Part shown: positions 1-63,184 of the stretch, piece by piece
Position numbering within the stretch: position 1 is the first letter of the stretch
How the letters are laid out: every line of letters starts with the position of its first letter
Origin: Deltaproteobacteria bacterium
GTDB taxonomy: Bacteria; Desulfobacterota; Desulfobacteria; Desulfobacterales; Desulfosarcinaceae
Reading direction: 5' to 3'
Assembly: GCA_020444075.1 (NCBI GenBank)
Contig: JAHLLR010000025.1
Span: 1-63,184, forward strand
DNA: 63,184 nucleotides
The notes under the pieces: model-generated
Databases searched by the model: none
What the model was told of the DNA's origin: nothing
What the model saw: only the letters and a program-made list of their open reading frames with translations
Program-made: the position numbers and the translations under genes

Positions 1-63
1 CTCCATTCAAAATTAAGAATTCAAAATTGCTGATTGTTTATTTTACCAGAAGGGAAGGAATCG

Positions 64-1305
64 TTGAGCAGACGGGTTGTCATAACCGGATTGGGACTCG
101 TGACACCGCTGGGTATCGGCGTCGATGAAACCTGGTCGGCCTTGTGTGAAGGCCGGTCCGGTATTGGCGAAATCACGCGTTTCGATACCACTGAATTCGC
201 CACCAAAATCGCGGGAGAAGTAAAGAATTTCAATGCGGAGGATTTCCTTCCCAAAAAAGAGGCCAAGCGCACTGAAAGATTCATCGCCTATGCCGTGGCC
301 GCCGCCCGGATGGCCGTTGAAAACGCCCGTCTGACCATCGATGACACCAATAGCCCCCGCGTGGGTGTGATCACCGGCTGCGGCCTGGGCGGCCTGGAAA
401 TGCTGGAACTGACCGCCCGCACCGTTCAGGAAAAAGGGCCCAAACGCGTCAGCCCCTTTTTCATCCCCATGATCATCGGCAACATGGCCCCCGGAATGAT
501 CTCCATTCACCTGGGGGCCAAAGGACCCAACATCTCCGTGGCTACAGCCTGTGCGGCCGGCGCCCACGCCATCGGCGATGCCTGCAACACCATCTTGCGG
601 GGGCAGGCGGACGCCATGATCACCGGCGGGGTCGAATCGGTCATCACCCCCACCTGCATTGCCGGTTTCAACTCCATGAAAGCGCTGTCCACCCGCAACG
701 ACGACCCCCAGAAGGCCTCACGGCCCTTTGACCGCGACCGTGACGGGTTCGTGGTGGGCGAAGGCGCCGGCATGCTGATTCTCGAAGAACTGGAGCATGC
801 CCTCGAGCGCGGCGCAACCATCCTGGCTGAAATGGCCGGCTACGGCCAGAGCGGTGACGGCTACCACATGACCTCCCCGTCTCCGGACGGAGACGGTATG
901 ATCCGATGCATGCAGGCCGCCATCGACAGCGCAGGCATCTCCTGCGAAGCCATCGACTACATCAATGCCCACGGCACCTCCACCCCATTGAACGATCTCT
1001 ACGAAACCCGGGCGATCAAAAAGGTATTCGGCGACAGCGCCCCAAAGGTGCCTATCTCTTCGACCAAATCCATGACCGGCCACCTGTTGGGCGGTGCCGG
1101 CGGAATCGAGACCTCATTTACCGTTCTGGCCGTGAAAAACGGCATCATCCCGCCCACCATCAACCTGGAAAACCCCGGAGACGAATGCGATCTGGACTAC
1201 GTGCCCAAGGTTGCCCGCAAGGTGGACATTACCTACGCCATGTCTAACTCCTTCGGCTTCGGCGGCACCAACGCCAGCCTGGTCGTAAAGCGGTACGTTC
1301 CATAA
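64..1305 (+). CDS. fabF: 3-oxoacyl-ACP synthase II (FabF)
   Basis: Condenses malonyl-ACP with acyl-ACP in the elongation step of type II fatty-acid synthesis in the cytosol. The start is placed at TTG 64 because AGGGAAGGA lies five bases upstream. This gives 413 residues, the E. coli FabF length, and puts the nucleophile in TACAAG at Cys163, the E. coli position. An upstream TTG at 34 is open but has no ribosome site. The two catalytic histidines are visible in NAHGTSTP and in STKSMTGH, and the C-terminal GFGGTNASLV signature is present. It is the first gene of a long plus-strand run; acpP would be expected just off the left edge (family knowledge, not seen). No promoter is visible in the 63 bases before it. 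Confidence 0.97.
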   Translation: MSRRVVITGLGLVTPLGIGVDETWSALCEGRSGIGEITRFDTTEFATKIAGEVKNFNAEDFLPKKEAKRTERFIAYAVAAARMAVENARLTIDDTNSPRVGVITGCGLGGLEMLELTARTVQEKGPKRVSPFFIPMIIGNMAPGMISIHLGAKGPNISVATACAAGAHAIGDACNTILRGQADAMITGGVESVITPTCIAGFNSMKALSTRNDDPQKASRPFDRDRDGFVVGEGAGMLILEELEHALERGATILAEMAGYGQSGDGYHMTSPSPDGDGMIRCMQAAIDSAGISCEAIDYINAHGTSTPLNDLYETRAIKKVFGDSAPKVPISSTKSMTGHLLGGAGGIETSFTVLAVKNGIIPPTINLENPGDECDLDYVPKVARKVDITYAMSNSFGFGGTNASLVVKRYVP

Positions 1306-1550
1306 ATCTTGAACCAATGGTCGGTCTGGATTCAAAGGTCCAGGGATATTCCCCACCTGTCCCTTTCAGCCGTCCACCCACCCCGGAAATACCGGAAAAA
1401 TACATTTTAAAAATCGTAAAACATCGGGCAGAAAGCCCTAACCGACCTAAACACTTCCTTTTTTTCTTGCGGTGTTCGATGGTTCTGGATATGTAAACAG
1501 GTCAGTCCTTTTATCGATCACACTTTTTTCACCGAAAGGAACCGAGGACC

Positions 1551-2003
1551 ATGACCGAGGCATCCGGCCCACAGCGAATCATCATCGGCTGCGACCATGC
1601 GGCATACCGGCTCAAGGAGACGCTCAAAAAGGCATTGGAGGCGCAGGGCATTGCCGTTACCGATGTCGGCACCCACGACGAAGCGTCCATGGACTATCCG
1701 GACACCGGCAAGACCGTAGCCGAAAAGATATCCTCAGGCGAATACGAGCGGGGCATTCTCATCTGTGGCACCGGGCTGGGCATGTCCATGGTGGCCAACA
1801 AATATCCCCACGTGCGCGCAGCCCTCTGCAACGACCTGTTTTCCGCCGCCATGAGCCGCCGGCACAACAACGCCAACATACTGGTCATGGGCGGCCGGGT
1901 GATCGGTGATATCCTGGCCCTGGAAATCCTGAAGACCTGGCTGAAAACCCCCTTCGAAGCGGGCCGGCATCAGCGCCGGCTGGACATGTTTGACACGATC
2001 TGA
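1551..2003 (+). CDS. rpiB: Ribose-5-phosphate isomerase B
   Basis: Interconverts ribose 5-phosphate and ribulose 5-phosphate in the pentose phosphate pathway, supplying precursors to nucleotides and to the riboflavin genes downstream. The 150-residue protein has the RpiB/LacAB hallmarks: GCDHAA at residues 13-18, the catalytic-base cysteine in CGTGLGMS (Cys72) and SRRHNNAN near residue 105. The ATG at 1551 follows AAAGGAACCGAGGACC, an acceptable ribosome site. A 245-base gap separates it from fabF. That gap holds only a 4-bp GGGC/GCCC hairpin near 1425-1437, too far from the T-run at 1452 to act as a terminator. glyA follows after 20 bases. Confidence 0.95.
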   Translation: MTEASGPQRIIIGCDHAAYRLKETLKKALEAQGIAVTDVGTHDEASMDYPDTGKTVAEKISSGEYERGILICGTGLGMSMVANKYPHVRAALCNDLFSAAMSRRHNNANILVMGGRVIGDILALEILKTWLKTPFEAGRHQRRLDMFDTI

Positions 2004-2023
2004 ATGGAAAGTGAGCGTGTACG

Positions 2024-3286
<1,263 letters not shown>

Positions 3287-3299
3287 AGGGACGGTTTAA

Positions 3300-3809
3300 A
3301 TGACCGCAACCGGCAACGGTAAACGATCGGACTATCTCTCCTGGGACGACTACTTCATGGCGGTGGCCCTGTTGTCGGCCCAGCGCAGCAAAGACCCCAA
3401 CACCCGGGTGGGCGCCTGTATCGTCAACCCCCAGAAGCGCATCGTCGGCGTCGGGTATAACGGATTTCCCACCGGGTGCTCCGATGACACCCTGCCCTGG
3501 TCCCGCGAGGGAGCGTTTCTGGACACCAAATACCCTTACGTCTGCCACGCGGAGCTCAATGCCATTTTAAACAGCGTACCCGGCAACCTCACCGGCTGTC
3601 GAATCTATACCGCCCTGTTTCCCTGTAACGAGTGCGCCAAGGTGATTATCCAGGCGGGTATCCGCGAGGTGGTCTATCTGTCCGACAAGTATGCCGGCAC
3701 GGATTCCGTTCGCGCCTCCAGAAGGATGTTCGACCAGGCCGGGGTGGCCTGTCGTCAACTGGTGCCGGCCAGTCCGGTGGTGTCCATCCCCTTTACGGAA
3801 AACGGATGA
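3300..3809 (+). CDS. dCMP deaminase (ComEB-like)
   Basis: Zinc-dependent deaminase predicted to convert dCMP to dUMP for thymidylate synthesis. The 169-residue protein has the zinc-binding and catalytic HAE (His83, Glu85) and PCNEC (Cys109, Cys112). It also has the dCMP-deaminase insert with KDPNTRVGA and GYNGFPTGC, which separates this family from cytidine deaminases and from RibD. It lies between glyA and nrdR, as in other Desulfobacterota (family knowledge). It makes functional sense beside nrdR, which senses dNTP pools. Confidence 0.92.
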
Positions 3810-3872
3810 TGTCCGATCCGTTGCATGATAAGTCGGTTCTTCACCATTACGAAGCCACCGGGAGGGTTTTTC

Positions 3873-4334
3873 ATGAAATGTCCATTTTGCGGAGAGCTTG
3901 ACAACAAGGTTATCGATTCTCGAGTAAGCAAGGATGGCAGCGTAATCCGACGCCGGCGGGAATGCATCGACTGCACCCGACGCTTCACCACTTACGAGCA
4001 CATTGAAGAAATTCCCATCATGATCATCAAAAAAGATGGTCGACGGGAAGTCTTCAGCCGTGAAAAAGTGGGTTCCGGGATCCGCAAAGCCTGCCAGAAG
4101 CTGGACATCAGCATGAACACCATCGAAGAGTTCATCGAAGACCTGGAACGGGACCTGCGGGAAACCGGCGAAAAGGAAATTCCTTCCCACGACATCGGCG
4201 AGCGGGTCATGGTTAAACTGCACGAACTCAATGACATCGCCTATGTGCGCTTCGCCTCGGTGTATCGTGAATTCAAAGACGTGAACGATTTTGTATCTGA
4301 ACTCAAGCGGCTGTTGAGCCATCCGGCCAAATAG
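3873..4334 (+). CDS. nrdR: Transcriptional repressor NrdR
   Basis: Nucleotide-responsive repressor of ribonucleotide reductase genes. The start is ATG 3873, preceded by GGGAGGG, and begins MKCPFCG as in all NrdR; the frame is open 48 bases further upstream but without a ribosome site. The 153 residues hold an N-terminal zinc ribbon (CPFC near residue 3, C-x2-C near residue 33, RRRREC) and then the ATP-cone domain (IIKKDGRREVFSREK). No nrd gene or clear NrdR box lies in this window, so its targets are elsewhere. It is followed after 8 bases by ribD, with which it is commonly co-transcribed. Confidence 0.96.
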   Translation: MKCPFCGELDNKVIDSRVSKDGSVIRRRRECIDCTRRFTTYEHIEEIPIMIIKKDGRREVFSREKVGSGIRKACQKLDISMNTIEEFIEDLERDLRETGEKEIPSHDIGERVMVKLHELNDIAYVRFASVYREFKDVNDFVSELKRLLSHPAK

Positions 4335-4342
4335 ATGGCTTC

Positions 4343-5443
4343 ATGAGCGACCACAGATACATGCAGCAGGCCCTGGACCTGGCTGAAAAGGGTCGGGGCT
4401 GGACCTCACCCAACCCCATGGTCGGTGCGGTGGTGGTCAAGGACGGCCGCGTCGTGGGCCGGGGATATCATCAGCGGGCGGGCGGGCCCCATGCCGAGGT
4501 CAACGCCATCAATGATGCGGGTGAACGGGCCCGCGGAGCGACGATTTATGTCACCCTGGAACCGTGCAACCACATTGGCCGCACACCTCCGTGTACCCGT
4601 AAAATTCTCGATGCCGGTATCCGGCGGGTGGTGGTGGCCATGACCGACCCGAACCCCGGCGTCAAGGGGGGCGGCAACGGGTACCTTCGGAGTCAGGGCA
4701 TCGACGTGACCACCGGCATCTGTGAAAAGGAATCACGGACCCTCAACGAGAACTTTATCACCTGGGTCACTACCGGCAGGCCCTTCGTGATTGCCAAGTG
4801 CGCAGCCACCCTCGACGGACGAATCGCCACGCGCACCGGCGATTCCCGCTGGGTCACCGGTCCGGCCTCCCGCCAGTTTGTCCATCGGATCCGCCACGCG
4901 GTCGACGGCATCATGGTGGGGGTGGAAACCGTAAAAAAAGATGACCCCAGCCTGACCACACGCCTTGACGGTCAGACCGGCTCGGACCCGACGCGCATCA
5001 TCCTGGACACGCACTTGTCCATCCCTCCGAAGGCAAAAATGCTGAACCAGGCGTCCGATGCCCCCACGTGGGTGGTTTGCGGGCCCGATGCACCGGCAGA
5101 TCGGCGGGCACTCCTGGAAGCCGCCGGCGCCCGGGTGGTTGACGCCTCGATGAAATCGGGTCGGATCGACCTGCAGGCCCTCATGGACCGACTGGGCGCC
5201 ATGGGAATCACCAGCCTGCTGATCGAGGGCGGGGGCACGGTCATCGGTTCAGCCTTTACGGCCTGCATCGTAGACAAAATCTGTTTCTTTTACGCGCCGA
5301 AGATATTGGGAGGAGACGACGGGGTTCCCATTTGCCGCGGAGAGGGGCCGGAAAGCATGCAACAAAGCATTCCCGTCCACAATCTGTCGGTGATTCGGTT
5401 CGACACGGATGTAATGATCCAGGGCTATCTGAAACCCCGCTGA
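4343..5443 (+). CDS. ribD: Bifunctional riboflavin deaminase/reductase RibD
   Basis: Catalyses the second and third steps of riboflavin synthesis: deamination of the pyrimidinone 5'-phosphate, then side-chain reduction with NADPH. Residues 1-145 are the zinc deaminase (HAEVNA from His50; PC at 74-75; Cys84). Residues 146-366 are the RibD C-terminal, DHFR-like reductase (KCAATLDGRIAT, GVETVKKDDP, LIEGGG). Length 366 matches E. coli RibD (367). No FMN riboswitch is recognisable upstream; the gene is read through from nrdR eight bases away. Both domains look intact. Confidence 0.96.
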   Translation: MSDHRYMQQALDLAEKGRGWTSPNPMVGAVVVKDGRVVGRGYHQRAGGPHAEVNAINDAGERARGATIYVTLEPCNHIGRTPPCTRKILDAGIRRVVVAMTDPNPGVKGGGNGYLRSQGIDVTTGICEKESRTLNENFITWVTTGRPFVIAKCAATLDGRIATRTGDSRWVTGPASRQFVHRIRHAVDGIMVGVETVKKDDPSLTTRLDGQTGSDPTRIILDTHLSIPPKAKMLNQASDAPTWVVCGPDAPADRRALLEAAGARVVDASMKSGRIDLQALMDRLGAMGITSLLIEGGGTVIGSAFTACIVDKICFFYAPKILGGDDGVPICRGEGPESMQQSIPVHNLSVIRFDTDVMIQGYLKPR

Positions 5444-5482
5444 TCGATTGACAACAAGCATTTACACATTATTTTTACGGTC

Positions 5483-6148
5483 ATGTTCACAGGAATCATC
5501 GAAGGGCTGGGCACCATCACCGCCATCCACCCGTCCGGGCAGGGAAGCCGGTTTTCAATCACCTCGGATTTCGATCTCACGGGAACCCGCATCGGAGACA
5601 GCATTGCCGTCAACGGTGCCTGCCTGACCGCCGTGGTCCTCCAGGGGAGGCGATTTACCGTGGATGTATCCCCCGAGACCCTGAAGCGGAGCGTATTGGG
5701 CCGGATCAAGATCGGCGAACCGGTCAATCTGGAGCGGGCGCTGCGGCTGTCGGACCGGTTGGATGGCCATCTGGTTGCCGGCCATGTGGACGGTATCGGT
5801 ATCCTGCGCGAAAGAAAAACACTGGCCAACGCCATTGTCATCACCATCAGCGTCCCCGAATCCCTTTCCCGCTATATGATTGAGAAAGGTTCCGTGGCCG
5901 TGGACGGCACCAGCCTCACGATCAACCGCTGCGACAGCGCCTCCTTCGATGTAAGCATCATTCCCCACACGGCCGGCCTCACGACGATCGGCCTGAAAAA
6001 GGTCGGCGATGCAGTCAATATCGAGACCGACATGATCGGCAAGTTCGTCGAGCGCTTTGTCTTGAACCGGAACCCGGAAAACCGTGGGGCCGACAAACCC
6101 GGTGGCGGTATCGATATGGCTATGCTGGCCAAATCCGGATTTATCTGA
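5483..6148 (+). CDS. ribE: Riboflavin synthase, alpha subunit
   Basis: Dismutates two 6,7-dimethyl-8-ribityllumazine molecules to riboflavin. The protein begins with the invariant MFTGIIEG and contains two lumazine-binding barrels: residues 1-97, and 98-195 starting at GHLVAGHVDG. GTSLTIN is in the second barrel and the C-terminal trimerisation helix extends to residue 221. There is no strong ribosome site, only ACGG two bases before ATG 5483. It is followed by a 210-base gap that holds a palindromic repeat, so ribBA may be partly uncoupled from the upstream genes. Confidence 0.95.
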   Translation: MFTGIIEGLGTITAIHPSGQGSRFSITSDFDLTGTRIGDSIAVNGACLTAVVLQGRRFTVDVSPETLKRSVLGRIKIGEPVNLERALRLSDRLDGHLVAGHVDGIGILRERKTLANAIVITISVPESLSRYMIEKGSVAVDGTSLTINRCDSASFDVSIIPHTAGLTTIGLKKVGDAVNIETDMIGKFVERFVLNRNPENRGADKPGGGIDMAMLAKSGFI

Positions 6149-6203
6149 TAAGGACGCCCAGGCGCGAACGGGCCATGAGGACTTCCACGAGAACCAGAAC
6201 TTG

Positions 6204-6327
6204 GACGACTTCGTAAAACGCTTACCATCAGCGCTCGCCATCACCGAGAAGTGAGGCGGGCGGTTCGACCGCCGCGGTGACGAGGCGTATCGCCCGACGC
6301 AGATCGTGAGCTTTTTACGAAGTCGTC
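6204..6327. repeat. Palindromic intergenic repeat (MITE-like)
   Basis: A 124-base imperfect palindrome lies between ribE and ribBA. Its ends are a perfect 15-base inverted repeat: GACGACTTCGTAAAA at 6204-6218 and its complement at 6313-6327. The inside is GC-rich, with a nested hairpin GGCGGT-TCG-ACCGCC and flanking TCACCG/CGGTGA. The terminal core TTCGTAAAA is shared with the element at 60744-60872, so the two may belong to one family. I see no flanking direct repeat here. Transcribed, it would form a long hairpin 30 bases before ribBA. Confidence 0.75.
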
Positions 6328-6358
6328 AAAATGACGAACCGCAGGAGAAAGATCCACC

Positions 6359-7585
6359 ATGCCAAAAATTACCATCGACCAGGCCATTGAAGATATCCGC
6401 AATGGCAAAATGGTCATCCTCGTCGACGATGAAGACCGTGAAAACGAAGGTGACCTGACCATGGCGGGGGAGAAGGTGACCCCCGAAGCCATCAATTTCA
6501 TGGCCAAATACGGCCGCGGCCTGATCTGCCTGTCGCTGACCGCTGAGAAATGTGCCCAGCTGAACCTGCCCATGATGGTGCAGAACAATACCAGCCCCTT
6601 TGAAACCGGATTCACCGTCTCCATCGAGGCCAAGTGTGGGGTCACCACCGGTATATCCGCCGCCGACCGGGCCACCACCATCGCCGCGGCGGTGGCCGAC
6701 GACGCCAAGCCCGGCGACCTGACCCGACCCGGGCACATCTTTCCGCTGCGGGCCCGCAACGGCGGGGTGATGGTACGGGTGGGGCAGACCGAGGGAAGCG
6801 TGGACCTGGCCCGCCTGGCCGGCCTGAACCCCTCGGGGGTGATCTGTGAGATCATGGATGACGACGGCACCATGGCCCGCATGCCCACTCTTGAAAAATT
6901 CAGCCAGCAGCACGGCATCGGCATCTGCACCATCGCCGACCTGGTGGAGCACCGCATCCGGACGGAAAGCTTCGTTCACCGGGCTGCCGAAACGGTCATC
7001 CCCACCCTTCACGGCGGCGACTTTAAAATGATCGCTTTTGAAAACGATGTCGACAACCTCACCCATATCGCCCTGGTAAAAGGAGAGATCGACCCGGAAA
7101 CCCCAACCATGGTGCGGGTCCACTCGGAATGCATGACCGGGGATATCTTCGGCTCCAGGCGCTGCGACTGCGGCGACCAGCTTCACAAGGCCATGGAGAT
7201 GGTGGCCGCCGAAGGCTCCGGAGTCATCCTCTACCTGCGCCAGGAAGGCCGGGGCATCGGCCTGATCAACAAGCTCAAGGCTTACGAGCTGCAGCGATGC
7301 AAGGGCATGGACACGGTGGAGGCCAACCTGAAACTGGGGTTCAAGGATGACATGCGCGATTACGGCATCGGCGCCCAGATGCTGGTGAACATCGGCGTCC
7401 GCAAGATGCGCCTGTTAACCAATAACCCCAAAAAGATGGTCGGACTTCAGGGGTATGGACTCAGTGTGGTCGAGCAGGTGCCCATCGAGGTTGAGCCCAA
7501 CGAGCACAACCGGTGTTATCTCGAATGCAAAAAGCTAAAAATGGGCCATTTGCTCAGTTTCGACGAAACCGTAAAACATCAATAA
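6359..7585 (+). CDS. ribBA: Bifunctional DHBP synthase / GTP cyclohydrolase II
   Basis: Makes both riboflavin precursors. Residues 1-200 are 3,4-dihydroxy-2-butanone-4-phosphate synthase (DDEDRENEGDL at 23-33, RPGHIFPLRA). Residues 205-400 are GTP cyclohydrolase II, with zinc ligands in SECMTGD and RRCDCGDQ, and the EGRGIGLINKLKAY catalytic segment. The 408-residue length is usual for the fusion. AGGAGAAAG precedes ATG 6359. Both domains keep their catalytic residues, although in some proteobacterial fusions the second domain is degenerate. The palindromic repeat lies just upstream. Confidence 0.96.
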   Translation: MPKITIDQAIEDIRNGKMVILVDDEDRENEGDLTMAGEKVTPEAINFMAKYGRGLICLSLTAEKCAQLNLPMMVQNNTSPFETGFTVSIEAKCGVTTGISAADRATTIAAAVADDAKPGDLTRPGHIFPLRARNGGVMVRVGQTEGSVDLARLAGLNPSGVICEIMDDDGTMARMPTLEKFSQQHGIGICTIADLVEHRIRTESFVHRAAETVIPTLHGGDFKMIAFENDVDNLTHIALVKGEIDPETPTMVRVHSECMTGDIFGSRRCDCGDQLHKAMEMVAAEGSGVILYLRQEGRGIGLINKLKAYELQRCKGMDTVEANLKLGFKDDMRDYGIGAQMLVNIGVRKMRLLTNNPKKMVGLQGYGLSVVEQVPIEVEPNEHNRCYLECKKLKMGHLLSFDETVKHQ

Positions 7586-7603
7586 GGAGAGGAAACCCAC
7601 CCT

Positions 7604-8077
7604 ATGCCGAATATCATCGAAGCCGGCCTGATCGCCAAGGGTAAGCGGTTCGGCATCATCGCCAGCCGTTTTAACGATTTCATTACCGACCGACTCGTTG
7701 GCGGCGCCGTGGATGCCCTGACCCGAAGCGGTGCCAAAGACGCCGACATCGACATCGTCAAGGTTCCCGGCGCCTTCGAAATCCCCATGGTGGCCCAGCG
7801 GATGGCCAAAAGCAAAAGATACCATGCCATCGTGTGCCTGGGAGCGGTGATTCGCGGCGCCACCCCCCATTTTGACTACGTGTGCGCCGAAGCCTCCAAG
7901 GGAATCGCCCAGGTGGGTATGGAGACCCAGGTCCCCGTTATCTTCGGCATCGTCACCACCGATACCATCGAACAGGCCATCGAGCGCGCCGGCACCAAAG
8001 CGGGCAACAAGGGCTGGAGTGCGGCGGTGTCCGCCATCGAGATGGCCAACCTCATGGAAACGGTGGGCAAGGGATAG
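7604..8077 (+). CDS. ribH: 6,7-dimethyl-8-ribityllumazine synthase
   Basis: Condenses the RibD product (after dephosphorylation) with dihydroxybutanone phosphate, giving the lumazine used by RibE. The 157-residue protein has [14 protein letters not shown] with the proton-transfer residue His89, and the SRFND and VPGAFEIP phosphate-site motifs. AAGGAGAGG lies upstream of ATG 7604. It is 18 bases after ribBA and two bases before nusB, so it is clearly in one transcript. Confidence 0.97.
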
Positions 8078-8079
8078 CC

Positions 8080-8520
8080 ATGGGAACCCGTCGAATCTCC
8101 AGAGAACAGGCCCTGCAGGCCCTGTTTTATATGGACATGCACCGTGACCCGGTGGAGGACCCCGTCGGTCTGTTCTGCAGCTGTTTTACCCAGGACAAAC
8201 CCGCGGAACCGTTTTTCCACCGTCTGGTCGACGGGGTACAGGAAAACCGCGAAAGGATCGACGGGGTGATCGAACAGTTCTCCAGCAACTGGAAGCTCAC
8301 CCGCATGTCCTGCGTGGACCGCAATGTACTGCGTATCGCCGTATTCGAACTGCTCTTTTGCGCCGACATCCCGCCAAAAGTCTCCATCAACGAGGCCATC
8401 GATGTGGGTAAACGCTTCGGCACCGAAGAATCCGGCGCCTTTATCAACGGCATCCTGGACAGCATCCGGTTGGCCATGCAGGAAAACAAGGTGTCCGGTG
8501 TCCCGAAGCTCGCCGGATGA
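8080..8520 (+). CDS. nusB: Transcription antitermination factor NusB
   Basis: RNA-binding partner of NusE (S10) in rRNA antitermination. The ATG at 8080 lies two bases after the ribH stop; the frame is open further upstream inside ribH, but the conserved start is MGTRRISREQALQALF. The 146-residue all-helical domain ends with the family signature INEAIDVGKRFGTEESGAFINGILD. The ribH-nusB junction is very widely conserved in bacteria. It is the last gene of the first operon. Confidence 0.95.
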   Translation: MGTRRISREQALQALFYMDMHRDPVEDPVGLFCSCFTQDKPAEPFFHRLVDGVQENRERIDGVIEQFSSNWKLTRMSCVDRNVLRIAVFELLFCADIPPKVSINEAIDVGKRFGTEESGAFINGILDSIRLAMQENKVSGVPKLAG

Positions 8521-8632
8521 TTCATCCTGAAAGAGCGGGCCGACGCCGATTCAAATTTGGATTTAAGATTTTCAATGAGGGCATTCCATCGTTTTAGTCG
8601 ATAACACAAATTCATTGATTTCAACTATTACC

Positions 8633-8672
8633 AATACGTTTGGTTCACATTTAGGGTAGAACCAAACGTATT
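8633..8672 (+). promoter_or_regulatory. Perfect 14-bp inverted repeat ahead of a TTG-start gene
   Basis: The left arm AATACGTTTGGTTC (8633-8646) and its exact complement (8659-8672) enclose a 12-base loop. The repeat ends 8 bases before the AGGAGGAG ribosome site (8680-8687) of the metallo-hydrolase at 8691. There is no run of T after it, only ATTTCC, so it is not a clear intrinsic terminator for nusB. It could be an operator, an mRNA stability hairpin or a weak terminator. Confidence 0.6.
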
Positions 8673-8690
8673 TCCGTCAGGAGGAGCACC

Positions 8691-9341
8691 TTGATTATCC
8701 GCCAAATGGCCCTAGGCCCCATTCAGGCAAACTGTTTTATCCTGGGATGTGAAGAAACGCGCCAGGCGGTGGTCATCGACCCCGGGGATGAAAACGACCG
8801 GATCCTCGCCACCCTGGCCAAGGACCGATTGACCGTCGTTCACATTATTAACACCCACGGCCACTTCGATCATGTGGGCGCCAACAAGCGTCTCAAGGAA
8901 GTCACCGGCGCCGATATTCTCATCCACAGCGCCGACGCCCCCATGCTCGCCCAGTTGTCGGCGACGGCGGCGGCCTGGGGACTGGCGGCGGAAAATTCAC
9001 CGACGGCGGACCGCCTGTTGAAGGACGGGGACACCATCACCTTCGGCACCCACACCCTGACGGTGCTCCATACCCCCGGCCATACCCCCGGCGGCATCTG
9101 CCTCTCTATTGAATACACCCATGCGGGTGCTCCAAAAAAGGCAATATTTGTAGGTGACACCCTGTTTGCCGGCTCCATCGGCAGAACCGATTTTCCCGGC
9201 GGCAATCTCGATACCCTGATCAGCAGCATCCGAACCAAGCTCTTTTCCCTGGAAGACGAAGTCAAGGTTTATCCGGGCCACATGGGCAACACCACCATCG
9301 GCGTTGAAAAGCGAACCAACCCGTTCTGTGGTATGGGGTAA
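8691..9341 (+). CDS. Metallo-beta-lactamase-fold hydrolase (glyoxalase II-like)
   Basis: Predicted zinc hydrolase of the glyoxalase II/YcbL class; the substrate, probably a thioester, is not predictable. The 216 residues hold the THGHFDHVG metal motif near residue 55, HTPGHTPGG near 127, a metal-bridging Asp in FVGDTLFAGSIGRTD and a last His in VYPGHMG. It lacks the separate C-terminal glutathione-binding domain of true GloB. The start is TTG 8691 behind AGGAGGAG; no ATG fits. ispG starts one base after its stop. Confidence 0.88.
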   Translation: MIIRQMALGPIQANCFILGCEETRQAVVIDPGDENDRILATLAKDRLTVVHIINTHGHFDHVGANKRLKEVTGADILIHSADAPMLAQLSATAAAWGLAAENSPTADRLLKDGDTITFGTHTLTVLHTPGHTPGGICLSIEYTHAGAPKKAIFVGDTLFAGSIGRTDFPGGNLDTLISSIRTKLFSLEDEVKVYPGHMGNTTIGVEKRTNPFCGMG

Positions 9342-9342
9342 T

Positions 9343-10425
9343 ATGCCTCTATCGATAATGCGAAAAAAGACCCGCCGGATCATGGTGGGCGGCGTAGCCG
9401 TGGGTGGCGGGGCACCCATCAGCGTCCAGTCCATGACCAACACGAAAACCGATGACGTCACGGCAACCGTCCGGCAGATCCGGCAGCTGGAGCAGGCCGG
9501 TTGTGAAATTGTCCGTGTGGCGGTCCCGGATCAATCGGCGGCGGATGCCGTCCCCCGGATCAAAAAGCAGATCGCCATCCCCCTGATTGCGGACATCCAT
9601 TTTGACTACCGCCTGGCCATCGCGTCGGCAAAGGGAGGCGCGGATGGCCTTCGGTTCAATCCCGGAAACATCGGCGGTTCCAGGCAGATCAAGGCCCTTG
9701 TCGATTGCGCCAGGGACTGCCGGATTCCCATCCGCATCGGCGTAAACGCCGGTTCGCTGGAAAAGGATATAATCGAAAGGTGCGGGGGGGTAACCGCTGC
9801 TGGCATGGTGGAAAGCGCCCTGCGGCATGCGGCCCTGCTGCAGGACCTGGATTTTCACGACATCAAAATTTCCATCAAGGCATCTGACGTTCCCCGAACC
9901 CTTGAGGCCTATCGGCTGCTGTCGCAAAAGACCGACCTGCCCCTTCACGTGGGGGTTACCGAAGCCGGTTCACTGTATTCGGGCATCGTCAAATCGGCGC
10001 TGGGAATCGGCACCCTGCTGGCCGAGGGCATTGGGGACACGCTGCGGGTTTCCCTCACCCGTGACCCGGTGGAAGAGATCCGGGTGGGCTACGAAATTCT
10101 GCGGGCGCTTGACATCCGCCACCGCGGTCCGGAAATTATCTCCTGCCCCACCTGCGGACGATGCGATATTCCGTTGTTCGACATCGTGGACAGGGTGGAG
10201 AAGGCGCTGATGACACGCACCACTCCGGTAAAGCTGGCGATCATGGGATGTGTGGTCAACGGCCCCGGAGAGGCTCGGGAAGCCGATATCGGCGTGGCCG
10301 GAGGCAGCGGGGTGGGCATCCTGTTCAAAAAAGGGAAAGTGGTTAAAAAATTTCCCGAGGACCGGTTGGTGGAAGTGGTTCTGGAAGCCGTTGACGAATT
10401 TGAAAAGCAAACCGATGAGCATTAA
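9343..10425 (+). CDS. ispG: (E)-4-hydroxy-3-methylbut-2-enyl-diphosphate synthase
   Basis: Penultimate enzyme of the MEP isoprenoid pathway, a [4Fe-4S] reductive dehydratase. The start chosen is ATG 9343, one base after the previous stop; an in-frame ATG at 9358 is also possible. The TIM-barrel portion shows MTNTKTDDV, IADIHFDYRLA, RFNPGN and GVNAGSLE. Cluster ligands are in SCPTCGRC (from Cys268) and GCVVNGPGE (Cys303). The 360-residue length fits the short bacterial form. Translational coupling to the hydrolase and 23-base spacing to proS suggest one transcript. Confidence 0.96.
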   Translation: MPLSIMRKKTRRIMVGGVAVGGGAPISVQSMTNTKTDDVTATVRQIRQLEQAGCEIVRVAVPDQSAADAVPRIKKQIAIPLIADIHFDYRLAIASAKGGADGLRFNPGNIGGSRQIKALVDCARDCRIPIRIGVNAGSLEKDIIERCGGVTAAGMVESALRHAALLQDLDFHDIKISIKASDVPRTLEAYRLLSQKTDLPLHVGVTEAGSLYSGIVKSALGIGTLLAEGIGDTLRVSLTRDPVEEIRVGYEILRALDIRHRGPEIISCPTCGRCDIPLFDIVDRVEKALMTRTTPVKLAIMGCVVNGPGEAREADIGVAGGSGVGILFKKGKVVKKFPEDRLVEVVLEAVDEFEKQTDEH

Positions 10426-10448
10426 ACAAAAACAGTTAGGACACACAC

Positions 10449-11969
10449 ATGGGTAAACCGCAGAAAAATGCCATCTCCCCCTCGCGAGAGGAGGATTATC
10501 CGGAATGGTACCAGCAGGTCATCAAGGCATCTGACATGGCCGAACGCTCCCCGGTGCGCGGCTGCATGGTCATCAAACCCTGGGGATACGCCCTGTGGGA
10601 AAACATAGTGGCCCGGATGGACCGGTTGTTCAAGGCCACCGGCGTTAAAAATGCCTATTTTCCACTCTTTATTCCCATTCACTTTCTGGAAAAAGAGGCC
10701 GAGCACGTGGAGGGGTTTGCCAAAGAATGCGCCGTGGTCACCCACCACCGGTTGGAGCAGGGGCCAGACGGCAGACTGGTTCCCGGCGGCCCCCTCACCG
10801 ACCCCCTCGTGGTCCGGCCCACCTCGGAAACCATCATCGGCGACTCCTTTTCCAAATGGGTAAGCAGCTACCGTGACCTGCCCCTGCTGATCAACCAATG
10901 GGCCAACGTGGTCCGCTGGGAGATGCGTACCCGGATCTTCCTGCGCACCAGCGAATTCCTGTGGCAGGAGGGCCACACCGCCCATGCCACGGACGCCGAG
11001 GCCATCGAGCGGACACAGATGATGCTCAAGATCTACACCCGCATGGTTCAGGACGATCTGGCCATGCCGGTCATCGAGGGTCGCAAGACCGCGGCGGAGC
11101 GTTTTCCCGGCGCCGTGGATACGCTGTGCATCGAAGCCATGATGCAGGACCGCAAGGCTCTGCAGGCCGGGACCTCCCACTTTCTGGGGCAGAATTTCGC
11201 CAAAGCCTCCAATATTCGTTTCCAGACTGAAAACGAAACCGAAGACTTCGCCTGGACCACCTCCTGGGGCACCTCCACGCGGATGATCGGCGGTCTGATC
11301 ATGACCCATGGCGATGACGACGGCGTCATCATGCCACCCCGGGTAGCGCCGGCACACGTGGTGCTGCTGCCCATTTTCAGAAGCCCGGACGACCGGCAGA
11401 AAGTGATGGACTACGTCAATGGACTGGCCGCTGCCCTGAGGGATACGGCCTACGCCGGTCGGGAGCTGGTGGTGGAAATCGACGACCGGGATATCGGCGG
11501 CGCCCGCGGGTGGGACTGGATTAAAAAGGGCATCCCCGTCCGGGTGGAGATCGGACCGCGGGACTTGGCCGACGATTCCGTATTCGTCGGCCGGCGGGAT
11601 CGATCCCACCGGGATAAAACCGCCATGAAGCGGGAAGCCTTCGTGGCCCAACTGCCCGCCATCCTGGACGACATCCAGGGTCACCTGTTCGAACGGGCCT
11701 GCCGTTTCAGGGAGGCACATACCCGCCTCGTGGACGACCGGAAGGATTTCTATGACTGGTTTACGCCGAAAAATGTGGAAAAACCGGAGAACCACGGCGG
11801 CTTTGCCATGTCCCACTGGTGCGGGGACGGCGCCTGCGAGACCACGATCAAGGAAGATCTCAACGTCACCATCCGCTGCATTCCGCTAAATGCGGAAAAG
11901 GAGACGGGAGCCTGTATCTGCTGCGGTAAACCCAGCGACACGCGGGTGGTGTTCGCCAAGGCGTATTAA
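10449..11969 (+). CDS. proS: Prolyl-tRNA synthetase, archaeal/eukaryotic type
   Basis: Charges tRNA-Pro. At 506 residues it lacks the editing insertion of the roughly 570-residue bacterial type. It has the archaeal/eukaryotic layout: class II core (VRPTSETIIG, RWEMRTRIFLRTSEFLWQEG), anticodon-binding domain, and a C-terminal zinc-binding-like tail with cysteines in HWCGDGACE and GACICCGKP. AGGA precedes ATG 10449. Without the insertion, editing of Ala-tRNA-Pro would need a separate trans-editing protein, and none is visible here. Its stop overlaps the rel start by one base. Confidence 0.95.
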   Translation: MGKPQKNAISPSREEDYPEWYQQVIKASDMAERSPVRGCMVIKPWGYALWENIVARMDRLFKATGVKNAYFPLFIPIHFLEKEAEHVEGFAKECAVVTHHRLEQGPDGRLVPGGPLTDPLVVRPTSETIIGDSFSKWVSSYRDLPLLINQWANVVRWEMRTRIFLRTSEFLWQEGHTAHATDAEAIERTQMMLKIYTRMVQDDLAMPVIEGRKTAAERFPGAVDTLCIEAMMQDRKALQAGTSHFLGQNFAKASNIRFQTENETEDFAWTTSWGTSTRMIGGLIMTHGDDDGVIMPPRVAPAHVVLLPIFRSPDDRQKVMDYVNGLAAALRDTAYAGRELVVEIDDRDIGGARGWDWIKKGIPVRVEIGPRDLADDSVFVGRRDRSHRDKTAMKREAFVAQLPAILDDIQGHLFERACRFREAHTRLVDDRKDFYDWFTPKNVEKPENHGGFAMSHWCGDGACETTIKEDLNVTIRCIPLNAEKETGACICCGKPSDTRVVFAKAY

Positions 11970-14110
11970 TGATTCGAATTACCGACATCCTTGACAAGGT
12001 CATTGAAAACCACCCGGATGCGGACGTGGACATCGTCGACCGGGCCTACATTTTCTCGGCCCGGGTACATGACGGCCAGATGCGCCTGTCCGGGGAGCCG
12101 TATCTCTCCCACCCGCTGGAGGTGGCCGGCATCCTTGCAGAAATGAAACTGGATTCGGTAAGCATTGCCGCCGGCTTGCTCCATGATGTCATTGAGGACA
12201 CCCATGCCACGGAAGATGAAATCGGCGAGATGTTCGGCCGCGATGTCCTGCACATCGTCTCCGGCGTCACCAAACTGAGCAAGCTGCCCTTTAACAGCGC
12301 CCAGGCCAGGGAAGCGGAGAGTATTCGCAAAATGCTGCTGGCCATGGCCGACGACATCCGGGTCATCCTCATCAAACTGGCCGATCGTCTCCATAACATG
12401 CGGACCCTTCAATTTCACCGAAGTGCGGCCAAAAAGAAAAAAATAGCCAGGGAAACCCTGGATATTTATGCTCCCATCGCTTCCCGTCTGGGCATCTACT
12501 GGATCAAGAACGAGCTGGAAAACCGATCCTTTCAATTCCTGAATCCCGAAGCCTACGAAGATATCCGCCAGCGGGTGGACAAGGACAAGGAAGACCGGGA
12601 AAATTATGTGGAAACCGTCAAGCGCTACATTCAGAAAAAGCTGGACGAAAACGAGCTGAACGCCGAGGTTAGCGGACGCTACAAGCATTTTTACAGCATT
12701 CACCAGAAAATGCTGACCCAGAACCTGCCCTTCGAAGAAGTTTACGACATCATTGCCTTCAGGATCATCCTGGACACCATCCCCCAGTGCTACGAAGCCC
12801 TGGGACTCATGCACAGCCTGTGGCGCCCCATTGCCAAGAAGTTCAAGGACTACATCGGCATGCCCAAGCCGAACATGTACCAGAGCCTGCACACCACCGT
12901 CATCGGCCCCTTCGGGGAGCGCATCGAGGTTCAGATCCGCACCCATGAGATGGACCGGGTGGCCAAGTCCGGCATCGCCGCCCACTGGAGCTACAAGGAA
13001 GGCAAGGTTATCGACGAAAATGTCTCGAAAACCTTTGCCTGGGTGCAGAATCTGGTGGAGAATCAGGAAGCCTTCAGGGACCCCAATGAATTCCTTGAGA
13101 ATGTGCGCATCGACCTGTTTCCCGACGATGTCTATGTGTTCACCCCCCAGGGGCAGATCAAATCCCTGCCTAAGGGTGCCACCCCGGTGGATTTTGCCTA
13201 CCTGATCCACTCGGAGGTGGGCGCACAGTGCGTCGGTGCCAAGGTGAACGGCCGGATGGTCCCGCTGAAATACGAACTTCAGACCGGTGAAATCGTTGAG
13301 GTGATCACCAGCAAGGGGCATCATCCGTCAAAGGACTGGCTTAATTTTGTAAAGACGGTCAAGGCGCGCTCCCGCATCCGGCAATGGATCAAGACCCAGG
13401 AAAAGGAACGCAGCATCTCTTTGGGACGGGAGATGTGCGAAAAGGCCTTCCGCAAGTATCGACTGAACTTCAATTCCCTGATCAAGACCGAAGAGATGGA
13501 AAAGGTCGTGGAGAGCTTCGGGTTCAAACAATCCGAAGACCTGGTGGCCAGCGTAGGCTATGGCAAGATCACCCCGCTTCAGATCATCCGGAAGATAACC
13601 CCCAAGGAAGCGGTGGACGATACCGAGTCCTTCTTTAACAAAATCGTCGCCAAAGACCGGAAAAAAAAAGAAAAGGGCGGGGTGGTGGTCAAGGGCGTGG
13701 ACGACATCCTGGTCCGTTTCGGCAAATGCTGTCAGCCGGTGCCCGGCGATCCCATCACCGGTTATATCACCCGGGGATACGGCGTGACCGTTCACCGCAC
13801 CACCTGCGTCAATGCCATGAAGCTGAACCCGGAACGCCAGATCGAGGTGGAGTGGAACCAGGAGATGACCGAATCCTACCCGGTCAAGATTGTGGTGAGA
13901 TCCCTCGACCGGGTAGGTTTGCTGGCGGATGTGGCGGCCAATATCAGCAAAAGCGGCGCCAATATATTGAGTGCCAATACAGAGACAAAGGACAACCAGA
14001 CTGTGGACAGCTATTTTACGCTCTCGGTCCAGGGCACGGAACATCTGAACCGTGTGGTGGAGTCGCTAAAGCAGGTCAGGCAGGTACTGGAAGTCAAGCG
14101 GTTGGGTTAG
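11969..14110 (+). CDS. relA: Bifunctional (p)ppGpp synthetase/hydrolase (Rel/SpoT)
   Basis: Makes and degrades the stringent alarmone. Domains in order: HD hydrolase (SHPLEV and LLHDVIEDT near residues 45-78), synthetase (YSIHQKM, DIIAFRI, KDYIGMPKPNMYQSLHTT, EVQIRTHEMD), TGS (YVFTPQGQIKSLPKGATPVDFAY), and C-terminal ACT domain. Both catalytic centres keep their key residues, so it is likely the dual-function Rel. The 713-residue length is normal. The start overlaps the proS stop (TAATG). It converges on rpmB with only four bases between stops. Confidence 0.95.
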   Translation: MIRITDILDKVIENHPDADVDIVDRAYIFSARVHDGQMRLSGEPYLSHPLEVAGILAEMKLDSVSIAAGLLHDVIEDTHATEDEIGEMFGRDVLHIVSGVTKLSKLPFNSAQAREAESIRKMLLAMADDIRVILIKLADRLHNMRTLQFHRSAAKKKKIARETLDIYAPIASRLGIYWIKNELENRSFQFLNPEAYEDIRQRVDKDKEDRENYVETVKRYIQKKLDENELNAEVSGRYKHFYSIHQKMLTQNLPFEEVYDIIAFRIILDTIPQCYEALGLMHSLWRPIAKKFKDYIGMPKPNMYQSLHTTVIGPFGERIEVQIRTHEMDRVAKSGIAAHWSYKEGKVIDENVSKTFAWVQNLVENQEAFRDPNEFLENVRIDLFPDDVYVFTPQGQIKSLPKGATPVDFAYLIHSEVGAQCVGAKVNGRMVPLKYELQTGEIVEVITSKGHHPSKDWLNFVKTVKARSRIRQWIKTQEKERSISLGREMCEKAFRKYRLNFNSLIKTEEMEKVVESFGFKQSEDLVASVGYGKITPLQIIRKITPKEAVDDTESFFNKIVAKDRKKKEKGGVVVKGVDDILVRFGKCCQPVPGDPITGYITRGYGVTVHRTTCVNAMKLNPERQIEVEWNQEMTESYPVKIVVRSLDRVGLLADVAANISKSGANILSANTETKDNQTVDSYFTLSVQGTEHLNRVVESLKQVRQVLEVKRLG

Positions 14111-14114
14111 GGCC

Positions 14115-14306
14115 TCAGGCGGCTTTGACCACATTGCCCGATTTGATGCACTGGGTGCAGACCACCATTTTTTTCACCTGCCCGTTGTGAAACGCCCGAA
14201 CGCTCTGCAGATTGGGATTGAAGCGGCGTTTGGTGATGTTGTGGGCATGGCTGATGTTGCTTCCCACCATGGGTTTCTTTCCACATATTTCGCACATCTT
14301 TGACAT
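14115..14306 (-). CDS. rpmB: 50S ribosomal protein L28
   Basis: Structural protein of the large subunit. The start is ATG 14306, giving [12 protein letters not shown] with GGAGATTATC upstream on the minus strand. The frame continues 45 bases further 5' without a ribosome site. The 63-residue protein has [14 protein letters not shown] and RRFNPN. It has four cysteines in two pairs (CEIC near residue 5 and CTQC near residue 51), so it is the zinc-binding L28 form. There is no L33 partner next to it. A 152-base gap to bamD shows nothing I can assign. Confidence 0.94.
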
Positions 14307-14458
14307 GACTGATAATCTCCATTGCTTGACTTTGATAAAATCACGGGCCATCCGGCCCTAACTGTTTTTCAAACTCGGATTTGTTACATTAAATCGTGGC
14401 GCATGTAAAGCTTTTTTGTATCGGCACCGCTGTCCGCGAAAACCGGCGCTGACGGGAA

Positions 14459-15136
14459 TCATGGCGCCGAAGGCACTTCCGGAAGCTGCAATTGGGACCG
14501 AAGCCAGGAGTCGCAGTTGGCCAGATAGGTGAGGGCCTTGTAATGGTTGCCCACATCCGGATATTTCTCAACCACAGCCGTAAACCGTGCCTTGGCCGCC
14601 TTGTAGTTCCTGTTCTTGTAGTAGAACATCCCCACGTAGAGCTCGTGTCCGGAGAGACTCTGGTAGCAGGCCAGCATATCACTGCGGGCCATGCCGGCAT
14701 AAGCATCTTCCGGATATTGCTGGACCAGGCGCTGGTAGGTTTCCAAAGCCTTGGCGGCATTGGACTGATCCCTGTCGATCGTATCGATCTGGTTGAAATA
14801 AGAACGGCCGATGCGGAAAATCACATAAGGGATGGCCTCGTTGCGGGGATGGAGCTGCTCGAACTCTTCGTAGGCGAAGATGGCATCGGCATAGGATTCC
14901 AGATTGAAATAGGCATCGGCAATCTTCAGCTCCGCCAGAATGGCGTACCGGGAAAACGGATACCAGTCCCGCAGTTTCTCGAAGGATTCAACGGCTTTTT
15001 TATATTTTCCGTCCTCGAAATAATCAACGCCGTCCTGCACCAGCTCCTGGGCGGACTTCTCCTCTTTGGATTCGAACCATGCGCACCCGGAACAAATCAG
15101 CACCACACCCACACAGGCAAGCAGTAACCGTTTCAT
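14459..15136 (-). CDS. bamD: Outer membrane assembly lipoprotein BamD
   Basis: Essential lipoprotein of the BAM complex that folds outer-membrane beta-barrels. The start is taken at ATG 15136 (MKRLLLA) because GGAG lies 11 bases upstream; a GTG at 15148 abuts that site. A signal peptide leads to a lipobox-like CSGC with the lipidated cysteine at 18; a Cys at -3 is unusual. Five TPR-type helical repeats follow (SFEKLRDWYPFSRYA, YEEFEQLHPRNEAI, YQRLVQQYPEDAYA and others). 225 residues is close to E. coli BamD (245). Two stem-loops lie in its leader. Confidence 0.9.
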   Translation of the reverse strand: MKRLLLACVGVVLICSGCAWFESKEEKSAQELVQDGVDYFEDGKYKKAVESFEKLRDWYPFSRYAILAELKIADAYFNLESYADAIFAYEEFEQLHPRNEAIPYVIFRIGRSYFNQIDTIDRDQSNAAKALETYQRLVQQYPEDAYAGMARSDMLACYQSLSGHELYVGMFYYKNRNYKAAKARFTAVVEKYPDVGNHYKALTYLANCDSWLRSQLQLPEVPSAP

Positions 15137-15160
15137 GATCAGCGACACTCCGTTGCGTAG

Positions 15161-15225
15161 GGGAACACGAGGGTTCCCGTTGGCAGAACCGACACCGGCG
15201 GTGTTCCCTTCCGGGGCACCGCCGG
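15161..15225 (-). promoter_or_regulatory. Two stem-loops in the bamD leader
   Basis: Between trxA and bamD the minus strand can form two hairpins. The first pairs 15195-15203 with 15217-15225 (9-bp GC-rich stem CCGGCGGTG). The second pairs 15161-15166 with 15173-15178 (GGGAAC/GTTCCC). Neither is followed by a T-run in the direction of transcription, so they are not typical intrinsic terminators. They may affect read-through from trxA or bamD mRNA stability. Confidence 0.4.
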
Positions 15226-15252
15226 CCTATCATCCACTATAGAAAAGGGCGG

Positions 15253-15279
15253 AAAAAAAGACGATGTCACATCATGACA
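15253..15279 (-). terminator. Weak intrinsic terminator at trxA end
   Basis: On the minus strand a 5-bp stem (TGTCA/TGACA, 15275-15279 with 15265-15269, 5-base loop) overlaps the trxA stop codon. Five bases later comes a run of seven T. The stem is short and AT-rich, so termination is probably inefficient. Confidence 0.4.
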
Positions 15280-15601
15280 GAACGTTTTTGAGAGCCTCTT
15301 CCAACTTCGATTTGGCCACCATGCCGGTAATCTGGTCCGCCACTTCACCGTCTTTGAAGAAGATCAGCGTGGGAATGGCTTTGATGCCGAATTTCCCCGG
15401 TGTAACGGGATTATCGTCGACATTGCACTTGGTAAATTTCACTTTATCCCCATAGGCTTTGGCCAGTTCGTCGAGAATAGGACCGATAGCCTTGCATGGG
15501 CCGCACCAGGGAGCCCAAAAATCAACCACCGCGGGTTTATCGCTCTTCATTACTTCTGCATCAAAGCTGCTGTCTTCTATTTCCTTAATACCTTCTGCCA
15601 T
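15272..15601 (-). CDS. trxA: Thioredoxin
   Basis: General cytosolic disulfide reductase. The 109-residue protein has the canonical active site WCGPC (residues 32-36), followed by the cis-proline in KAIPTLIFF. The start ATG 15601 has AAAGGATA upstream; an ATG six codons earlier lacks a good site. A sigma-70 promoter is recognisable at 15650-15678. There is no thioredoxin reductase next door. Confidence 0.96.
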   Translation of the reverse strand: MAEGIKEIEDSSFDAEVMKSDKPAVVDFWAPWCGPCKAIGPILDELAKAYGDKVKFTKCNVDDNPVTPGKFGIKAIPTLIFFKDGEVADQITGMVAKSKLEEALKNVLS

Positions 15602-15649
15602 GATGAGATATCCTTTCAATTATTGTTGGGCAAGCTGAAAATTCTAATC

Positions 15650-15678
15650 AAGATAGTAATATGGCTCTTGATTGTCAA
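15650..15678 (-). promoter_or_regulatory. Sigma-70 promoter of trxA
   Basis: On the minus strand, TTGACA (15678-15673) is separated by exactly 17 bases from TATCTT (15655-15650). The -35 is a perfect consensus and the -10 matches 4 of 6. It lies about 50 bases upstream of the trxA ATG in an otherwise AT-rich stretch. Confidence 0.65.
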
Positions 15679-15786
15679 CCGTTCCTGTTTGTTTTTGGAA
15701 TCGCCGGCCCGGTGGAACGGCAGCCGATTGGGTTTTCGCCCGGCAGGTAATTTCATGCCGACGGATTAAGCAGCCGTGGCTTTTCC

Positions 15787-17004
15787 TCAGGACGCCTTAG
15801 CGGCGATGTCACTCCATTGGCAGGCTTGCAGGTACAAGGCCGGAAGGGTTTTGTCATCGAGCTTCAACGCGTGGGACAGAAGGGCCACCCGGTCCCACCG
15901 CCCGGTCTCATAGGAACGCACCAGCATGATGTATCCGGCAAGGCGGCCCTTGGCATCAACCAGAGCGTGCTTGATCTGACTGGAAAGGGGAAGTTCACCC
16001 AATATCTTGTCCATGGGCTGGTCGATAACGGCATCGATGAGGGAAAACATACCCAGGGTGAACATCTCCGACGGAGATGTCTGCTCATTCGCCTCGCCGC
16101 CAAGGAGTTCGCAGAACTTGCCCCGGATGCAGGCCGTCCGGATCAGCTCGTCGGGTTTCCCTTCCGCCAGCCGCGACATGGCGACGAGAAAAACAAAGCG
16201 GCGGATCTCCTTTTCTCCCAAGTAAACCAGGGCCTGCTTCACGGAAGTCACTTTGGTGGCTCGTGCAAAAAAGGCGGAGTTGAGATACTTGAAGAGCTTG
16301 TAGGAGATACCCATGTCCCGGGCAATCAGCCGTTCCAGTTCGTCGCAGCTGAAGGTCTCGCTGGTGATCTGAGCCATGATCATCATCAGCGTGAGCTGGG
16401 ATCCTTGGATTTCACGCCTCTTTATAATCTCCGGTTTACAGAAGAAGAAGCCCTGGAACAATTCGAAGCCCATTTTACGGGCCGCCTCAAATTCGTCGTG
16501 GGTTTCCACCTTCTCGGCCAGAAGGCACAGGTGGTTGCTGGAAAGTTGCTTCAGGGAAGTCCCGATCGCTTCTTTCGGCGTCAGCCGGAAATCGAATTTG
16601 ATGATGGTCGCCAGGGCGATAAGCGGCTCCAGTTCCGGCCTGTACACGAAATCATCCAGGGCAATGGTATAGCCGTCGGCAGTCATTTGCGCACAGGCAT
16701 CGATCAGCGCAGGGTCGGGCTTGACGTCTTCCAGGATTTCGATCACCGTGGATGCTTTAGGCAGCAGCAGCGGAATTTTCTTTTCCAGAAGGTTCTGGGT
16801 AAAATTGATAAACGATTTTCTTCCCCCGGCCAATGTATCCATCCCAATGGTGAAGAAGGTGTTGGCCAACAGGGTGGTGGTGGCCACATCCCCGTCGATA
16901 TCGGGAACATGGTTGGCCGTTCCGTCCCGAAACAGAAGCTCGTAGGCGTATATATTCTTGTTCTTGTCGAATATGGGCTGTCGGGCGACGTAAATATCTT
17001 CCAT
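15787..17004 (-). CDS. EAL-HDOD signalling protein (YuxH family)
   Basis: Residues 1-200 form an EAL-like domain. It keeps YELLFR in place of EAL, FINFT, VIEIL, LDDF, KFD, AEKVET and QGFFF. However, loop 6 after LDDF reads VYRPELEP instead of GTGYSSL, so cyclic-di-GMP hydrolysis is doubtful. Residues 205-405 are an HDOD domain (LTLMMIMAQITS, ISYKLFKYLNSAFF, VKQALVYLGEKEIRRFV), which lacks HD catalysis and usually mediates protein contacts. The start is ATG 17004 (MEDIYVARQPIFD); the frame is open further upstream without support. Likely a cyclic-di-GMP-binding or scaffolding regulator of motility or surface behaviour (inference). It diverges from purN. Confidence 0.88.
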   Translation of the reverse strand: MEDIYVARQPIFDKNKNIYAYELLFRDGTANHVPDIDGDVATTTLLANTFFTIGMDTLAGGRKSFINFTQNLLEKKIPLLLPKASTVIEILEDVKPDPALIDACAQMTADGYTIALDDFVYRPELEPLIALATIIKFDFRLTPKEAIGTSLKQLSSNHLCLLAEKVETHDEFEAARKMGFELFQGFFFCKPEIIKRREIQGSQLTLMMIMAQITSETFSCDELERLIARDMGISYKLFKYLNSAFFARATKVTSVKQALVYLGEKEIRRFVFLVAMSRLAEGKPDELIRTACIRGKFCELLGGEANEQTSPSEMFTLGMFSLIDAVIDQPMDKILGELPLSSQIKHALVDAKGRLAGYIMLVRSYETGRWDRVALLSHALKLDDKTLPALYLQACQWSDIAAKAS

Positions 17005-17210
17005 ATGGCTTTCTAACAGGTTTTCGTCCTGAAGTTGTTTGTCGAAGGGCGCTGACCGGGTCCCGCAAACTTCATTATCGGCCCCAAGGGCCATAACTTG
17101 AACCCACAGCCACACCATCTGGAAATTGACATGAGCCGGCTATCTCTGCTACCTCATTTCAAAAGGCGCAACCGGCCGGAAACCGACCTCAAAGAGAAAA
17201 GGGGATGCTA

Positions 17211-18047
17211 ATGGTTGAAAAAATTCGCATCGGCGCACTGATATCAGGCGGCGGAACCAACCTCCAGGCCATTATTGATGCCTGCGAAGACGGTCGTATC
17301 GATGGAAAGATGGCATTTGTGGCATCGGACCAACCCGGGGTGAAAGGCCTTGAGCGGGCCCGCAACCACAACATCCCCTGTTTCGTGGTGGAATATGGGC
17401 CATTCATTCAATCCTTCCGGCAGGATCCGGCGAATTTTGCGCTGCCTGACGATTTCGACTTCTCAGCGATACGGGCCAAACAGCATCTGTTTCCCGCCGA
17501 TGTCCCCGAAGAGCGCGTCCAGGCATTTTTCTGCACCCGGGCTGCCGCCGAAAGCCGCCTGCTGTCCGAAATAGACACCCACGGCCCGGTTGACCTGCTC
17601 GTGCTGGCCGGTTTCATGCGCAACCTGACCCCCTATTTTATCGACCGATTCAACACCGATCCGGGAAATCCGCGCATCATGAACATCCATCCGGCCATTT
17701 TACCTTCATTTCCAGGCGTTGACGGCTACGGGGACACCTTCCGCTACGGCTGCAAGGTGGGCGGATGCACGGTACATTTTATTGATTATGGGGAGGATTC
17801 GGGACCCATTATCGGCCAGCGGGCCTTTCCCATCCTGGAAACAGACACCCTGGACGACGTCAAGCGCAAGGGCCTGGAGCAGGAGTGGCAGCTCTATCCG
17901 CAGTGCATTCAGAATTTTGCCCGGGGGCGCTTAAAAACCGTGACCCTGACCCATCGCCTCGACGACGGCCGGATCTGCCAGCGCACCGTGGTAAAAACCG
18001 CTCACTCCGCTGAGGGCGAATTCAGGGATGACGGAATGGCGCGTTGA
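17211..18047 (+). CDS. purN: Phosphoribosylglycinamide formyltransferase-like (PurN) with insertion
   Basis: Formyl-THF-dependent transferase of purine synthesis. ATG 17211 has AGGGG six bases before it; ATG 17205 overlaps that site. Motifs: ISGGGTNLQAII at residues 11-22, NIHPAILPSFPG with catalytic Asn and His, and HFIDYGEDSGPIIGQ with catalytic Asp. At 278 residues it is about 65 longer than E. coli PurN (212). About 40 extra residues lie between 64 and 105, and a tail follows the core. No other pur gene is nearby. GAR transformylase is the likely role, but the insertion leaves room for another formyl acceptor. Confidence 0.85.
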   Translation: MVEKIRIGALISGGGTNLQAIIDACEDGRIDGKMAFVASDQPGVKGLERARNHNIPCFVVEYGPFIQSFRQDPANFALPDDFDFSAIRAKQHLFPADVPEERVQAFFCTRAAAESRLLSEIDTHGPVDLLVLAGFMRNLTPYFIDRFNTDPGNPRIMNIHPAILPSFPGVDGYGDTFRYGCKVGGCTVHFIDYGEDSGPIIGQRAFPILETDTLDDVKRKGLEQEWQLYPQCIQNFARGRLKTVTLTHRLDDGRICQRTVVKTAHSAEGEFRDDGMAR

Positions 18048-18100
18048 GGATCAGGTCAAATCAATTGACTAATCCCAGCAGCCCTTAATTCCGCGATGCA

Positions 18101-19270
18101 TTACAGGTATTTCATCATCATGGGAATGGCCACGAAGGTACCGGCGGCGCTGCCCAGATTGGTAAACACCACCACCAGCAGAATGCGGGTAACCTTGTTG
18201 CGCCAGAAGCCTTTGACCGAGAGGATATCGATGGGCAGGCTTTCGAAATCCTTCACCTTGGGCTTGCGGGAAATGGCCTCAACCAGGCCGGACACCCACC
18301 CCGCGGCAATCATGGGGTTGAGAGAGGTCAACGGTGCCGCCAGAATGGACGAGAGGATCGTCAGCGGGTGGCCCAGGGCGATCAGGGCACCCAGGCCGGC
18401 CAGTATGCCGTTGGCCAGAATCCACCAGACCACCATGTCGGCACCGGCGCTGGCACCGCCACGAAAAAAACCATAGATGATTAGGGTACAGATACAAAAA
18501 GGGATGAACCATTTCAGGAATCCGGGCAGCGGGCCTTTGGGGGGCAGGGACTCCAGGGCGTTGATGTCGATGGGTTGGTCCCAGTACTGCTTGATGCCGG
18601 GTACGTGACCGGCGCCCACCACGGCAACAATGGTCTGCCCGGGTGCCGACCGGATCTTTTCCGTCAGGTAGCGGTCCCGTTCGTCGATGAGGCAAGTGCG
18701 CACCTGGGGCATGGATTTGCCCACCTCATCCAAGATGGAAGCCAGCATGTCCTGCTGCTTCATCTTTTCCACATCCGCCTCGCTGATCTCGTCCACCTCT
18801 CCCAGAGACAGAATCAGCTGGAAAAGCAACTTGAGCTTGCCCCACAGCCCCATGCTTCGCCACGTCCGCGACAGGGTGATGCGGATATCCCGGTCGGCCA
18901 GATGGACAGCGGCGCCCACCGTTTCGGCAGAATCCATGGCCTGGATCATTTCCTGGCCGGGAGCCACCTCCAAGCGGTTGGCAATGCGTTTTTGAAATGA
19001 TGCCAGCATCAGGTTGGACAGCAGGAGAAAGGCCTTTTTTTCTTTAATCACCTTGATGATGTCCATCTCCTGCCAGCGATCCTTCTGGCGGATGGACTGG
19101 GCGCGGCCTTCGCAAAGCTCCACACAGACCGTATCGGGCTTGACGTCGGCGATGATGGCTTCGACCAGATCCACGCTCTCTTTTGACACATGGGCGGTGC
19201 CGACAAGGATAACCCGTTTACCGTCATACTCCAGATGGTGGAGCATCTCGCTGTTGAATTTATCGTTCAT
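18101..19270 (-). CDS. TraB/PrgY-family membrane protein
   Basis: 389 residues. The N-terminal 230 form a TraB domain with the signature GTAHVSKES near residue 20 and CVELCEGR near 55, plus AVVGAGHVPGI near 220. The C-terminal 140 residues contain about four hydrophobic segments (FIPFCICTLIIYGFF, WWILANGILAGLGALIALG, ILSSILAAPL, ILLVVVFTNLG), so it is anchored in the inner membrane. The family was named after enterococcal pheromone-shutdown proteins and resembles Tiki-type metalloproteases; bacterial function is largely unknown. The start is ATG 19270 (MNDKFNSEM), with GGGAAAGAAG upstream. It converges on purN and diverges from the AAA+ gene. Confidence 0.85.
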   Translation of the reverse strand: MNDKFNSEMLHHLEYDGKRVILVGTAHVSKESVDLVEAIIADVKPDTVCVELCEGRAQSIRQKDRWQEMDIIKVIKEKKAFLLLSNLMLASFQKRIANRLEVAPGQEMIQAMDSAETVGAAVHLADRDIRITLSRTWRSMGLWGKLKLLFQLILSLGEVDEISEADVEKMKQQDMLASILDEVGKSMPQVRTCLIDERDRYLTEKIRSAPGQTIVAVVGAGHVPGIKQYWDQPIDINALESLPPKGPLPGFLKWFIPFCICTLIIYGFFRGGASAGADMVVWWILANGILAGLGALIALGHPLTILSSILAAPLTSLNPMIAAGWVSGLVEAISRKPKVKDFESLPIDILSVKGFWRNKVTRILLVVVFTNLGSAAGTFVAIPMMMKYL

Positions 19271-19443
19271 CGAATATATGCTTCTTTCCCTATGGTCGGG
19301 GGTATTCCCGGCAGTTAAAAGCTGAGCCAATATATACGCTCTACCGGTGATGTCAAATATTGATTCCCGGCGCGTTGCTTCCCCGGAAGCAATATGCCGG
19401 CATCCGTGGTGCCGGTGGACATGAAACAGGGCTGGACGATCTG

Positions 19444-20256
19444 ATGCAGAAAAATCGCGCTTCGAAAAATCCATACACCATCGACACCGAACCCTTTTAC
19501 CTGGACACCGGTGACGAAATCCGCATGTTCGAGGCAGCGGCATCGGCCCGGCTGCCCGTCATGCTCAAAGGCCCTACCGGATGCGGCAAGACCCGATTCG
19601 TTGAACACATGGCCTTCCGCCTCAACCGTCCCCTGATCACGGTTGCCTGCCACGAGGATTTGTTTGCCTCGGACCTCATCGGCCGCTACCTGCTTAAAGA
19701 CGATGAAACCGTCTGGGTGGACGGCCCCCTGACCCGGGCCGTAAGAATGGGCGCCATCTGCTATCTGGACGAAGTGGTCGAAGCGCGCAAGGATACCACC
19801 GTGGTCATTCACCCGCTGACCGACAACCGCCGGACCCTCTCCATCGATAAAAAGGGGGAGGTCATCCGGGCGCATCCTGATTTTCTCATGGTAATCTCCT
19901 ACAACCCGGGTTACCAGTCGGTGCTTAAAGACCTGAAGCAGAGCACCCGCCAACGCTTCGTGGCCCTCGCCTTCAATTATCCGAATCCGCCGGATGAAAG
20001 CCGAATCGTGGCCGCCGAGGGAAAGGTGGACGACGATACGGCTGCGCGACTGGTGACGTTGGCCGGAAAGATCCGCAATATCAGGGAACACGGCCTCACC
20101 GAAGGTGCATCCACCCGGCTGCTCATCTATGCCGCCGGCCTGATCCGCCAGGGGATCTCTTTTAAAAGCGCCTGCACTGCGGCCCTGTGTCAGCCGCTCA
20201 CCGACGACGACCGGCTGCAGGAAACCCTCAACGACCTGATCGACGACCTGATGTGA
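19444..20256 (+). CDS. CbbQ/NirQ/NorQ-type MoxR AAA+ ATPase
   Basis: 270-residue AAA+ protein with Walker A GPTGCGKT (residues 43-50), Walker B ICYLDE, sensor-type VISYNPG and the C-terminal CbbQ_C region. The family works with a VWA-domain partner to insert metals into, or reactivate, enzymes such as RuBisCO (CbbQO), nitric oxide reductase (NorQD) and methanol dehydrogenase (MoxR). The partner is directly downstream: the TGA here ends at 20256 and the next ATG is at 20258. ATG 19444 is chosen because MQKNRASKNPYTI matches the usual family N-terminus; the frame is open 84 bases further upstream. No RuBisCO, Nor or other obvious client is in this window. Confidence 0.88.
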   Translation: MQKNRASKNPYTIDTEPFYLDTGDEIRMFEAAASARLPVMLKGPTGCGKTRFVEHMAFRLNRPLITVACHEDLFASDLIGRYLLKDDETVWVDGPLTRAVRMGAICYLDEVVEARKDTTVVIHPLTDNRRTLSIDKKGEVIRAHPDFLMVISYNPGYQSVLKDLKQSTRQRFVALAFNYPNPPDESRIVAAEGKVDDDTAARLVTLAGKIRNIREHGLTEGASTRLLIYAAGLIRQGISFKSACTAALCQPLTDDDRLQETLNDLIDDLM

Positions 20257-20257
20257 T

Positions 20258-23014
20258 ATGCAACCGGCCCGCCCCCCCGCCCCAGGCCACAAGACCCCGG
20301 ATCAGGCATTCCGGCACCTCATGGACCATCTGGCGACAGCCGACCCGGTAGCCGCGCAACTGATGCGCGGCCATCTGACCGGCTCGGAACCGTCAACCTT
20401 TATTAACCGACTTTCCCGGGTGGTGGACGAGGTAATCGAAGCCCTGGCCGTGGAGGTCTCCTTCGGGCGCAGCCTGGCCGAGGGGATGGGCAGGATGCTG
20501 GCCGGCGGCGCCGGGGTCGACCTGGACAGATACATCAGCCTGGTAAAAAAGGCCGCCGCCAGAGGACCCACCCTGGCCGGCCTGATTGCCCGGCACCTGG
20601 TGCCGGTAATGGTCTGGGGTGACGCCGGCCTTGCGGACCGGTTCGAGGAGACCACCCGGGTCATGCTGCAAAAAGGCACCTATACTCTCAAGGCGCCTCT
20701 GGAGACCCTCTCCCACTTGATCCAGGAAAAAGACCTGGCTTGTGCCCACGCCTTTCTCGATCTTCTGGCCGCCACCTATGCCCTGGAGACCTCTTACAAC
20801 CGCACGGTTTACCTGACCCACGCCCTGCCCCGTGCCGTGGACGGGTTTGCCCGCTCCCGCCGCTTACGGCAGATCCGGGGATTGACGCGCATCATCCGGA
20901 CAGATGAACGGCTGGCCGACAATTTCCTTGAGGGGTTGGCCTCGGGCCTTCACCTGCTGTCGGAGCCGGCACTGAACGAATTTATCGACCGGGCCATCCG
21001 GCAGTACAAAAAAGCCTCTGATCGGGGAGCCCGATTCCTTGCCCTCGAATCCCGGCCGGCGTTAGAATGTTGCCGTGACCTCCAGGTGGCCGTGCCCCTG
21101 TCGGCAGTCCGGGCAGGGCTGGAACGCTACCTGAAAGCCCGCACGGGGTTGGACGTGGCCATCCGCCCGCTTTCTTCTCTAGCGGGAAAGCATCGGCCCA
21201 ACGACCCGGACATGCCCCTGGTTCGGTGCGATGGCCGGTCCGTCTTCCTGCCCGACGAGATGGACTGGATGGACCGGAAAGCGGACAATGTCAGCTTATT
21301 TAAACTGCTGGTCAGGCTGGAAGCCGGTGCCATCGAATTCGGCACCTATGACCTGGATGTGGAAAAAGCCCTGGATAACGCATCCATTGCCCCGCCGTCG
21401 GACACGTCCGAATCCGACCTGAGCCGGTTCCTCCGCGGGTTCGAGCATCCCGTCCTGGCCCTGGACCTGTTCACCCTCTGCGAACACGGCCGCATCGCCC
21501 GCAAGGTCAGCCAGCGCTACCCCGGCCTGTTTCGCCGGCTCACCGAGGCCCTGTCCGATGATCATCTGCAGGCCAGAACCGGCTCGGCAATCGGCGGCAC
21601 CTGGTTTCCCCTCTACCGACAGCTGGTGATGAATGAAGGACCGGTGGCGGATCCGACCCTTAAATCGGCGGGGCAGGCCTTGTCTGATCGATTGGCCCGG
21701 GCGACCTCATCCGCCAATGACACGGCCGACACCAGTGCACAGCTGACTATGGAGTTCTATCCGATACTGGCCGGCCACACGGCTGCAACGGGAATGCCTG
21801 CCTATCACCCCCTGAATCTGCCTTTCGGCCGTCGGCTGGAACCGACTTTTTTTGGCCCCTTTTACACCGCCTATCACCGCCTGGCCGCGGATATCCACCA
21901 GCTTCTGGCCCAACGGAAAATCCGCGTCTTCCGGTCGGACATCCGGCGTCTGATCGTCCGGCAAAACGGCCAGGTTTCGTCAGCGGACATCCGCCCCCTG
22001 ATCGTGAAGCCATCATCGGCACCGCCCGCATCCGATGTCACCGACCTTTCCTGGCTGGATCTGGAATCTCTGGTATGCAGCCACGGCCTTGGACAGCCGG
22101 CAAACAACGCCGACGATACCGATGCCTTTCGCTACCGGGAATGGGACTGGTGCATGGGCGATTACCTTCCTGACCGGGTCCGGGTGCTGGAGCGGGAAAT
22201 TCACGGACCGGACCCCGGTTTCTACCTGCAGACCCTCGATACGTTCCGCGGTCTGGTCAGGCGCATCCGCTACGCCTTCGAACTGCTGCGACCCGAAGAG
22301 ATGACCATCCTGCGCCAGTGGCGGGAAGGCGACGCGTTCGACTACCGGGCGCTGCTGGACTATGCCCTGGATAAGAAGGCGGGGCTGATGCCGTCGGATC
22401 GTTTGTTTATCAAACGAATCAAACGGGTAAGAGATGTGGCCACCCTGCTTCTGGTTGACCTGTCACGGTCCACGGGGAACATGGTGGACGACCGGGGGAT
22501 ACGGGTGCTGGATGTGGAAAAGCAGGCTATCGTATTACTCTGCGAAGCCCTGAAGGTGGTGGGGGACCGGTTCGCTATCGCCGGCTTTTCCGGCACCGGC
22601 CCGCTGGGGGTGGACTATTACCGGATCAAGGATCTGGATGCGCCTTTTGACGATGCCGTAAAGGGGCGCATCAGTGCCATGGCCCCCCAGCGCAGCACGC
22701 GCATGGGGGCCGCCATCCGCCACGCCACTGCCCTGCTTTCGCCGGTGCAGGCCCGGGTGAGGCTGATCATCATCCTGGGAGACGGATTTCCCAACGATTT
22801 GGCCTACAAGGGACCCTATGCGGTGGAAGACACCCGCCGGGCCGTCATGGAGGCCCGCACCGCCGCCATCCACGTCAAGGCCATCACCGTCAATGCCAGC
22901 GACAACGGACAGCTGGACCGGCTCTACGGCAACAGCCACCACACACTCATCGGCAACATCGGGGACCTGCCGGACAGGCTGGTAAGGGTTTACAGCGCAC
23001 TGACCCGGCATTAA
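20258..23014 (+). CDS. NorD/CbbO-type von Willebrand factor A protein
   Basis: 918-residue partner of the AAA+ ATPase. The long N-terminal 600 residues look helical and are specific to this family. YREWDWCMGDYLPDRVRV near residue 625 matches the conserved pre-VWA segment. The VWA domain fills the last 200 residues with a complete MIDAS: DLSRS at 734-738, Thr in QRSTRMGAAIRHA, and ILGDGFPND. It is longer than Pseudomonas NorD (about 610). Together the pair would form a chaperone motor that grips a metalloenzyme through the MIDAS ion. The client is unknown here. Confidence 0.86.
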   Translation: MQPARPPAPGHKTPDQAFRHLMDHLATADPVAAQLMRGHLTGSEPSTFINRLSRVVDEVIEALAVEVSFGRSLAEGMGRMLAGGAGVDLDRYISLVKKAAARGPTLAGLIARHLVPVMVWGDAGLADRFEETTRVMLQKGTYTLKAPLETLSHLIQEKDLACAHAFLDLLAATYALETSYNRTVYLTHALPRAVDGFARSRRLRQIRGLTRIIRTDERLADNFLEGLASGLHLLSEPALNEFIDRAIRQYKKASDRGARFLALESRPALECCRDLQVAVPLSAVRAGLERYLKARTGLDVAIRPLSSLAGKHRPNDPDMPLVRCDGRSVFLPDEMDWMDRKADNVSLFKLLVRLEAGAIEFGTYDLDVEKALDNASIAPPSDTSESDLSRFLRGFEHPVLALDLFTLCEHGRIARKVSQRYPGLFRRLTEALSDDHLQARTGSAIGGTWFPLYRQLVMNEGPVADPTLKSAGQALSDRLARATSSANDTADTSAQLTMEFYPILAGHTAATGMPAYHPLNLPFGRRLEPTFFGPFYTAYHRLAADIHQLLAQRKIRVFRSDIRRLIVRQNGQVSSADIRPLIVKPSSAPPASDVTDLSWLDLESLVCSHGLGQPANNADDTDAFRYREWDWCMGDYLPDRVRVLEREIHGPDPGFYLQTLDTFRGLVRRIRYAFELLRPEEMTILRQWREGDAFDYRALLDYALDKKAGLMPSDRLFIKRIKRVRDVATLLLVDLSRSTGNMVDDRGIRVLDVEKQAIVLLCEALKVVGDRFAIAGFSGTGPLGVDYYRIKDLDAPFDDAVKGRISAMAPQRSTRMGAAIRHATALLSPVQARVRLIIILGDGFPNDLAYKGPYAVEDTRRAVMEARTAAIHVKAITVNASDNGQLDRLYGNSHHTLIGNIGDLPDRLVRVYSALTRH

Positions 23015-23081
23015 AATAAATCAGGTAAGAAATCCTGGCCCAAAGGGGCATGTTTTTCAGGTTGGAAGAATAGGAGCGCCT

Positions 23082-23522
23082 TTGAAAATTTTCGACGATG
23101 TCCTGATCTGGGACGGGTATGGCGGGAAATTTAATTTAGCTGCCGGACGCTGCCGGCTGCGGCTGTTCGACCTGTCCAGGGACAACACCGCGGGGGTGCC
23201 TCAGCTCAAACCGATCATCGCCGTGGTTTCCGATCTGCCCGGTGACCGGCTGCCCGCAATGAAAAGGGTTTCCGTACGGGCATGCATCAGCCACGTCGCC
23301 ACCACCATCGTCCACCGATTTAAAATCGACCACAACCGCATGGTGCTGGTCGAGTATTATCCCCGGGAGACCTACGGCAAGCAGTCCGAAAAGGTCATTC
23401 CTGAAAAATTCGACGTGGTGGACCTGAAATGGCACGGCGACAAGGCCTTGTTTCCCGGCTGGCGGCCCCTGAAGCCGCCCCTGTTGGACATTGTCCGCTC
23501 CCTGGTAACCGGCAATCCATAA
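23082..23522 (+). CDS. Conserved-looking hypothetical protein
   Basis: I do not recognise this 146-residue protein. It starts at TTG 23082 behind TAGGAGCG, seven bases upstream, and no ATG fits. It is predicted soluble, with no signal peptide or membrane segment and a basic, strand-rich composition. Notable segments are IWDGYGGKFNLAAGRCRLRLFDLS at the N-terminus and VLVEYYPRETYGKQSEKVIP near residue 90. It follows the VWA gene by 67 bases on the same strand, so it may be co-transcribed with the AAA+/VWA pair and could be part of that system. A weak 5-bp inverted repeat after its stop is not a convincing terminator. Confidence 0.7.
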   Translation: MKIFDDVLIWDGYGGKFNLAAGRCRLRLFDLSRDNTAGVPQLKPIIAVVSDLPGDRLPAMKRVSVRACISHVATTIVHRFKIDHNRMVLVEYYPRETYGKQSEKVIPEKFDVVDLKWHGDKALFPGWRPLKPPLLDIVRSLVTGNP

Positions 23523-23567
23523 CACCATCGGACGTTAAACGGCACGATCGTCCCCGCGCTTATTTTC

Positions 23568-24974
23568 CTACAGCCGTCCCTTTTCCAGGATTGCCTTTAC
23601 CGGAATCAGGCCGGTAGCGGCCGCAGACACGATGTTGCCGGCCACACCGGGCCCGTCACCGGCCACGTACATGCCTTTAATTTCAGTTTCCAGCTGAGAG
23701 GACGTCTCCACCTGGGTGGCGAAGAACTTGATCTCCGGGGCGTAGAGCAGGGTTTCGTCGTTGGACACGCCCGGCACTACCCGGTTCAATTGTTCCAGAC
23801 CATCGATGATATTGGTGAGGATGCGCTCGGGCAGCGCCATGGCGATGTCGCCGCAAACCACGTTGGTCAGCGTCGGTTCGATGTATCCTTTGCTGATGCG
23901 GTTCCAGGTGCTGCGACGGCCCCGCTTCAGGTCGCCGAAACGCTGCAGGATGGGTTTGCCGCCGCCGATAAGAGTGGCCAGGCGCCCGATGGCCTCGCCG
24001 TAGGCCTGATTATCGGTGACCGGTTCGGTGAGTACCACCTTGGAGAGAAAGGCGAAGTTGGAGTTGATCGATTTGCGGTCGTGATAGGCGTGGCCGTTGA
24101 CACAGACGAAGTCGCTGTAACTCTCCAGGGAGACAAAACCTCCCTGGTTGGTGCAGAAGGTTCGGGTCTGGTCGTCGTATTTTCCGGTCTGAACGAAAAA
24201 AGTGGGGTCGTAGATCACGTTGCACAGGTCCTGCATGATGTCGTTATGCACTTCCACCCGCACCCCCACCTCGATGCCCCGCTGGGTGAGGCCGATGCCG
24301 TGTTTTTGCGCCACCCGGGCCACCCAGTCCGCCCCGATCCGCCCCGGGGCCAGAATCACGTTATTACAGCGGTGCTCCCCCCGGCTGGTTTGAACACCCA
24401 CGACCCGACCCTGCTCGACGATGACATCCTTCACCTCCTCGGAGGTGTGAATCGTCACCCCCTTGGATTTGATATGATCGGTCATGGCGGCGATGTAACC
24501 GGGCAGACGGTCGCTGCCCAGGTGCTTCTGCTTGATCAACAACAGATCGATGCCGAACCGCTTGGCATGCTTTCTGATTGTCTTGGCCAGGTCCATGTCC
24601 GTGGGATAGACGGGACCGTCCATACCGAACCGGTTGAAGATCGCTTCGGTTTCGTCGATCAGGGCCTCGGCACGGACGATGGGCATGAACTGGGTCAGGT
24701 CGGTCTTGCCCAGCTTGTGAATAAAATTGAGCTTGCCGTCGGAAAACAGCCCGGCACCGCCGATGCCGCACAGGATGTTGCAGGGCCGGCACTGGGTGCA
24801 ATACTGCCGGTCCGCCACCGGACAGACCCGCTTGAGGGGTCCTTTTCCCCGCTCCAGGAGCAGCACCTTGAGGTCTGCATGTTCGCCGAGATAATAAGCG
24901 GAAAAGAGCCCGGCGGGTCCCCCGCCGACGATGATCACGTCATAAAAACCAACGCTCGCAGATGTGGTTGACAA
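23568..24974 (-). CDS. FAD-dependent oxidoreductase (COG2509-like)
   Basis: Flavoprotein dehydrogenase of unknown substrate. TTG 24974 is preferred: GGGAG lies nine bases upstream and the protein then begins 10 residues before the Rossmann fold. ATG 25028 has no ribosome site. VIIVGGGPAG (residues 14-23) binds FAD. A cysteine-rich stretch, CPVADRQYCTQCRPCNILC near residue 60, is characteristic of this family. GMYVAGDGPGVAGNIVSAA near the C-terminus closes the FAD site. 468 residues. It is transcribed toward the hypothetical at 23082. Confidence 0.85.
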   Translation of the reverse strand: MSTTSASVGFYDVIIVGGGPAGLFSAYYLGEHADLKVLLLERGKGPLKRVCPVADRQYCTQCRPCNILCGIGGAGLFSDGKLNFIHKLGKTDLTQFMPIVRAEALIDETEAIFNRFGMDGPVYPTDMDLAKTIRKHAKRFGIDLLLIKQKHLGSDRLPGYIAAMTDHIKSKGVTIHTSEEVKDVIVEQGRVVGVQTSRGEHRCNNVILAPGRIGADWVARVAQKHGIGLTQRGIEVGVRVEVHNDIMQDLCNVIYDPTFFVQTGKYDDQTRTFCTNQGGFVSLESYSDFVCVNGHAYHDRKSINSNFAFLSKVVLTEPVTDNQAYGEAIGRLATLIGGGKPILQRFGDLKRGRRSTWNRISKGYIEPTLTNVVCGDIAMALPERILTNIIDGLEQLNRVVPGVSNDETLLYAPEIKFFATQVETSSQLETEIKGMYVAGDGPGVAGNIVSAAATGLIPVKAILEKGRL

Positions 24975-25050
24975 TGGACGACGCTCCCTGGTTGACTTTT
25001 CATGGCAATTCCCCCAACATGCATGCAAATATCAACCGGTTTTCACCACA

Positions 25051-25257
25051 ATGAAAAAAAGATGCCCTCACCCGTCCAAGCAGCCCCTTACCCCCCAGGT
25101 TATCAAAAAGGGGGATGCGCCGCCGTGCCTCCATAACGGATGTCAATGCCGGGGATGCTTCGGATGGCAGAACATGCTGCAGGCCGCGGAAAACAGACCG
25201 GCGTGGCGAAAATACCCCCTTTGCTGCCAGATGACCGGACTGACGCTGAAATACTGA
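25051..25257 (+). CDS. Possible small cysteine-rich protein
   Basis: 68-codon open frame in the gap between two divergently placed minus-strand genes. The product would be basic with seven cysteines: one near the N-terminus, a CLHNGCQCRGC cluster in the middle and a CC pair near the end. This pattern is reminiscent of small metal-binding proteins. ATG 25051 has no Shine-Dalgarno, and there is no homologue I recognise. It may be a chance frame. Confidence 0.25.
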   Translation: MKKRCPHPSKQPLTPQVIKKGDAPPCLHNGCQCRGCFGWQNMLQAAENRPAWRKYPLCCQMTGLTLKY

Positions 25258-25263
25258 AAGCCG

Positions 25264-27660
25264 TCAATTCGAAGCATCGATAACATTTCTCACTTTTTCT
25301 GACAGCGATTGCAGGTCGAAGGGCTTTTGAATGAATCCGTTGCATCCCCGGTTCATGATTGCGCTAGCTTGCCCATCGATGCTGTAACCGCTGGAGAGCA
25401 GTACGTTGACCCCGGGATCGAAGGCCTTCAATTGATCAAAGGTCTTTCCCCCACCCATTTCCGGCATGATCATGTCCAGAATGACCAGATGGATCCGCTC
25501 CCCGTGATTCCGGTAGATCTCAACGGCCTCTTTTCCGCCCGTTGCCACAAGAACCCCATAGCCCAGCGCGGCCAGCATCGCCTTGCCGACATCGAGGATC
25601 AGCGGATCGTCATCAACCAGAAGAATAGTCTCGTTGCCTGCTTTTGTCGATGCCCGCATAGAGGTTGCTTCCCCCGGCGATGCCTCGGATGCCTGCAGGT
25701 GGATATGGAAGGTGGTTCCCTTTCCCTTCTGGCTGCTCACATCGATAAAGCCACCGTGATGACGAATAATTCCGTAAGCGGAGGCCAGCCCCAGCCCGGT
25801 TCCCCGGCCAATGGTCTTAGTCGTGAAAAAAGGATCGAAGATTCGCTCCATGGTGGCCGGATCCATCCCCGTCCCGGTATCGGTGATGGTAATTTTTACA
25901 TAATTTCCCGGCTCGACCCCATGGGGCGCCGCCTGGTGGTCGTCCAGGATTTCATTGGCGGTTTCCAGAAAAAGGCTCCCGCCGTCGGGCATGGCCTGCC
26001 AGGCGTTGATCAACAGGTTCAGCAGCACCTGCTCGATCTGGCCCCGGTCCACCTCCACCGCCCAGACATTTTCCATGCATTTATGGACAATCCGGAGTTC
26101 CTGCCGGGTCCGGCCGAACATATCGACGGTGTTGCGGACCAGCGCATTGATGTCGGTGGGCTTGACCTCATATTTTCCCATACGGGCAAACCCGAGCAGC
26201 TGTTGCGTCAGGCGGGCGCCACTTTGCACACACTCCCGAATGGTTTTGAGCCGGCTGCGGTATGCAGGGGAGGGTCCGCTATCCAGCGCCATCATTTCCA
26301 CATTGCCCTGGATGCCCATCAGCAGATTGTTGAAATCGTGGGCGATGCCTCCAGCCAGGGTGCCGATGGCCTCCATTTTCTGGGCCTGAATCAGTTGATC
26401 CTGGAGTTTTTCTTTCTCCCGGCCCACCTGTTCACGATCCGCGATCTCCTGCCGCAGCCGCGCGTTGGTCTTGAACAGCTCCGCGGTGCGCTCCGCCACC
26501 CGGTCCTCCAGCTGGTGATGGGACCGTTGAAGCGCTTCCTCGGCCTCCTTGCGTTTGGTCACATCCCGCGCATTGACCACCAGGCCTTCCACCGCAGGAT
26601 GGTCCAGCAGGTTGTTACTGGTGGCTTCCAGGATTCGCCAGGAGCCGTCCTGGTGGTGAAAGCGAATCTCCGATGCTGGCGGCGGTTCGATCGGGTCTGA
26701 GAGGATGCGGTTGTTGAACAGCTCAATCGAATACGCCTGGTCTTCCGGATGGATGAAATCGAAAACCCGCCGACCCATCACCGCTTCCTGCGGATATCCG
26801 AGAATCCGCTGGATGGAGGGACTCAGGTAGGCGATGCATCCCTTTTCATCCAGAATGGCGATGAGATCGGAGGTGTTCTCGATCAAAGATCGGAAATGTT
26901 CCTCCCGCTGCTGCAATGCGGTCAGGGTCTCCTGAAGTTGACCGGCCATCTGGTTGAACACCCGGGCAAGGCTGCCGAATTCATCCCGCGAACGGATCGA
27001 AATGCAGGTATCGAGATCACCCTTGCCGATCTGCTCGGCCCCCGCGGTCAGGAGCCGCAACGGTTCGGTCAGTCGGCGGGTCAACAGCATCAACCCTATG
27101 GCCATGACCATAAATCCGATGATCCCGAGGTTGATCAGGTAGGGCTTCATGCGGTTGGCCACCCCGTATACCTCCTGCTCCGGATCGCTGGCCAGGACAT
27201 ACCATTCCCATGGCTCGAAGTAGTCGACCATGGCCAGGTTCTTTCCCGCCGTTGTCAGATGAATCAACCGGCTTCTCTCCGGTTTGAGTCCTTTGAACCA
27301 TGCCTCCTGGCTGACATCCCGGCCCACCATGGCGGGATCAGGATGCATGACCACAGTGCCCCGCCGGTCGATGGCAAAAATAGTGCCCAGTTCCCCCACC
27401 TCGATGGTCGACATGGCAGCGCCGGCGTCGATTTTCGCCATGGCGATGCTGGCCGGGATATCCTCCAAGCCATACCGGTGGAGCATGTCATCCTGAGCGG
27501 CGGCAACCTGAATGGCTTCGGAAAGGCGGGTGTCCAGCCAGGTCTCGGCCAATTCCGTGAGCGCCGTACGCGAAAAATGATAGGCGATGGCCACGGTGGA
27601 CAGAAGCAGGAAAAAAACCAGGGGCAGCGTGGTGATCATGATTTTGGAATAGGTATTCAT
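25264..27660 (-). CDS. Hybrid sensor histidine kinase (Cache-HAMP-PAS-HK-REC)
   Basis: 798-residue membrane sensor. In order: a transmembrane helix at 8-28, a periplasmic Cache-type domain (about 30-175), a second helix near 180-198, HAMP, PAS (ENTSDLIAILDEKGCIAYLSPS), coiled coil, HisKA with phospho-His441 in GGIAHDFNN, HATPase (NLLINAWQAMPDGG, ITDTGTGMD, GTGLGLASAYGI) and a C-terminal receiver with Asp729 in LDMIMPE. No output regulator is adjacent, so phosphotransfer likely goes to a distant protein. It lies 38 bases after a solute-binding protein, suggesting ligand sensing by the pair. Confidence 0.92.
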   Translation of the reverse strand: MNTYSKIMITTLPLVFFLLLSTVAIAYHFSRTALTELAETWLDTRLSEAIQVAAAQDDMLHRYGLEDIPASIAMAKIDAGAAMSTIEVGELGTIFAIDRRGTVVMHPDPAMVGRDVSQEAWFKGLKPERSRLIHLTTAGKNLAMVDYFEPWEWYVLASDPEQEVYGVANRMKPYLINLGIIGFMVMAIGLMLLTRRLTEPLRLLTAGAEQIGKGDLDTCISIRSRDEFGSLARVFNQMAGQLQETLTALQQREEHFRSLIENTSDLIAILDEKGCIAYLSPSIQRILGYPQEAVMGRRVFDFIHPEDQAYSIELFNNRILSDPIEPPPASEIRFHHQDGSWRILEATSNNLLDHPAVEGLVVNARDVTKRKEAEEALQRSHHQLEDRVAERTAELFKTNARLRQEIADREQVGREKEKLQDQLIQAQKMEAIGTLAGGIAHDFNNLLMGIQGNVEMMALDSGPSPAYRSRLKTIRECVQSGARLTQQLLGFARMGKYEVKPTDINALVRNTVDMFGRTRQELRIVHKCMENVWAVEVDRGQIEQVLLNLLINAWQAMPDGGSLFLETANEILDDHQAAPHGVEPGNYVKITITDTGTGMDPATMERIFDPFFTTKTIGRGTGLGLASAYGIIRHHGGFIDVSSQKGKGTTFHIHLQASEASPGEATSMRASTKAGNETILLVDDDPLILDVGKAMLAALGYGVLVATGGKEAVEIYRNHGERIHLVILDMIMPEMGGGKTFDQLKAFDPGVNVLLSSGYSIDGQASAIMNRGCNGFIQKPFDLQSLSEKVRNVIDASN

Positions 27661-27698
27661 GGATCTTACCTGATCAGAGGCTTATGCACCGACAGGCG

Positions 27699-29333
27699 TC
27701 ACGGGTTCGCATGCAGCCGGGTCTGTTCGGTAAATTGCGGATACAGGGCCATTGTGGAAACCAGGGAGTGGCCGTAATCCACGCCGGTTCTGCGGGCATA
27801 GCACTGTTTGGTATACATGATCGGATAAGCGGCCATGTCATCCAGGATCCGAATCTGGGCCTGTACCCAAAGCTGGGTCTGGCGTTGCGGATCGATCTCC
27901 AGGCGGGCCGCCTCGATCAGTTGGTCAACCTTGTCATAATGGGAAAAGTTGGTATCCGGCCTGGCGCCGCTGACGACAATGGCGTCGGAATGGAAAAATC
28001 GGCTCAGATAGGCATCCGCATTGGGGCGCCAGGCGACATAAATCACAAGGGCTGTCGGCGCCCGACGAATCCGCTTGTGCATGGTTGAATGGGTCTCGAC
28101 GGCAATCCGACAGTCGATGCCGATCTGCGACAGCTGCCGTTTCATTTCCGCATAGTAGGTTCGGTAAAGCCGCTTTTCAGAGGTCACCAGGTCAAGCGTA
28201 AAACCGTCGGGATAGCCGGCGTCGGCCATCAGCCGCCTGGACTTGACGAGGTCCTGATCATAGGTCAGATGAAGTTGTTCGGCCTCCGCTTTCGTAAGGC
28301 CGCCAGGCAGAAACTGGTCCGGCACCGGCGAATAGACGCTTCCCACGAACTGCTTGCTCATGGTGTCCATAAACGACTCCCGGTTCAAGGCAAAGGCAAT
28401 CGCGCGCCTGATGCGGATATCGTCCAGCGGCTTCATCTTGGTGTTGAGATAGATGGTGGCCACCTCTCCGACACCATGGGTATCGACCGTTATTCCGGGT
28501 TCGCGGGCCATCTTTTCGAGCCACCCCTTCTCGCCGGAGCCCATGATCACATCCAGTTCCCCTGCTTTTATCGCCGCTTCACGCCGGTCGATTTCAGGCA
28601 TGAAATGAAACTCGACCCCGTCGAGCTGCGGTCGGCCGCGAAAATAGGTTTCATGGGCCTTCAAGACCAATTTTTCACCCGTTCGGTAGTGGCTGAACAT
28701 GAATGGGCCGGTTCCCACCGGATGCCGCTTGAACCGATCATACCCCATGATTTCAACGGCCCGCTTGCTGACGATAAAACCGCCGGCATAATTGGTCAGC
28801 TTCGGCAGGAAAAGAATGGATGAAGCGGGTTTAGCTACGGTAATGCGGACCGTATATCGATCCACCGGGACGACGGTCATTCCCTCATATTCCCCGGCAT
28901 ATGCGCAAAATTCGCGACGGGCTGATTTTTGAAGGGAAAAAACCACATCTTCGGCGGTCAACTCGTAGGCCGCGGTTTGCGGACCGGGATGAAACAAAAC
29001 CCCTTTTCGAAGCTTGACGGTCCACACCTGCTGGCCGCCGATCATTTCAAACCCGGGGATCTGTTCGGCCAGATCGGGTTCAATTTTTGGCGCGTTTCCC
29101 GGCTGGTAACGCAGCAGTCCATTGAACACCAGGTCCGCCAGGGCCCGATCCTGCGAACCGGCGGCAAAATGCGGATCCAAATTGCCCATTTCACTCACAT
29201 GGATCCCGAACCGGAGTATATCAGGGGCGTTCCCTGAACCAAAACCCGGGGATGCCGGCATGACGGTATGAATCAGTGGTCCACAAAGAAAAAAAACAGA
29301 GAGCAGCAGCGATGTCAGTGCCTTGGTCCGCAT
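27699..29333 (-). CDS. Family 5 extracellular solute-binding protein
   Basis: 544 residues with a signal peptide (MRTKALTSLLLSVFFLCG, cleavage probably near VMPASP). It has the peptide/nickel-binding SBP_bac_5 fold: LDPHFAAGSQDRALADLVFNGLL, WTVKLRKGVLFHPG, GTGPFMF and DDIRIRRAIAFALNRE. The ligand is unknown; related proteins bind oligopeptides, opines or metal chelates. There is no permease or ATPase gene nearby; a sensor kinase follows instead. The GGAG ribosome site lies inside a palindrome, GTGGAGACTCCAC (29335-29347), which could hinder initiation. Confidence 0.9.
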   Translation of the reverse strand: MRTKALTSLLLSVFFLCGPLIHTVMPASPGFGSGNAPDILRFGIHVSEMGNLDPHFAAGSQDRALADLVFNGLLRYQPGNAPKIEPDLAEQIPGFEMIGGQQVWTVKLRKGVLFHPGPQTAAYELTAEDVVFSLQKSARREFCAYAGEYEGMTVVPVDRYTVRITVAKPASSILFLPKLTNYAGGFIVSKRAVEIMGYDRFKRHPVGTGPFMFSHYRTGEKLVLKAHETYFRGRPQLDGVEFHFMPEIDRREAAIKAGELDVIMGSGEKGWLEKMAREPGITVDTHGVGEVATIYLNTKMKPLDDIRIRRAIAFALNRESFMDTMSKQFVGSVYSPVPDQFLPGGLTKAEAEQLHLTYDQDLVKSRRLMADAGYPDGFTLDLVTSEKRLYRTYYAEMKRQLSQIGIDCRIAVETHSTMHKRIRRAPTALVIYVAWRPNADAYLSRFFHSDAIVVSGARPDTNFSHYDKVDQLIEAARLEIDPQRQTQLWVQAQIRILDDMAAYPIMYTKQCYARRTGVDYGHSLVSTMALYPQFTEQTRLHANP

Positions 29334-29408
29334 GGTGGAGACTCCACAATAAGGGTGATCCCGAAGATGGCTTCAATTATTGCCTCATTATCCCAACGGG
29401 GTCAAGAA

Positions 29409-30944
29409 TTAGAGATTATGCCGGTTGCGATCCAGACTCCGGTATTGGATGGCCTCAGTAATATGATGGAGCCGGATGTCGGCCTTGGCATCCAGATCGG
29501 CAATCGTCCGGGAAATCTTTAATATTCGGTTGTAGGCCCTGGCCGACAGACCCAGGCGGTCGATCGCCGATTCCAGGAGGCGGGTGGCATCATCACCGAT
29601 GCGGCAGTGGGCACGGATATGCCGGCTGGCCATCTGGGCGTTGCTGTAAATCTTGGTGCGTTTGAACCGCTGGATCTGGATCCGGCGCGCCGCCACCACT
29701 CGCTCCCGGATAACATCGGATGGCTCGGAATGCACACCCACCATCAGCTCTTTGTAAGGAACGGCAGGCACCTCCACATGGATGTCAATGCGATCCAGCA
29801 GCGGCCCGGAAATTTTGGAGCGATAGCGGTGGATCTGGTGGGCCGTGCACCGGCAGGCGTGGCGCGGGTCGGCAAAATAGCCGCACGGACAGGGGTTCAT
29901 GGCGGCGATGAGCATGAAGCTGGATGGATAGGTCAGGGTGGAAGCCGCCCGGGAGATGGTCACCTGAAGGTCCTCCAGCGGCTGGCGCAGGACCTCCAGC
30001 ACATTCTTCTTGTATTCGGGCAATTCGTCAAGGAATAGAACCCCATTGTGGGCCAGGCTCACTTCGCCGGGCCTGGGGATGTGGCCACCGCCGATGAGGC
30101 CCGCATCCGAGATGGTATGATGAGGGGACCGGAAAGGACGCCGGGTGACCAGCGGCTGTTCACGGTTCAACATTCCAACGACACTGAAAATTTTGGTGGT
30201 TTCGATGGCCTCTTCAAATGACAATGGCGGCAGAATCGTGGGAATCCGCCGGGCCAACATGGTCTTGCCCGAGCCGGGAGGGCCCACCATCAGCACATTG
30301 TGGCCCCCGGCCGCAGAAATTTCCAAAGCTCGCTTGGCATGCTCCTGGCCCATCACTTCGGCAAAATCGGTCCCCATACGATCTGGGCTGTCAAAAACGG
30401 CTCGCAGGTCAATCTTTACCGGAAGGATAGACGTGAACCCTCTGAGGAAATCCACGACCTGGCCCAGGGTGCGCACCGGATAAACCGAGAGATTCGACAC
30501 CACGGATGCTTCCTTGCCGTTATCAGCGGGAACCACAATGCCACGGTATCCCGCTTTCTGAGCCGCGATGGCCATGGGCAGGGAGCCGTTAACCGGCTTG
30601 ACGCGGCCGTCCAGGGACAGCTCTCCCAAAAACAGGTAACCGGAAACAGCTTTTTCGGAAAGGATGCCGGTGGCGGCCAGAATCCCCAAGGCCATGGGCA
30701 GGTCGAAGCCTGTCCCCTCCTTTTTAATGTTGGCAGGGGCCAGGTTGACGGTGATCCGATCCGCCGGAAACGTGTATCCTGAATTCGTGATTGCAGATTT
30801 AACCCGTTCCCGGCTCTCTTTGACCGCCGCTTCCGGCAGCCCCACCGTCGTGAAGGTCGGCAGCCCCTGGGCGATATCCACTTCAACTTCCACCAGATAG
30901 GCATCGATACCGATCACGGCACTGCTCAAGACCCTGGCCAGCAA
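29409..30944 (-). CDS. comM: Mg-chelatase-like AAA+ ATPase ComM/YifB
   Basis: Hexameric DNA-branch-migration helicase (ComM) implicated in recombination of incoming DNA. TTG 30944 is the start, behind GGGAGGTGGG; the frame is open 120 bases further without a site. The N-terminal Lon-like fold covers residues 1-185, Walker [12 protein letters not shown] lies near 218-228, FLDELPE is Walker B, and the family-specific cysteine loop is [17 protein letters not shown] near 365. 511 residues versus 506 in E. coli. It diverges from lpxC. Confidence 0.94.
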
Positions 30945-31109
30945 ATCCCACCTCCCTTTGGAATAATTGATTACTTCGTACGAAACCCGCGAAGAAAAAT
31001 GTATATCAAGCCAGGCAACCAAGAACAACGGTTTTGTAAAAGAATCAAATTCTGTCGGAACCACAATTAAATGTTGTCAAAAGAAAAGCGGGTGATTAAG
31101 ATCGGTGAA

Positions 31110-31982
31110 ATGAAACACCACCAGCAAACCATCAACACGCCGGCAAGCTGTTCCGGTGTCGGTGTCCATTCGGGAAAAACCGTCAGCCTCACCATCAAGC
31201 CTGCACCGGTCAATCACGGTATTCGTTTCGTCCGCAGCGATCTTCCCGGCCACCCCGGGGTCGCCGCCCATTTCAATAACGTCGTGGACACCAGTCTGGC
31301 CACCGTCATCGGCGCCGAGGGCTGCATAGTCTCCACGGTTGAGCATTTGATGGCCGGATTCGCCGGCATGTCCATTGACAACGCCATTGTCGAAGTGGAC
31401 GCCTATGAATTGCCCATCATGGACGGCAGCGCCGGCCCCTTTACCCAACTGATCAAATCAGCGGGAACCCTTCGACAGGAAGGTCGCAAATACTATTTTA
31501 AAGTGAACGAGCCCATTTCCCTGTCTGAAAACGAGAAGTCCGTCACTGTTTATCCGGCCGACGAATTCAGGATTACCTGCACCATCGCCTACGATCACCC
31601 GCTCATCGGCACCCAGACCTGTGATTTTGTCATCGGCCGGGAGACCTTCGAGAAAGAAATCTGTGCCGCCCGGACTTTCGGTTTTCTCCATGAGGTGGAA
31701 ATGATGAAGCGCTATGGTCTGGCCCGGGGCGGCTCATTGGACAATGCCGTGGTAATCGACGGCAATCGGGTGCTCAACGAAGGAGGATTGCGCTATCCGG
31801 ACGAGTTCGTTCGCCATAAATTGCTTGACTGCATCGGCGATTTTTCCCTTATCGGCATGCCCATCATGGGACATGTGATCGCCAACAGATCCGGTCATGC
31901 TTTCAACCATGCCTTTCTGGAGAAGTTCTTCAAGGAAAAAGGCTCCTGGGAAACCTGTACCATGGCAACCCATCCGGCATGA
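31110..31982 (+). CDS. lpxC: UDP-3-O-acyl-N-acetylglucosamine deacetylase
   Basis: Committed zinc-dependent step of lipid A synthesis, so the cell has LPS. With ATG 31110 the zinc ligand in VEHLMAG falls at His79, the E. coli number. The other ligands are in HKLLDCIGD (His236, Asp240). An ATG at 31071 is in frame but adds 13 residues not expected in the family. 290 residues. DUF4390 and ntrYX follow on the same strand. A T8 tract at 32046-32053 after the gene lacks a proper hairpin. Confidence 0.95.
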   Translation: MKHHQQTINTPASCSGVGVHSGKTVSLTIKPAPVNHGIRFVRSDLPGHPGVAAHFNNVVDTSLATVIGAEGCIVSTVEHLMAGFAGMSIDNAIVEVDAYELPIMDGSAGPFTQLIKSAGTLRQEGRKYYFKVNEPISLSENEKSVTVYPADEFRITCTIAYDHPLIGTQTCDFVIGRETFEKEICAARTFGFLHEVEMMKRYGLARGGSLDNAVVIDGNRVLNEGGLRYPDEFVRHKLLDCIGDFSLIGMPIMGHVIANRSGHAFNHAFLEKFFKEKGSWETCTMATHPA

Positions 31983-32103
31983 ACCCGTCCCGCCTCCGGG
32001 CACCCGCCGCAAAACACCTTGCCATTTTTCGACAGTTCCGATATGGTTTTTTTTGTATTGTTTTCTTCTATTTAGTCAACCTCCAGAATCCAGCGACACT
32101 TCC

Positions 32104-32676
32104 ATGAACCGATCCGGCCAACGAGTTACAGGGTTTTTTGTGTTGGTTGTCCTTCTTTTGTCGGTCAATGGGGCAGCCATGGCGAAAGATGCCACGCTCA
32201 CCAACATTATCGTCACCAACACCAGGGACGATCTGTTGGTGTACCTGTCGGTGGATGGTGCCTTTACCCCCAAAATGGAGGATGCGGTAAAGAATGGAGT
32301 GCCGGCATCATTCACATTTTTCGTCAATCTTTACCGGACCCGAAGCATGTGGTTAGACAAAGAGATGGCGGATCTGACCATCACCCACACCATCAAATAC
32401 AACAGCCTTAAAAAAGAATATGCCGTATCCCGCTCATGGGACAGCAACAGCCCGGTAATCCTTCAATCCTTCGATGCGGCGAAAAAGCTCATGACCGAGA
32501 TCGACAGCCTCAAGGTGATCCCGCTGGGAATGCTTGAAAGGGGCAAACAATACCAGATCCAGGCAAAGGCAAAACTCAGCCGGGTGACGTTGCCCTATTA
32601 TCTGCACTACGTCCTATTTTTTCTCTCCCTCTGGGATTTTGAAACCGACTGGTATACCATCGATTTTATCTATTAA
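32104..32676 (+). CDS. DUF4390 protein
   Basis: 190-residue secreted or membrane-tethered protein of unknown function. MNRSGQRVTGFFVLVVLLLSVNGAAMA is a clear signal peptide. The mature part fits DUF4390: the N-terminal TNIIVTNTRDDLLVYLSVDGAF, FFVNLYRTRSMWLD, and a hydrophobic C-terminal segment LPYYLHYVLFFLSLWDFETDWY. The domain is usually found directly before ntrY-type kinases in proteobacteria (family knowledge), as here with 21 bases between. This suggests an extracytoplasmic accessory to the kinase or an envelope role. ATG 32104 is the only start matching the signal peptide. Confidence 0.85.
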   Translation: MNRSGQRVTGFFVLVVLLLSVNGAAMAKDATLTNIIVTNTRDDLLVYLSVDGAFTPKMEDAVKNGVPASFTFFVNLYRTRSMWLDKEMADLTITHTIKYNSLKKEYAVSRSWDSNSPVILQSFDAAKKLMTEIDSLKVIPLGMLERGKQYQIQAKAKLSRVTLPYYLHYVLFFLSLWDFETDWYTIDFIY

Positions 32677-32697
32677 CCGTTTTCCCCACATGCCCTC

Positions 32698-34938
32698 ATG
32701 ATTTTCGGCAAAACCAGCCCTACGCAAAAACCGGTCCTCTCGGAAGAAGAACGCAAACGCCGGAAACGGGAGGCGGTGCTCAGCGTCGTCATCATCATGG
32801 TAGTGGCCGTGCTCACCCTTGTGGAAAACCGGGTGATCACTTTCGGTGCAGATATCCCGGTTTCCAACACCATATTGATGTTCATTCTGATCAACATCAA
32901 TATGCTGCTGTTGATCCTGCTGATCTTTCTCGTATTTCGGAACCTGGTGAAGCTACTCTACGCCAGGCGCCGAAAAGTCATGGGTGCCCGGCTGCGGACC
33001 CGACTGGTCATGGCCTTTGTGGCCCTGTCCCTGCTGCCCACCATCATCCTCTTTTTCTTTTCCATCAATTTTATCACCAACAGCATCGAATTCTGGTTCA
33101 CCGTTCCCGTTGAGCAAGCGTTGGAAAAATCCCTTCTGGTGGGCCAGCAGTTCTATCGTGAAAACGAAATCCGCCAGCGTTTTTTCCTGGAACGGATCTC
33201 CTATCAAATCCAGCGGAAAACCATGACCGAACCGGACAAGCTCAAAGAACTCACTCATTACATCCAGGTGGTTCAGCGTGAGTTCGACCTCGACACGGTG
33301 GAGGTCTATTCGGCGAATTACAACCGCCTCACCTATGCCCTGGGGCAAGACCTGGAAAATGTTGCCCTTGAGACCGCCCCCCCCGGTGCCTTTGTCAAGG
33401 ACACCGGTGAAAAGGAGGTGCGCACCCTCACCGGAACGTTAAGCGACGGCGAACTGCTGCGAACGATTGGAACGGTACCCTTTGGGGTGGCCCCTGAAAC
33501 GGCCTCCGCCTATGTGGTGCTGGGGCTCTTTATTCCACCGGATCTGGCGGAAAACATGGAATCCATCTCCCGGGGGATCGACGAATACCAGCAGATCAAG
33601 CTGCTGAAAAAACCTATCCAGATCACCTACTATATTACCCTGTCCATTGTAGCCCTGCTCGTCATCTTCTGCGCCGTGTGGTTTGGCTTCTACCTGGCCA
33701 AAACCATCACCATTCCCATCATGGATCTGGCTGCCGGCACGCGGCGGGTGGCCGAGGGAGACCTCACTGTCACCATCGACAGCAATGCGGCAGACGATGA
33801 AATCGGCAGTCTCGTGGATGCCTTCAACAAGATGACGAAGGACCTGCGCTCCGGTCGCCAGCAGCTGGAATTGTCCGCCCGCAAACTCACCGAACAAAAC
33901 CAGGAAATCGAGGAACGGCGGCAATATATGGAAATCGTGTTGAAAAATGTGTCCGCCGGTGTCATCACCCTGGATGCCGACGGCATCATTACCACCTTCA
34001 ACAAATCAGCGGAACGGATGCTCAGCCTTGACGCCGGAAAGGTTTTGGACAAGCATTATAAAGATTTGCTGATCACCGAACACCTTCAATTTGCCGAAGA
34101 CATCATGGAACGGGTCACTTCGGTGCGCGACCAGACCCTGGAAATTCCGCTGCGGGTCTCCGTAAACCAACAACCGCGTACATTTCTCGTATATGTCAAC
34201 GCCTTGAAGGATGAACAGGGACGCCCCATGGGCATCGTCATGGTGTTCGATGACCTGACGGAACTGGAAAAAGCCCAGCGCATGGCCGCCTGGCGGGAGG
34301 TGGCCCGGCGCATCGCCCATGAGGTTAAAAACCCGCTCACCCCCATCAGCCTGTCAGCCCAGCGCCTTAAACGGCGTTATTCAGAGCGTATCAACGAACC
34401 GGTGTTCGACGAGTGCACCCGCATGATCATCGACCACGTCGAACTGATTCGCAACCTGGTCAATGAGTTCTCCACGTTTGCCCGCTTTCCCACGGCCGAC
34501 CCCAAGGCCTGCCAGCTGCCCCCCATCATTGAAGAGACCGTCTCCCTTTACAGGGAAGGCCACCCGGATATCGTCTTCGATGTCCTGATCAGCAAAGACA
34601 TACCCCAGATGAACCTTGACCGTCAGCAGTTCAAGCAAGCCATGATCAACCTGGTTGACAACGCGGTGGCCGCCGTTCGTAACCAGGGCCGCATTGCCAT
34701 CACGGCTGCCTACGATCCCATTTTGAAGCTGGTCCGCTTAGAAGTGGCCGACGACGGCACCGGCATCGCCGACAGGGACAAAATCCGGCTGTTCGAGCCC
34801 AACTTTTCGACCAAAAAGGCTGGCATGGGCCTGGGCCTGACCATCGTCAACTCCATTGTCACCGACCACAACGGTATGATACGAGTGCAGGACAATCTGC
34901 CGAAGGGGGCGAAATTTGTTATCGAACTGCCGGTTTGA
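32698..34938 (+). CDS. NtrY-like sensor histidine kinase
   Basis: 746-residue membrane kinase. Three hydrophobic segments in the first 130 residues (AVLSVVIIMVVAVLTLV, ILMFILININMLLLILLIFLVF, LVMAFVALSLLPTIILFFF) and one near 315-340 flank a periplasmic region. HAMP (VTIDSNAADDEIGSLVDAFNKM), PAS, HisKA with His541 in RRIAHEVKNPLTP and HATPase (NLVDNAVAAV, DDGTGI, GMGLGLTIV) follow. The architecture matches NtrY, linked to nitrogen, redox or envelope signals in other bacteria; the signal here is unknown. ntrX follows 28 bases downstream. Confidence 0.92.
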   Translation: MIFGKTSPTQKPVLSEEERKRRKREAVLSVVIIMVVAVLTLVENRVITFGADIPVSNTILMFILININMLLLILLIFLVFRNLVKLLYARRRKVMGARLRTRLVMAFVALSLLPTIILFFFSINFITNSIEFWFTVPVEQALEKSLLVGQQFYRENEIRQRFFLERISYQIQRKTMTEPDKLKELTHYIQVVQREFDLDTVEVYSANYNRLTYALGQDLENVALETAPPGAFVKDTGEKEVRTLTGTLSDGELLRTIGTVPFGVAPETASAYVVLGLFIPPDLAENMESISRGIDEYQQIKLLKKPIQITYYITLSIVALLVIFCAVWFGFYLAKTITIPIMDLAAGTRRVAEGDLTVTIDSNAADDEIGSLVDAFNKMTKDLRSGRQQLELSARKLTEQNQEIEERRQYMEIVLKNVSAGVITLDADGIITTFNKSAERMLSLDAGKVLDKHYKDLLITEHLQFAEDIMERVTSVRDQTLEIPLRVSVNQQPRTFLVYVNALKDEQGRPMGIVMVFDDLTELEKAQRMAAWREVARRIAHEVKNPLTPISLSAQRLKRRYSERINEPVFDECTRMIIDHVELIRNLVNEFSTFARFPTADPKACQLPPIIEETVSLYREGHPDIVFDVLISKDIPQMNLDRQQFKQAMINLVDNAVAAVRNQGRIAITAAYDPILKLVRLEVADDGTGIADRDKIRLFEPNFSTKKAGMGLGLTIVNSIVTDHNGMIRVQDNLPKGAKFVIELPV

Positions 34939-34966
34939 AATCGTTTCTTGAGAAAGGAGACCCCTT

Positions 34967-36310
34967 ATGTTCCCCTCCCTATTGATTGTCGACGACGAGC
35001 CCTCGATTCTTCAGTCCCTCAGCGGCCTGCTCACCGACGAAGGGTTTGAGGTCATCACCGCCAACAATGGCTATGAAGCCCTGAAGGTTATCGATGCCGA
35101 AGCACCGGACCTGGTCCTGCTGGACATCTGGATGCCAGGAATCGACGGTATTGAAACGCTCAAAGAAATCAAAAAAAACAATGCCGCCCTGCCGGTGATC
35201 ATCATCACCGGTCATGGCAATGTGGAAACCGCCGTCAAAGCCACCAAACTGGGAGCCTTCGACCTCATCGAAAAGCCCCTGAATATCGACAAAGTCATTG
35301 TAGCCATCAACAACGCCCTCAATTTCCGCCGCCTGGAGGAAGAGAACCGCTTCCTGCGGAAAAAAACCATCGAAAAACACTCCATCAGTGGCGTCAGTTC
35401 ACCGGTGCAGGCGCTGAAGATGCAGATCGCCACCGTTGCCCCCACCGAATCCTGGGTGCTCATTAAAGGGGAGAACGGCACCGGCAAAGAACTGGTGGCA
35501 AGAACCATCCACCAGTTGAGCCCGCGGGCCGAATCCCCGATGATCGATGTCAACTGTGCCGCGATTCCCGAAACACTCATCGAGAGTGAACTGTTCGGCC
35601 ATGAAAAAGGGGCTGTTTCCGGCTCCAGCACCAAAAAACGGGGCAAGTTCGAGATGGCCAACACCGGTACCATTTTTCTGGACGAGATCGGCGATATGAG
35701 CCTGGTCACACAGGCCAAAATCCTGCGGGTCCTCGATGAGAAAAAATTTCAGCGGGTAGGCGGTGGCCGGGTTTTGACAACGGATGTGAGGGTGATCGCG
35801 GCTACCAACAAGGATTTGGAGGCGGAGATCGAAAACGGAAGTTTCAGGGAAGATCTGTATTATCGTCTCAACGTGGTCCCCATCGAGGTCCCGCCCTTGC
35901 GGGATCGGGCCAAAGACATCCCTGCCCTGGCGGACATTTTCCTGGCCGAGGCCGCCGCCAGCAACCGGGAAAAGCGCAAGACCTTATCCTCCGATGCGTT
36001 GGAGATTCTAACGAAATACACCTGGCCGGGCAATGTCCGGGAACTGAAAAACCTCATCGAACGATTGGCCATCATGGTTCAAAAAGACACCATCACCGTC
36101 AGGGATCTTCCCGCCAACCTCACCGACCAGAAAACCGCAGTGAATGAACTCTTTTCCATTGATGGCATGGAACAGGCCCGCATCGCCTTTGAAGCCGAAT
36201 ACGTCCGCAAAAAACTGGCCGCCCACGACAATGATGTGGGCAAGACCGCAAAAGCCATCGGTGTCAAACCAAAATATATCAAGTCGTTGATAACGGCAAA
36301 CAAAGGATGA
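34967..36310 (+). CDS. NtrX-like response regulator lacking GAFTGA
   Basis: 447 residues: receiver with Asp53 (LLDIWMPG), AAA+ sigma-54-activator core with Walker A GENGTGKE (168-175) and GTIFLDEIGD, and a short Fis-type DNA-binding tail (VGKTAKAIGVKPKYIKSLI). The L1 loop that contacts sigma-54 reads GAVSGS at 215-220 instead of GAFTGA, so sigma-54 activation is unlikely. It may repress or activate by another route, as reported for some alphaproteobacterial NtrX. AGAAAGGAGA precedes ATG 34967. The stop overlaps the rsmD start (ATGA). Confidence 0.92.
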   Translation: MFPSLLIVDDEPSILQSLSGLLTDEGFEVITANNGYEALKVIDAEAPDLVLLDIWMPGIDGIETLKEIKKNNAALPVIIITGHGNVETAVKATKLGAFDLIEKPLNIDKVIVAINNALNFRRLEEENRFLRKKTIEKHSISGVSSPVQALKMQIATVAPTESWVLIKGENGTGKELVARTIHQLSPRAESPMIDVNCAAIPETLIESELFGHEKGAVSGSSTKKRGKFEMANTGTIFLDEIGDMSLVTQAKILRVLDEKKFQRVGGGRVLTTDVRVIAATNKDLEAEIENGSFREDLYYRLNVVPIEVPPLRDRAKDIPALADIFLAEAAASNREKRKTLSSDALEILTKYTWPGNVRELKNLIERLAIMVQKDTITVRDLPANLTDQKTAVNELFSIDGMEQARIAFEAEYVRKKLAAHDNDVGKTAKAIGVKPKYIKSLITANKG

Positions 36311-36861
36311 GAGTCATCAGCGGGACGTTTAAAGGCCGACGGCTGAGGGCTCCCGCCGGCATGGCCACCCGACCGACTGCCGACCGGATCAAAGAGTCCG
36401 TGTTCAATATCCTGGGCGGCAGCCTTCAGGCCAAACGCGTGCTGGATCTGTTTGCCGGTACCGGAGCCCTGGGTATCGAAGCGCTGAGCCGTGGTGCTGC
36501 CTCAGCCGTCTTCGTGGATCAGGCAAAGGCCGCCCTTTCCGCCATCCGGTACAATATCCGGGAACTGGGACTGGAAGATCGCACCCGCGTGATCCACTGG
36601 AATATCCTGAAGAACCTCAACTGCCTGATCCCGGAAAGAGATGCCTTCGACCTGGTCTTCATGGATCCCCCCTACGAAATCAATGCCGTGGAACCGACGT
36701 TGGCCGGCCTTTTATCATGCGGGGCGCTGACCGCCGGCGCCCGTGTGGTCATCGAGCACAGCAGCCGGGAACCCATCGTCCACCCCTTGGGCAAGCTGCT
36801 CCTTAAAGACCAGCGTCGATTCGGGAAAACCCTTGTTTCTTTTATGGATACCATGCTATAG
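36307..36861 (+). CDS. rsmD: 16S rRNA (guanine-N2)-methyltransferase RsmD
   Basis: SAM-dependent methyltransferase of 16S rRNA G966 (E. coli numbering). The 184-residue protein begins MRVISGTFKGRRLRAP and has the SAM site VLDLFAGTGALGIEALSRGA near residues 45-65 and the catalytic DPPY motif (MDPPYEI near 120). It overlaps ntrX by four bases and is followed by coaD after 56 bases; rsmD-coaD is a very common bacterial pair. Confidence 0.95.
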   Translation: MRVISGTFKGRRLRAPAGMATRPTADRIKESVFNILGGSLQAKRVLDLFAGTGALGIEALSRGAASAVFVDQAKAALSAIRYNIRELGLEDRTRVIHWNILKNLNCLIPERDAFDLVFMDPPYEINAVEPTLAGLLSCGALTAGARVVIEHSSREPIVHPLGKLLLKDQRRFGKTLVSFMDTML

Positions 36862-36917
36862 ACCGTCCCCGACAAGCGTTCGGTCCCCTTTGCTGTTTTC
36901 AACCGCTGGGAGTCTTC

Positions 36918-37400
36918 ATGCAACGTATCGCCATCTATCCCGGATCCTTCGATCCTGTCACGAATGGACACATCGACATCGCCAGACGCGGCTTGAAGCT
37001 GTTCGACCGGATCATCATCGCCATTCTGCTCAATCCCGGCAAGCACTCCCTGTTTACCGTGGAGGAGCGCCTGGAAATGCTGAATGAATCCATGTCAGGC
37101 ATCGACCATATCGAGTTTGACACCTTCGACGGCCTGCTGGTGGACTATGCCCAGAAGCGGAGAGCAAACGCCGTTCTGCGGGGAATGCGCGCCGTTTCCG
37201 ATTTCGAGTATGAGTTCCAGCTGGCGCTGATGAACAGAAAGCTCAACCGGGAAGTTGAGACGGTATTCCTCATGACCGGCCTGCGCTGGATCTTTACCAG
37301 TTCATCCATCATCAAAGAAGCCGCCCGATTTGGGGGCGACGTCTCGGACATGGTGCCCCCCGGAGTCAATCAACGAATCAAAGCTAAATTCGGTTTTTAA
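36918..37400 (+). CDS. coaD: Phosphopantetheine adenylyltransferase
   Basis: Penultimate step of coenzyme A synthesis. 160 residues with the nucleotidyltransferase motif YPGSFDPVTNGH at the N-terminus (TNGH is the T/HxGH site), RGMRAVSDFEYE near 92 and the second nucleotide motif FTSSSIIKE near 127. Length and motifs match the bacterial hexameric enzyme. A ribosome site (CTGGGAG) lies 8 bases upstream of ATG 36918. The LysR gene starts three bases after its stop. Confidence 0.96.
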   Translation: MQRIAIYPGSFDPVTNGHIDIARRGLKLFDRIIIAILLNPGKHSLFTVEERLEMLNESMSGIDHIEFDTFDGLLVDYAQKRRANAVLRGMRAVSDFEYEFQLALMNRKLNREVETVFLMTGLRWIFTSSSIIKEAARFGGDVSDMVPPGVNQRIKAKFGF

Positions 37401-37403
37401 GCC

Positions 37404-38342
37404 ATGGACCTGTGGCAGCTTCAAATTTTCTGCAAGGTGGTGGACCTCAAGAGCTTTTCGCGGGCGGGCCGGGCGGTGCACCTCTCCCAGCCCACCGTCT
37501 CCAGCCACATCAAGGATCTGGAAGATCACTTGGATTGCCGGCTGATCGACCGCCTGGCCAAGGAGGCCCTGCCCACGAAGGCCGGACGCCTGCTTTACCG
37601 CTACGCCAAACGGATGATCACCTTGCGCGAGGAAGCCGAAAGCGCCATGGCCGAGTTCAAGGGAAAGGTCAAGGGCAGCCTGAATCTGGGAGGGAGCACG
37701 ATCCCCGGCGCCTTTGTGCTGCCGGCGATCATCGGCGCCTTTACCAGGCGCTTTCCGGAAGTTAACGTCAGCCTCACCATTGCCGACACCCGTCAGATCA
37801 TTGAGGCGATTCTATCCGGCGATCTGGAACTGGGTGTGGTGGGGGCCGTTTCCACCAATCCAAGCATTTTGCAGACTCATTTGGTGGACGATGAAATGTG
37901 CCTGGTGGTGCCGAGCGATCACCGGTGGTCCGGGAAAAAGCGGGTCACCACAAAACAGCTGTTCACCGAGCCCTTTATCATCCGCGAGCACGGATCGGGG
38001 ACCCTCAAATCCATCCAGACCAGTTTTTCCGAAGGGGGGTTGAACATCAATGATTTGAAGGTGGTGGCCCGTATCGGCAGCACCGAAGCGATCCGCCAGG
38101 CGATCAAAAACCGCATGGGGGTATCGATTCTTTCGGCTATCGCGGTGTCCGACGATGTGGCGGCGGGCAATCTGAAAACATTGACCATTGATGGCCTGAA
38201 TCTCAAGCGGGCCTTTTACCTCACCCACCATCGGCACCGAAGCATCTCCCCTTTATGCCAGACCTTTATCGAGTTCATCAACAGCCAGATCCCAACCCAA
38301 AATCTGACGGTATCAAGTGGTTTTGACAGCCTGACAAAGTGA
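37404..38342 (+). CDS. LysR-family regulator, possibly selenium-associated
   Basis: 312 residues with an N-terminal winged helix-turn-helix (FCKVVDLKSFSRAGRAVHLSQPTVSSHIKDLE) and a LysR substrate-binding domain from about residue 90. The sequence resembles the LysR group of sulfate reducers that is annotated as selenium metabolism-associated; I recall this from family similarity and cannot confirm it here. There is no divergent target gene; it lies directly behind coaD and is probably read with it. The C-terminal 20 residues are unusually polar. Confidence 0.85.
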   Translation: MDLWQLQIFCKVVDLKSFSRAGRAVHLSQPTVSSHIKDLEDHLDCRLIDRLAKEALPTKAGRLLYRYAKRMITLREEAESAMAEFKGKVKGSLNLGGSTIPGAFVLPAIIGAFTRRFPEVNVSLTIADTRQIIEAILSGDLELGVVGAVSTNPSILQTHLVDDEMCLVVPSDHRWSGKKRVTTKQLFTEPFIIREHGSGTLKSIQTSFSEGGLNINDLKVVARIGSTEAIRQAIKNRMGVSILSAIAVSDDVAAGNLKTLTIDGLNLKRAFYLTHHRHRSISPLCQTFIEFINSQIPTQNLTVSSGFDSLTK

Positions 38343-38387
38343 AGCACCTGTCGGCAGAATCGGACGAAGATCTTTTAGTTGAGGGCG

Positions 38388-39212
38388 TTAACTGAGGGTC
38401 AGGACACCGCTGCCTTCCGCTTGGGAGGCCACATGGAGTTTGACGCTGGCACCGTTAAGCGCGGTCTTTATCGCCCGTCTGGCTTTTTCCGGCGTATTGT
38501 TCTCCTCACTCAAGTGGGCCAGGATCACATGGGCCAACCGGTCATGCCGGAGCGATTCCAAGAGCAGGGCGGTGTCGTCATTCGAAAGATGGCCGCTTCG
38601 ACCACGGATGCGTTGTTTCAGAGGCCACGGGTAGGGTCCGTCGATCAACATCTGGGGATCATGGTTGGCTTCAAGGATAAGAATGTCACAGGCCGTCAGG
38701 TGGGTTTTCACCACCCCGCTGGCGACTCCCAGATCGGTGGCCACGCCCACTTTGGCACCATTGCCAGAAATGGTAAAGCCTGCCGGGTCTTCGGCGTCGT
38801 GTGAAATGGAAAAAGGGTGGATGTGCAGACTGCCTATGGCAAAAGCGCGCCCGCATGAGAATGGAACGACCCCGGGTAGTTTGCCCAACGCTTTTCCCGA
38901 TGCCTGCCGGGTTCCCTCATTGATGTAGACCGTCAGGCCAAAACGCCGGGAGAGGACCCCCACGCCATGGATGTGATCGGCGTGCTCGTGGGAAACGAGG
39001 ATGGCATCCAGGTTGTTGGAATCCAGGCCTTTAGAGGCCATCCGCCGTTGAATCTCTATCCCGGACAGACCGGCATCGATTAAAATGGCGGTTCGGCCAT
39101 CGGAGATGTAGGTAGCGTTTCCCCGGCTGCCGCTGGCCAGAACACTGACCGACAGACGGCGGCCATTGCCTTCGGCCGATACCCCGGATTCAGACGAATC
39201 TGACTTTTTCAT
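38388..39212 (-). CDS. YycJ/WalJ-type metallo-beta-lactamase hydrolase
   Basis: 274-residue MBL-fold protein: [13 protein letters not shown] near residue 25, the [10 protein letters not shown] metal motif near 75, [13 protein letters not shown] near 135, [10 protein letters not shown] near 175, and a terminal HLS metal ligand. This matches COG1235 (YycJ), proposed nucleases or phosphodiesterases. The first 18 residues are acidic and serine-rich and poorly conserved. It overlaps dut by four bases (ATGA), so the two are translationally coupled at the end of the pnp transcript. Confidence 0.88.
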
Positions 39213-39667
39213 CGACCCGTGTGCCCAAAGCCGCCGACGCTGCGGTCGGTATCATCGAGTTGTTTAACGACATTGATCCGGGCCTGACAGACCTGCTGGA
39301 TAACCATCTGGGCGATGCGGTCACCCCGTTTGAGTGTCACCGGTTCCTGTCCCAGGTTGATCAGGGCGATCTTCACTTCTCCCCGGTAGTCGGCGTCGAT
39401 TGTTCCCGGCGCATTGATGATACTGATGCCGTGTTTGACCGCTAATCCGCTGCGGGGTCTGATCTGGGCTTCGAATCCGTTGGGAAGGGCCATGGCAAAC
39501 CCGGTGGGTACCAGGCTGATGCGACCAGGCGCCAGCACCAGATCATGGTCCAGGGCGGCACAGATGTCCATGCCGGAGCTCTGGGCGGTCATGTAACGGG
39601 GCAGCGGAATATCCTGATTTTTATCAGGGTCCAGCCTGAGGAAATCGATGGATGGTAAAGCGTGCAT
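39209..39667 (-). CDS. dut: dUTP diphosphatase
   Basis: Hydrolyses dUTP to dUMP and pyrophosphate, protecting DNA and feeding thymidylate synthesis. The 152 residues show the five trimeric dUTPase motifs: [42 protein letters not shown] and the C-terminal arm [11 protein letters not shown]. It complements the dCMP deaminase at 3300, so this organism has two dUMP routes. It lies 74 bases downstream of the M16 protease. Confidence 0.96.
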
Positions 39668-39741
39668 AGGAGATATTCGCAGGCAGTTGTTCAGGTTCGG
39701 TTAAAAACAGGCTGTCGTTGTCTCCCGGCGTTTCGGAGCCG

Positions 39742-41013
39742 CTACAGAGCCAGTCTTCCGGAAAGGTCGGTCCGGTCAACACCAGGCCCCAGCATGGTCA
39801 GGGCCGCATCGCCGCTGTCCCACAGATCTTCGGCCAGTGAAAGCAGGTCGGAAGCCGTAACGGCATCGATGTTGTCGATCACCGAATCTATGGGAATGAC
39901 CCCCCCGAAGCAGTATTCGTTCTGGGCCAATCGGACCATCTGATTGTCCGGACTTTCCGCTGCCATGAGAAGGTTGCCCTTGGTGAACTCCTTGGCATCC
40001 CTTAACACATCGTCAGGGACGGGCTCCCGTTTCAGCCTGCGGAACTGGTCCATGATCAAATCGACGCTGGCATCGAGGTCGGTGGGGGCCACCGCTGTGT
40101 AGACACCGAACATTCCGGTATCGGCAAAAGATGTTAAAAAAGAGTAGATGGAATAGGCCAGCCCCCGCTCTTCACGAATAATCTGAAAAAGTCGGGAACT
40201 CATGTTTCCCCCGAAAATGGTGTTGACCAGGGATGCGGCAAATCGGCGGGGATCGTCCACCGACACCCCGTTCATACCCAGGCAGATATGTGACTGTTCA
40301 AGATCCCGATGCTTCCGGATGATGCCGCACCCGGTTGCCGGCACATGCCGGGGTGCAAACCCGTTGCCGGCAGCGATAGTGGAAAAAACAGGCCCCACCT
40401 TTTCCACAAACCGATCATGATCCACATTGCCGGCAACGGCGACAATAATCCGGTCGGGCTGGTAGAGCCGCTTGAAAAACGCCTTGATGGTCTGGCTGTC
40501 AAACCCCAGAATGTTTTCCCGGGAGCCGAGGATGGAACGTCCCAGCGGATGGCCGCCCCAGAAAGCGGGTCCCATCATGGTGTGGACCCACTCCTCGGGG
40601 CTGTCCTCGATCATGCCGATCTCCTGGACAATTACCGGCCGTTCCCGCGCGACTTCTCTTTCATCGAAAACCGAATTCAGGAAAATGTCGGAGAGGATAT
40701 CCACCATGGTTTCCAGTTGGGTATCCAGCACCCGCGCATGGTAGCAGGTATGCTCCATGGAGGTGAAAGCGTTGGTCTGACCGCCGATGGCATCAAATTC
40801 CTTGGCGATCTGAAAAGCGTTGCGCCGAACCGTGCCCTTGAAGATCATGTGCTCGATGAAATGAGACAGACCGCTCTCGGCATCGGATTCGTCACGGGCT
40901 CCCACATGAACCCAGACCCCCATGGAAACGGAGCGCACGTGGGGCATGGTCATGGAAACGATGCGGACCCCGTTATCCAGGATGGTTTTATTGACCGTCG
41001 GATTCACGCTCAT
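39742..41013 (-). CDS. M16 family zinc protease (processing peptidase-like)
   Basis: 423-residue single-unit M16 peptidase with the inverted zinc motif HFIEH near residue 52 and the downstream glutamate in [15 protein letters not shown]. The glycine-rich R/Y pair region is present in the C-terminal half ([23 protein letters not shown]). It is like bacterial YmxG/PqqL relatives, and the position just after pnp is shared with Bacillus and many other bacteria. ATG 41013 ([15 protein letters not shown]) lies 26 bases inside pnp, so the genes overlap. No signal peptide is visible. Confidence 0.92.
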
Positions 41014-43087
41014 CTTCCAGAACGGCCTTGTGACTGAGTCGGATCTTACCGTCCTTGGAGATTTCAAGGACTTTGACTTTCAAGGTATCCCCCTCTTTGA
41101 CCACGTCGGTCACCTTGCCAACCCGGTGGTTGGCCAGCTGGCTGATGTGAACCAGTCCATCGGTGCCGGGAACAATCTGGACAAAAGCCCCGAAATCGGT
41201 GGTCTTGACCACTTTCCCCTCGTACACGGCACCCACTTCAGGCTCCATGGTCAGCGTCTCCACTTGCAGCCGGGCGGCCTCGCCATCTTCGGCCGATGTG
41301 GCGGCAATCTTCACCAGACCGCTGTCATCGATCTCGATCTTGGTGTTGGTTTCGCTCTGAATGGCCCGGATCACCTTGCCTCCGGGGCCGATGATGTCAC
41401 GAATTTTGTCCGGGTTGATCTTGATCGAGATAATTTTCGGCGCAAAGGGAGAAATTTCCTCGCGGGGAGCGGCTAATGCCTGGAGCATCTTGTCCAGTAT
41501 GTGCAGCCGGCCCGCCTTCGCCTGATCCAGCGCACGTTCCATGATATCCCGGGAAAGTTCGTGAATCTTGATGTCCATCTGAAGGGCTGTGATGCCTTCG
41601 GCCGTGCCGGTCACCTTGAAGTCCATATCTCCGGTATGATCTTCGTCACCCAGGATGTCGGAAAGGATTACCACCTGGTCACCCTCTTTCACCAGTCCCA
41701 TGGCAATGCCCGACACGGGCGCTTTGATCGGCACGCCGCCGTCCATCATCGCCAGTATCCCGGAACAGACGGTTCCCATGGATGAAGAACCGTTGGACTC
41801 CAGTACTTCGGAAACGATGCGAATCGTATAGTCAAAATCCTCTTTATCCGGAAGCACCCGTTCTATGGCACGTGTGGAGAGGCCGCCATGGCCGATGTCC
41901 CGCCGGCTGGGGGACCCCACCCGCTTGACCTCCCCCACCGAGTAGGGAGGAAAGTTGTAGTGAAGCATAAAGGGACGGTTCTCCTCGCCACTGAGGGTTT
42001 CCACCCGTTGCTCGTCTCCACCCGCACCCAGGGTCAGGATCCCGAGCACCTGGGTCTCGCCTCGAGTGAACAGGGCACTGCCGTGGGGCCGGGGCAGGAC
42101 ACCCACTTCGCAGGTGATGGGTCTGATTTCGTCGAACCGCCGGTTATCGATACGACGGCCCTCTTTGAGAATCATGTCCCTGCAAATCTGCTTCTGGAGG
42201 TCGCCAAGAACGGCGCTGATCTCTTCGCGCCGATCCGCCATCTCCTCACCCAACGATTCGACAATTTGCGACTTGACCGTTCGCACGGCCTCGTAACGCT
42301 TCATCTTCTCAGGGATGATCAGGGCCTCATGCAAGGGTGCAGAGGCCTTTTCCCGTAACATATCCACCAGAGCCGGATCTTTTTCCGGCGGGATAAAGAT
42401 CCGCTTGGGCTTGCCGATTTTCGCTTTGAGCTGCTCCTGGATATCGATGATGGGTTGAATGGCCTTGTGGCCGAAGAAAATGGCCTCCAGCATGTCCGCC
42501 TCACTGACCACATCGCCGCCGCCTTCGACCATGACCACACCCGTGCGGGAACCGGCAATCATGATATTGACATCGCTTTCCGCCATCTGGGGAAGGGTGG
42601 GATTGGCCACAAATTGACCGTCGATGCGTCCCACACGGACACTGGCAATAGGTCCGGCAAAGGGGATGTCCGAAATTTCCAGCGCCGCCGATGCGCCCAC
42701 CATGGCCAGCATATCGGAATCATTCTCCTGATCCATGGAAAGCACCGTGGCAATAACCTGGGTCTCAAAACGGTACTCCTTGGGAAACAACGGTCGAATG
42801 GGGCGATCGATCAGACGGGCGGTAAGGGTTTCCTTCTCGCTGGGACGTCCGATCTCCCTTCGAAAGTAATTGCCCGGAATTCGTCCGGCCGCATAGATTT
42901 TTTCCTGATATTCCACGGAAAGGGGCAGGAAATCGACATCTCTCTCGTTAGTGGCGGAAACCGCCGTTACCAGAACCACCGTATCGCCGTACTGAACCAC
43001 GACGGATCCGGATGCCTGTTTGGCGACCTTGCCTGCCTGGATGCTAAGAGACTTGCCCCCGACATCCGCTTTGAATGTATATTCCAT
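40988..43087 (-). CDS. pnp: Polynucleotide phosphorylase
   Basis: 3'-5' phosphorolytic exoribonuclease of the degradosome. 699 residues: two RNase PH domains ([44 protein letters not shown]), then KH ([21 protein letters not shown] near 560) and S1 ([33 protein letters not shown] near 625). It follows rpsO after 205 bases that contain two hairpins, as in the E. coli rpsO-pnp arrangement, where RNase III processing and PNPase autoregulation act. Confidence 0.97.
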
Positions 43088-43165
43088 TAGAATTCTTTCT
43101 CCTGATAATATTCCGGCAGCGGATAAAACACCGACCGTTGCCTGTAGGATTGCCGGTGGTCAGGT

Positions 43166-43278
43166 TTGTGGCCGAACACCGGGCCACAAGATAGACGTAT
43201 CCACCTCGGCAACAGCCAAACTGTTGGTGGCCGCATCCGCTGAAACCGGCAACAGGTGTGCGGCAACTGTCCGTTGCC
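43166..43278 (-). promoter_or_regulatory. Hairpins in the rpsO-pnp intergenic region
   Basis: Two perfect stems lie in the 205-base gap. One, 14 bases after the rpsO stop, pairs 43262-43267 with 43273-43278 (GGCAAC/GTTGCC, 5-base loop). The other pairs 43166-43173 with 43182-43189 (TTGTGGCC/GGCCACAA, 8-base loop), about 80 bases upstream of pnp. No T-run follows either. By analogy with E. coli they could be RNA-processing sites; the sequences themselves are not the E. coli ones. Confidence 0.45.
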
Positions 43279-43292
43279 GTTGTCGAATCACC

Positions 43293-43562
43293 TTAGCGCC
43301 GCAGCCCAAGGGTTTCGATAATAGAACGGTAGCGCTGAACGTCATTGCCCTTGACGTAATTGAGCAGTCTGCGACGCTTGCCAACCAGCATCAGCAATCC
43401 CCGGCGGGAATGGTGATCCTTTTTGTGTATTTTCAGATGCTCGGTCAGATAGGAAATCCGATGGGTAAGCAGACCGATCTGGACTTCCGGAGAACCCGTA
43501 TCGGAGTCGTGCTGTTTGTATTTTTCAATGAGTTCTTTTTTGGTTTCCGCTGTATACGCCAA
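43293..43562 (-). CDS. rpsO: 30S ribosomal protein S15
   Basis: Binds the central domain of 16S rRNA early in 30S assembly. The start is TTG 43562, with AAGGAGG eight bases upstream, giving 89 residues, the canonical S15 length. The frame is open 48 bases upstream but those codons carry the ribosome site itself. The core [19 protein letters not shown] and [25 protein letters not shown] are typical. It sits between truB and pnp, in conserved order. Confidence 0.96.
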
Positions 43563-43694
43563 TGTTCCGTCCTCCTTAAAATGGTTACTGACTAACGTTT
43601 TGCTTTCCATCTGGGTTTCAACCGGGCGGCCGCATCATGACCGACGGTTTCTAAAATCAGTTAATATCACTATACAATCTTGTTATTATCACCT

Positions 43695-44606
43695 TTACGC
43701 CGAAAAAACACAACAATAATTATAGCTGGCCGTTGCCGGCGATTCAGCCAGCACGGCGATCAGACGGCCGTTTGGGTCCACCACCTTAAATACGCCTTGT
43801 TCAGTCACCTGCGGTGGAATCGGAAGGTCTGCTTCCAACAGCTTAGTGCCATTGAGGATCCTTTTGGCCAGCAGATCATCAACCACCGCAGCAGGCATGA
43901 ATGGCAACGCTTCATTCATGGGGATCACCGCTTCGCCCAACCACCCCTGCTCTCTGAATTCCGCCAGCTTCTCCAAGCTGAAGGCCGCATCGATGGAAAA
44001 ACCGCAACTGGCTGTTCGGCAAAGCGCTTTGAGATGCCCGCCACAGCCCAGTTTTCGACCGATGTCAGCACACAGCGTGCGGACATAGGTGCCGGATGAA
44101 CAGGATACCGAGAACCGGACCGCCGGCAGGCTCACGTCGAGAATCTCCAGGTGGTTAATCCGTACCGGCCGGGCCGGCTTTTCCACGGGCGCTCCCCGGC
44201 GGGCCAATTTGTAAAGCGGTGTCCCTTGGTGTTTCAGGGCCGAGTAGATCGGGGGAACCTGGGTGATGGTTCCCACAAACCGCGCCGCCATCTCCCGCAC
44301 CTGTCCCTCAGATATGCCATCCAGTGGATGCCGCTCAATGACCTTTCCCGTCGCATCCTGGGTGTCAGTCACTATACCCAGGGCCAGTTCCGCCTCGTAA
44401 ACCTTGTCACCCTTGAGAAAAAACTGGGAAAGCCGGGTAGCCTGGTTGATGCAACAGATCAGGACACCGGTAGCAAAGGGATCCAGCGTCCCGGTATGGC
44501 CGACCTTATTAACCCCGAAAATTCTCTTGACCCGGGCGACAACACCAGCGGAGGAAATCCCCTTGGGTTTGTCGACCACGACAATTCCGTTTAGTTCAGG
44601 TGGCAT
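43695..44606 (-). CDS. truB: tRNA pseudouridine(55) synthase
   Basis: Forms pseudouridine 55 in the T-loop of tRNAs. 303 residues with GIVVVDKPKGISS near residue 7, the catalytic Asp in GHTGTLDPFATGVL near 42, and SSGTYVRTLCADIG near 170, then a C-terminal TruB/PUA-type extension. It overlaps nrnA by 16 bases. The 132 bases to rpsO are AT-rich and may carry an additional promoter, but no clear -35/-10 pair is seen. Confidence 0.95.
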   Translation of the reverse strand: MPPELNGIVVVDKPKGISSAGVVARVKRIFGVNKVGHTGTLDPFATGVLICCINQATRLSQFFLKGDKVYEAELALGIVTDTQDATGKVIERHPLDGISEGQVREMAARFVGTITQVPPIYSALKHQGTPLYKLARRGAPVEKPARPVRINHLEILDVSLPAVRFSVSCSSGTYVRTLCADIGRKLGCGGHLKALCRTASCGFSIDAAFSLEKLAEFREQGWLGEAVIPMNEALPFMPAAVVDDLLAKRILNGTKLLEADLPIPPQVTEQGVFKVVDPNGRLIAVLAESPATASYNYCCVFSA

Positions 44607-45586
44607 GTGCCCCTAAAACCTTCGGACAGGCTGTAGATCGTCTTCTTTAATTCCGCCAGACTGGACTCCACTGAAAATCCGGCGGCTCCGGCATGGCCTC
44701 CTCCACCGAAATCCGATGCAATGCGGGCAACATCCACGCTGCCGTCCGAACGAAGACTCACGTGGAATCGTTTTCGGCCCCTCGACACGTTATTTCCATT
44801 TTCCAGCTCATGGATAAGGGCGGCGACCTTCACATCCTGAATCCGCCGGGCGTAGTTGATCAGGCCATCCGCATCTTCGGGCTGGGTACCGGTGTCTGAC
44901 AGCATCTCCCGGGTAACCGTCATGATGGAGATGTGCCCGTTGCTGGATATCTCGATGGAATCCAGCGCCAGGTTGAGCAGTTTGATCCGTCCCAGGGAAT
45001 AGGTGCCGTATACATGCCGGGCCACTGCGGACGGGTTCACGCCAATAGCCACCATGGCCTCGCAGATGGAAAATGCCGCGCGGTTGGTGTTGGAGAACCG
45101 GAATGAACCTGTATCCGTCAGAATGCCGGTGTAAATCGCCGTGGCCATCTCAACATTTAATTCCAGACCCATGGCGTGAATCAACCGATAGATAATTTCT
45201 GACGTGGCGCAGGCATTCACATCCACCAGATGGTACTGCCCGAATCGAGTATTGGTCGTGTGATGATCGATATTAACAATGGTCGGTATGGTGGTGATGG
45301 CATCAACTGCCGATCCAACACGGTCAAGGCCCCCGCAGTCCAGTATCACCGCCGTATCGAAGCCAGCCACATCCGTCAGTTCTCTCTGTATGGTGTCCAC
45401 CAAAGGAAGAAACCGGTATACGGCGGGGATGGCGCTCTCATTGTAGCGCGTCACCTCGCACCCTATCCGTTCCAGTGCAATACCCATGGCCAGCAGGGAG
45501 CCGATGGCATCGCCGTCCGGCTTGGCGTGGGATGCCACCAGAACGCGGCTACTGGTCGTCAGTTGTTGGATTATTTTTTTCATCAT
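44591..45586 (-). CDS. nrnA: DHH-family oligoribonuclease/pAp phosphatase NrnA
   Basis: 331-residue DHH/DHHA1 phosphoesterase predicted to degrade nanoRNAs and pAp. Motifs: SHAKPDGDAIGS near residue 19, ILDCGG near 87, the signature NIDHHTTN near 112, and the DHHA1 glycine motif GGGGHAGAAGFS near 295. It overlaps rbfA by 38 bases and truB by 16. This is an unusually compact stretch and implies translational coupling. pAp removal matters in sulfur-assimilating cells. Confidence 0.92.
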   Translation of the reverse strand: MMKKIIQQLTTSSRVLVASHAKPDGDAIGSLLAMGIALERIGCEVTRYNESAIPAVYRFLPLVDTIQRELTDVAGFDTAVILDCGGLDRVGSAVDAITTIPTIVNIDHHTTNTRFGQYHLVDVNACATSEIIYRLIHAMGLELNVEMATAIYTGILTDTGSFRFSNTNRAAFSICEAMVAIGVNPSAVARHVYGTYSLGRIKLLNLALDSIEISSNGHISIMTVTREMLSDTGTQPEDADGLINYARRIQDVKVAALIHELENGNNVSRGRKRFHVSLRSDGSVDVARIASDFGGGGHAGAAGFSVESSLAELKKTIYSLSEGFRGTCHLN

Positions 45587-45935
45587 TGGTTTGAAGGGAT
45601 TTCAGGACCCGGTTGATGTGGGCCCCATAGTCAAACGATGCATCGTAAAAAAATTTCAAGTCCGGCATGTATCGAAGCCCAAGTTCTCTGGCCAGTTCCC
45701 GCTTGATAAACCCCTTGGCACTCTCAAACCCCGCCAGGAGATTCTGTTCATCTTGGGCACCACCTGGAGCGGTAAAGTAAACCTTGGCGATCCGCAGGTC
45801 GCGGCTCATGGTCACCCCGGAAATGGTGGCCAGGGCCAGCCGGGGGTCGTTGATGCCCTTTCGGATCAAGCCGGCCAGTACTTTCTGAACCTGTCCGCCG
45901 ACTCTTTCCGCTCGATTGAATGATTTGGCTGCCAC
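45549..45935 (-). CDS. rbfA: Ribosome-binding factor A
   Basis: Late 30S assembly and cold-adaptation factor with a KH-like fold. 128 residues starting at GTG 45935. It shows RAERVGGQVQKVLAGLIRKGINDPRL at the N-terminus, SRDLRIAKVYFT near 50 and the conserved LGLRYMPDLKFFYD. The C-terminus extends 38 bases into nrnA. It lies in the standard infB-(ylxP)-rbfA-truB order. Confidence 0.94.
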   Translation of the reverse strand: MAAKSFNRAERVGGQVQKVLAGLIRKGINDPRLALATISGVTMSRDLRIAKVYFTAPGGAQDEQNLLAGFESAKGFIKRELARELGLRYMPDLKFFYDASFDYGAHINRVLKSLQTNDEKNNPTTDDQ

Positions 45936-46001
45936 GTTGGTCTCACATTCGATCCGGTCACCGAATCGTCATTTGCCGGCAAGACACCGTTGGGTTGCCG
46001 G

Positions 46002-46289
46002 TCACAGGGAGATGATTTCCAGCTGGGTGTCAATCATTTCCGCAAGCCCCAGGTCTTCGGCAAAATTAAACAGTTTATCCAGTTTTGCATTGATCAGGCG
46101 GCGGTCGCTGCCAACCAGACTGACACCAATGACCGCCCGCTGGTAGATGTCATTGTCCGCCACCTCGGCCACCGAGGCATTAAAGTGGTTTCGAATGCGG
46201 GCAACGATAGCCTTGACAACCTTGCGTTTTTCCTTCAGGGAGTTGCACTGATGAATCCTGAAAGCAATGTATCCGACGCCTACAACCAT
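46002..46289 (-). CDS. DUF503 protein (YlxP-like)
   Basis: 95-residue small protein of the DUF503 family (YlxP in Bacillus), usually found between infB and rbfA; function is uncertain, with links to ribosome maturation. It begins MVVGVGYIAFRIHQCNSLKEKRKVVKAIVARIRNHF, and ends in the ferredoxin-like second half with RLINAKLDKLF. It starts 9 bases after infB. Confidence 0.9.
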   Translation of the reverse strand: MVVGVGYIAFRIHQCNSLKEKRKVVKAIVARIRNHFNASVAEVADNDIYQRAVIGVSLVGSDRRLINAKLDKLFNFAEDLGLAEMIDTQLEIISL

Positions 46290-46298
46290 TGTGGTTCA

Positions 46299-49076
46299 TC
46301 ACTCCACTTCCGGCCGGATCTCTTCCATATAGTAGCTCTCGATCACGTCACCGACCTTGATATCATTGAAATTTTCAATGCCGATGCCGCATTCATAGCC
46401 GGTCTGGACTTCTTTCACATCATCCTTGAACCGGCGCAAGCTGTTGTTTTTGCCTTCGTAGGTGATAATGCCGTCCCGGACCAGCCGCATGAGCTGTCCC
46501 CGTTGGATCTTGCCGTCGGTCACATAACAGCCGGCAATGGTACCGATCTTGGGCACATGGAAGGTCTGGCGAACTTCGGCGCGGCCAAGCACCCGCTCCT
46601 CGAAGGTGGACTCCATCATGCCCACGATGGCATCCTTGACCTCTTTGATGACATTGTAGATGACATTGTGGAAGCGCATATCCACGTTCTCTTCAGCGGC
46701 CAGTTCCTGCACTTTGACGTTGGGCCGGACGTTGAACCCGATAATAATGGCATTCGAGACTGCGGCCAGGGAAATATCCGACTCGGTGATGGTGCCTGTG
46801 GCCGCGTGGACCACGTTGATGCTCACCTCTTCGTTGGAAAGCTTGACCAGGGAGTCTCTCAACGCTTCGATGGAGCCGTCTACGTCCGCCTTGATGATCA
46901 GGTTCAGGTCCTTGACTTCACCCTTCTGCATCTTTTCGAAGAGCCCTTCCAGGCTCAGCCGATTCGTCTTGGCCAGTTCCTTGGAGCGCTGTTTCTGGGT
47001 GCGGTGCTGACTCACCTGGCGCGCATCCTTCTCATCGGCCAGTGCCACCAGTTCGTCTCCGGCCATGGGTACGCCGGAAAGGCCCACAATCTCCACCGGC
47101 ATGGACGGGCCGGCAGATTCCACCGTGCGGCCCAAATCATCCTGGAGCACGCGGATTTTTCCATAGTGCATCCCGCAGACAATGGAGTCGCCTGCACGGA
47201 GGGTGCCCTCCTGCACCAGGACGGTAGCCACAGGCCCGCGCCCTGAATCCAGTTTTGCCTCGACCACATGGCCGCTGGCCAGCTTGTCCGGATTGGCCTT
47301 GAGTTCCAGTATTTCCGCCTGAAGCAGGATCATTTCAAGCAATTCATCTATCCCGGTATTCTTTTTAGCCGACACCATGACAAAAATTGCATCACCGCCC
47401 CAGGCTTCCGACATCAGGCCGTGTTCACTGAGTTCTCGCTGAACCCGGTCCGGATCGGCATCCGGTTTATCCATTTTGTTGATGGCCACGATGATCGGCA
47501 CCCCGGAGGCCTTGGAGTGATTGATCGCCTCGACGGTTTGGGGCATCACGCCGTCATCGGCGGCAACCACGAGCACGACGATGTCGGTCACCTTGGCACC
47601 GCGCGAACGCATGGCTGAGAAAGCCTCATGGCCCGGAGTATCCAGAAAAGCGATAACACCCTTTTCGGTCTCAACATGATAAGCGCCGATATGCTGGGTA
47701 ATACCACCCGCTTCGCCTTCGGTCACACGGGTTTTGCGGATCACGTCCAGCAGTGAGGTCTTGCCGTGGTCCACGTGGCCCATGATGGTAACGACAGGAG
47801 GTCTGGAGACCAGTTTGGAAGGATCGTCCGCTTCGGCCTTCTTCAGAATGACATCTTCTTCGAAAGACGCCCTTTCCACCTCATAATCGAATTCGCCGGC
47901 CACCAGGACCGCCGTATCATAGTCGATGGTCTGGTTCACCGTGGCCATCACCCCCATCCCCATGAGTTTGACGATCATTTCACTGGCCTTGATGCCCATG
48001 CGTTTGGCCAGTTCCGACAGTACGATGGTCTCATCAACCTTCACCCGCCGTTTGATGGCCTTGGCAGTAGTAATCTGGGTTTTCTGGCCGGCAGGCATGG
48101 CTCTCAACTTGCTGCCCTTTCGGCCTTTCCGCCCACGCATTTTACCACTGTATAGGGCTGCTCCCTCAACAATTTCTCTTTTACGGAAGCCGCCTTTCTT
48201 TTTGGCAAACCGGATATCATCGGTTTCGTCAACTTTTTTACGCCAGCCCTTCTTTTTCTTGTCCTTGGCGGAAACGGGTGCATCGATGGTTTCCGGTTTC
48301 GGGGAAGGGGATAGGGACGGCGGTTCCATCGGTGCGATGCGCGTCACGGGAGCCGCTGAAACTTTAGGTTTGGTCGGCAGTTTGATAATTTTGGCCGGTG
48401 TTTCTTTCTTGCCTTTTTTGGCCTTTGCCGCGGAAGATTTGGGAGGTTCTTCGGCAGCCGGCGCCACGGGGATGGCTTCATCGGCGGCCGGATCACCATC
48501 GGTCGTGCCAGCAGGGGGGGCTGCCGCGTCAGTGACCGGTGTTATTTCGTCGGTGATTGGGGCATCCGGTTCCGGTGAACCGGTAGCTTCCGGTTCGGTC
48601 GCATCGGCGGCAGGCATCACGTCCACCGGCCCAGGCGCCGCGGATGCCGGCGGTGTCTCGGGTGTTTGGGTTTTTGGCCTGGCAATGATTTTTGCGGATT
48701 GGGCCGGCTTGCGCTTTTTCACCAAGGGTTTCTTTTCCGGCGGTGTTTTCGCTTCAGCCGCTGCCGGAGCCGCTTCTTGCTTTTCAGCCGGAGGAGATTC
48801 CGGTTCTATTACCGCAGCGGACCCGGCCTCGCGGGTCTCCGGTTCCGGGGGTGAGACAACCTTGCGCCGCCGGATCACGGTGGGACGTACCCGTTTTTCC
48901 TCGAGTTGATCGTCCTTTTCGCCGAAAAGCGCCGATTTGACCTTTGCCACCACATCTTCGTCCAGAGAACTCATATGGCTGTTGACGTCAATATCAAGGT
49001 CCCGGATCTTATCCAAGAGTTCCCTGTTCGTCATGTTAAGATCTCTGGCAAATTCATATACTCTGATTTTTGCCAT
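46299..49076 (-). CDS. infB: Translation initiation factor IF-2
   Basis: GTPase that brings fMet-tRNA to the 30S subunit. 925 residues. A short N-terminal IF2 fold ([15 protein letters not shown]) leads into a long low-complexity linker rich in Ala, Pro, Glu and Lys (about 90-320). Then comes the IF2-N segment and the GTPase domain (GHVDHGKT near 431, [18 protein letters not shown]), followed by domains II-IV. The linker explains long but spurious frames on the other strand here. It follows nusA by 65 bases. Confidence 0.97.
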
Positions 49077-49141
49077 CCATTCCCCCCCAAATCTTGTTAT
49101 AAGCAGTTTTCGCTCTGTTGCCGTGTCCGCATCCTGATCTG

Positions 49142-50542
49142 CTACTGCTCCTCTTCCAAGGCTTCGGCACCGGAAACCGCCGCCTCGTTCGATTGATCCA
49201 CTGGCGTTTCAGCTGTCACCGAATCGTCTCCTTCATCTGCCCGGGTCGCTCCCTCTGCGGCGCGAGATTCCTCCTCCAGGCGCCGGGATTCGGCCGCCTT
49301 GGCAGCCTCGATGGCGTACTGCCGCGCATTTTCTATTAATACCAGGGCTTTTTCCTGTCCAATGCCACGGATTTCGATCAACTCTTCAACTGCGGATTCG
49401 GCCAGCTCTTCTGCTGAATAAATACCCTTTTCGAAGAAGGCGTCAGCCAGACTGCTCCCAACACCGGGAATATTAACCAGCGACTCATAACCGATCTTCA
49501 TCATTTCATCGTATTTGGACTCTGAATTGACGTCCAGATGCCACCCGGTAAGCTTGGAGGCCAGACGAACGTTCTGGCCTCTCTTACCGATGGCAACGGA
49601 GAGGAATTCATCGGGAACGATGACCTCCATGGCGTTATTTTCTTCATCGATGATCACCCTGGAAATTTCCGCAGGCGCCAGAGCGTTGCATACATATTTG
49701 GCCGCATCCACGTGCCAGGTGATAATGTCAATTTTCTCTCCCCGAAGTTCCTGCACCACATTTTGCACCCGGCTGCCCTTCATGCCCACGCAGGCTCCCA
49801 CCGGGTCGATGTCTGAATCATTGGAAGAAACGGCAAACTTAGCCCGAACTCCCGGCTCCCGCGCAGCTCCTTTGACCTCCACGATACCTTCACTGATCTC
49901 GGGCACTTCGGTTTTAAACAGGTTGATCAGCAGATCCGGGTGGGTTCGCGAAAGCACGATTTGAGGGCCTCGGGTGTCATAGAGCACATCGAAGATCAGG
50001 GCCCGGATCCGGTCTCCCCGGCGGTAATTTTCTCTGGGAATCTGTTCTCGCGTAGGGAGTATGGCTTCGGTATTTCCCAGGTTGACGATGATATTGCCGC
50101 GGTCCACCCGCTGGACGATGCCGTTGATCACTTCACCCTTGCGGTCAATGTAACTGGAGTAAACCGCATCCCGCTCTGCATCCTTCATCTTCTGGATAAT
50201 TACCTGTTTGGCGGATTGTGCTGCAATCCGGCCGAAGCTCGACGTGTCCATTTTTGTGCCGAGGCTGTCGCCAGCCTCACAATCGGGGTCGAGCTTGCGC
50301 CCCTCGGCCAGGCTGATCTGCAGGTCCGGCTCGGTCACTTCCGCCACCACCTCTTTAAATTGGAAGACCTCGATCTCACCCGTGTCGGGACTATACTGCG
50401 CCTCAATGTCGACCTTGCTGCCGAATTTCTTTCTGGCAGCAGACCGCAACGCCTCTTCCAGGGCGCGGATCAGAATTTCCACATCGATGCCCTTGTCCCG
50501 GCTTACCTGCTCCACCACACGTTTGATATCTGCTATAAACAT
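49142..50542 (-). CDS. nusA: Transcription termination/antitermination factor NusA
   Basis: RNA polymerase-associated elongation factor. 466 residues: N-terminal polymerase-binding domain (1-125), S1 ([21 protein letters not shown] near 135), KH1 ([18 protein letters not shown]) and KH2 ([22 protein letters not shown]), then a helix-hairpin-helix repeat ([20 protein letters not shown]) and an acidic tail. The start overlaps the rimP stop by one base. A tRNA gene and terminator precede rimP, the usual place for NusA autoregulation. Confidence 0.97.
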
Positions 50543-51090
50543 CAGCGTTCTCCATTAAAATTGATCAGCCGCGCCCGTGAAATATCCTTAAAATTCAGAC
50601 TGACAGTCTCGTTATCCACCTGCAATTGGACCATTTCATCAATCACCCCGGCCAGTACACCGGTAAAATTTTGACGACCTTGCATGGCAGTGGTGAGTCG
50701 AATTTTCGCCCGATGGCCTTTAAAGCGAATATAATCATTGAGCTTTCCCACCGGCCGGTCAAGTCCGGGCGATGATACCTCCAGCCGATACGGCGGTGCA
50801 TCTTGCGTATGCACATCCAGAAGGTCTTCCAACTGGCGACTGATGTTGACGCAGTCGTCCAGGGTCACGCCCCCGGGCTTATCCAGATAAAGACGCAATG
50901 TCAATCCGCCCGGCTCGCGCTGGTACTCCACATGAACCAGTTCCATGCCCTCGTCAATACACAGGGGCTCGGCCAGACGCGTAACCGAATCGACAAACTC
51001 CCGCTGTCGCTTCAGGGCTTCCGGATCCGGTTGACGGAACGCCGCCAACGCCCTGCCTTCTTGTTTTCGCTTTCCGGTACGCTTGGCCAT
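50542..51090 (-). CDS. rimP: Ribosome maturation factor RimP
   Basis: 30S assembly factor. ATG 51090 (MAKRTGKRKQEG) has GGTGAGA three bases upstream; the frame is open for 25 more codons through a terminator hairpin, so the shorter start is right. 182 residues with the N-terminal alpha/beta domain (LVHVEYQREPGGLTLRLYLDKPGGVTLDDCV) and YRLEVSSPGLDRP, then an Sm-like C-terminal domain. A basic 25-residue N-terminal extension is unusual. First protein gene of the nusA-infB operon. Confidence 0.94.
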   Translation of the reverse strand: MAKRTGKRKQEGRALAAFRQPDPEALKRQREFVDSVTRLAEPLCIDEGMELVHVEYQREPGGLTLRLYLDKPGGVTLDDCVNISRQLEDLLDVHTQDAPPYRLEVSSPGLDRPVGKLNDYIRFKGHRAKIRLTTAMQGRQNFTGVLAGVIDEMVQLQVDNETVSLNFKDISRARLINFNGER

Positions 51091-51100
51091 ATTCTCACCG

Positions 51101-51134
51101 AACAAAAAAACAAAAACGGGCGAACAGCCCGTTT
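51101..51134 (-). terminator. Strong intrinsic terminator between tRNA-Gly and rimP
   Basis: On the minus strand a perfect 8-bp stem AAACGGGC/GCCCGTTT (51134-51127 with 51121-51114) with loop TGTTC runs directly into a T-rich tract (TTGTTTTTTTG). It ends just before the rimP ribosome site. Everything rimP-nusA-infB receives from the tRNA promoter must read through it, so it can act as an attenuator. Confidence 0.85.
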
Positions 51135-51250
51135 CCATGTTCAAACCGATAATGGATACCTTCACTTACCAGTCCATAAAACCACGTCGTGCGGGAAAAC
51201 CGCCTTTGTTCCAGCAGCCACACCCGGAACGGACGAAAACGGACTTGAAA

Positions 51251-51326
51251 TGGAGCGGGCAACGAGATTCGAACTCGCGACACCAAGCTTGGGAAGCTTG
51301 TACTCTACCAACTGAGCTATGCCCGC
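51251..51326 (-). tRNA. tRNA-Gly (anticodon CCC)
   Basis: 76-base cloverleaf including an encoded CCA end. The acceptor stem GCGGGCA pairs with TGCCCGC and the discriminator base is T. The D arm is GCTCAGTTGGTAGAGT and the anticodon arm is CAAGC-TTCCCAA-GCTTG, so bases 34-36 are CCC (reads GGG glycine codons). The T arm GCGAG-TTCGAAT-CTCGT is intact. A consensus promoter lies just upstream and a terminator downstream. Confidence 0.95.
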
Positions 51327-51340
51327 TCACCAAGGAACCT

Positions 51341-51369
51341 TAGATAAGGCAAAATAGATGTTATGTCAA
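51341..51369 (-). promoter_or_regulatory. Sigma-70 promoter of tRNA-Gly (and nusA operon)
   Basis: TTGACA (51369-51364) and TATCTA (51346-51341) on the minus strand are 17 bases apart. The tRNA begins 14 bases after the -10. This is the best promoter seen upstream of the whole rimP-nusA-infB-pnp run. Confidence 0.7.
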
Positions 51370-51456
51370 TATCTTTCTATCTACCCCATATACTGCGGCA
51401 GCAGAACTTTTCATACGGCGGGGCAGCAATCGGCCAATCGGGCGCACAGAAGGCAG

Positions 51457-51825
51457 TTAGCGCCGGTGGTCGTCGATCAATTCCCGGATACGAATCAGTT
51501 CCTCCCTGATCTCGGCAATATCCGGTATTCTGGCAACCGGCAGCGGTTCCGGTACCGTGCCGGGTTTCTTCTTCAAATGTTGCCGGGCACCTTCGATGGT
51601 GAATTTTCTTTGATAGAGCAGGTGCTTAATTCTTAACACCAGCACGACATCCTGCTTGCGGTAGAGACGCTGCCCCGCATCGGTGCGCTTGGGCTTGATC
51701 TGCTTGAATTCGGTTTCCCAAAACCGCAGCACATAGGGCGCAACACCGGCGATATCACTGACTTCACCGATCTTGAAGTAAAACTTGTCGGGAATTTCGA
51801 CCGCGCCGTAAGCCTTTTCTTTCAT
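51457..51825 (-). CDS. MerR-family transcriptional regulator
   Basis: 122-residue protein with a MerR winged helix: FYFKIGEVSDIAGVAPYVLRFWETEF (residues 14-39) and RRLYRKQD-like QRLYRKQDVVLVLRIKHLL. A coiled-coil C-terminus follows; there are no effector cysteines. ATG 51825 is preferred over 51834 because TGGATGA lies upstream. It follows pheT by 46 bases, an arrangement common in Deltaproteobacteria. The target is unknown. Confidence 0.85.
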   Translation of the reverse strand: MKEKAYGAVEIPDKFYFKIGEVSDIAGVAPYVLRFWETEFKQIKPKRTDAGQRLYRKQDVVLVLRIKHLLYQRKFTIEGARQHLKKKPGTVPEPLPVARIPDIAEIREELIRIRELIDDHRR

Positions 51826-51871
51826 CGGAATCATCCATTTAGGTGAAACGCTGCCGGCGGCTCCAGGTGGG

Positions 51872-54286
51872 TCAGACCGGCAAGGCTGCACCAAATTCGG
51901 TAATCAAGCGATGCGTGAGATAGTGATGAATCTCATTGACGGTTTCATCCTCCAGGGTTCGTTCGGCGGACCGATAGACGACTCGGAAAGATACACTCTT
52001 TTTCCCCGCCGGTATGGGATCTCCGGCAAACACGTCAAACAGGTATAGGTCCTCCACCAGCTTTTCACCAAATTGGGCCACCGCATTCAGCAGAGCCCCG
52101 GATTCGATCGTCTGATCGACAATAACAGTGATATCCCGGGCCGTGGAGGGGAAACGGGGGATGGGTGTCATCTGCTTGGAATCGGATGCCAGTCGGCCGA
52201 TGGCCTCCAGGTCCAGCTCGAAAATAAACGCCGGTTGCTTGAGGTTGTATGTGTTCATCACCTCGGGATCCACTTCTCCCACGATTCCCAGCGTCCGCCC
52301 GCCTTCCAAGACCTGCGCCGTGTGACCCGCTCGGGTGTAGCGACACTGGCCATCGGGCACCGCCGTAAACGACAGTGAGGTGAGTCCCAGGGCAAGGGCC
52401 AATCCTTGCACGGTTCCCTTGATATCAAAAAAATCGCAGGCGGTTTCCCGGGTGTGCCAAGCGGCTTTTGCACGTCGACCGGTCCAGATACCAACAAGCA
52501 TCTCCTTTTCCAAAGGAAGGAGTGCCTCCGACTGGGGCAGAAAAACCTTTCCGATTTCAAACAGGCGCAGGCTGTTCTGCTGCCGGGCAATATTGCGCTG
52601 GACCGCTTCCAGAATGCCGGGGACCAGGGTGGTCCGCATCACCGACTGCTCCTCGGAAATAGGATTGAGCAAGGCAATATGATGGCGCCGGGGATCATCG
52701 GCATCCAATTGAATCCGGTCGGATGAATCAGCGCTGATGAAGCTGTAGTTGACCGCCTCTGAAAATCCGAATCCACAAAGAATATCCCTAACCTGATTAC
52801 GCCTGACCATCATTGAGGAGGGGGTCGTGCCTTGAGCCGGCAGCACGGGAAAAGTGGTGGGAATCTGGTTGTATCCGGAAAGCCGGGCCACTTCTTCCAT
52901 AAGATCCTGGGGACGGGTGATGTCCACCCGAAAAGAAGGCACCCGCACCTCAAGCGCTTCCCCACCCTTGTCCTGAACCGTGAATTCAATGCTCTCCAGA
53001 AGGAAGGCCATACGATCACGGTCCAAATCGGTGCCTAAAAGGTCATTGGTGCCCCGCACACTCAAAGAGAGCGTCAGCGGGCCCGATTTTCTGCAATCCT
53101 CATCGATAACACCATCAACCAGCCGGCCCTGCCCCAACTCGGCCATAAGACCGGCAGCGCGGTTCAGGGCGAAAAGGGTGCCGTCCGGGTCCACGCCCCG
53201 CTCAAACCGGTGGGAGGCATCGGTATTGAGCCCAAGGGCTTTGGATGTCTTGCGAATGCTTATCGGATCAAAGCAGGCACTTTCAATCAGCACACGGGTG
53301 GTGGAGTCTTCGATTTCCGAGTTCAGTCCGCCCATGACACCTCCGACGGCCACCGGTTTTTCGCCGTCGCAGATCATGAGCATCTGGTCGGAAAGCCGTC
53401 GCGCCTTTTGATCCAGTGTGGTGAACGGTTCCTGATCGGCGGCCGTTCGAACCACGATACGATGGCCGGCCAGATGATCAAAATCGAAGGCGTGTAGAGG
53501 CTGTCCGGTCTCCAGCATCACGAAATTGGTTACATCCACAAGATTGTTGATGGGCCGCACCCCCACTGAACGCAGCCGGTCCTGGAGCCAATAAGGAGAC
53601 GGTGCCACGGTGATGCCTTCCAGCAGGCGGGCGGCATACCGGGGACAATGGTCCGGCGCTTCGATGGTCACAGAGGCAAGAGCACCGATGTCCCCTTCGG
53701 TATCGGGCAGGCTGAATACCGGCGGATTCATCTTAATGCCCTGGATGGCGGCAATTTCACGGGCCACGCCCATCATACTCAGGCAATCAGGCCGGTTGGG
53801 CGTTAAACCGATCTCAAGAGTGTAGTCGAAAAGATCCAGGGCCGATTTCAAGGAAAGGCCTGGCTGAAAATCCCCCTCCAGCAACATAATACCGGAACCG
53901 TCCAGCCCCAGACCCAATTCAATCTCGCTGCACAGCATACCCTCGGAGGTTTCGCCCCGAATGACGGTCTTGGCCAGCAAGGTGCCGTCGGGCAGCCGTG
54001 TTCCCACACGGGCCAGGGGGGCGCTGACTCCCGCCGTCACATTGGGGGCCCCGCAAACAACCGGAACGATGCCGCTACCATCATCGACCCGGCACAGGTT
54101 AAGCCGGTCTGCGTTGGGGTGGGGCAGAACCTCTACCACCTGTCCGACGACCACCGTTTCCAAGTGCGCATAGCGATCTTCAACGGCCTCCACTTCAAGT
54201 CCTGCCATGGTCAGCGCATCGGCGAGATCCGAAACCGCCATATCGATGGGCACATATTCTTTCAACCAGTTTAGACTTATTTTCAT
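51872..54286 (-). CDS. pheT: Phenylalanyl-tRNA synthetase beta subunit
   Basis: 804-residue beta subunit of the heterotetrameric enzyme. N-terminal EMAP-like tRNA-binding domain (VVVGQVVEVLPHPNADRLNLCRVDDG), B3/B4 editing domain, B5 (MEEVARLSGYNQIP), core fold and the C-terminal anticodon-binding domain (PRFPSTARDITVIVD). All modules and the usual length are present. It follows pheS by 18 bases. Confidence 0.96.
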   Translation of the reverse strand: MKISLNWLKEYVPIDMAVSDLADALTMAGLEVEAVEDRYAHLETVVVGQVVEVLPHPNADRLNLCRVDDGSGIVPVVCGAPNVTAGVSAPLARVGTRLPDGTLLAKTVIRGETSEGMLCSEIELGLGLDGSGIMLLEGDFQPGLSLKSALDLFDYTLEIGLTPNRPDCLSMMGVAREIAAIQGIKMNPPVFSLPDTEGDIGALASVTIEAPDHCPRYAARLLEGITVAPSPYWLQDRLRSVGVRPINNLVDVTNFVMLETGQPLHAFDFDHLAGHRIVVRTAADQEPFTTLDQKARRLSDQMLMICDGEKPVAVGGVMGGLNSEIEDSTTRVLIESACFDPISIRKTSKALGLNTDASHRFERGVDPDGTLFALNRAAGLMAELGQGRLVDGVIDEDCRKSGPLTLSLSVRGTNDLLGTDLDRDRMAFLLESIEFTVQDKGGEALEVRVPSFRVDITRPQDLMEEVARLSGYNQIPTTFPVLPAQGTTPSSMMVRRNQVRDILCGFGFSEAVNYSFISADSSDRIQLDADDPRRHHIALLNPISEEQSVMRTTLVPGILEAVQRNIARQQNSLRLFEIGKVFLPQSEALLPLEKEMLVGIWTGRRAKAAWHTRETACDFFDIKGTVQGLALALGLTSLSFTAVPDGQCRYTRAGHTAQVLEGGRTLGIVGEVDPEVMNTYNLKQPAFIFELDLEAIGRLASDSKQMTPIPRFPSTARDITVIVDQTIESGALLNAVAQFGEKLVEDLYLFDVFAGDPIPAGKKSVSFRVVYRSAERTLEDETVNEIHHYLTHRLITEFGAALPV

Positions 54287-54304
54287 GGGTTGGGGAACAC
54301 TCCG

Positions 54305-55312
54305 TTAAAATTGACTCAGGAATCGGTAGTCATTGTCGAAATAGCGCCGAATATCATCGATGCCGTATTTAAGCATGGCAATACGCTCCACACCCATACC
54401 GAAAGCAAAGCCGGTGTATCGACTGGTGTCATAGCCGATATTTTCAAACACCGCCGGATGGACCATGCCCGACCCCAGGATCTCCAGCCATCCGGTCTGA
54501 GAGCAGATACGACAGCCTTTCCCCCGGCAAATCACGCATCGGATATCCACTTCGGCGCTGGGTTCGGTGAAGGGAAAGAAGCTGGGTCGAAAACGCAATG
54601 TGGTCTGGTCATCGAACATCTGGTGAATAAACGCGGTCAGGGTTCCCTTGAGATCGGCAAAGGAGACATGACGATCCACCAGCAGCCCTTCCACCTGATG
54701 AAACATGGGTGTATGGGTCAAATCGGAATCGCACCGGTACACCTTGCCCGGAGCGATAATGCGAACCGGCGGAGGCTGCTTTTCCATCACCCGTGGCTGT
54801 GTGGGTGAAGTGTGGGTCCGAAGCACTACATTGTCCGACACATAAAAGGTATCCTGCATATCCCGGGCAGGATGGTTTCTGGGGATATTGAGGGCCTCAA
54901 AATTGTAATAGTCGGTCTCCACCTCCGGGCCTTCGACCACGTCGAAGCCCATCTGTGAAAAGATACTGCAAATACGGTTGGTGATCTGAGTAATGGGGTG
55001 AAGTGATCCTTTTTCCGGCACCCGACCCGGCAGGGAAACATCGATGCGGTCCGTTGCCGTTTTGGACACGCTGGCCAGATGGGTCAGCGCATTCTTGAAC
55101 TCACCTTCCAGGGAACGCTTAATCTCATTGGCCCGTTTGCCTGCCTGGGGCCGCTCCTCGACGGGAAGGCTGGAGATGTTTCTCAAATAGTGGGTGATGC
55201 GTCCCTTCCGACCCAGGTACTGGATGGAAAGATCGTTTACCGCATCAACATCGGCCGCCGATGCCAGCGCTTCCATGGCGTCCGCATATATCCGTTCTAG
55301 TGTATTTTCCAC
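54305..55312 (-). CDS. pheS: Phenylalanyl-tRNA synthetase alpha subunit
   Basis: 335-residue catalytic subunit: an N-terminal coiled coil (1-85), motif 2 region around THTSPTQPRVME, FHQVEGLLVDRHVSFADLKG, and motif 3 in GFAFGMGVERIAMLKYGIDDIR. It starts at GTG 55312 with only a weak ribosome site. The 150-base leader after rplT holds two small GC hairpins (55432-55446 and 55352-55369) but no leader peptide rich in Phe or T-box that I can see. Confidence 0.96.
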   Translation of the reverse strand: MENTLERIYADAMEALASAADVDAVNDLSIQYLGRKGRITHYLRNISSLPVEERPQAGKRANEIKRSLEGEFKNALTHLASVSKTATDRIDVSLPGRVPEKGSLHPITQITNRICSIFSQMGFDVVEGPEVETDYYNFEALNIPRNHPARDMQDTFYVSDNVVLRTHTSPTQPRVMEKQPPPVRIIAPGKVYRCDSDLTHTPMFHQVEGLLVDRHVSFADLKGTLTAFIHQMFDDQTTLRFRPSFFPFTEPSAEVDIRCVICRGKGCRICSQTGWLEILGSGMVHPAVFENIGYDTSRYTGFAFGMGVERIAMLKYGIDDIRRYFDNDYRFLSQF

Positions 55313-55462
55313 GATCGTCGCTCTGTCTTTATGGATTGTCGCCGTCCCCCGGTCCCGCCGGAGCGGGACGAGGAATACGGTCGTTTTCGCGGTTCAGATA
55401 AGGGGGGGGCAGCGGGAGGATACCGATGCGTGCGGCAATTCGCCGCGACAGGTCAACCCGGC

Positions 55463-55813
55463 TTAACCCTGCTGTGACGCCAGAGCGGCAATCTGGGCAA
55501 ATCCAGAGGGATCGGATATTGCAAGATCGGCAAGCACTTTCCGATCAAGATTCACGTCGGCCTTTTTCAGACCGCTGATGAACCGGCTGTAAGAAAGGTC
55601 GTTCATCCGTGCCGCTGCATTGATACGGGCAATCCACAGCCGACGGAACTGGCGTTTTCTCTGTTTTCGATCCCGATAGGCATAATTGAGGGCCTTGTCT
55701 ACTGTGTCTGCAGCGGTCCGAAACAGTTTGCTGTGCCCGCCGCGAAATCCTTTGGCCAGCTTTAATACTTTCTGACGGCGTCTTCTCGCTTTGAATCCTC
55801 TTTTAATTCGCAT
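55463..55813 (-). CDS. rplT: 50S ribosomal protein L20
   Basis: 116-residue basic protein: [25 protein letters not shown] at the N-terminus, then [25 protein letters not shown]20 represses its own operon in E. coli by binding upstream mRNA. AAGGAGATGAG precedes ATG 55813. The gene sits in infC-rpmI-rplT order. Confidence 0.97.
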
Positions 55814-55920
55814 GATCTCATCTCCTTGCTAACAGGGCCACCGTGCCACCCGCATCCGAATCGTGTCGTCAGATGCCGTCATCGGTGAAACCTGCCTTAT
55901 TAATTCTTATTTTCCGTCGA

Positions 55921-56118
55921 TCACCCGTTGGGCAAAAGGAGTCGGACTTCTCTCATATCGCTCTTTTTGATCAGCTGCATCTTCTTCAGGGAGCGCTTAC
56001 GTTTCCGGGACTTGGAGGTCAGGATGTGACTGTGGTGAGACTTTGAAAATGTGTATCGTCCGGACCCGGTTTTCTTGAACCGTTTTGCGGCCGCCCGGTT
56101 GGTTTTAATTTTCGGCAT
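55921..56118 (-). CDS. rpmI: 50S ribosomal protein L35
   Basis: 65-residue basic protein with MPKIKTNRAAAKRFKKTGSG, HILTSKSRKRKRSL and a short C-terminal tail. A clear ribosome site (GGAGAG) is upstream. 189 bases separate it from infC, including a 10-bp hairpin. Confidence 0.96.
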   Translation of the reverse strand: MPKIKTNRAAAKRFKKTGSGRYTFSKSHHSHILTSKSRKRKRSLKKMQLIKKSDMREVRLLLPNG

Positions 56119-56196
56119 CGTTTCTCTCCTTGGACAAAAAATTGATCATCATTCTGAATTTTTGAATCGGACGGAAACCGCATTTCAAAAACCGAT

Positions 56197-56225
56197 GGCG
56201 TGAACGAAAAACATGCGTTCACGCC
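56197..56225 (-). promoter_or_regulatory. 10-bp hairpin between infC and rpmI
   Basis: Perfect inverted repeat GGCGTGAACG (56197-56206) and its complement (56216-56225) with a 9-base loop. On the minus strand it is followed by ATCGGTTTTTG. It could be a partial terminator or attenuator that changes the ratio of IF3 to L35/L20. Confidence 0.5.
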
Positions 56226-56307
56226 AACTGTTGAAATGGTCTGTTTCTTTTCCTGCGGGCCATGATCAGAGCCAGAAGGCCGGTGTCACCATCCGTCATT
56301 GAGCCGT

Positions 56308-56862
56308 CTACACGCCCTGGGATCTGGGAGCCAGCACCATCATCATCGTCCGCCCTTCGAACTTGGGATATTGCTCCACGACAGCGACCTCTTCAAGCTC
56401 TGTGGCAATTTGCTGCAACAGGGCTCTGCCGCGGTCTGAAAGCGTGATTTCCCGACCACGAAACATCACCGTGACCTTGACCTTGTCCTTACGGTCAAGA
56501 AATTTGCGAATGTGGCCCATTTTCGTCTCGAGATCATGCTCTCCGGTTTTGGGCCGGACCTTGATCTCCTTGAGCTGAAAAGTGGTCTGCTTTTTTTTGG
56601 CCTCTTGCTGTTTTTTGGTCTGTTCATATTTGAACCGGCCGTAATCCATGATCTTGCATACCGGCGGTTTCGCATTGGGCGAAATTTCGACAAGATCCAG
56701 ACCATAATCATTAGCTTTGGCCAACGCCTGATGAATCGGAAGTACGCCGACCTGGTTTCCCTCCGGGTCAATCAAGCGGACTTCCCTCACCCGGATACCC
56801 TGATTGATCCGCGTGGTATCGGGCGGCCTCCTGTCCATCTGTCTATTTCTGGGACCAGCTAT
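56308..56862 (-). CDS. infC: Translation initiation factor IF-3 with an ATA start
   Basis: Prevents premature subunit joining and proofreads start codons. The conserved protein begins around MAGPRNRQ...RINQGIRVREVRLID. The only well-placed start is ATA 56862, six bases after a perfect AGGAGGT. The nearest in-frame ATG lies eight codons inside and has no site. IF3 genes elsewhere use AUU or AUC so that IF3 represses its own mRNA. 184 residues. ISPNAKPPVCKIMDYGRF and RGREITLSDRG are in the N and C domains. A CCTGCCAA hairpin lies 42 bases upstream. Upstream thrS, common elsewhere, is absent. Confidence 0.93.
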   Translation of the reverse strand: MAGPRNRQMDRRPPDTTRINQGIRVREVRLIDPEGNQVGVLPIHQALAKANDYGLDLVEISPNAKPPVCKIMDYGRFKYEQTKKQQEAKKKQTTFQLKEIKVRPKTGEHDLETKMGHIRKFLDRKDKVKVTVMFRGREITLSDRGRALLQQIATELEEVAVVEQYPKFEGRTMMMVLAPRSQGV

Positions 56863-56903
56863 GCTTCCACCTCCTGAAGCCCTATACGTTCGATTTTCTC
56901 TAT

Positions 56904-56922
56904 CCTGCCAACCATTGGCAGG
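56904..56922 (-). promoter_or_regulatory. Hairpin in the infC leader
   Basis: Perfect 8-bp stem CCTGCCAA/TTGGCAGG (56904-56911 with 56915-56922) with a 3-base loop, about 42 bases upstream of the infC ATA. No T-run follows. It lies in the leader where L20 or IF3 control would act. Confidence 0.5.
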
Positions 56923-57039
56923 CCAAAGGATCCCCTCCACGTCGAATCACCAGCTGGCGACCCGATACTAAACTTTAGTCCAATATATGACGCCACCGGC
57001 AAATGCAAGAAAAAAAGTGAAAAGCGGCGCGAAAACCGG

Positions 57040-57573
57040 TCAAGGAGAAAGCGGCTGATTCAAGGTATAACGGCTCAACAGGCTGTCGGCCCAGTAAGGG
57101 TTTCCCGAATCGGCGAAGAACTGCCGGAACAGTGCCAGGCTGTTTTCTCTCAACACACCGGAGATTACCGTCAATTGCGCATCCCGGTACAACGGCGGCA
57201 ACTTCGATCGGTCGCATCCGGTTCCGCCCCCCATCACATCTTCGTAGGCGTAGACGATTCTGACGATGCCGCTGAGAACGATGGCGGAAAAACACATCAG
57301 ACAAGGTTCCATCGTGCAGTATAGGGTCAGCGTCGAACGATCGCCATCCGGCATATCGCCGGAAAGATGCCGCAGGGCATTGATTTCAGCGTGGTCGATC
57401 TCGTTGCCCGAACCAGCAGTCGTGCCGGTTCGATGACCCCGGGCAACCACGTTATCGCCGTCTGCAATCACACACCCTACGGGAAATTCACCCTCCGCCA
57501 GGGCCGTTCGGGCCAGATCCAGGGCGTCTGCCATAAAAGCGGCGTCTTTTACCGATTCCTTCTCAGGGTTCAT
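57040..57573 (-). CDS. Cytidine/deoxycytidylate-type deaminase (TadA-like)
   Basis: 177-residue zinc deaminase with HAEINALRH near residue 61 and TMEPCLMCFSAI near 90. The fold matches the TadA/guanine deaminase branch, but the middle segment YAYEDVMGGGTG and the long C-terminal tail differ from tRNA adenosine deaminase, so the substrate is uncertain. An ATG at 57534 is an alternative start. It overlaps the upstream nuclease-like gene by four bases (ATGA) and lies about 180 bases from infC. Confidence 0.85.
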   Translation of the reverse strand: MNPEKESVKDAAFMADALDLARTALAEGEFPVGCVIADGDNVVARGHRTGTTAGSGNEIDHAEINALRHLSGDMPDGDRSTLTLYCTMEPCLMCFSAIVLSGIVRIVYAYEDVMGGGTGCDRSKLPPLYRDAQLTVISGVLRENSLALFRQFFADSGNPYWADSLLSRYTLNQPLSP

Positions 57574-58124
57574 GCGATCCTGCAGGCGGTATCGTCACAG
57601 GGGCAGCCGCCGTCAATTTCAAATGCGTAGACGATCCTCGCTTCCATTTCTGCACGCTTTAAAGAAATGGGTGAAAATTTAGCTTGCGCCAGCTGCTGCA
57701 CCAGTTTTTCCCGAGCGGGAATCCGATCGAAACCCGATGCCGTCAATTTTCCGGTTTCACCGTCGAGAATGTCCGCCTCCTCACCATTGGTCACCACCAC
57801 TACCGGGACCTGGTAGTGTTCCACCAGCCGCGAAATGGCCAGCGTCGGCCGATAACGGGTCACCAACGAACCTGGCCCGTATTTAACCACCATTGCCGTG
57901 CGATCGTCAACCGTTACCGTAAAGTCCAGCATCAGACGCCCCTTCCGGTTACCGGCGGCAACTATCATTGGGCGGCGGGGGTGGATATCCGCCTTTGCAT
58001 AACCTTTGTCCGCCACCAGGAAACGGGCAATCTTCTGGCGATAGCGCTCGTCATGGGTATCTGCCAGCAATTCGCCAGTAATGAAATCGCCAAGCTCCCC
58101 CAATATCAGATGATGACCACCCAT
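57570..58124 (-). CDS. HsdR N-terminal (PD-(D/E)XK) domain protein, possibly inactive
   Basis: 184-residue stand-alone protein resembling the nuclease domain of type I restriction R subunits (HSDR_N_2 family). Visible: YRQKIARFLVADKGYAKADI near residue 28, LMLDFTV with Asp67, MVVKYGPGSL with Lys81 and PVVVVTNGEEADIL near 110. The acidic residue of the usual ExK (ECK) is replaced by Val79, so cleavage may be lost. No restriction methylase or specificity gene is near. ATG 58124 follows GGAAGGTGG. It overlaps the deaminase and diverges from the dGTPase gene. Confidence 0.75.
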   Translation of the reverse strand: MGGHHLILGELGDFITGELLADTHDERYRQKIARFLVADKGYAKADIHPRRPMIVAAGNRKGRLMLDFTVTVDDRTAMVVKYGPGSLVTRYRPTLAISRLVEHYQVPVVVVTNGEEADILDGETGKLTASGFDRIPAREKLVQQLAQAKFSPISLKRAEMEARIVYAFEIDGGCPCDDTACRIA

Positions 58125-58229
58125 AATCCACCTTCCCGTCGCCAAGATACCACTTTACAAAGCCTTTTGTCTGTGAATAGATCATTTTTAAAAATAATAC
58201 ATCTATGAAGAAATCACAATCGGAGTGCC

Positions 58230-59285
58230 GTGAACATCCGCGAGCAGTTTGAAAAGCGCGAAAAAAACTTCATGTCTCCGTTCGGCTGCCAGAGCGCCCA
58301 GAGCCGGGGCCGGCAACGGCCGGAGGATGCCTGCCCCATCCGCACCGCGTTCCAGGTTGATCGTGACCGCATCGTCTACGCCAACGCATTCAGACGGTTG
58401 AAGCATAAAACCCAGGTGTTCCTCAACCCGCTGGGAGACGAATATCGCACCCGCCTGACCCATACGCTGGAGGTGGCCCAGATTGCCCGGACCATTGCCC
58501 GGGCCATGTTTCTCAATGAAGACCTGGCCGAGGCCATTGCTCTGGGACACGATTTGGGACACACCCCCTTTGGACACGGTGGAGAGGCGGTGCTTCAGGA
58601 GATCCACTCCCCGGACTTCTCCCACCATAAGCAGAGCCTTCGGGTGGTGGATGTAATCGAAAACAACGGCAGGGGATTAAACCTGACCCACGAGGTTCGC
58701 GATGGTATTGTCAAGCACTCCAAAGGCTACGGGAAAATCCTGCCCGATGATCCCGAGGAACTGGCTTGCACCATCGAAGGCCGCATCGTTCGGATATCCG
58801 ACATCATGGCTTACCTGAATCACGATCTGGACGACGCCATCAGAAGCGGCGTCATCCGTGAAAACCAGGTACCGACAGTCTGCACGCAGGTTATCGGCCG
58901 GACCCATCAGGAGCGGGCCACCACCATGATCCGCGACCTGGTGTTTTCAAGCCGGGCGGTTGACGGAGAATTAAGGCTCGACATGAGCGAGGAGGTTTTC
59001 GGTGCCATGACCGCATTGCGGGCCTTTCTCTACGAAAACGTTTACCGATCCGTCCAGGTTCACCGGGAATTTGTCAAAGCTAAAAAAATCCTTTCCGAAC
59101 TTTACGCCTACCTGCTGGACAACGTGAGTGTTTTAGAAAAGGAACTCACCCGCATGGGCATCGCCGGCTGCCTGAGCAACGGTTCCCCCCGAGAGCAGGT
59201 AGTCTGTGATTTCATCGCCAGCATTACCGATCGCCATGCCCTCGGCCTGTATGAAAAAATCTTTTTCCCCACGCCCACCGTCTGA
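58230..59285 (+). CDS. dgt: dGTPase-like HD-domain triphosphohydrolase
   Basis: Predicted deoxynucleoside triphosphate triphosphohydrolase. 351 residues starting at GTG 58230 with CGGAG upstream. HD motifs: RTRLTHTLEVAQIAR near 70, ALGHDLGHTPFGHGGE near 110 and the later metal Asp in RISDIMAYLNHDLDD near 193. It is shorter than E. coli Dgt (505) and belongs to the type widespread in Gram-negatives. With the dCMP deaminase, dut and NrdR it adds to a dNTP-balancing set scattered in the window. Confidence 0.93.
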   Translation: MNIREQFEKREKNFMSPFGCQSAQSRGRQRPEDACPIRTAFQVDRDRIVYANAFRRLKHKTQVFLNPLGDEYRTRLTHTLEVAQIARTIARAMFLNEDLAEAIALGHDLGHTPFGHGGEAVLQEIHSPDFSHHKQSLRVVDVIENNGRGLNLTHEVRDGIVKHSKGYGKILPDDPEELACTIEGRIVRISDIMAYLNHDLDDAIRSGVIRENQVPTVCTQVIGRTHQERATTMIRDLVFSSRAVDGELRLDMSEEVFGAMTALRAFLYENVYRSVQVHREFVKAKKILSELYAYLLDNVSVLEKELTRMGIAGCLSNGSPREQVVCDFIASITDRHALGLYEKIFFPTPTV

Positions 59286-59302
59286 GGATAACCCTGATCA
59301 CC

Positions 59303-59935
59303 ATGCACCTGAACCTTGAACGATTGTTGGCCATCAGGCATCGTTATCTTCCGCTGCTGAACCGGATGGAGACACTTTTTAACGAGATGAATCGTGCCTA
59401 TGAGGCCGTTGCCGTGCAGTATGGGTTTGTGTGCAACGGTTGTGCGGACAACTGCTGCCTGACCCGGTTTTACCACCATACGCTGTTGGAGTACCTCTAT
59501 CTGGTGGAGGGCATGTGCACCCTTGAACCCGGCATTCGCCAATCGATCAACAAACAGGCACTGACGGTCAGCACCGGAATGGCCGACGCCGATCGCCGGG
59601 GCGAGGCCCTTCGCATCATGTGCCCGCTGAACCGGAACGAGAGGTGCATACTATATCCCTATCGCCCCATGATCTGCCGGCTTCACGGTATTCCCCACGA
59701 ACTGCAGCGACCCGGCGGCAACCTCATCAAAAATCCCGGCTGCAATGCATTTTTCGACCAGTGCCGTGAACGTGGCAAAACTGATTATATCCGATTTGAC
59801 CGGACCCCCTTTTACCGGCAGATGGCAACCCTGGAACAGGAACTGCGCCGGGAGACGGGATATTCCGATAAGATCAGGCTCACCATTGCCCACATGCTGG
59901 TGACCATCACGGATAACGCCTATGAAATCAATTAA
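59303..59935 (+). CDS. YkgJ-family cysteine-cluster protein 1
   Basis: 210 residues with the YkgJ/YcgN-type zinc- or iron-chelating cysteine set: CNGCADNCC near residue 44, CPLNRNERCILYPYRPMICRLHG near 107 and NPGC near 145. The family is widespread and its function is unknown; metal-cluster binding is inferred from the cysteines. It starts 17 bases after dgt and overlaps the second family member by 14 bases, so the two are probably translated together. Confidence 0.88.
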   Translation: MHLNLERLLAIRHRYLPLLNRMETLFNEMNRAYEAVAVQYGFVCNGCADNCCLTRFYHHTLLEYLYLVEGMCTLEPGIRQSINKQALTVSTGMADADRRGEALRIMCPLNRNERCILYPYRPMICRLHGIPHELQRPGGNLIKNPGCNAFFDQCRERGKTDYIRFDRTPFYRQMATLEQELRRETGYSDKIRLTIAHMLVTITDNAYEIN

Positions 59936-60701
59936 ACCAGAAGCGATGAGCCGGCTGCCGGGGATACCGTTGAAAAACAATGACACCTTTAATTTCCGGT
60001 GCCACAGGGACCTTTCCTGCTTCAACCAATGCTGCCGGAACCTCAACCTGTTTCTCTACCCTTACGATGTTCTTCGCCTCAAAAAAGGTCTCAACCTGGA
60101 TTCGGACCGGTTCCTGGAGTCCCATGTGGATGTGGTGCTGCGAAAGGACAATTATTTCCCGGACGTCCTGCTGCGAATGGCCGATAATGAATCCATGACC
60201 TGCCCTTTTTTGAGCGACGCGGGATGCACGGTTTACCCGGACCGGCCCGACACCTGCCGGACTTTTCCCGTCGAACACGGGATGCTCTTCAAAGACCGGC
60301 CCGGTGCTTCGGAAATCGTCAGTTTTTTCCGGCCGCCGGATTTCTGCCAGGGCCGGCATGAAAACCAGGCATTGACCGTTGCCCAGTGGGCGCAAGACCA
60401 GGAGGCCGTCACCTACAACCAGATGACCGCCCGATGGGCTGCGATCAAGGCGCTGTTTCAAAAAGATCCCTGGGGACCCGACGGCCTGAACGGCACCAAG
60501 GGGAAAATGGCCTTCATGGCCGCCTACAACATTGACCGGTTCCGAGACTTTGTGTTTCAGAGCAGCTTTTTGAAACGGTATCGGGTCAAGAAGGCACTGG
60601 TTAAAAAGCTCCGGGCAAGTGACCGGGAACTGCTGCTTTTCGGCTTTGAATGGATTCGCTATTTCGTCTGGAACATTCCTTCTAAAAACATTCGCTCCTG
60701 A
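59922..60701 (+). CDS. YkgJ-family cysteine-cluster protein 2
   Basis: 259 residues with the same cluster layout: CHRDLSCFNQCC near residue 27, CPFLSDAGCTVYPDRPDTCRTFP near 94 and a later FCQG near 140. A C-terminal extension of about 100 residues is rich in Arg, Lys and aromatic residues. ATG 59922 is inside the previous gene; ATG 59946 with AGAAG upstream is an alternative. Probably a divergent paralogue of its neighbour. Confidence 0.87.
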   Translation: MKSIKPEAMSRLPGIPLKNNDTFNFRCHRDLSCFNQCCRNLNLFLYPYDVLRLKKGLNLDSDRFLESHVDVVLRKDNYFPDVLLRMADNESMTCPFLSDAGCTVYPDRPDTCRTFPVEHGMLFKDRPGASEIVSFFRPPDFCQGRHENQALTVAQWAQDQEAVTYNQMTARWAAIKALFQKDPWGPDGLNGTKGKMAFMAAYNIDRFRDFVFQSSFLKRYRVKKALVKKLRASDRELLLFGFEWIRYFVWNIPSKNIRS

Positions 60702-60733
60702 AGAAGCTGCCGTTATCTTTTTTCTCTCAACGC

Positions 60734-60882
60734 TCATCCTTGATGGATTCGTAAAAAGTATCAAGATGTGTCATTCCCGCGCAGGCGGGAATCTATAAGT
60801 ATTTGATAACACCGGATCCCCGCCTGCTCGGGGATGACAATAAAGAGGGTATTTCGACTTTTTACGAATCCATCATCCTTGA
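60734..60882. mobile_element. MITE-like element with target-site duplication
   Basis: The 129-bp element (60744-60872) has perfect 16-base terminal inverted repeats, TGGATTCGTAAAAAGT and its complement. It is flanked on both sides by the 10-base direct repeat TCATCCTTGA (60734-60743 and 60873-60882). The interior holds an imperfect inverted pair resembling the common GTCATTCCCGCG...GCGGGAAT repeat (60770-60792 and 60815-60837). There is no coding capacity, so any movement needs a transposase elsewhere. It lies between two convergent genes. Confidence 0.8.
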
Positions 60883-60890
60883 ACGGCGAA

Positions 60891-62558
60891 CTATTTTTTG
60901 CCTGCCACCGCCTCGGCAATATTGAAGCAGTAATCGCCGATCTTCTCCAGGTTGGTCAGCAGGCTGACGTAAACCAGCCCCTGATCGATGCCGCATTCAC
61001 TGGAACGGAGCCGCTGGATATGGTCGTCGCGATATTTCTCGCGCATGGCATCGATGGAATTTTCCAGTTTGTCGGCTTGATTCATGAAATTGGCCGGCCG
61101 CCGACGCATGGCTGAAGTGATCAGATCCATGAACGCAGCCACCTGGTCCACCAGCTTGTTCAGATCCCCCATGGCCTGTTCGGAGAATGTCAGATTGCTT
61201 TCGATCATGTCCTCGATGGCCTGGGCAATATTTTCCACGGAGTCGCCGATGCGCTCGATGTTGTTGGTCATGCGCATCAGGCTTGAAAGCTCTTTGGCCT
61301 CGGATTCACTGACACCACTTTGGTAGATCCGGGTGAGGTAAGCCACAATCTCACGCTGCATGTCGTCCAGGTGGTTTTCCACTTGCCGCCACTTGGACAG
61401 CTTCTTGTAGTCTCTGTCCTTAAGCCGTTTCACGGTCTTTCTGAAGGTGTATTTGGCGGTCTCAGCCATGCGGAGAATTTCACTGCGGGTTTCGACGATG
61501 GCTGCAATGGGTGTGTCGATGAGGCGATCGCCAAAATTGGGCAGCCGGAAGTAGTCGACGTCCTCCTCTTCCTTGGGTGAGAGAAATATGGCAATTTTAA
61601 TCAGCCAGGGCAGAACCAGAAGAAAAAATGAAGCATTGATTACGTTGAACAGGGTGTGTCCATTGGCAATGTAACGCCCGACATTCACCACCTCGTCGCC
61701 CACCACCTGATCCACCGGGCCGGCCCCCATTCCCAAAGTCACCATTTCCACCAGTTTCACGAACAGGGGAAAAACGCAGAGCATGAGGGTCACGCCGATG
61801 ACGTTGAACATGGTGTGGGCCCGGGCGGCCCGATGAGCATTGATGTTGTTGGAACCGATGGTGGCCAGTTCGGCCGTAATGGTGGTTCCGATATTCTCTC
61901 CCAACACCAGGGCCATGGCGCCGGGAAAGGTGAGCAGTCCCTGGCTGGCCAGTGTCATGGTCAGGCCGATGGTGGCTGATGACGATTGAACCATAATGGT
62001 GAGGGAAGCACCGACAAACACGCTCAGCAGGAGCCCGCTCAGGGTGCTGGGGTCGAATTTGGTGAAGAACGCCAGGAAGGCCGGGTCGCTTTTTATGGGC
62101 GCCAGTCCGTGCTTCATGACGGTCATCCCGTAGAACAAAAGCCCGAAACCCAGGATGACCTCACCGATGTAGCGGGTTTTTTTCTGCTGGGTAAAATACT
62201 TGAGCACTACGCCGGTAGCAATCGCGGGCAGGGCCAGTGCGGTCAGCTTGAAGGCGATGAGCTGGGCGGTAACGGTGGTACCGATGTTCGCCCCCAAAAT
62301 CATGCCCACAGCCTGCTGCAGCGTCATAAGGCCGGCAGTGACGAAACCGATAAGCATCACCGTGGTAGCCGATGAAGACTGAACCATGGCAGTGACGACG
62401 GTACCGGTCAGACATCCCAACACCCGGTTTGATGATACCGCGCTCAAGATGGCCTTGATGCGTTTCCCGGCGGACATCTGAAGCCCCTCGGTCATCATTT
62501 TCATCCCGAGGATAAACATGCCAAGACCCCCTAAGGTCGTAATGATCACACCCGTCAT
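60891..62558 (-). CDS. Na/Pi cotransporter family protein with PhoU-like tail
   Basis: Sodium-phosphate symporter of the NptA/YjbB class. 555 residues with ATG 62558, chosen because GGAG lies six bases upstream; ATG 62570 lacks a site. The transmembrane domain spans 1-320 with the duplicated QSSSATT motif (QSSSATTVMLIG and QSSSATIGLTM) and GANIGTT/GENIGTT repeats. The C-terminal 200 residues are a PhoU-like helical bundle that may sense phosphate status. No pst or pho genes are near. Confidence 0.92.
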   Translation of the reverse strand: MTGVIITTLGGLGMFILGMKMMTEGLQMSAGKRIKAILSAVSSNRVLGCLTGTVVTAMVQSSSATTVMLIGFVTAGLMTLQQAVGMILGANIGTTVTAQLIAFKLTALALPAIATGVVLKYFTQQKKTRYIGEVILGFGLLFYGMTVMKHGLAPIKSDPAFLAFFTKFDPSTLSGLLLSVFVGASLTIMVQSSSATIGLTMTLASQGLLTFPGAMALVLGENIGTTITAELATIGSNNINAHRAARAHTMFNVIGVTLMLCVFPLFVKLVEMVTLGMGAGPVDQVVGDEVVNVGRYIANGHTLFNVINASFFLLVLPWLIKIAIFLSPKEEEDVDYFRLPNFGDRLIDTPIAAIVETRSEILRMAETAKYTFRKTVKRLKDRDYKKLSKWRQVENHLDDMQREIVAYLTRIYQSGVSESEAKELSSLMRMTNNIERIGDSVENIAQAIEDMIESNLTFSEQAMGDLNKLVDQVAAFMDLITSAMRRRPANFMNQADKLENSIDAMREKYRDDHIQRLRSSECGIDQGLVYVSLLTNLEKIGDYCFNIAEAVAGKK

Positions 62559-62570
62559 CACCTGCTCCAT

Positions 62571-62872
62571 TTTTATAATTTGCGGCTGTATCCGCAGGGA
62601 TAAATTTTATCTCAAGCTCTTGAAAAGAAAATATATTTTCGTTGTTTTTCAGTCGGTTAATGGCGCTGCTGAAAAGTTGGCCTGTACTTACCACACGCCG
62701 TCCAGATGTCAAGTCCCAAGGCCCGTCGAAGGGATGCCGACCATATGGGCAATCAATCCAGATCGGCCACTTTTCCCTTGAAATTAAAAGCAGCGCTTCT
62801 AAGAAGCGACGGGGTTATCGATATGTAAATGTCACCGACGATTCTCTGAACGTCTCCCGCGCCCGCACCTTT
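62571..62872. other. Intergenic gap, no gene recognised
   Basis: 302 bases between the cotransporter and the YcgN-type gene, both on the minus strand. A possible promoter for the cotransporter is TTGAGA (62615-62610), 17 bases, GATACA (62592-62587), with a small TGCGG/CCGCA hairpin over the -10. A 15-base palindrome CGCTTCTAAGAAGCG (62794-62808) may help end the YcgN transcript. I find no plausible coding sequence. Confidence 0.45.
62587..62615 (-). promoter_or_regulatory. Possible promoter of the Na/Pi cotransporter
   Basis: TTGAGA and GATACA on the minus strand are separated by 17 bases, 17 bases before the distal ATG 62570. The -35 matches 5 of 6 and the -10 only 3 of 6. Confidence 0.35.
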
Positions 62873-63184
62873 TCAGAGTGGATACCCGATGGCGTAAAAG
62901 TCGACATCCTCGGGGTGGACGTAGACTTCTGAGATGGCCTTGTCCCTCACGGATATCCCGGCCCGGTGAACCGACTCCAGGTCACCGGAGACCAAGGGGT
63001 GCCAGGCTTCCAGGTCCCTGCCTTCGGACAACCGCCGGTAGGCACAGGTTCTGGGCAGCCAGCGCAGGCGGGGAATCTGTTCCGGGGTCAGCACCAGACA
63101 GTCGGGAACCAGGGTGGTCCGGTTGCCGTAACCACTGCAATGGCACGCCCGGACGTCCAGCAGGTAGCAGGAAACCCAGGTGTA
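62873..63184 (-). CDS. YcgN-family (UPF0260) cysteine-cluster protein, 5' end cut by window
   Basis: The frame runs from the stop at 62873 to the right edge without a start, so the N-terminal part is missing. The visible 103 residues include CYLLDVRACHCSGYGNR, then LRWLPRTCAYRRLSEGRDLEAWHPLVSG and ISVRDKAISE, closely matching the C-terminal half of E. coli YcgN. Cysteines in VSC, CHC and the TCAY motif are likely metal ligands. Third cysteine-cluster family protein in the last 4 kb. Confidence 0.88.
   Translation of the reverse strand, partial: YTWVSCYLLDVRACHCSGYGNRTTLVPDCLVLTPEQIPRLRWLPRTCAYRRLSEGRDLEAWHPLVSGDLESVHRAGISVRDKAISEVYVHPEDVDFYAIGYPL

Follow-up and report, generated by a model that had tools for sequence, protein, structure and literature searches.

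To our knowledge, few clients are known for pairs of a MoxR ATPase and a VWA protein. CbbQO is the activase pair of RuBisCO. RavA belongs to a different MoxR subfamily, and fumarate reductase is not an operon neighbour of the RavA-ViaA pair. In the available text of PMC10585395, RavA-ViaA of E. coli is a MoxR/VWA pair acting on fumarate reductase, and in the available parts of PMC9976466 and PMC13036017, NorQD is the FeB insertase of cNOR. The listed titles and abstract openings of the open-licence literature yielded no description of a CbbQ/NorQ pair in Desulfobacterota, and in the accessible portions of two NorQ papers the string "Desulfo" occurs just in a reference.

A pair of this kind is encoded in the draft genome (95.75% complete) of a sulfate-reducing Deltaproteobacteria bacterium of the Desulfosarcinaceae (GCA_020444075.1). 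The window, which is the whole stretch of DNA analysed, comprises positions 1-63,184 of contig JAHLLR010000025.1. An earlier note had placed an ATPase, a VWA protein and a third protein in it, and these genes, here termed Q, D and X, are confirmed as three co-directional ORFs where that note had located them. The features of the locus are as follows.

18101 to 19270 (listed ORF to 19543), minus strand: TraB-family membrane protein, identified by TIGR00261 (350.4 bits) and synteny.
19329 to 19356, minus strand: sigma-70-like promoter match in the gap between traB and Q, facing traB (11/12, from a consensus scan alone).
19444 to 20256, plus strand: Q, a CbbQ/NorQ-type AAA+ ATPase of 270 residues, identified by Pfam AAA_5 and CbbQ_C and by PDB matches.
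20258 to 23014, plus strand: D, the long VWA partner of 918 residues, identified by an AlphaFold model, a NorD VWA match and the MIDAS. Its domains are a helical N-terminus (residues ~14-296), a middle part (to ~615), a finger (~675-725) and the VWA/MIDAS domain (~725-918).
23082 to 23522, plus strand: X, an alpha/beta protein of 146 residues with a TTG start preceded by AGGAG, identified by conservation in its own family.

The start of Q is an ATG at 19444 within a longer listed ORF, and D begins one base past the end of Q. Of 11 congeners checked, 9 have the sequence AAGGAG ahead of X. An Rfam scan of positions 15000-27000 gave no match.

Q is a member of the CbbQ/NorQ family. It scores over both Pfam cut-offs (AAA_5, 119.4 bits, 1.5e-34; CbbQ_C, 109.3 bits, 1.1e-31), and its best PDB matches are CbbQ 5c3c (361.9 bits), CbbQ 6l1q (351.1), NorQ 9qh4 (350) and NorQ 9qhd (326), with alignments to the solved CbbQ and NorQ spanning almost the entire protein. 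The Walker A and Walker B motifs, read off the sequence, are GPTGCGKT and CYLDE. The H2i motif is intact (GRYLLKDDET), matching the consensus GRXLL/IXXXXT given in the available text of PMC13036017, and Q keeps both of the NorQ disulfide cysteines described there. The Pfam domains, the intact H2i motif and the adjoining VWA gene bear out the assignment as a CbbQ/NorQ-type pair. PADLOC returned just weak IetA matches to the P-loop region of Q. In a phylogenetic tree, 73 Desulfobacterota rows form a single clade (support 97/89) that excludes three NorQ sequences as well as the CbbQ, amidase-linked and Miltoncostaea Qs; the NorQ sequences sit on a long branch of this tree, whose bootstrap had yet to settle. 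Q therefore falls inside neither NorQ nor CbbQ.

The VWA partner is, as had been remarked, unusually long, with 918 residues compared to 743 in the Cereibacter CbbO and 645 in the Phaeobacter NorD. The AlphaFold model of D has a mean pLDDT of 86.7 and a pTM of 0.67, with low confidence at the fingertip. Pfam VWA matches in D stay below threshold (1.4e-4). NorD structures match it by profile (E 1.7e-61) and by predicted structure (Z 28.2 across residues 622-917) in fold searches that covered mainly residues 622-918, and this VWA match runs through the finger stretch towards the C-terminus. The MIDAS residues D734, S736, S738, T814 and D842 are invariant in 69 of 69 aligned sequences. D resembles CbbO and NorD in its VWA domain and finger stretch, with the MIDAS conserved as in NorD.

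The N-terminal part of D is different. Outside the VWA domain, NorD is hardly matched (probability 17.7, a weak stretch of 30 columns in the middle part of D), and the relationship to one CbbO is weak and covers part of the N-terminus (hhalign probability 70.7, E 3.8e-5, 122 columns). The N-terminal profile instead resembles the partners in amidase-linked pairs on plasmids of Alpha- and Betaproteobacteria (probability 96.4), which share the VWA domain as well. In the plasmid contexts examined (eight, from 60 listed of 1771 records), those pairs are located near aliphatic amidase genes, of which the host neighbourhood has none. Since related pairs are located near such genes, a neighbouring metalloenzyme is too narrow an expectation for pairs of this type. 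The N-terminal profile also matches a protein of Miltoncostaea oceani (probability 98.9), from a plasmid pair (L193) that is likewise an orphan. In that pair, Q is followed by two ORFs that jointly match residues 54-916 of D with 73% covered, but the pair is actinobacterial, its D is split, and its Q lies outside the Desulfobacterota clade.

The observation that RuBisCO is lacking holds genome-wide, with no PF00016 match in the host compared to positive results of the same search in 5 of 14 control genomes. The parallel observation that Nor is lacking holds for the neighbourhood but not for the genome. A COX1-family search of the host found two frames, a qNOR elsewhere in the genome (C56; NorB_cytochrome_c-like 196.5 bits plus COX1) and a cbb3-like oxidase subunit I (C79) that adjoins a FixO-like protein and has a ccoN match below its cut-off, while no cNOR (norCB) was seen by this search.

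It is conceivable that Q-D matures one of these two haem-copper-type enzymes, since both genes are present and NorQD is described, in the available parts of PMC9976466 and PMC13036017, as inserting FeB into cNOR. We consider this very unlikely. Among the matches listed, D occurs in 27 of 56 genomes with qNOR and 142 of 333 without (p 0.47), and of the 13 genomes in the host genus 3 have qNOR and 6 the oxidase, compared to 12 with D; the remaining one (G016) is 63% complete and has a partial D match. From the class sample and the genus counts, qNOR is probably not the client, and its phyletic pattern leads us to set it aside. qNOR is, moreover, reportedly independent of NorQD in the available text of PMC9976466, and the N-terminus of D is hardly NorD-like. 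The oxidase is enriched with D among the matches listed (65 of 169 genomes with D and 35 of 220 without; odds ratio 3.3, p 6.7e-7, with no adjustment for shared descent or genome size), yet 104 of the 169 genomes with D, and 7 of 13 in the host genus, lack an oxidase match, and it too is set aside as the client.

The reading that we consider probable is that Q-D is a remodelling motor of the CbbQO/NorQD type whose client is unlinked, and that X, a protein of the order, is independent of it. The orphan status of the pair stands, as no client gene is conserved beside Q-D in the loci read, and for this reason the client would be encoded away from the locus, as with RavA-ViaA, a pair likened here by description as a MoxR/VWA pair with an unlinked client. 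A Q hexamer would form a complex with D, gripping its VWA domain with the finger in the pore of the ring, and ATP hydrolysis would turn and stretch D. A client enzyme bound to the large N-terminal part of D may thereby be remodelled, either for cofactor insertion or for release from an inhibited state.

Matches to D (E up to 1e-20) occur in 169 of 389 class-sample genomes, among the matches listed, and in all 30 genomes of the host family. In two genomes (G016 and G007) the match is partial, in another frame, to the C-terminal part of D. Among 60 sampled D loci, mostly chosen for an apparent lack of linkage to X or a position outside the order, so that proportions are not frequencies, 21 show Q-D adjacency without TraB and 18, several at contig ends, have no Q within 3 kb; linkage of Q and D is thus not universal. 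No recurring client across families was seen in the D neighbourhoods read outside the TraB locus. Within one family, the genes after D are mostly those for Fur-FeoA, FeoA and FeoB, named by Pfam in one locus and by clustering elsewhere. Three of the six Feo loci are among the D loci without Q within 3 kb. The linkage in this family hints at iron as the cofactor. A bolder proposal, which we regard as doubtful, is that Q-D represents a further class of CbbQ/NorQ motor centred on Desulfobacterota, which inserts ferrous iron into an enzyme of anaerobic metabolism or reactivates it, is fed in one lineage by the neighbouring Fur-FeoA/FeoA/FeoB uptake operon, and has a new client-binding part in the extended helical N-terminus of D. 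If this were true, the enzyme served would be one for which no such requirement is known. More generally, a clade that combines a long partner with the lack of any linked client implies that sulfate reducers and related bacteria have a remodelling-dependent enzyme whose dependence has so far gone unrecognised.

The TraB-family gene divergent from Q had been correctly noted (TIGR00261, 350.4 bits). The listed ORF starts too far upstream and so runs into Q, as the Pfam match starts at residue 101 and similarity to most relatives starts between residues 58 and 109. A start at Met92 (position 19270) would end the overlap. A dependence on metal has been proposed for TraB/Tiki proteins. This proposal, together with a TraB-Q adjacency that recurs across many families of the order, could suggest TraB as a partner or client of the motor, which we nevertheless consider quite unlikely. 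Q-D occurs without a nearby TraB in several families, also outside the order, and 16 of the sampled X loci have TraB next to X but lack Q-D. Moreover, the adjacency may be inertia, because bamD-, rpmB- and spoT-like genes on the purN side (named from translations) recur too. TraB is a member of the conserved syntenic block and a candidate for a functional role with Q-D. In the available part of a Caulobacter iron study that names both a gene of the TraB family and a MoxR-like ATPase, the fold changes of the two are of opposite sign, and no link between them was seen.

The protein downstream of D on the same strand was rightly called unrecognised. X has no family match in Pfam, NCBIfam or PADLOC, a scan of 64 aligned members gave stray matches alone (best E 0.0048), and PDB sequences gave no match up to E 10. 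Its structure model has a pLDDT of 88.6, and fold searches against the listed families stayed within stated noise (Foldseek best E 0.22; VIA best Z 6.2). Elsewhere, weak matches come from cyanobacterial plasmids (E 4e-6 and 4e-5) and from Sulfuricystis (E 0.04), phage gave none, and three neighbourhoods of these distant relatives gave no functional clue.

X is present in 29 of 30 genomes of the host family and lies within 2 kb of D on one contig in 26 of these 29; outside the family, of 62 genomes with both among the matches listed, 38 have the two no more than 6 kb apart. Across the 389 class-sample genomes, again among the matches listed and with 22 X matches weaker than ~E 1e-19 dropped from 211, 131 have both, 58 have X only, 38 have D only and 162 have neither, an odds ratio of 9.6 uncorrected for descent. 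This linkage would be expected if X were a dedicated third component of the motor, whether adaptor, regulator or client, and part of the co-occurrence may be functional. However, X and D are separable in both directions, and a dedicated role for X is unlikely. The earlier note's suggestion of X as part of the machine thus runs into the refutation which that note itself had named, relatives in which the third gene is not linked. The genomes with X but no D rise from 58 to 64 when 13 weak D matches are dropped from the 169 listed (absence of D from draft assemblies can reflect incompleteness), and 31-38 class-sample genomes have D but no strong match to X among the matches listed. Among 40 X loci sampled for depth inside contigs, so that proportions are not frequencies, X has TraB beside it but neither Q nor D in 16, and none of the three nearby in 10. 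Among the matches listed, 14 of the genomes with those 16 loci have no D match at all and two (G042 and G059) have a weak one. In nine D loci from families outside the order, the genes displayed near D likewise include no X. The X-only genomes and the TraB-X loci lacking Q and D rule out X as an obligate partner.

X as an independent protein fits a probable ancestral block PurN-TraB-Q-D-X from which Q-D was probably lost repeatedly, and this old block would explain why X is usually the next gene after D. The contrast can be seen within a single genus (g112), in which, among the genomes listed, four have X but no D match, and in which G256 carries TraB-Q-D-X and G353 carries TraB-X.

The ATPase (Q), the 918-residue VWA protein (D) and the 146-residue protein of no known family (X) are encoded on one strand of contig 26 of 173, in a genome that is 95.75% complete and whose genus also contains Desulfosarcina alkanivorans, D. 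widdelii and D. cetonica. One base separates Q from D and 67 bases separate D from X, whose TTG start codon is preceded by AGGAG; in 18 relatives checked, X starts with TTG (8), ATG (8) or GTG (2). The Q-D pair is single-copy in the genome, where the search gave only one further Q match (54 residues, 4.8e-5), and X has a single match there. The divergent TraB open reading frame listed at 18101-19543 runs too far, into Q, and its start is likely at 19270. One feature accompanies it:

19356-19329, minus strand: promoter match oriented towards the TraB start

The earlier description of Q-D as an orphan CbbQ/NorQ-VWA pair is borne out: the machine belongs to a known type, falls in a clade of its own and has an extended VWA protein. 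Over about 250-260 residues Q can be aligned with solved CbbQ and NorQ, and it retains Walker A, Walker B and the H2i motif, which contacts the VWA finger according to an excerpt of PMC13036017. The same excerpt describes a disulfide between cysteines 46 and 68 of P. denitrificans NorQ, and Q retains both matching cysteines. The last 300 residues of D match the NorD profile across the finger stretch and MIDAS (E 1.7e-61), and the predicted D model superposes on the NorD VWA domain over 283 residues (Z 28.2, rmsd 4.2). The MIDAS residues are invariant across 69 aligned sequences; model confidence is low at the fingertip (681-694, 714-722).

A tree of 85 Qs, midpoint-rooted purely for drawing, places the 73 Desulfobacterota rows in a single clade (support 97/89) that excludes NorQ (n=3), CbbQ (n=3), amidase-linked Qs (n=5) and Miltoncostaea. 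Two of the 73 are labelled Myxococcota in their records, yet come from same-family genomes (G008, G009). D matches at E up to 1e-60 occur in 57 of 297 genomes of a phylum sample; among the matches listed, those outside the order are near full length in families f79 and f112, and the remainder cover mostly the VWA part. Genus g2 (G001, G002, G007) carries a VWA paralogue, in open frames of 1337-1430 residues, that has the C-terminal part of D in common with it.

At 918 residues, D exceeds NorD (Phaeobacter, 645), CbbO (Cereibacter, 743) and the amidase-linked partners (581-745, n=5). Its model opens with 16 helices, up to residue 296, which we read as solenoid-like. In profile comparison, with ranges given as profile columns of D, D is related to a Miltoncostaea protein (57-356, probability 98.9), to the amidase-linked partners (about 197-484, 96.4) and weakly to CbbO (200-326, 70.7), whereas the NorD match is limited to about 30 columns (17.7), which also show up weakly in the NorD profile match. 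An excerpt of PMC9976466 describes NorD and CbbO as having unrelated N-terminal domains that are linked to differing targets. On that reasoning, cNOR is probably not what D serves and RuBisCO need not be either; the client would be no less likely to be soluble than membrane-bound. The pair most likely works by remodelling an unlinked client in the manner of NorQD or CbbQO.

In five of eight plasmid contexts read (L192, L194, L195, L196, L199), the CbbQ/NorQ-VWA pair has aliphatic amidase genes nearby. The amidase gene directly precedes the pair in four of the five, with two genes between in L192, and urea-type ABC transporter genes are close by in four. An excerpt of PMC13209695 mentions such an operon.

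No RuBisCO was found in the genome, in line with the earlier note on the neighbourhood, but the note's statement that Nor is missing needs correction: a 756-residue qNOR (Pfam NorB_cytochrome_c-like and COX1) is encoded elsewhere (G000:C56:115-2382, L151). As a client, qNOR is unlikely; D occurs in 27 of 56 genomes with qNOR vs 142 of 333 without (p 0.47, no association), and NorQD is reportedly not needed by qNOR in the excerpt of PMC9976466. The genome also encodes a cbb3-like oxidase adjoining a FixO-like cytochrome (G000:C79:179241-180608, L150). The oxidase is commoner with D (odds ratio 3.3), yet 104 of 169 genomes with D have no oxidase match.

The only client-related hint is a Feo linkage confined to family f30. 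In six of eight D loci read there with downstream sequence, Fur-FeoA and FeoA genes lie co-directionally 63-442 bases behind D; as the loci were selected, these counts are not frequencies:

L152, L154, L155, L156, L157, L159, same strand: Feo genes behind D, Fur-FeoA being a fusion

FeoB is seen in five of the six, and the sixth contig ends; three have no Q within 3 kb of D. X takes that place in the other two loci, and a ninth ends behind D.

The earlier suggestion that X belongs to the machine runs into the refuting condition that the note itself set, as X often lies apart from D or in a genome that has no D match. X matches at E up to 1e-3 occur in 211 of the 389 class-sample genomes (189 stronger than about 1e-19) and D at E up to 1e-20 in 169; with the stronger X matches, 131 genomes have both, 58 X alone, 38 D alone and 162 neither. 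Outside the family, among the matches listed, X and D lie within 6 kb in 38 of 62 genomes with both places; in 11 of the other 24, both genes are >6 kb from the contig start. Among 40 X loci sampled for depth inside contigs, D adjoins X in 13, another 17 have TraB within 1 kb but lack D (16 of them lack Q too), and in 10 none of TraB, Q and D is nearby. Fourteen of the 16 genomes with TraB-X loci lacking Q and D have no D match anywhere among the matches listed in the class-sample search; G042 and G059 have weak ones. Genus g112 has TraB-Q-D-X in G256 and TraB-X in G353, and three further genomes carry X without a listed D match. These loci suggest that PurN-TraB-Q-D-X was probably the ancestral block, with Q-D lost repeatedly. 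X outlasts the motor and is a syntenic companion, not an obligate partner; the remaining X-D co-occurrence, strong as raw counts uncorrected for descent, may be partly functional.

At L136 (G032), Q remains between TraB and X, and D matches in two pieces on two other contigs. Weak relatives of X occur on cyanobacterial plasmids and in Sulfuricystis (L200, L201, L202).
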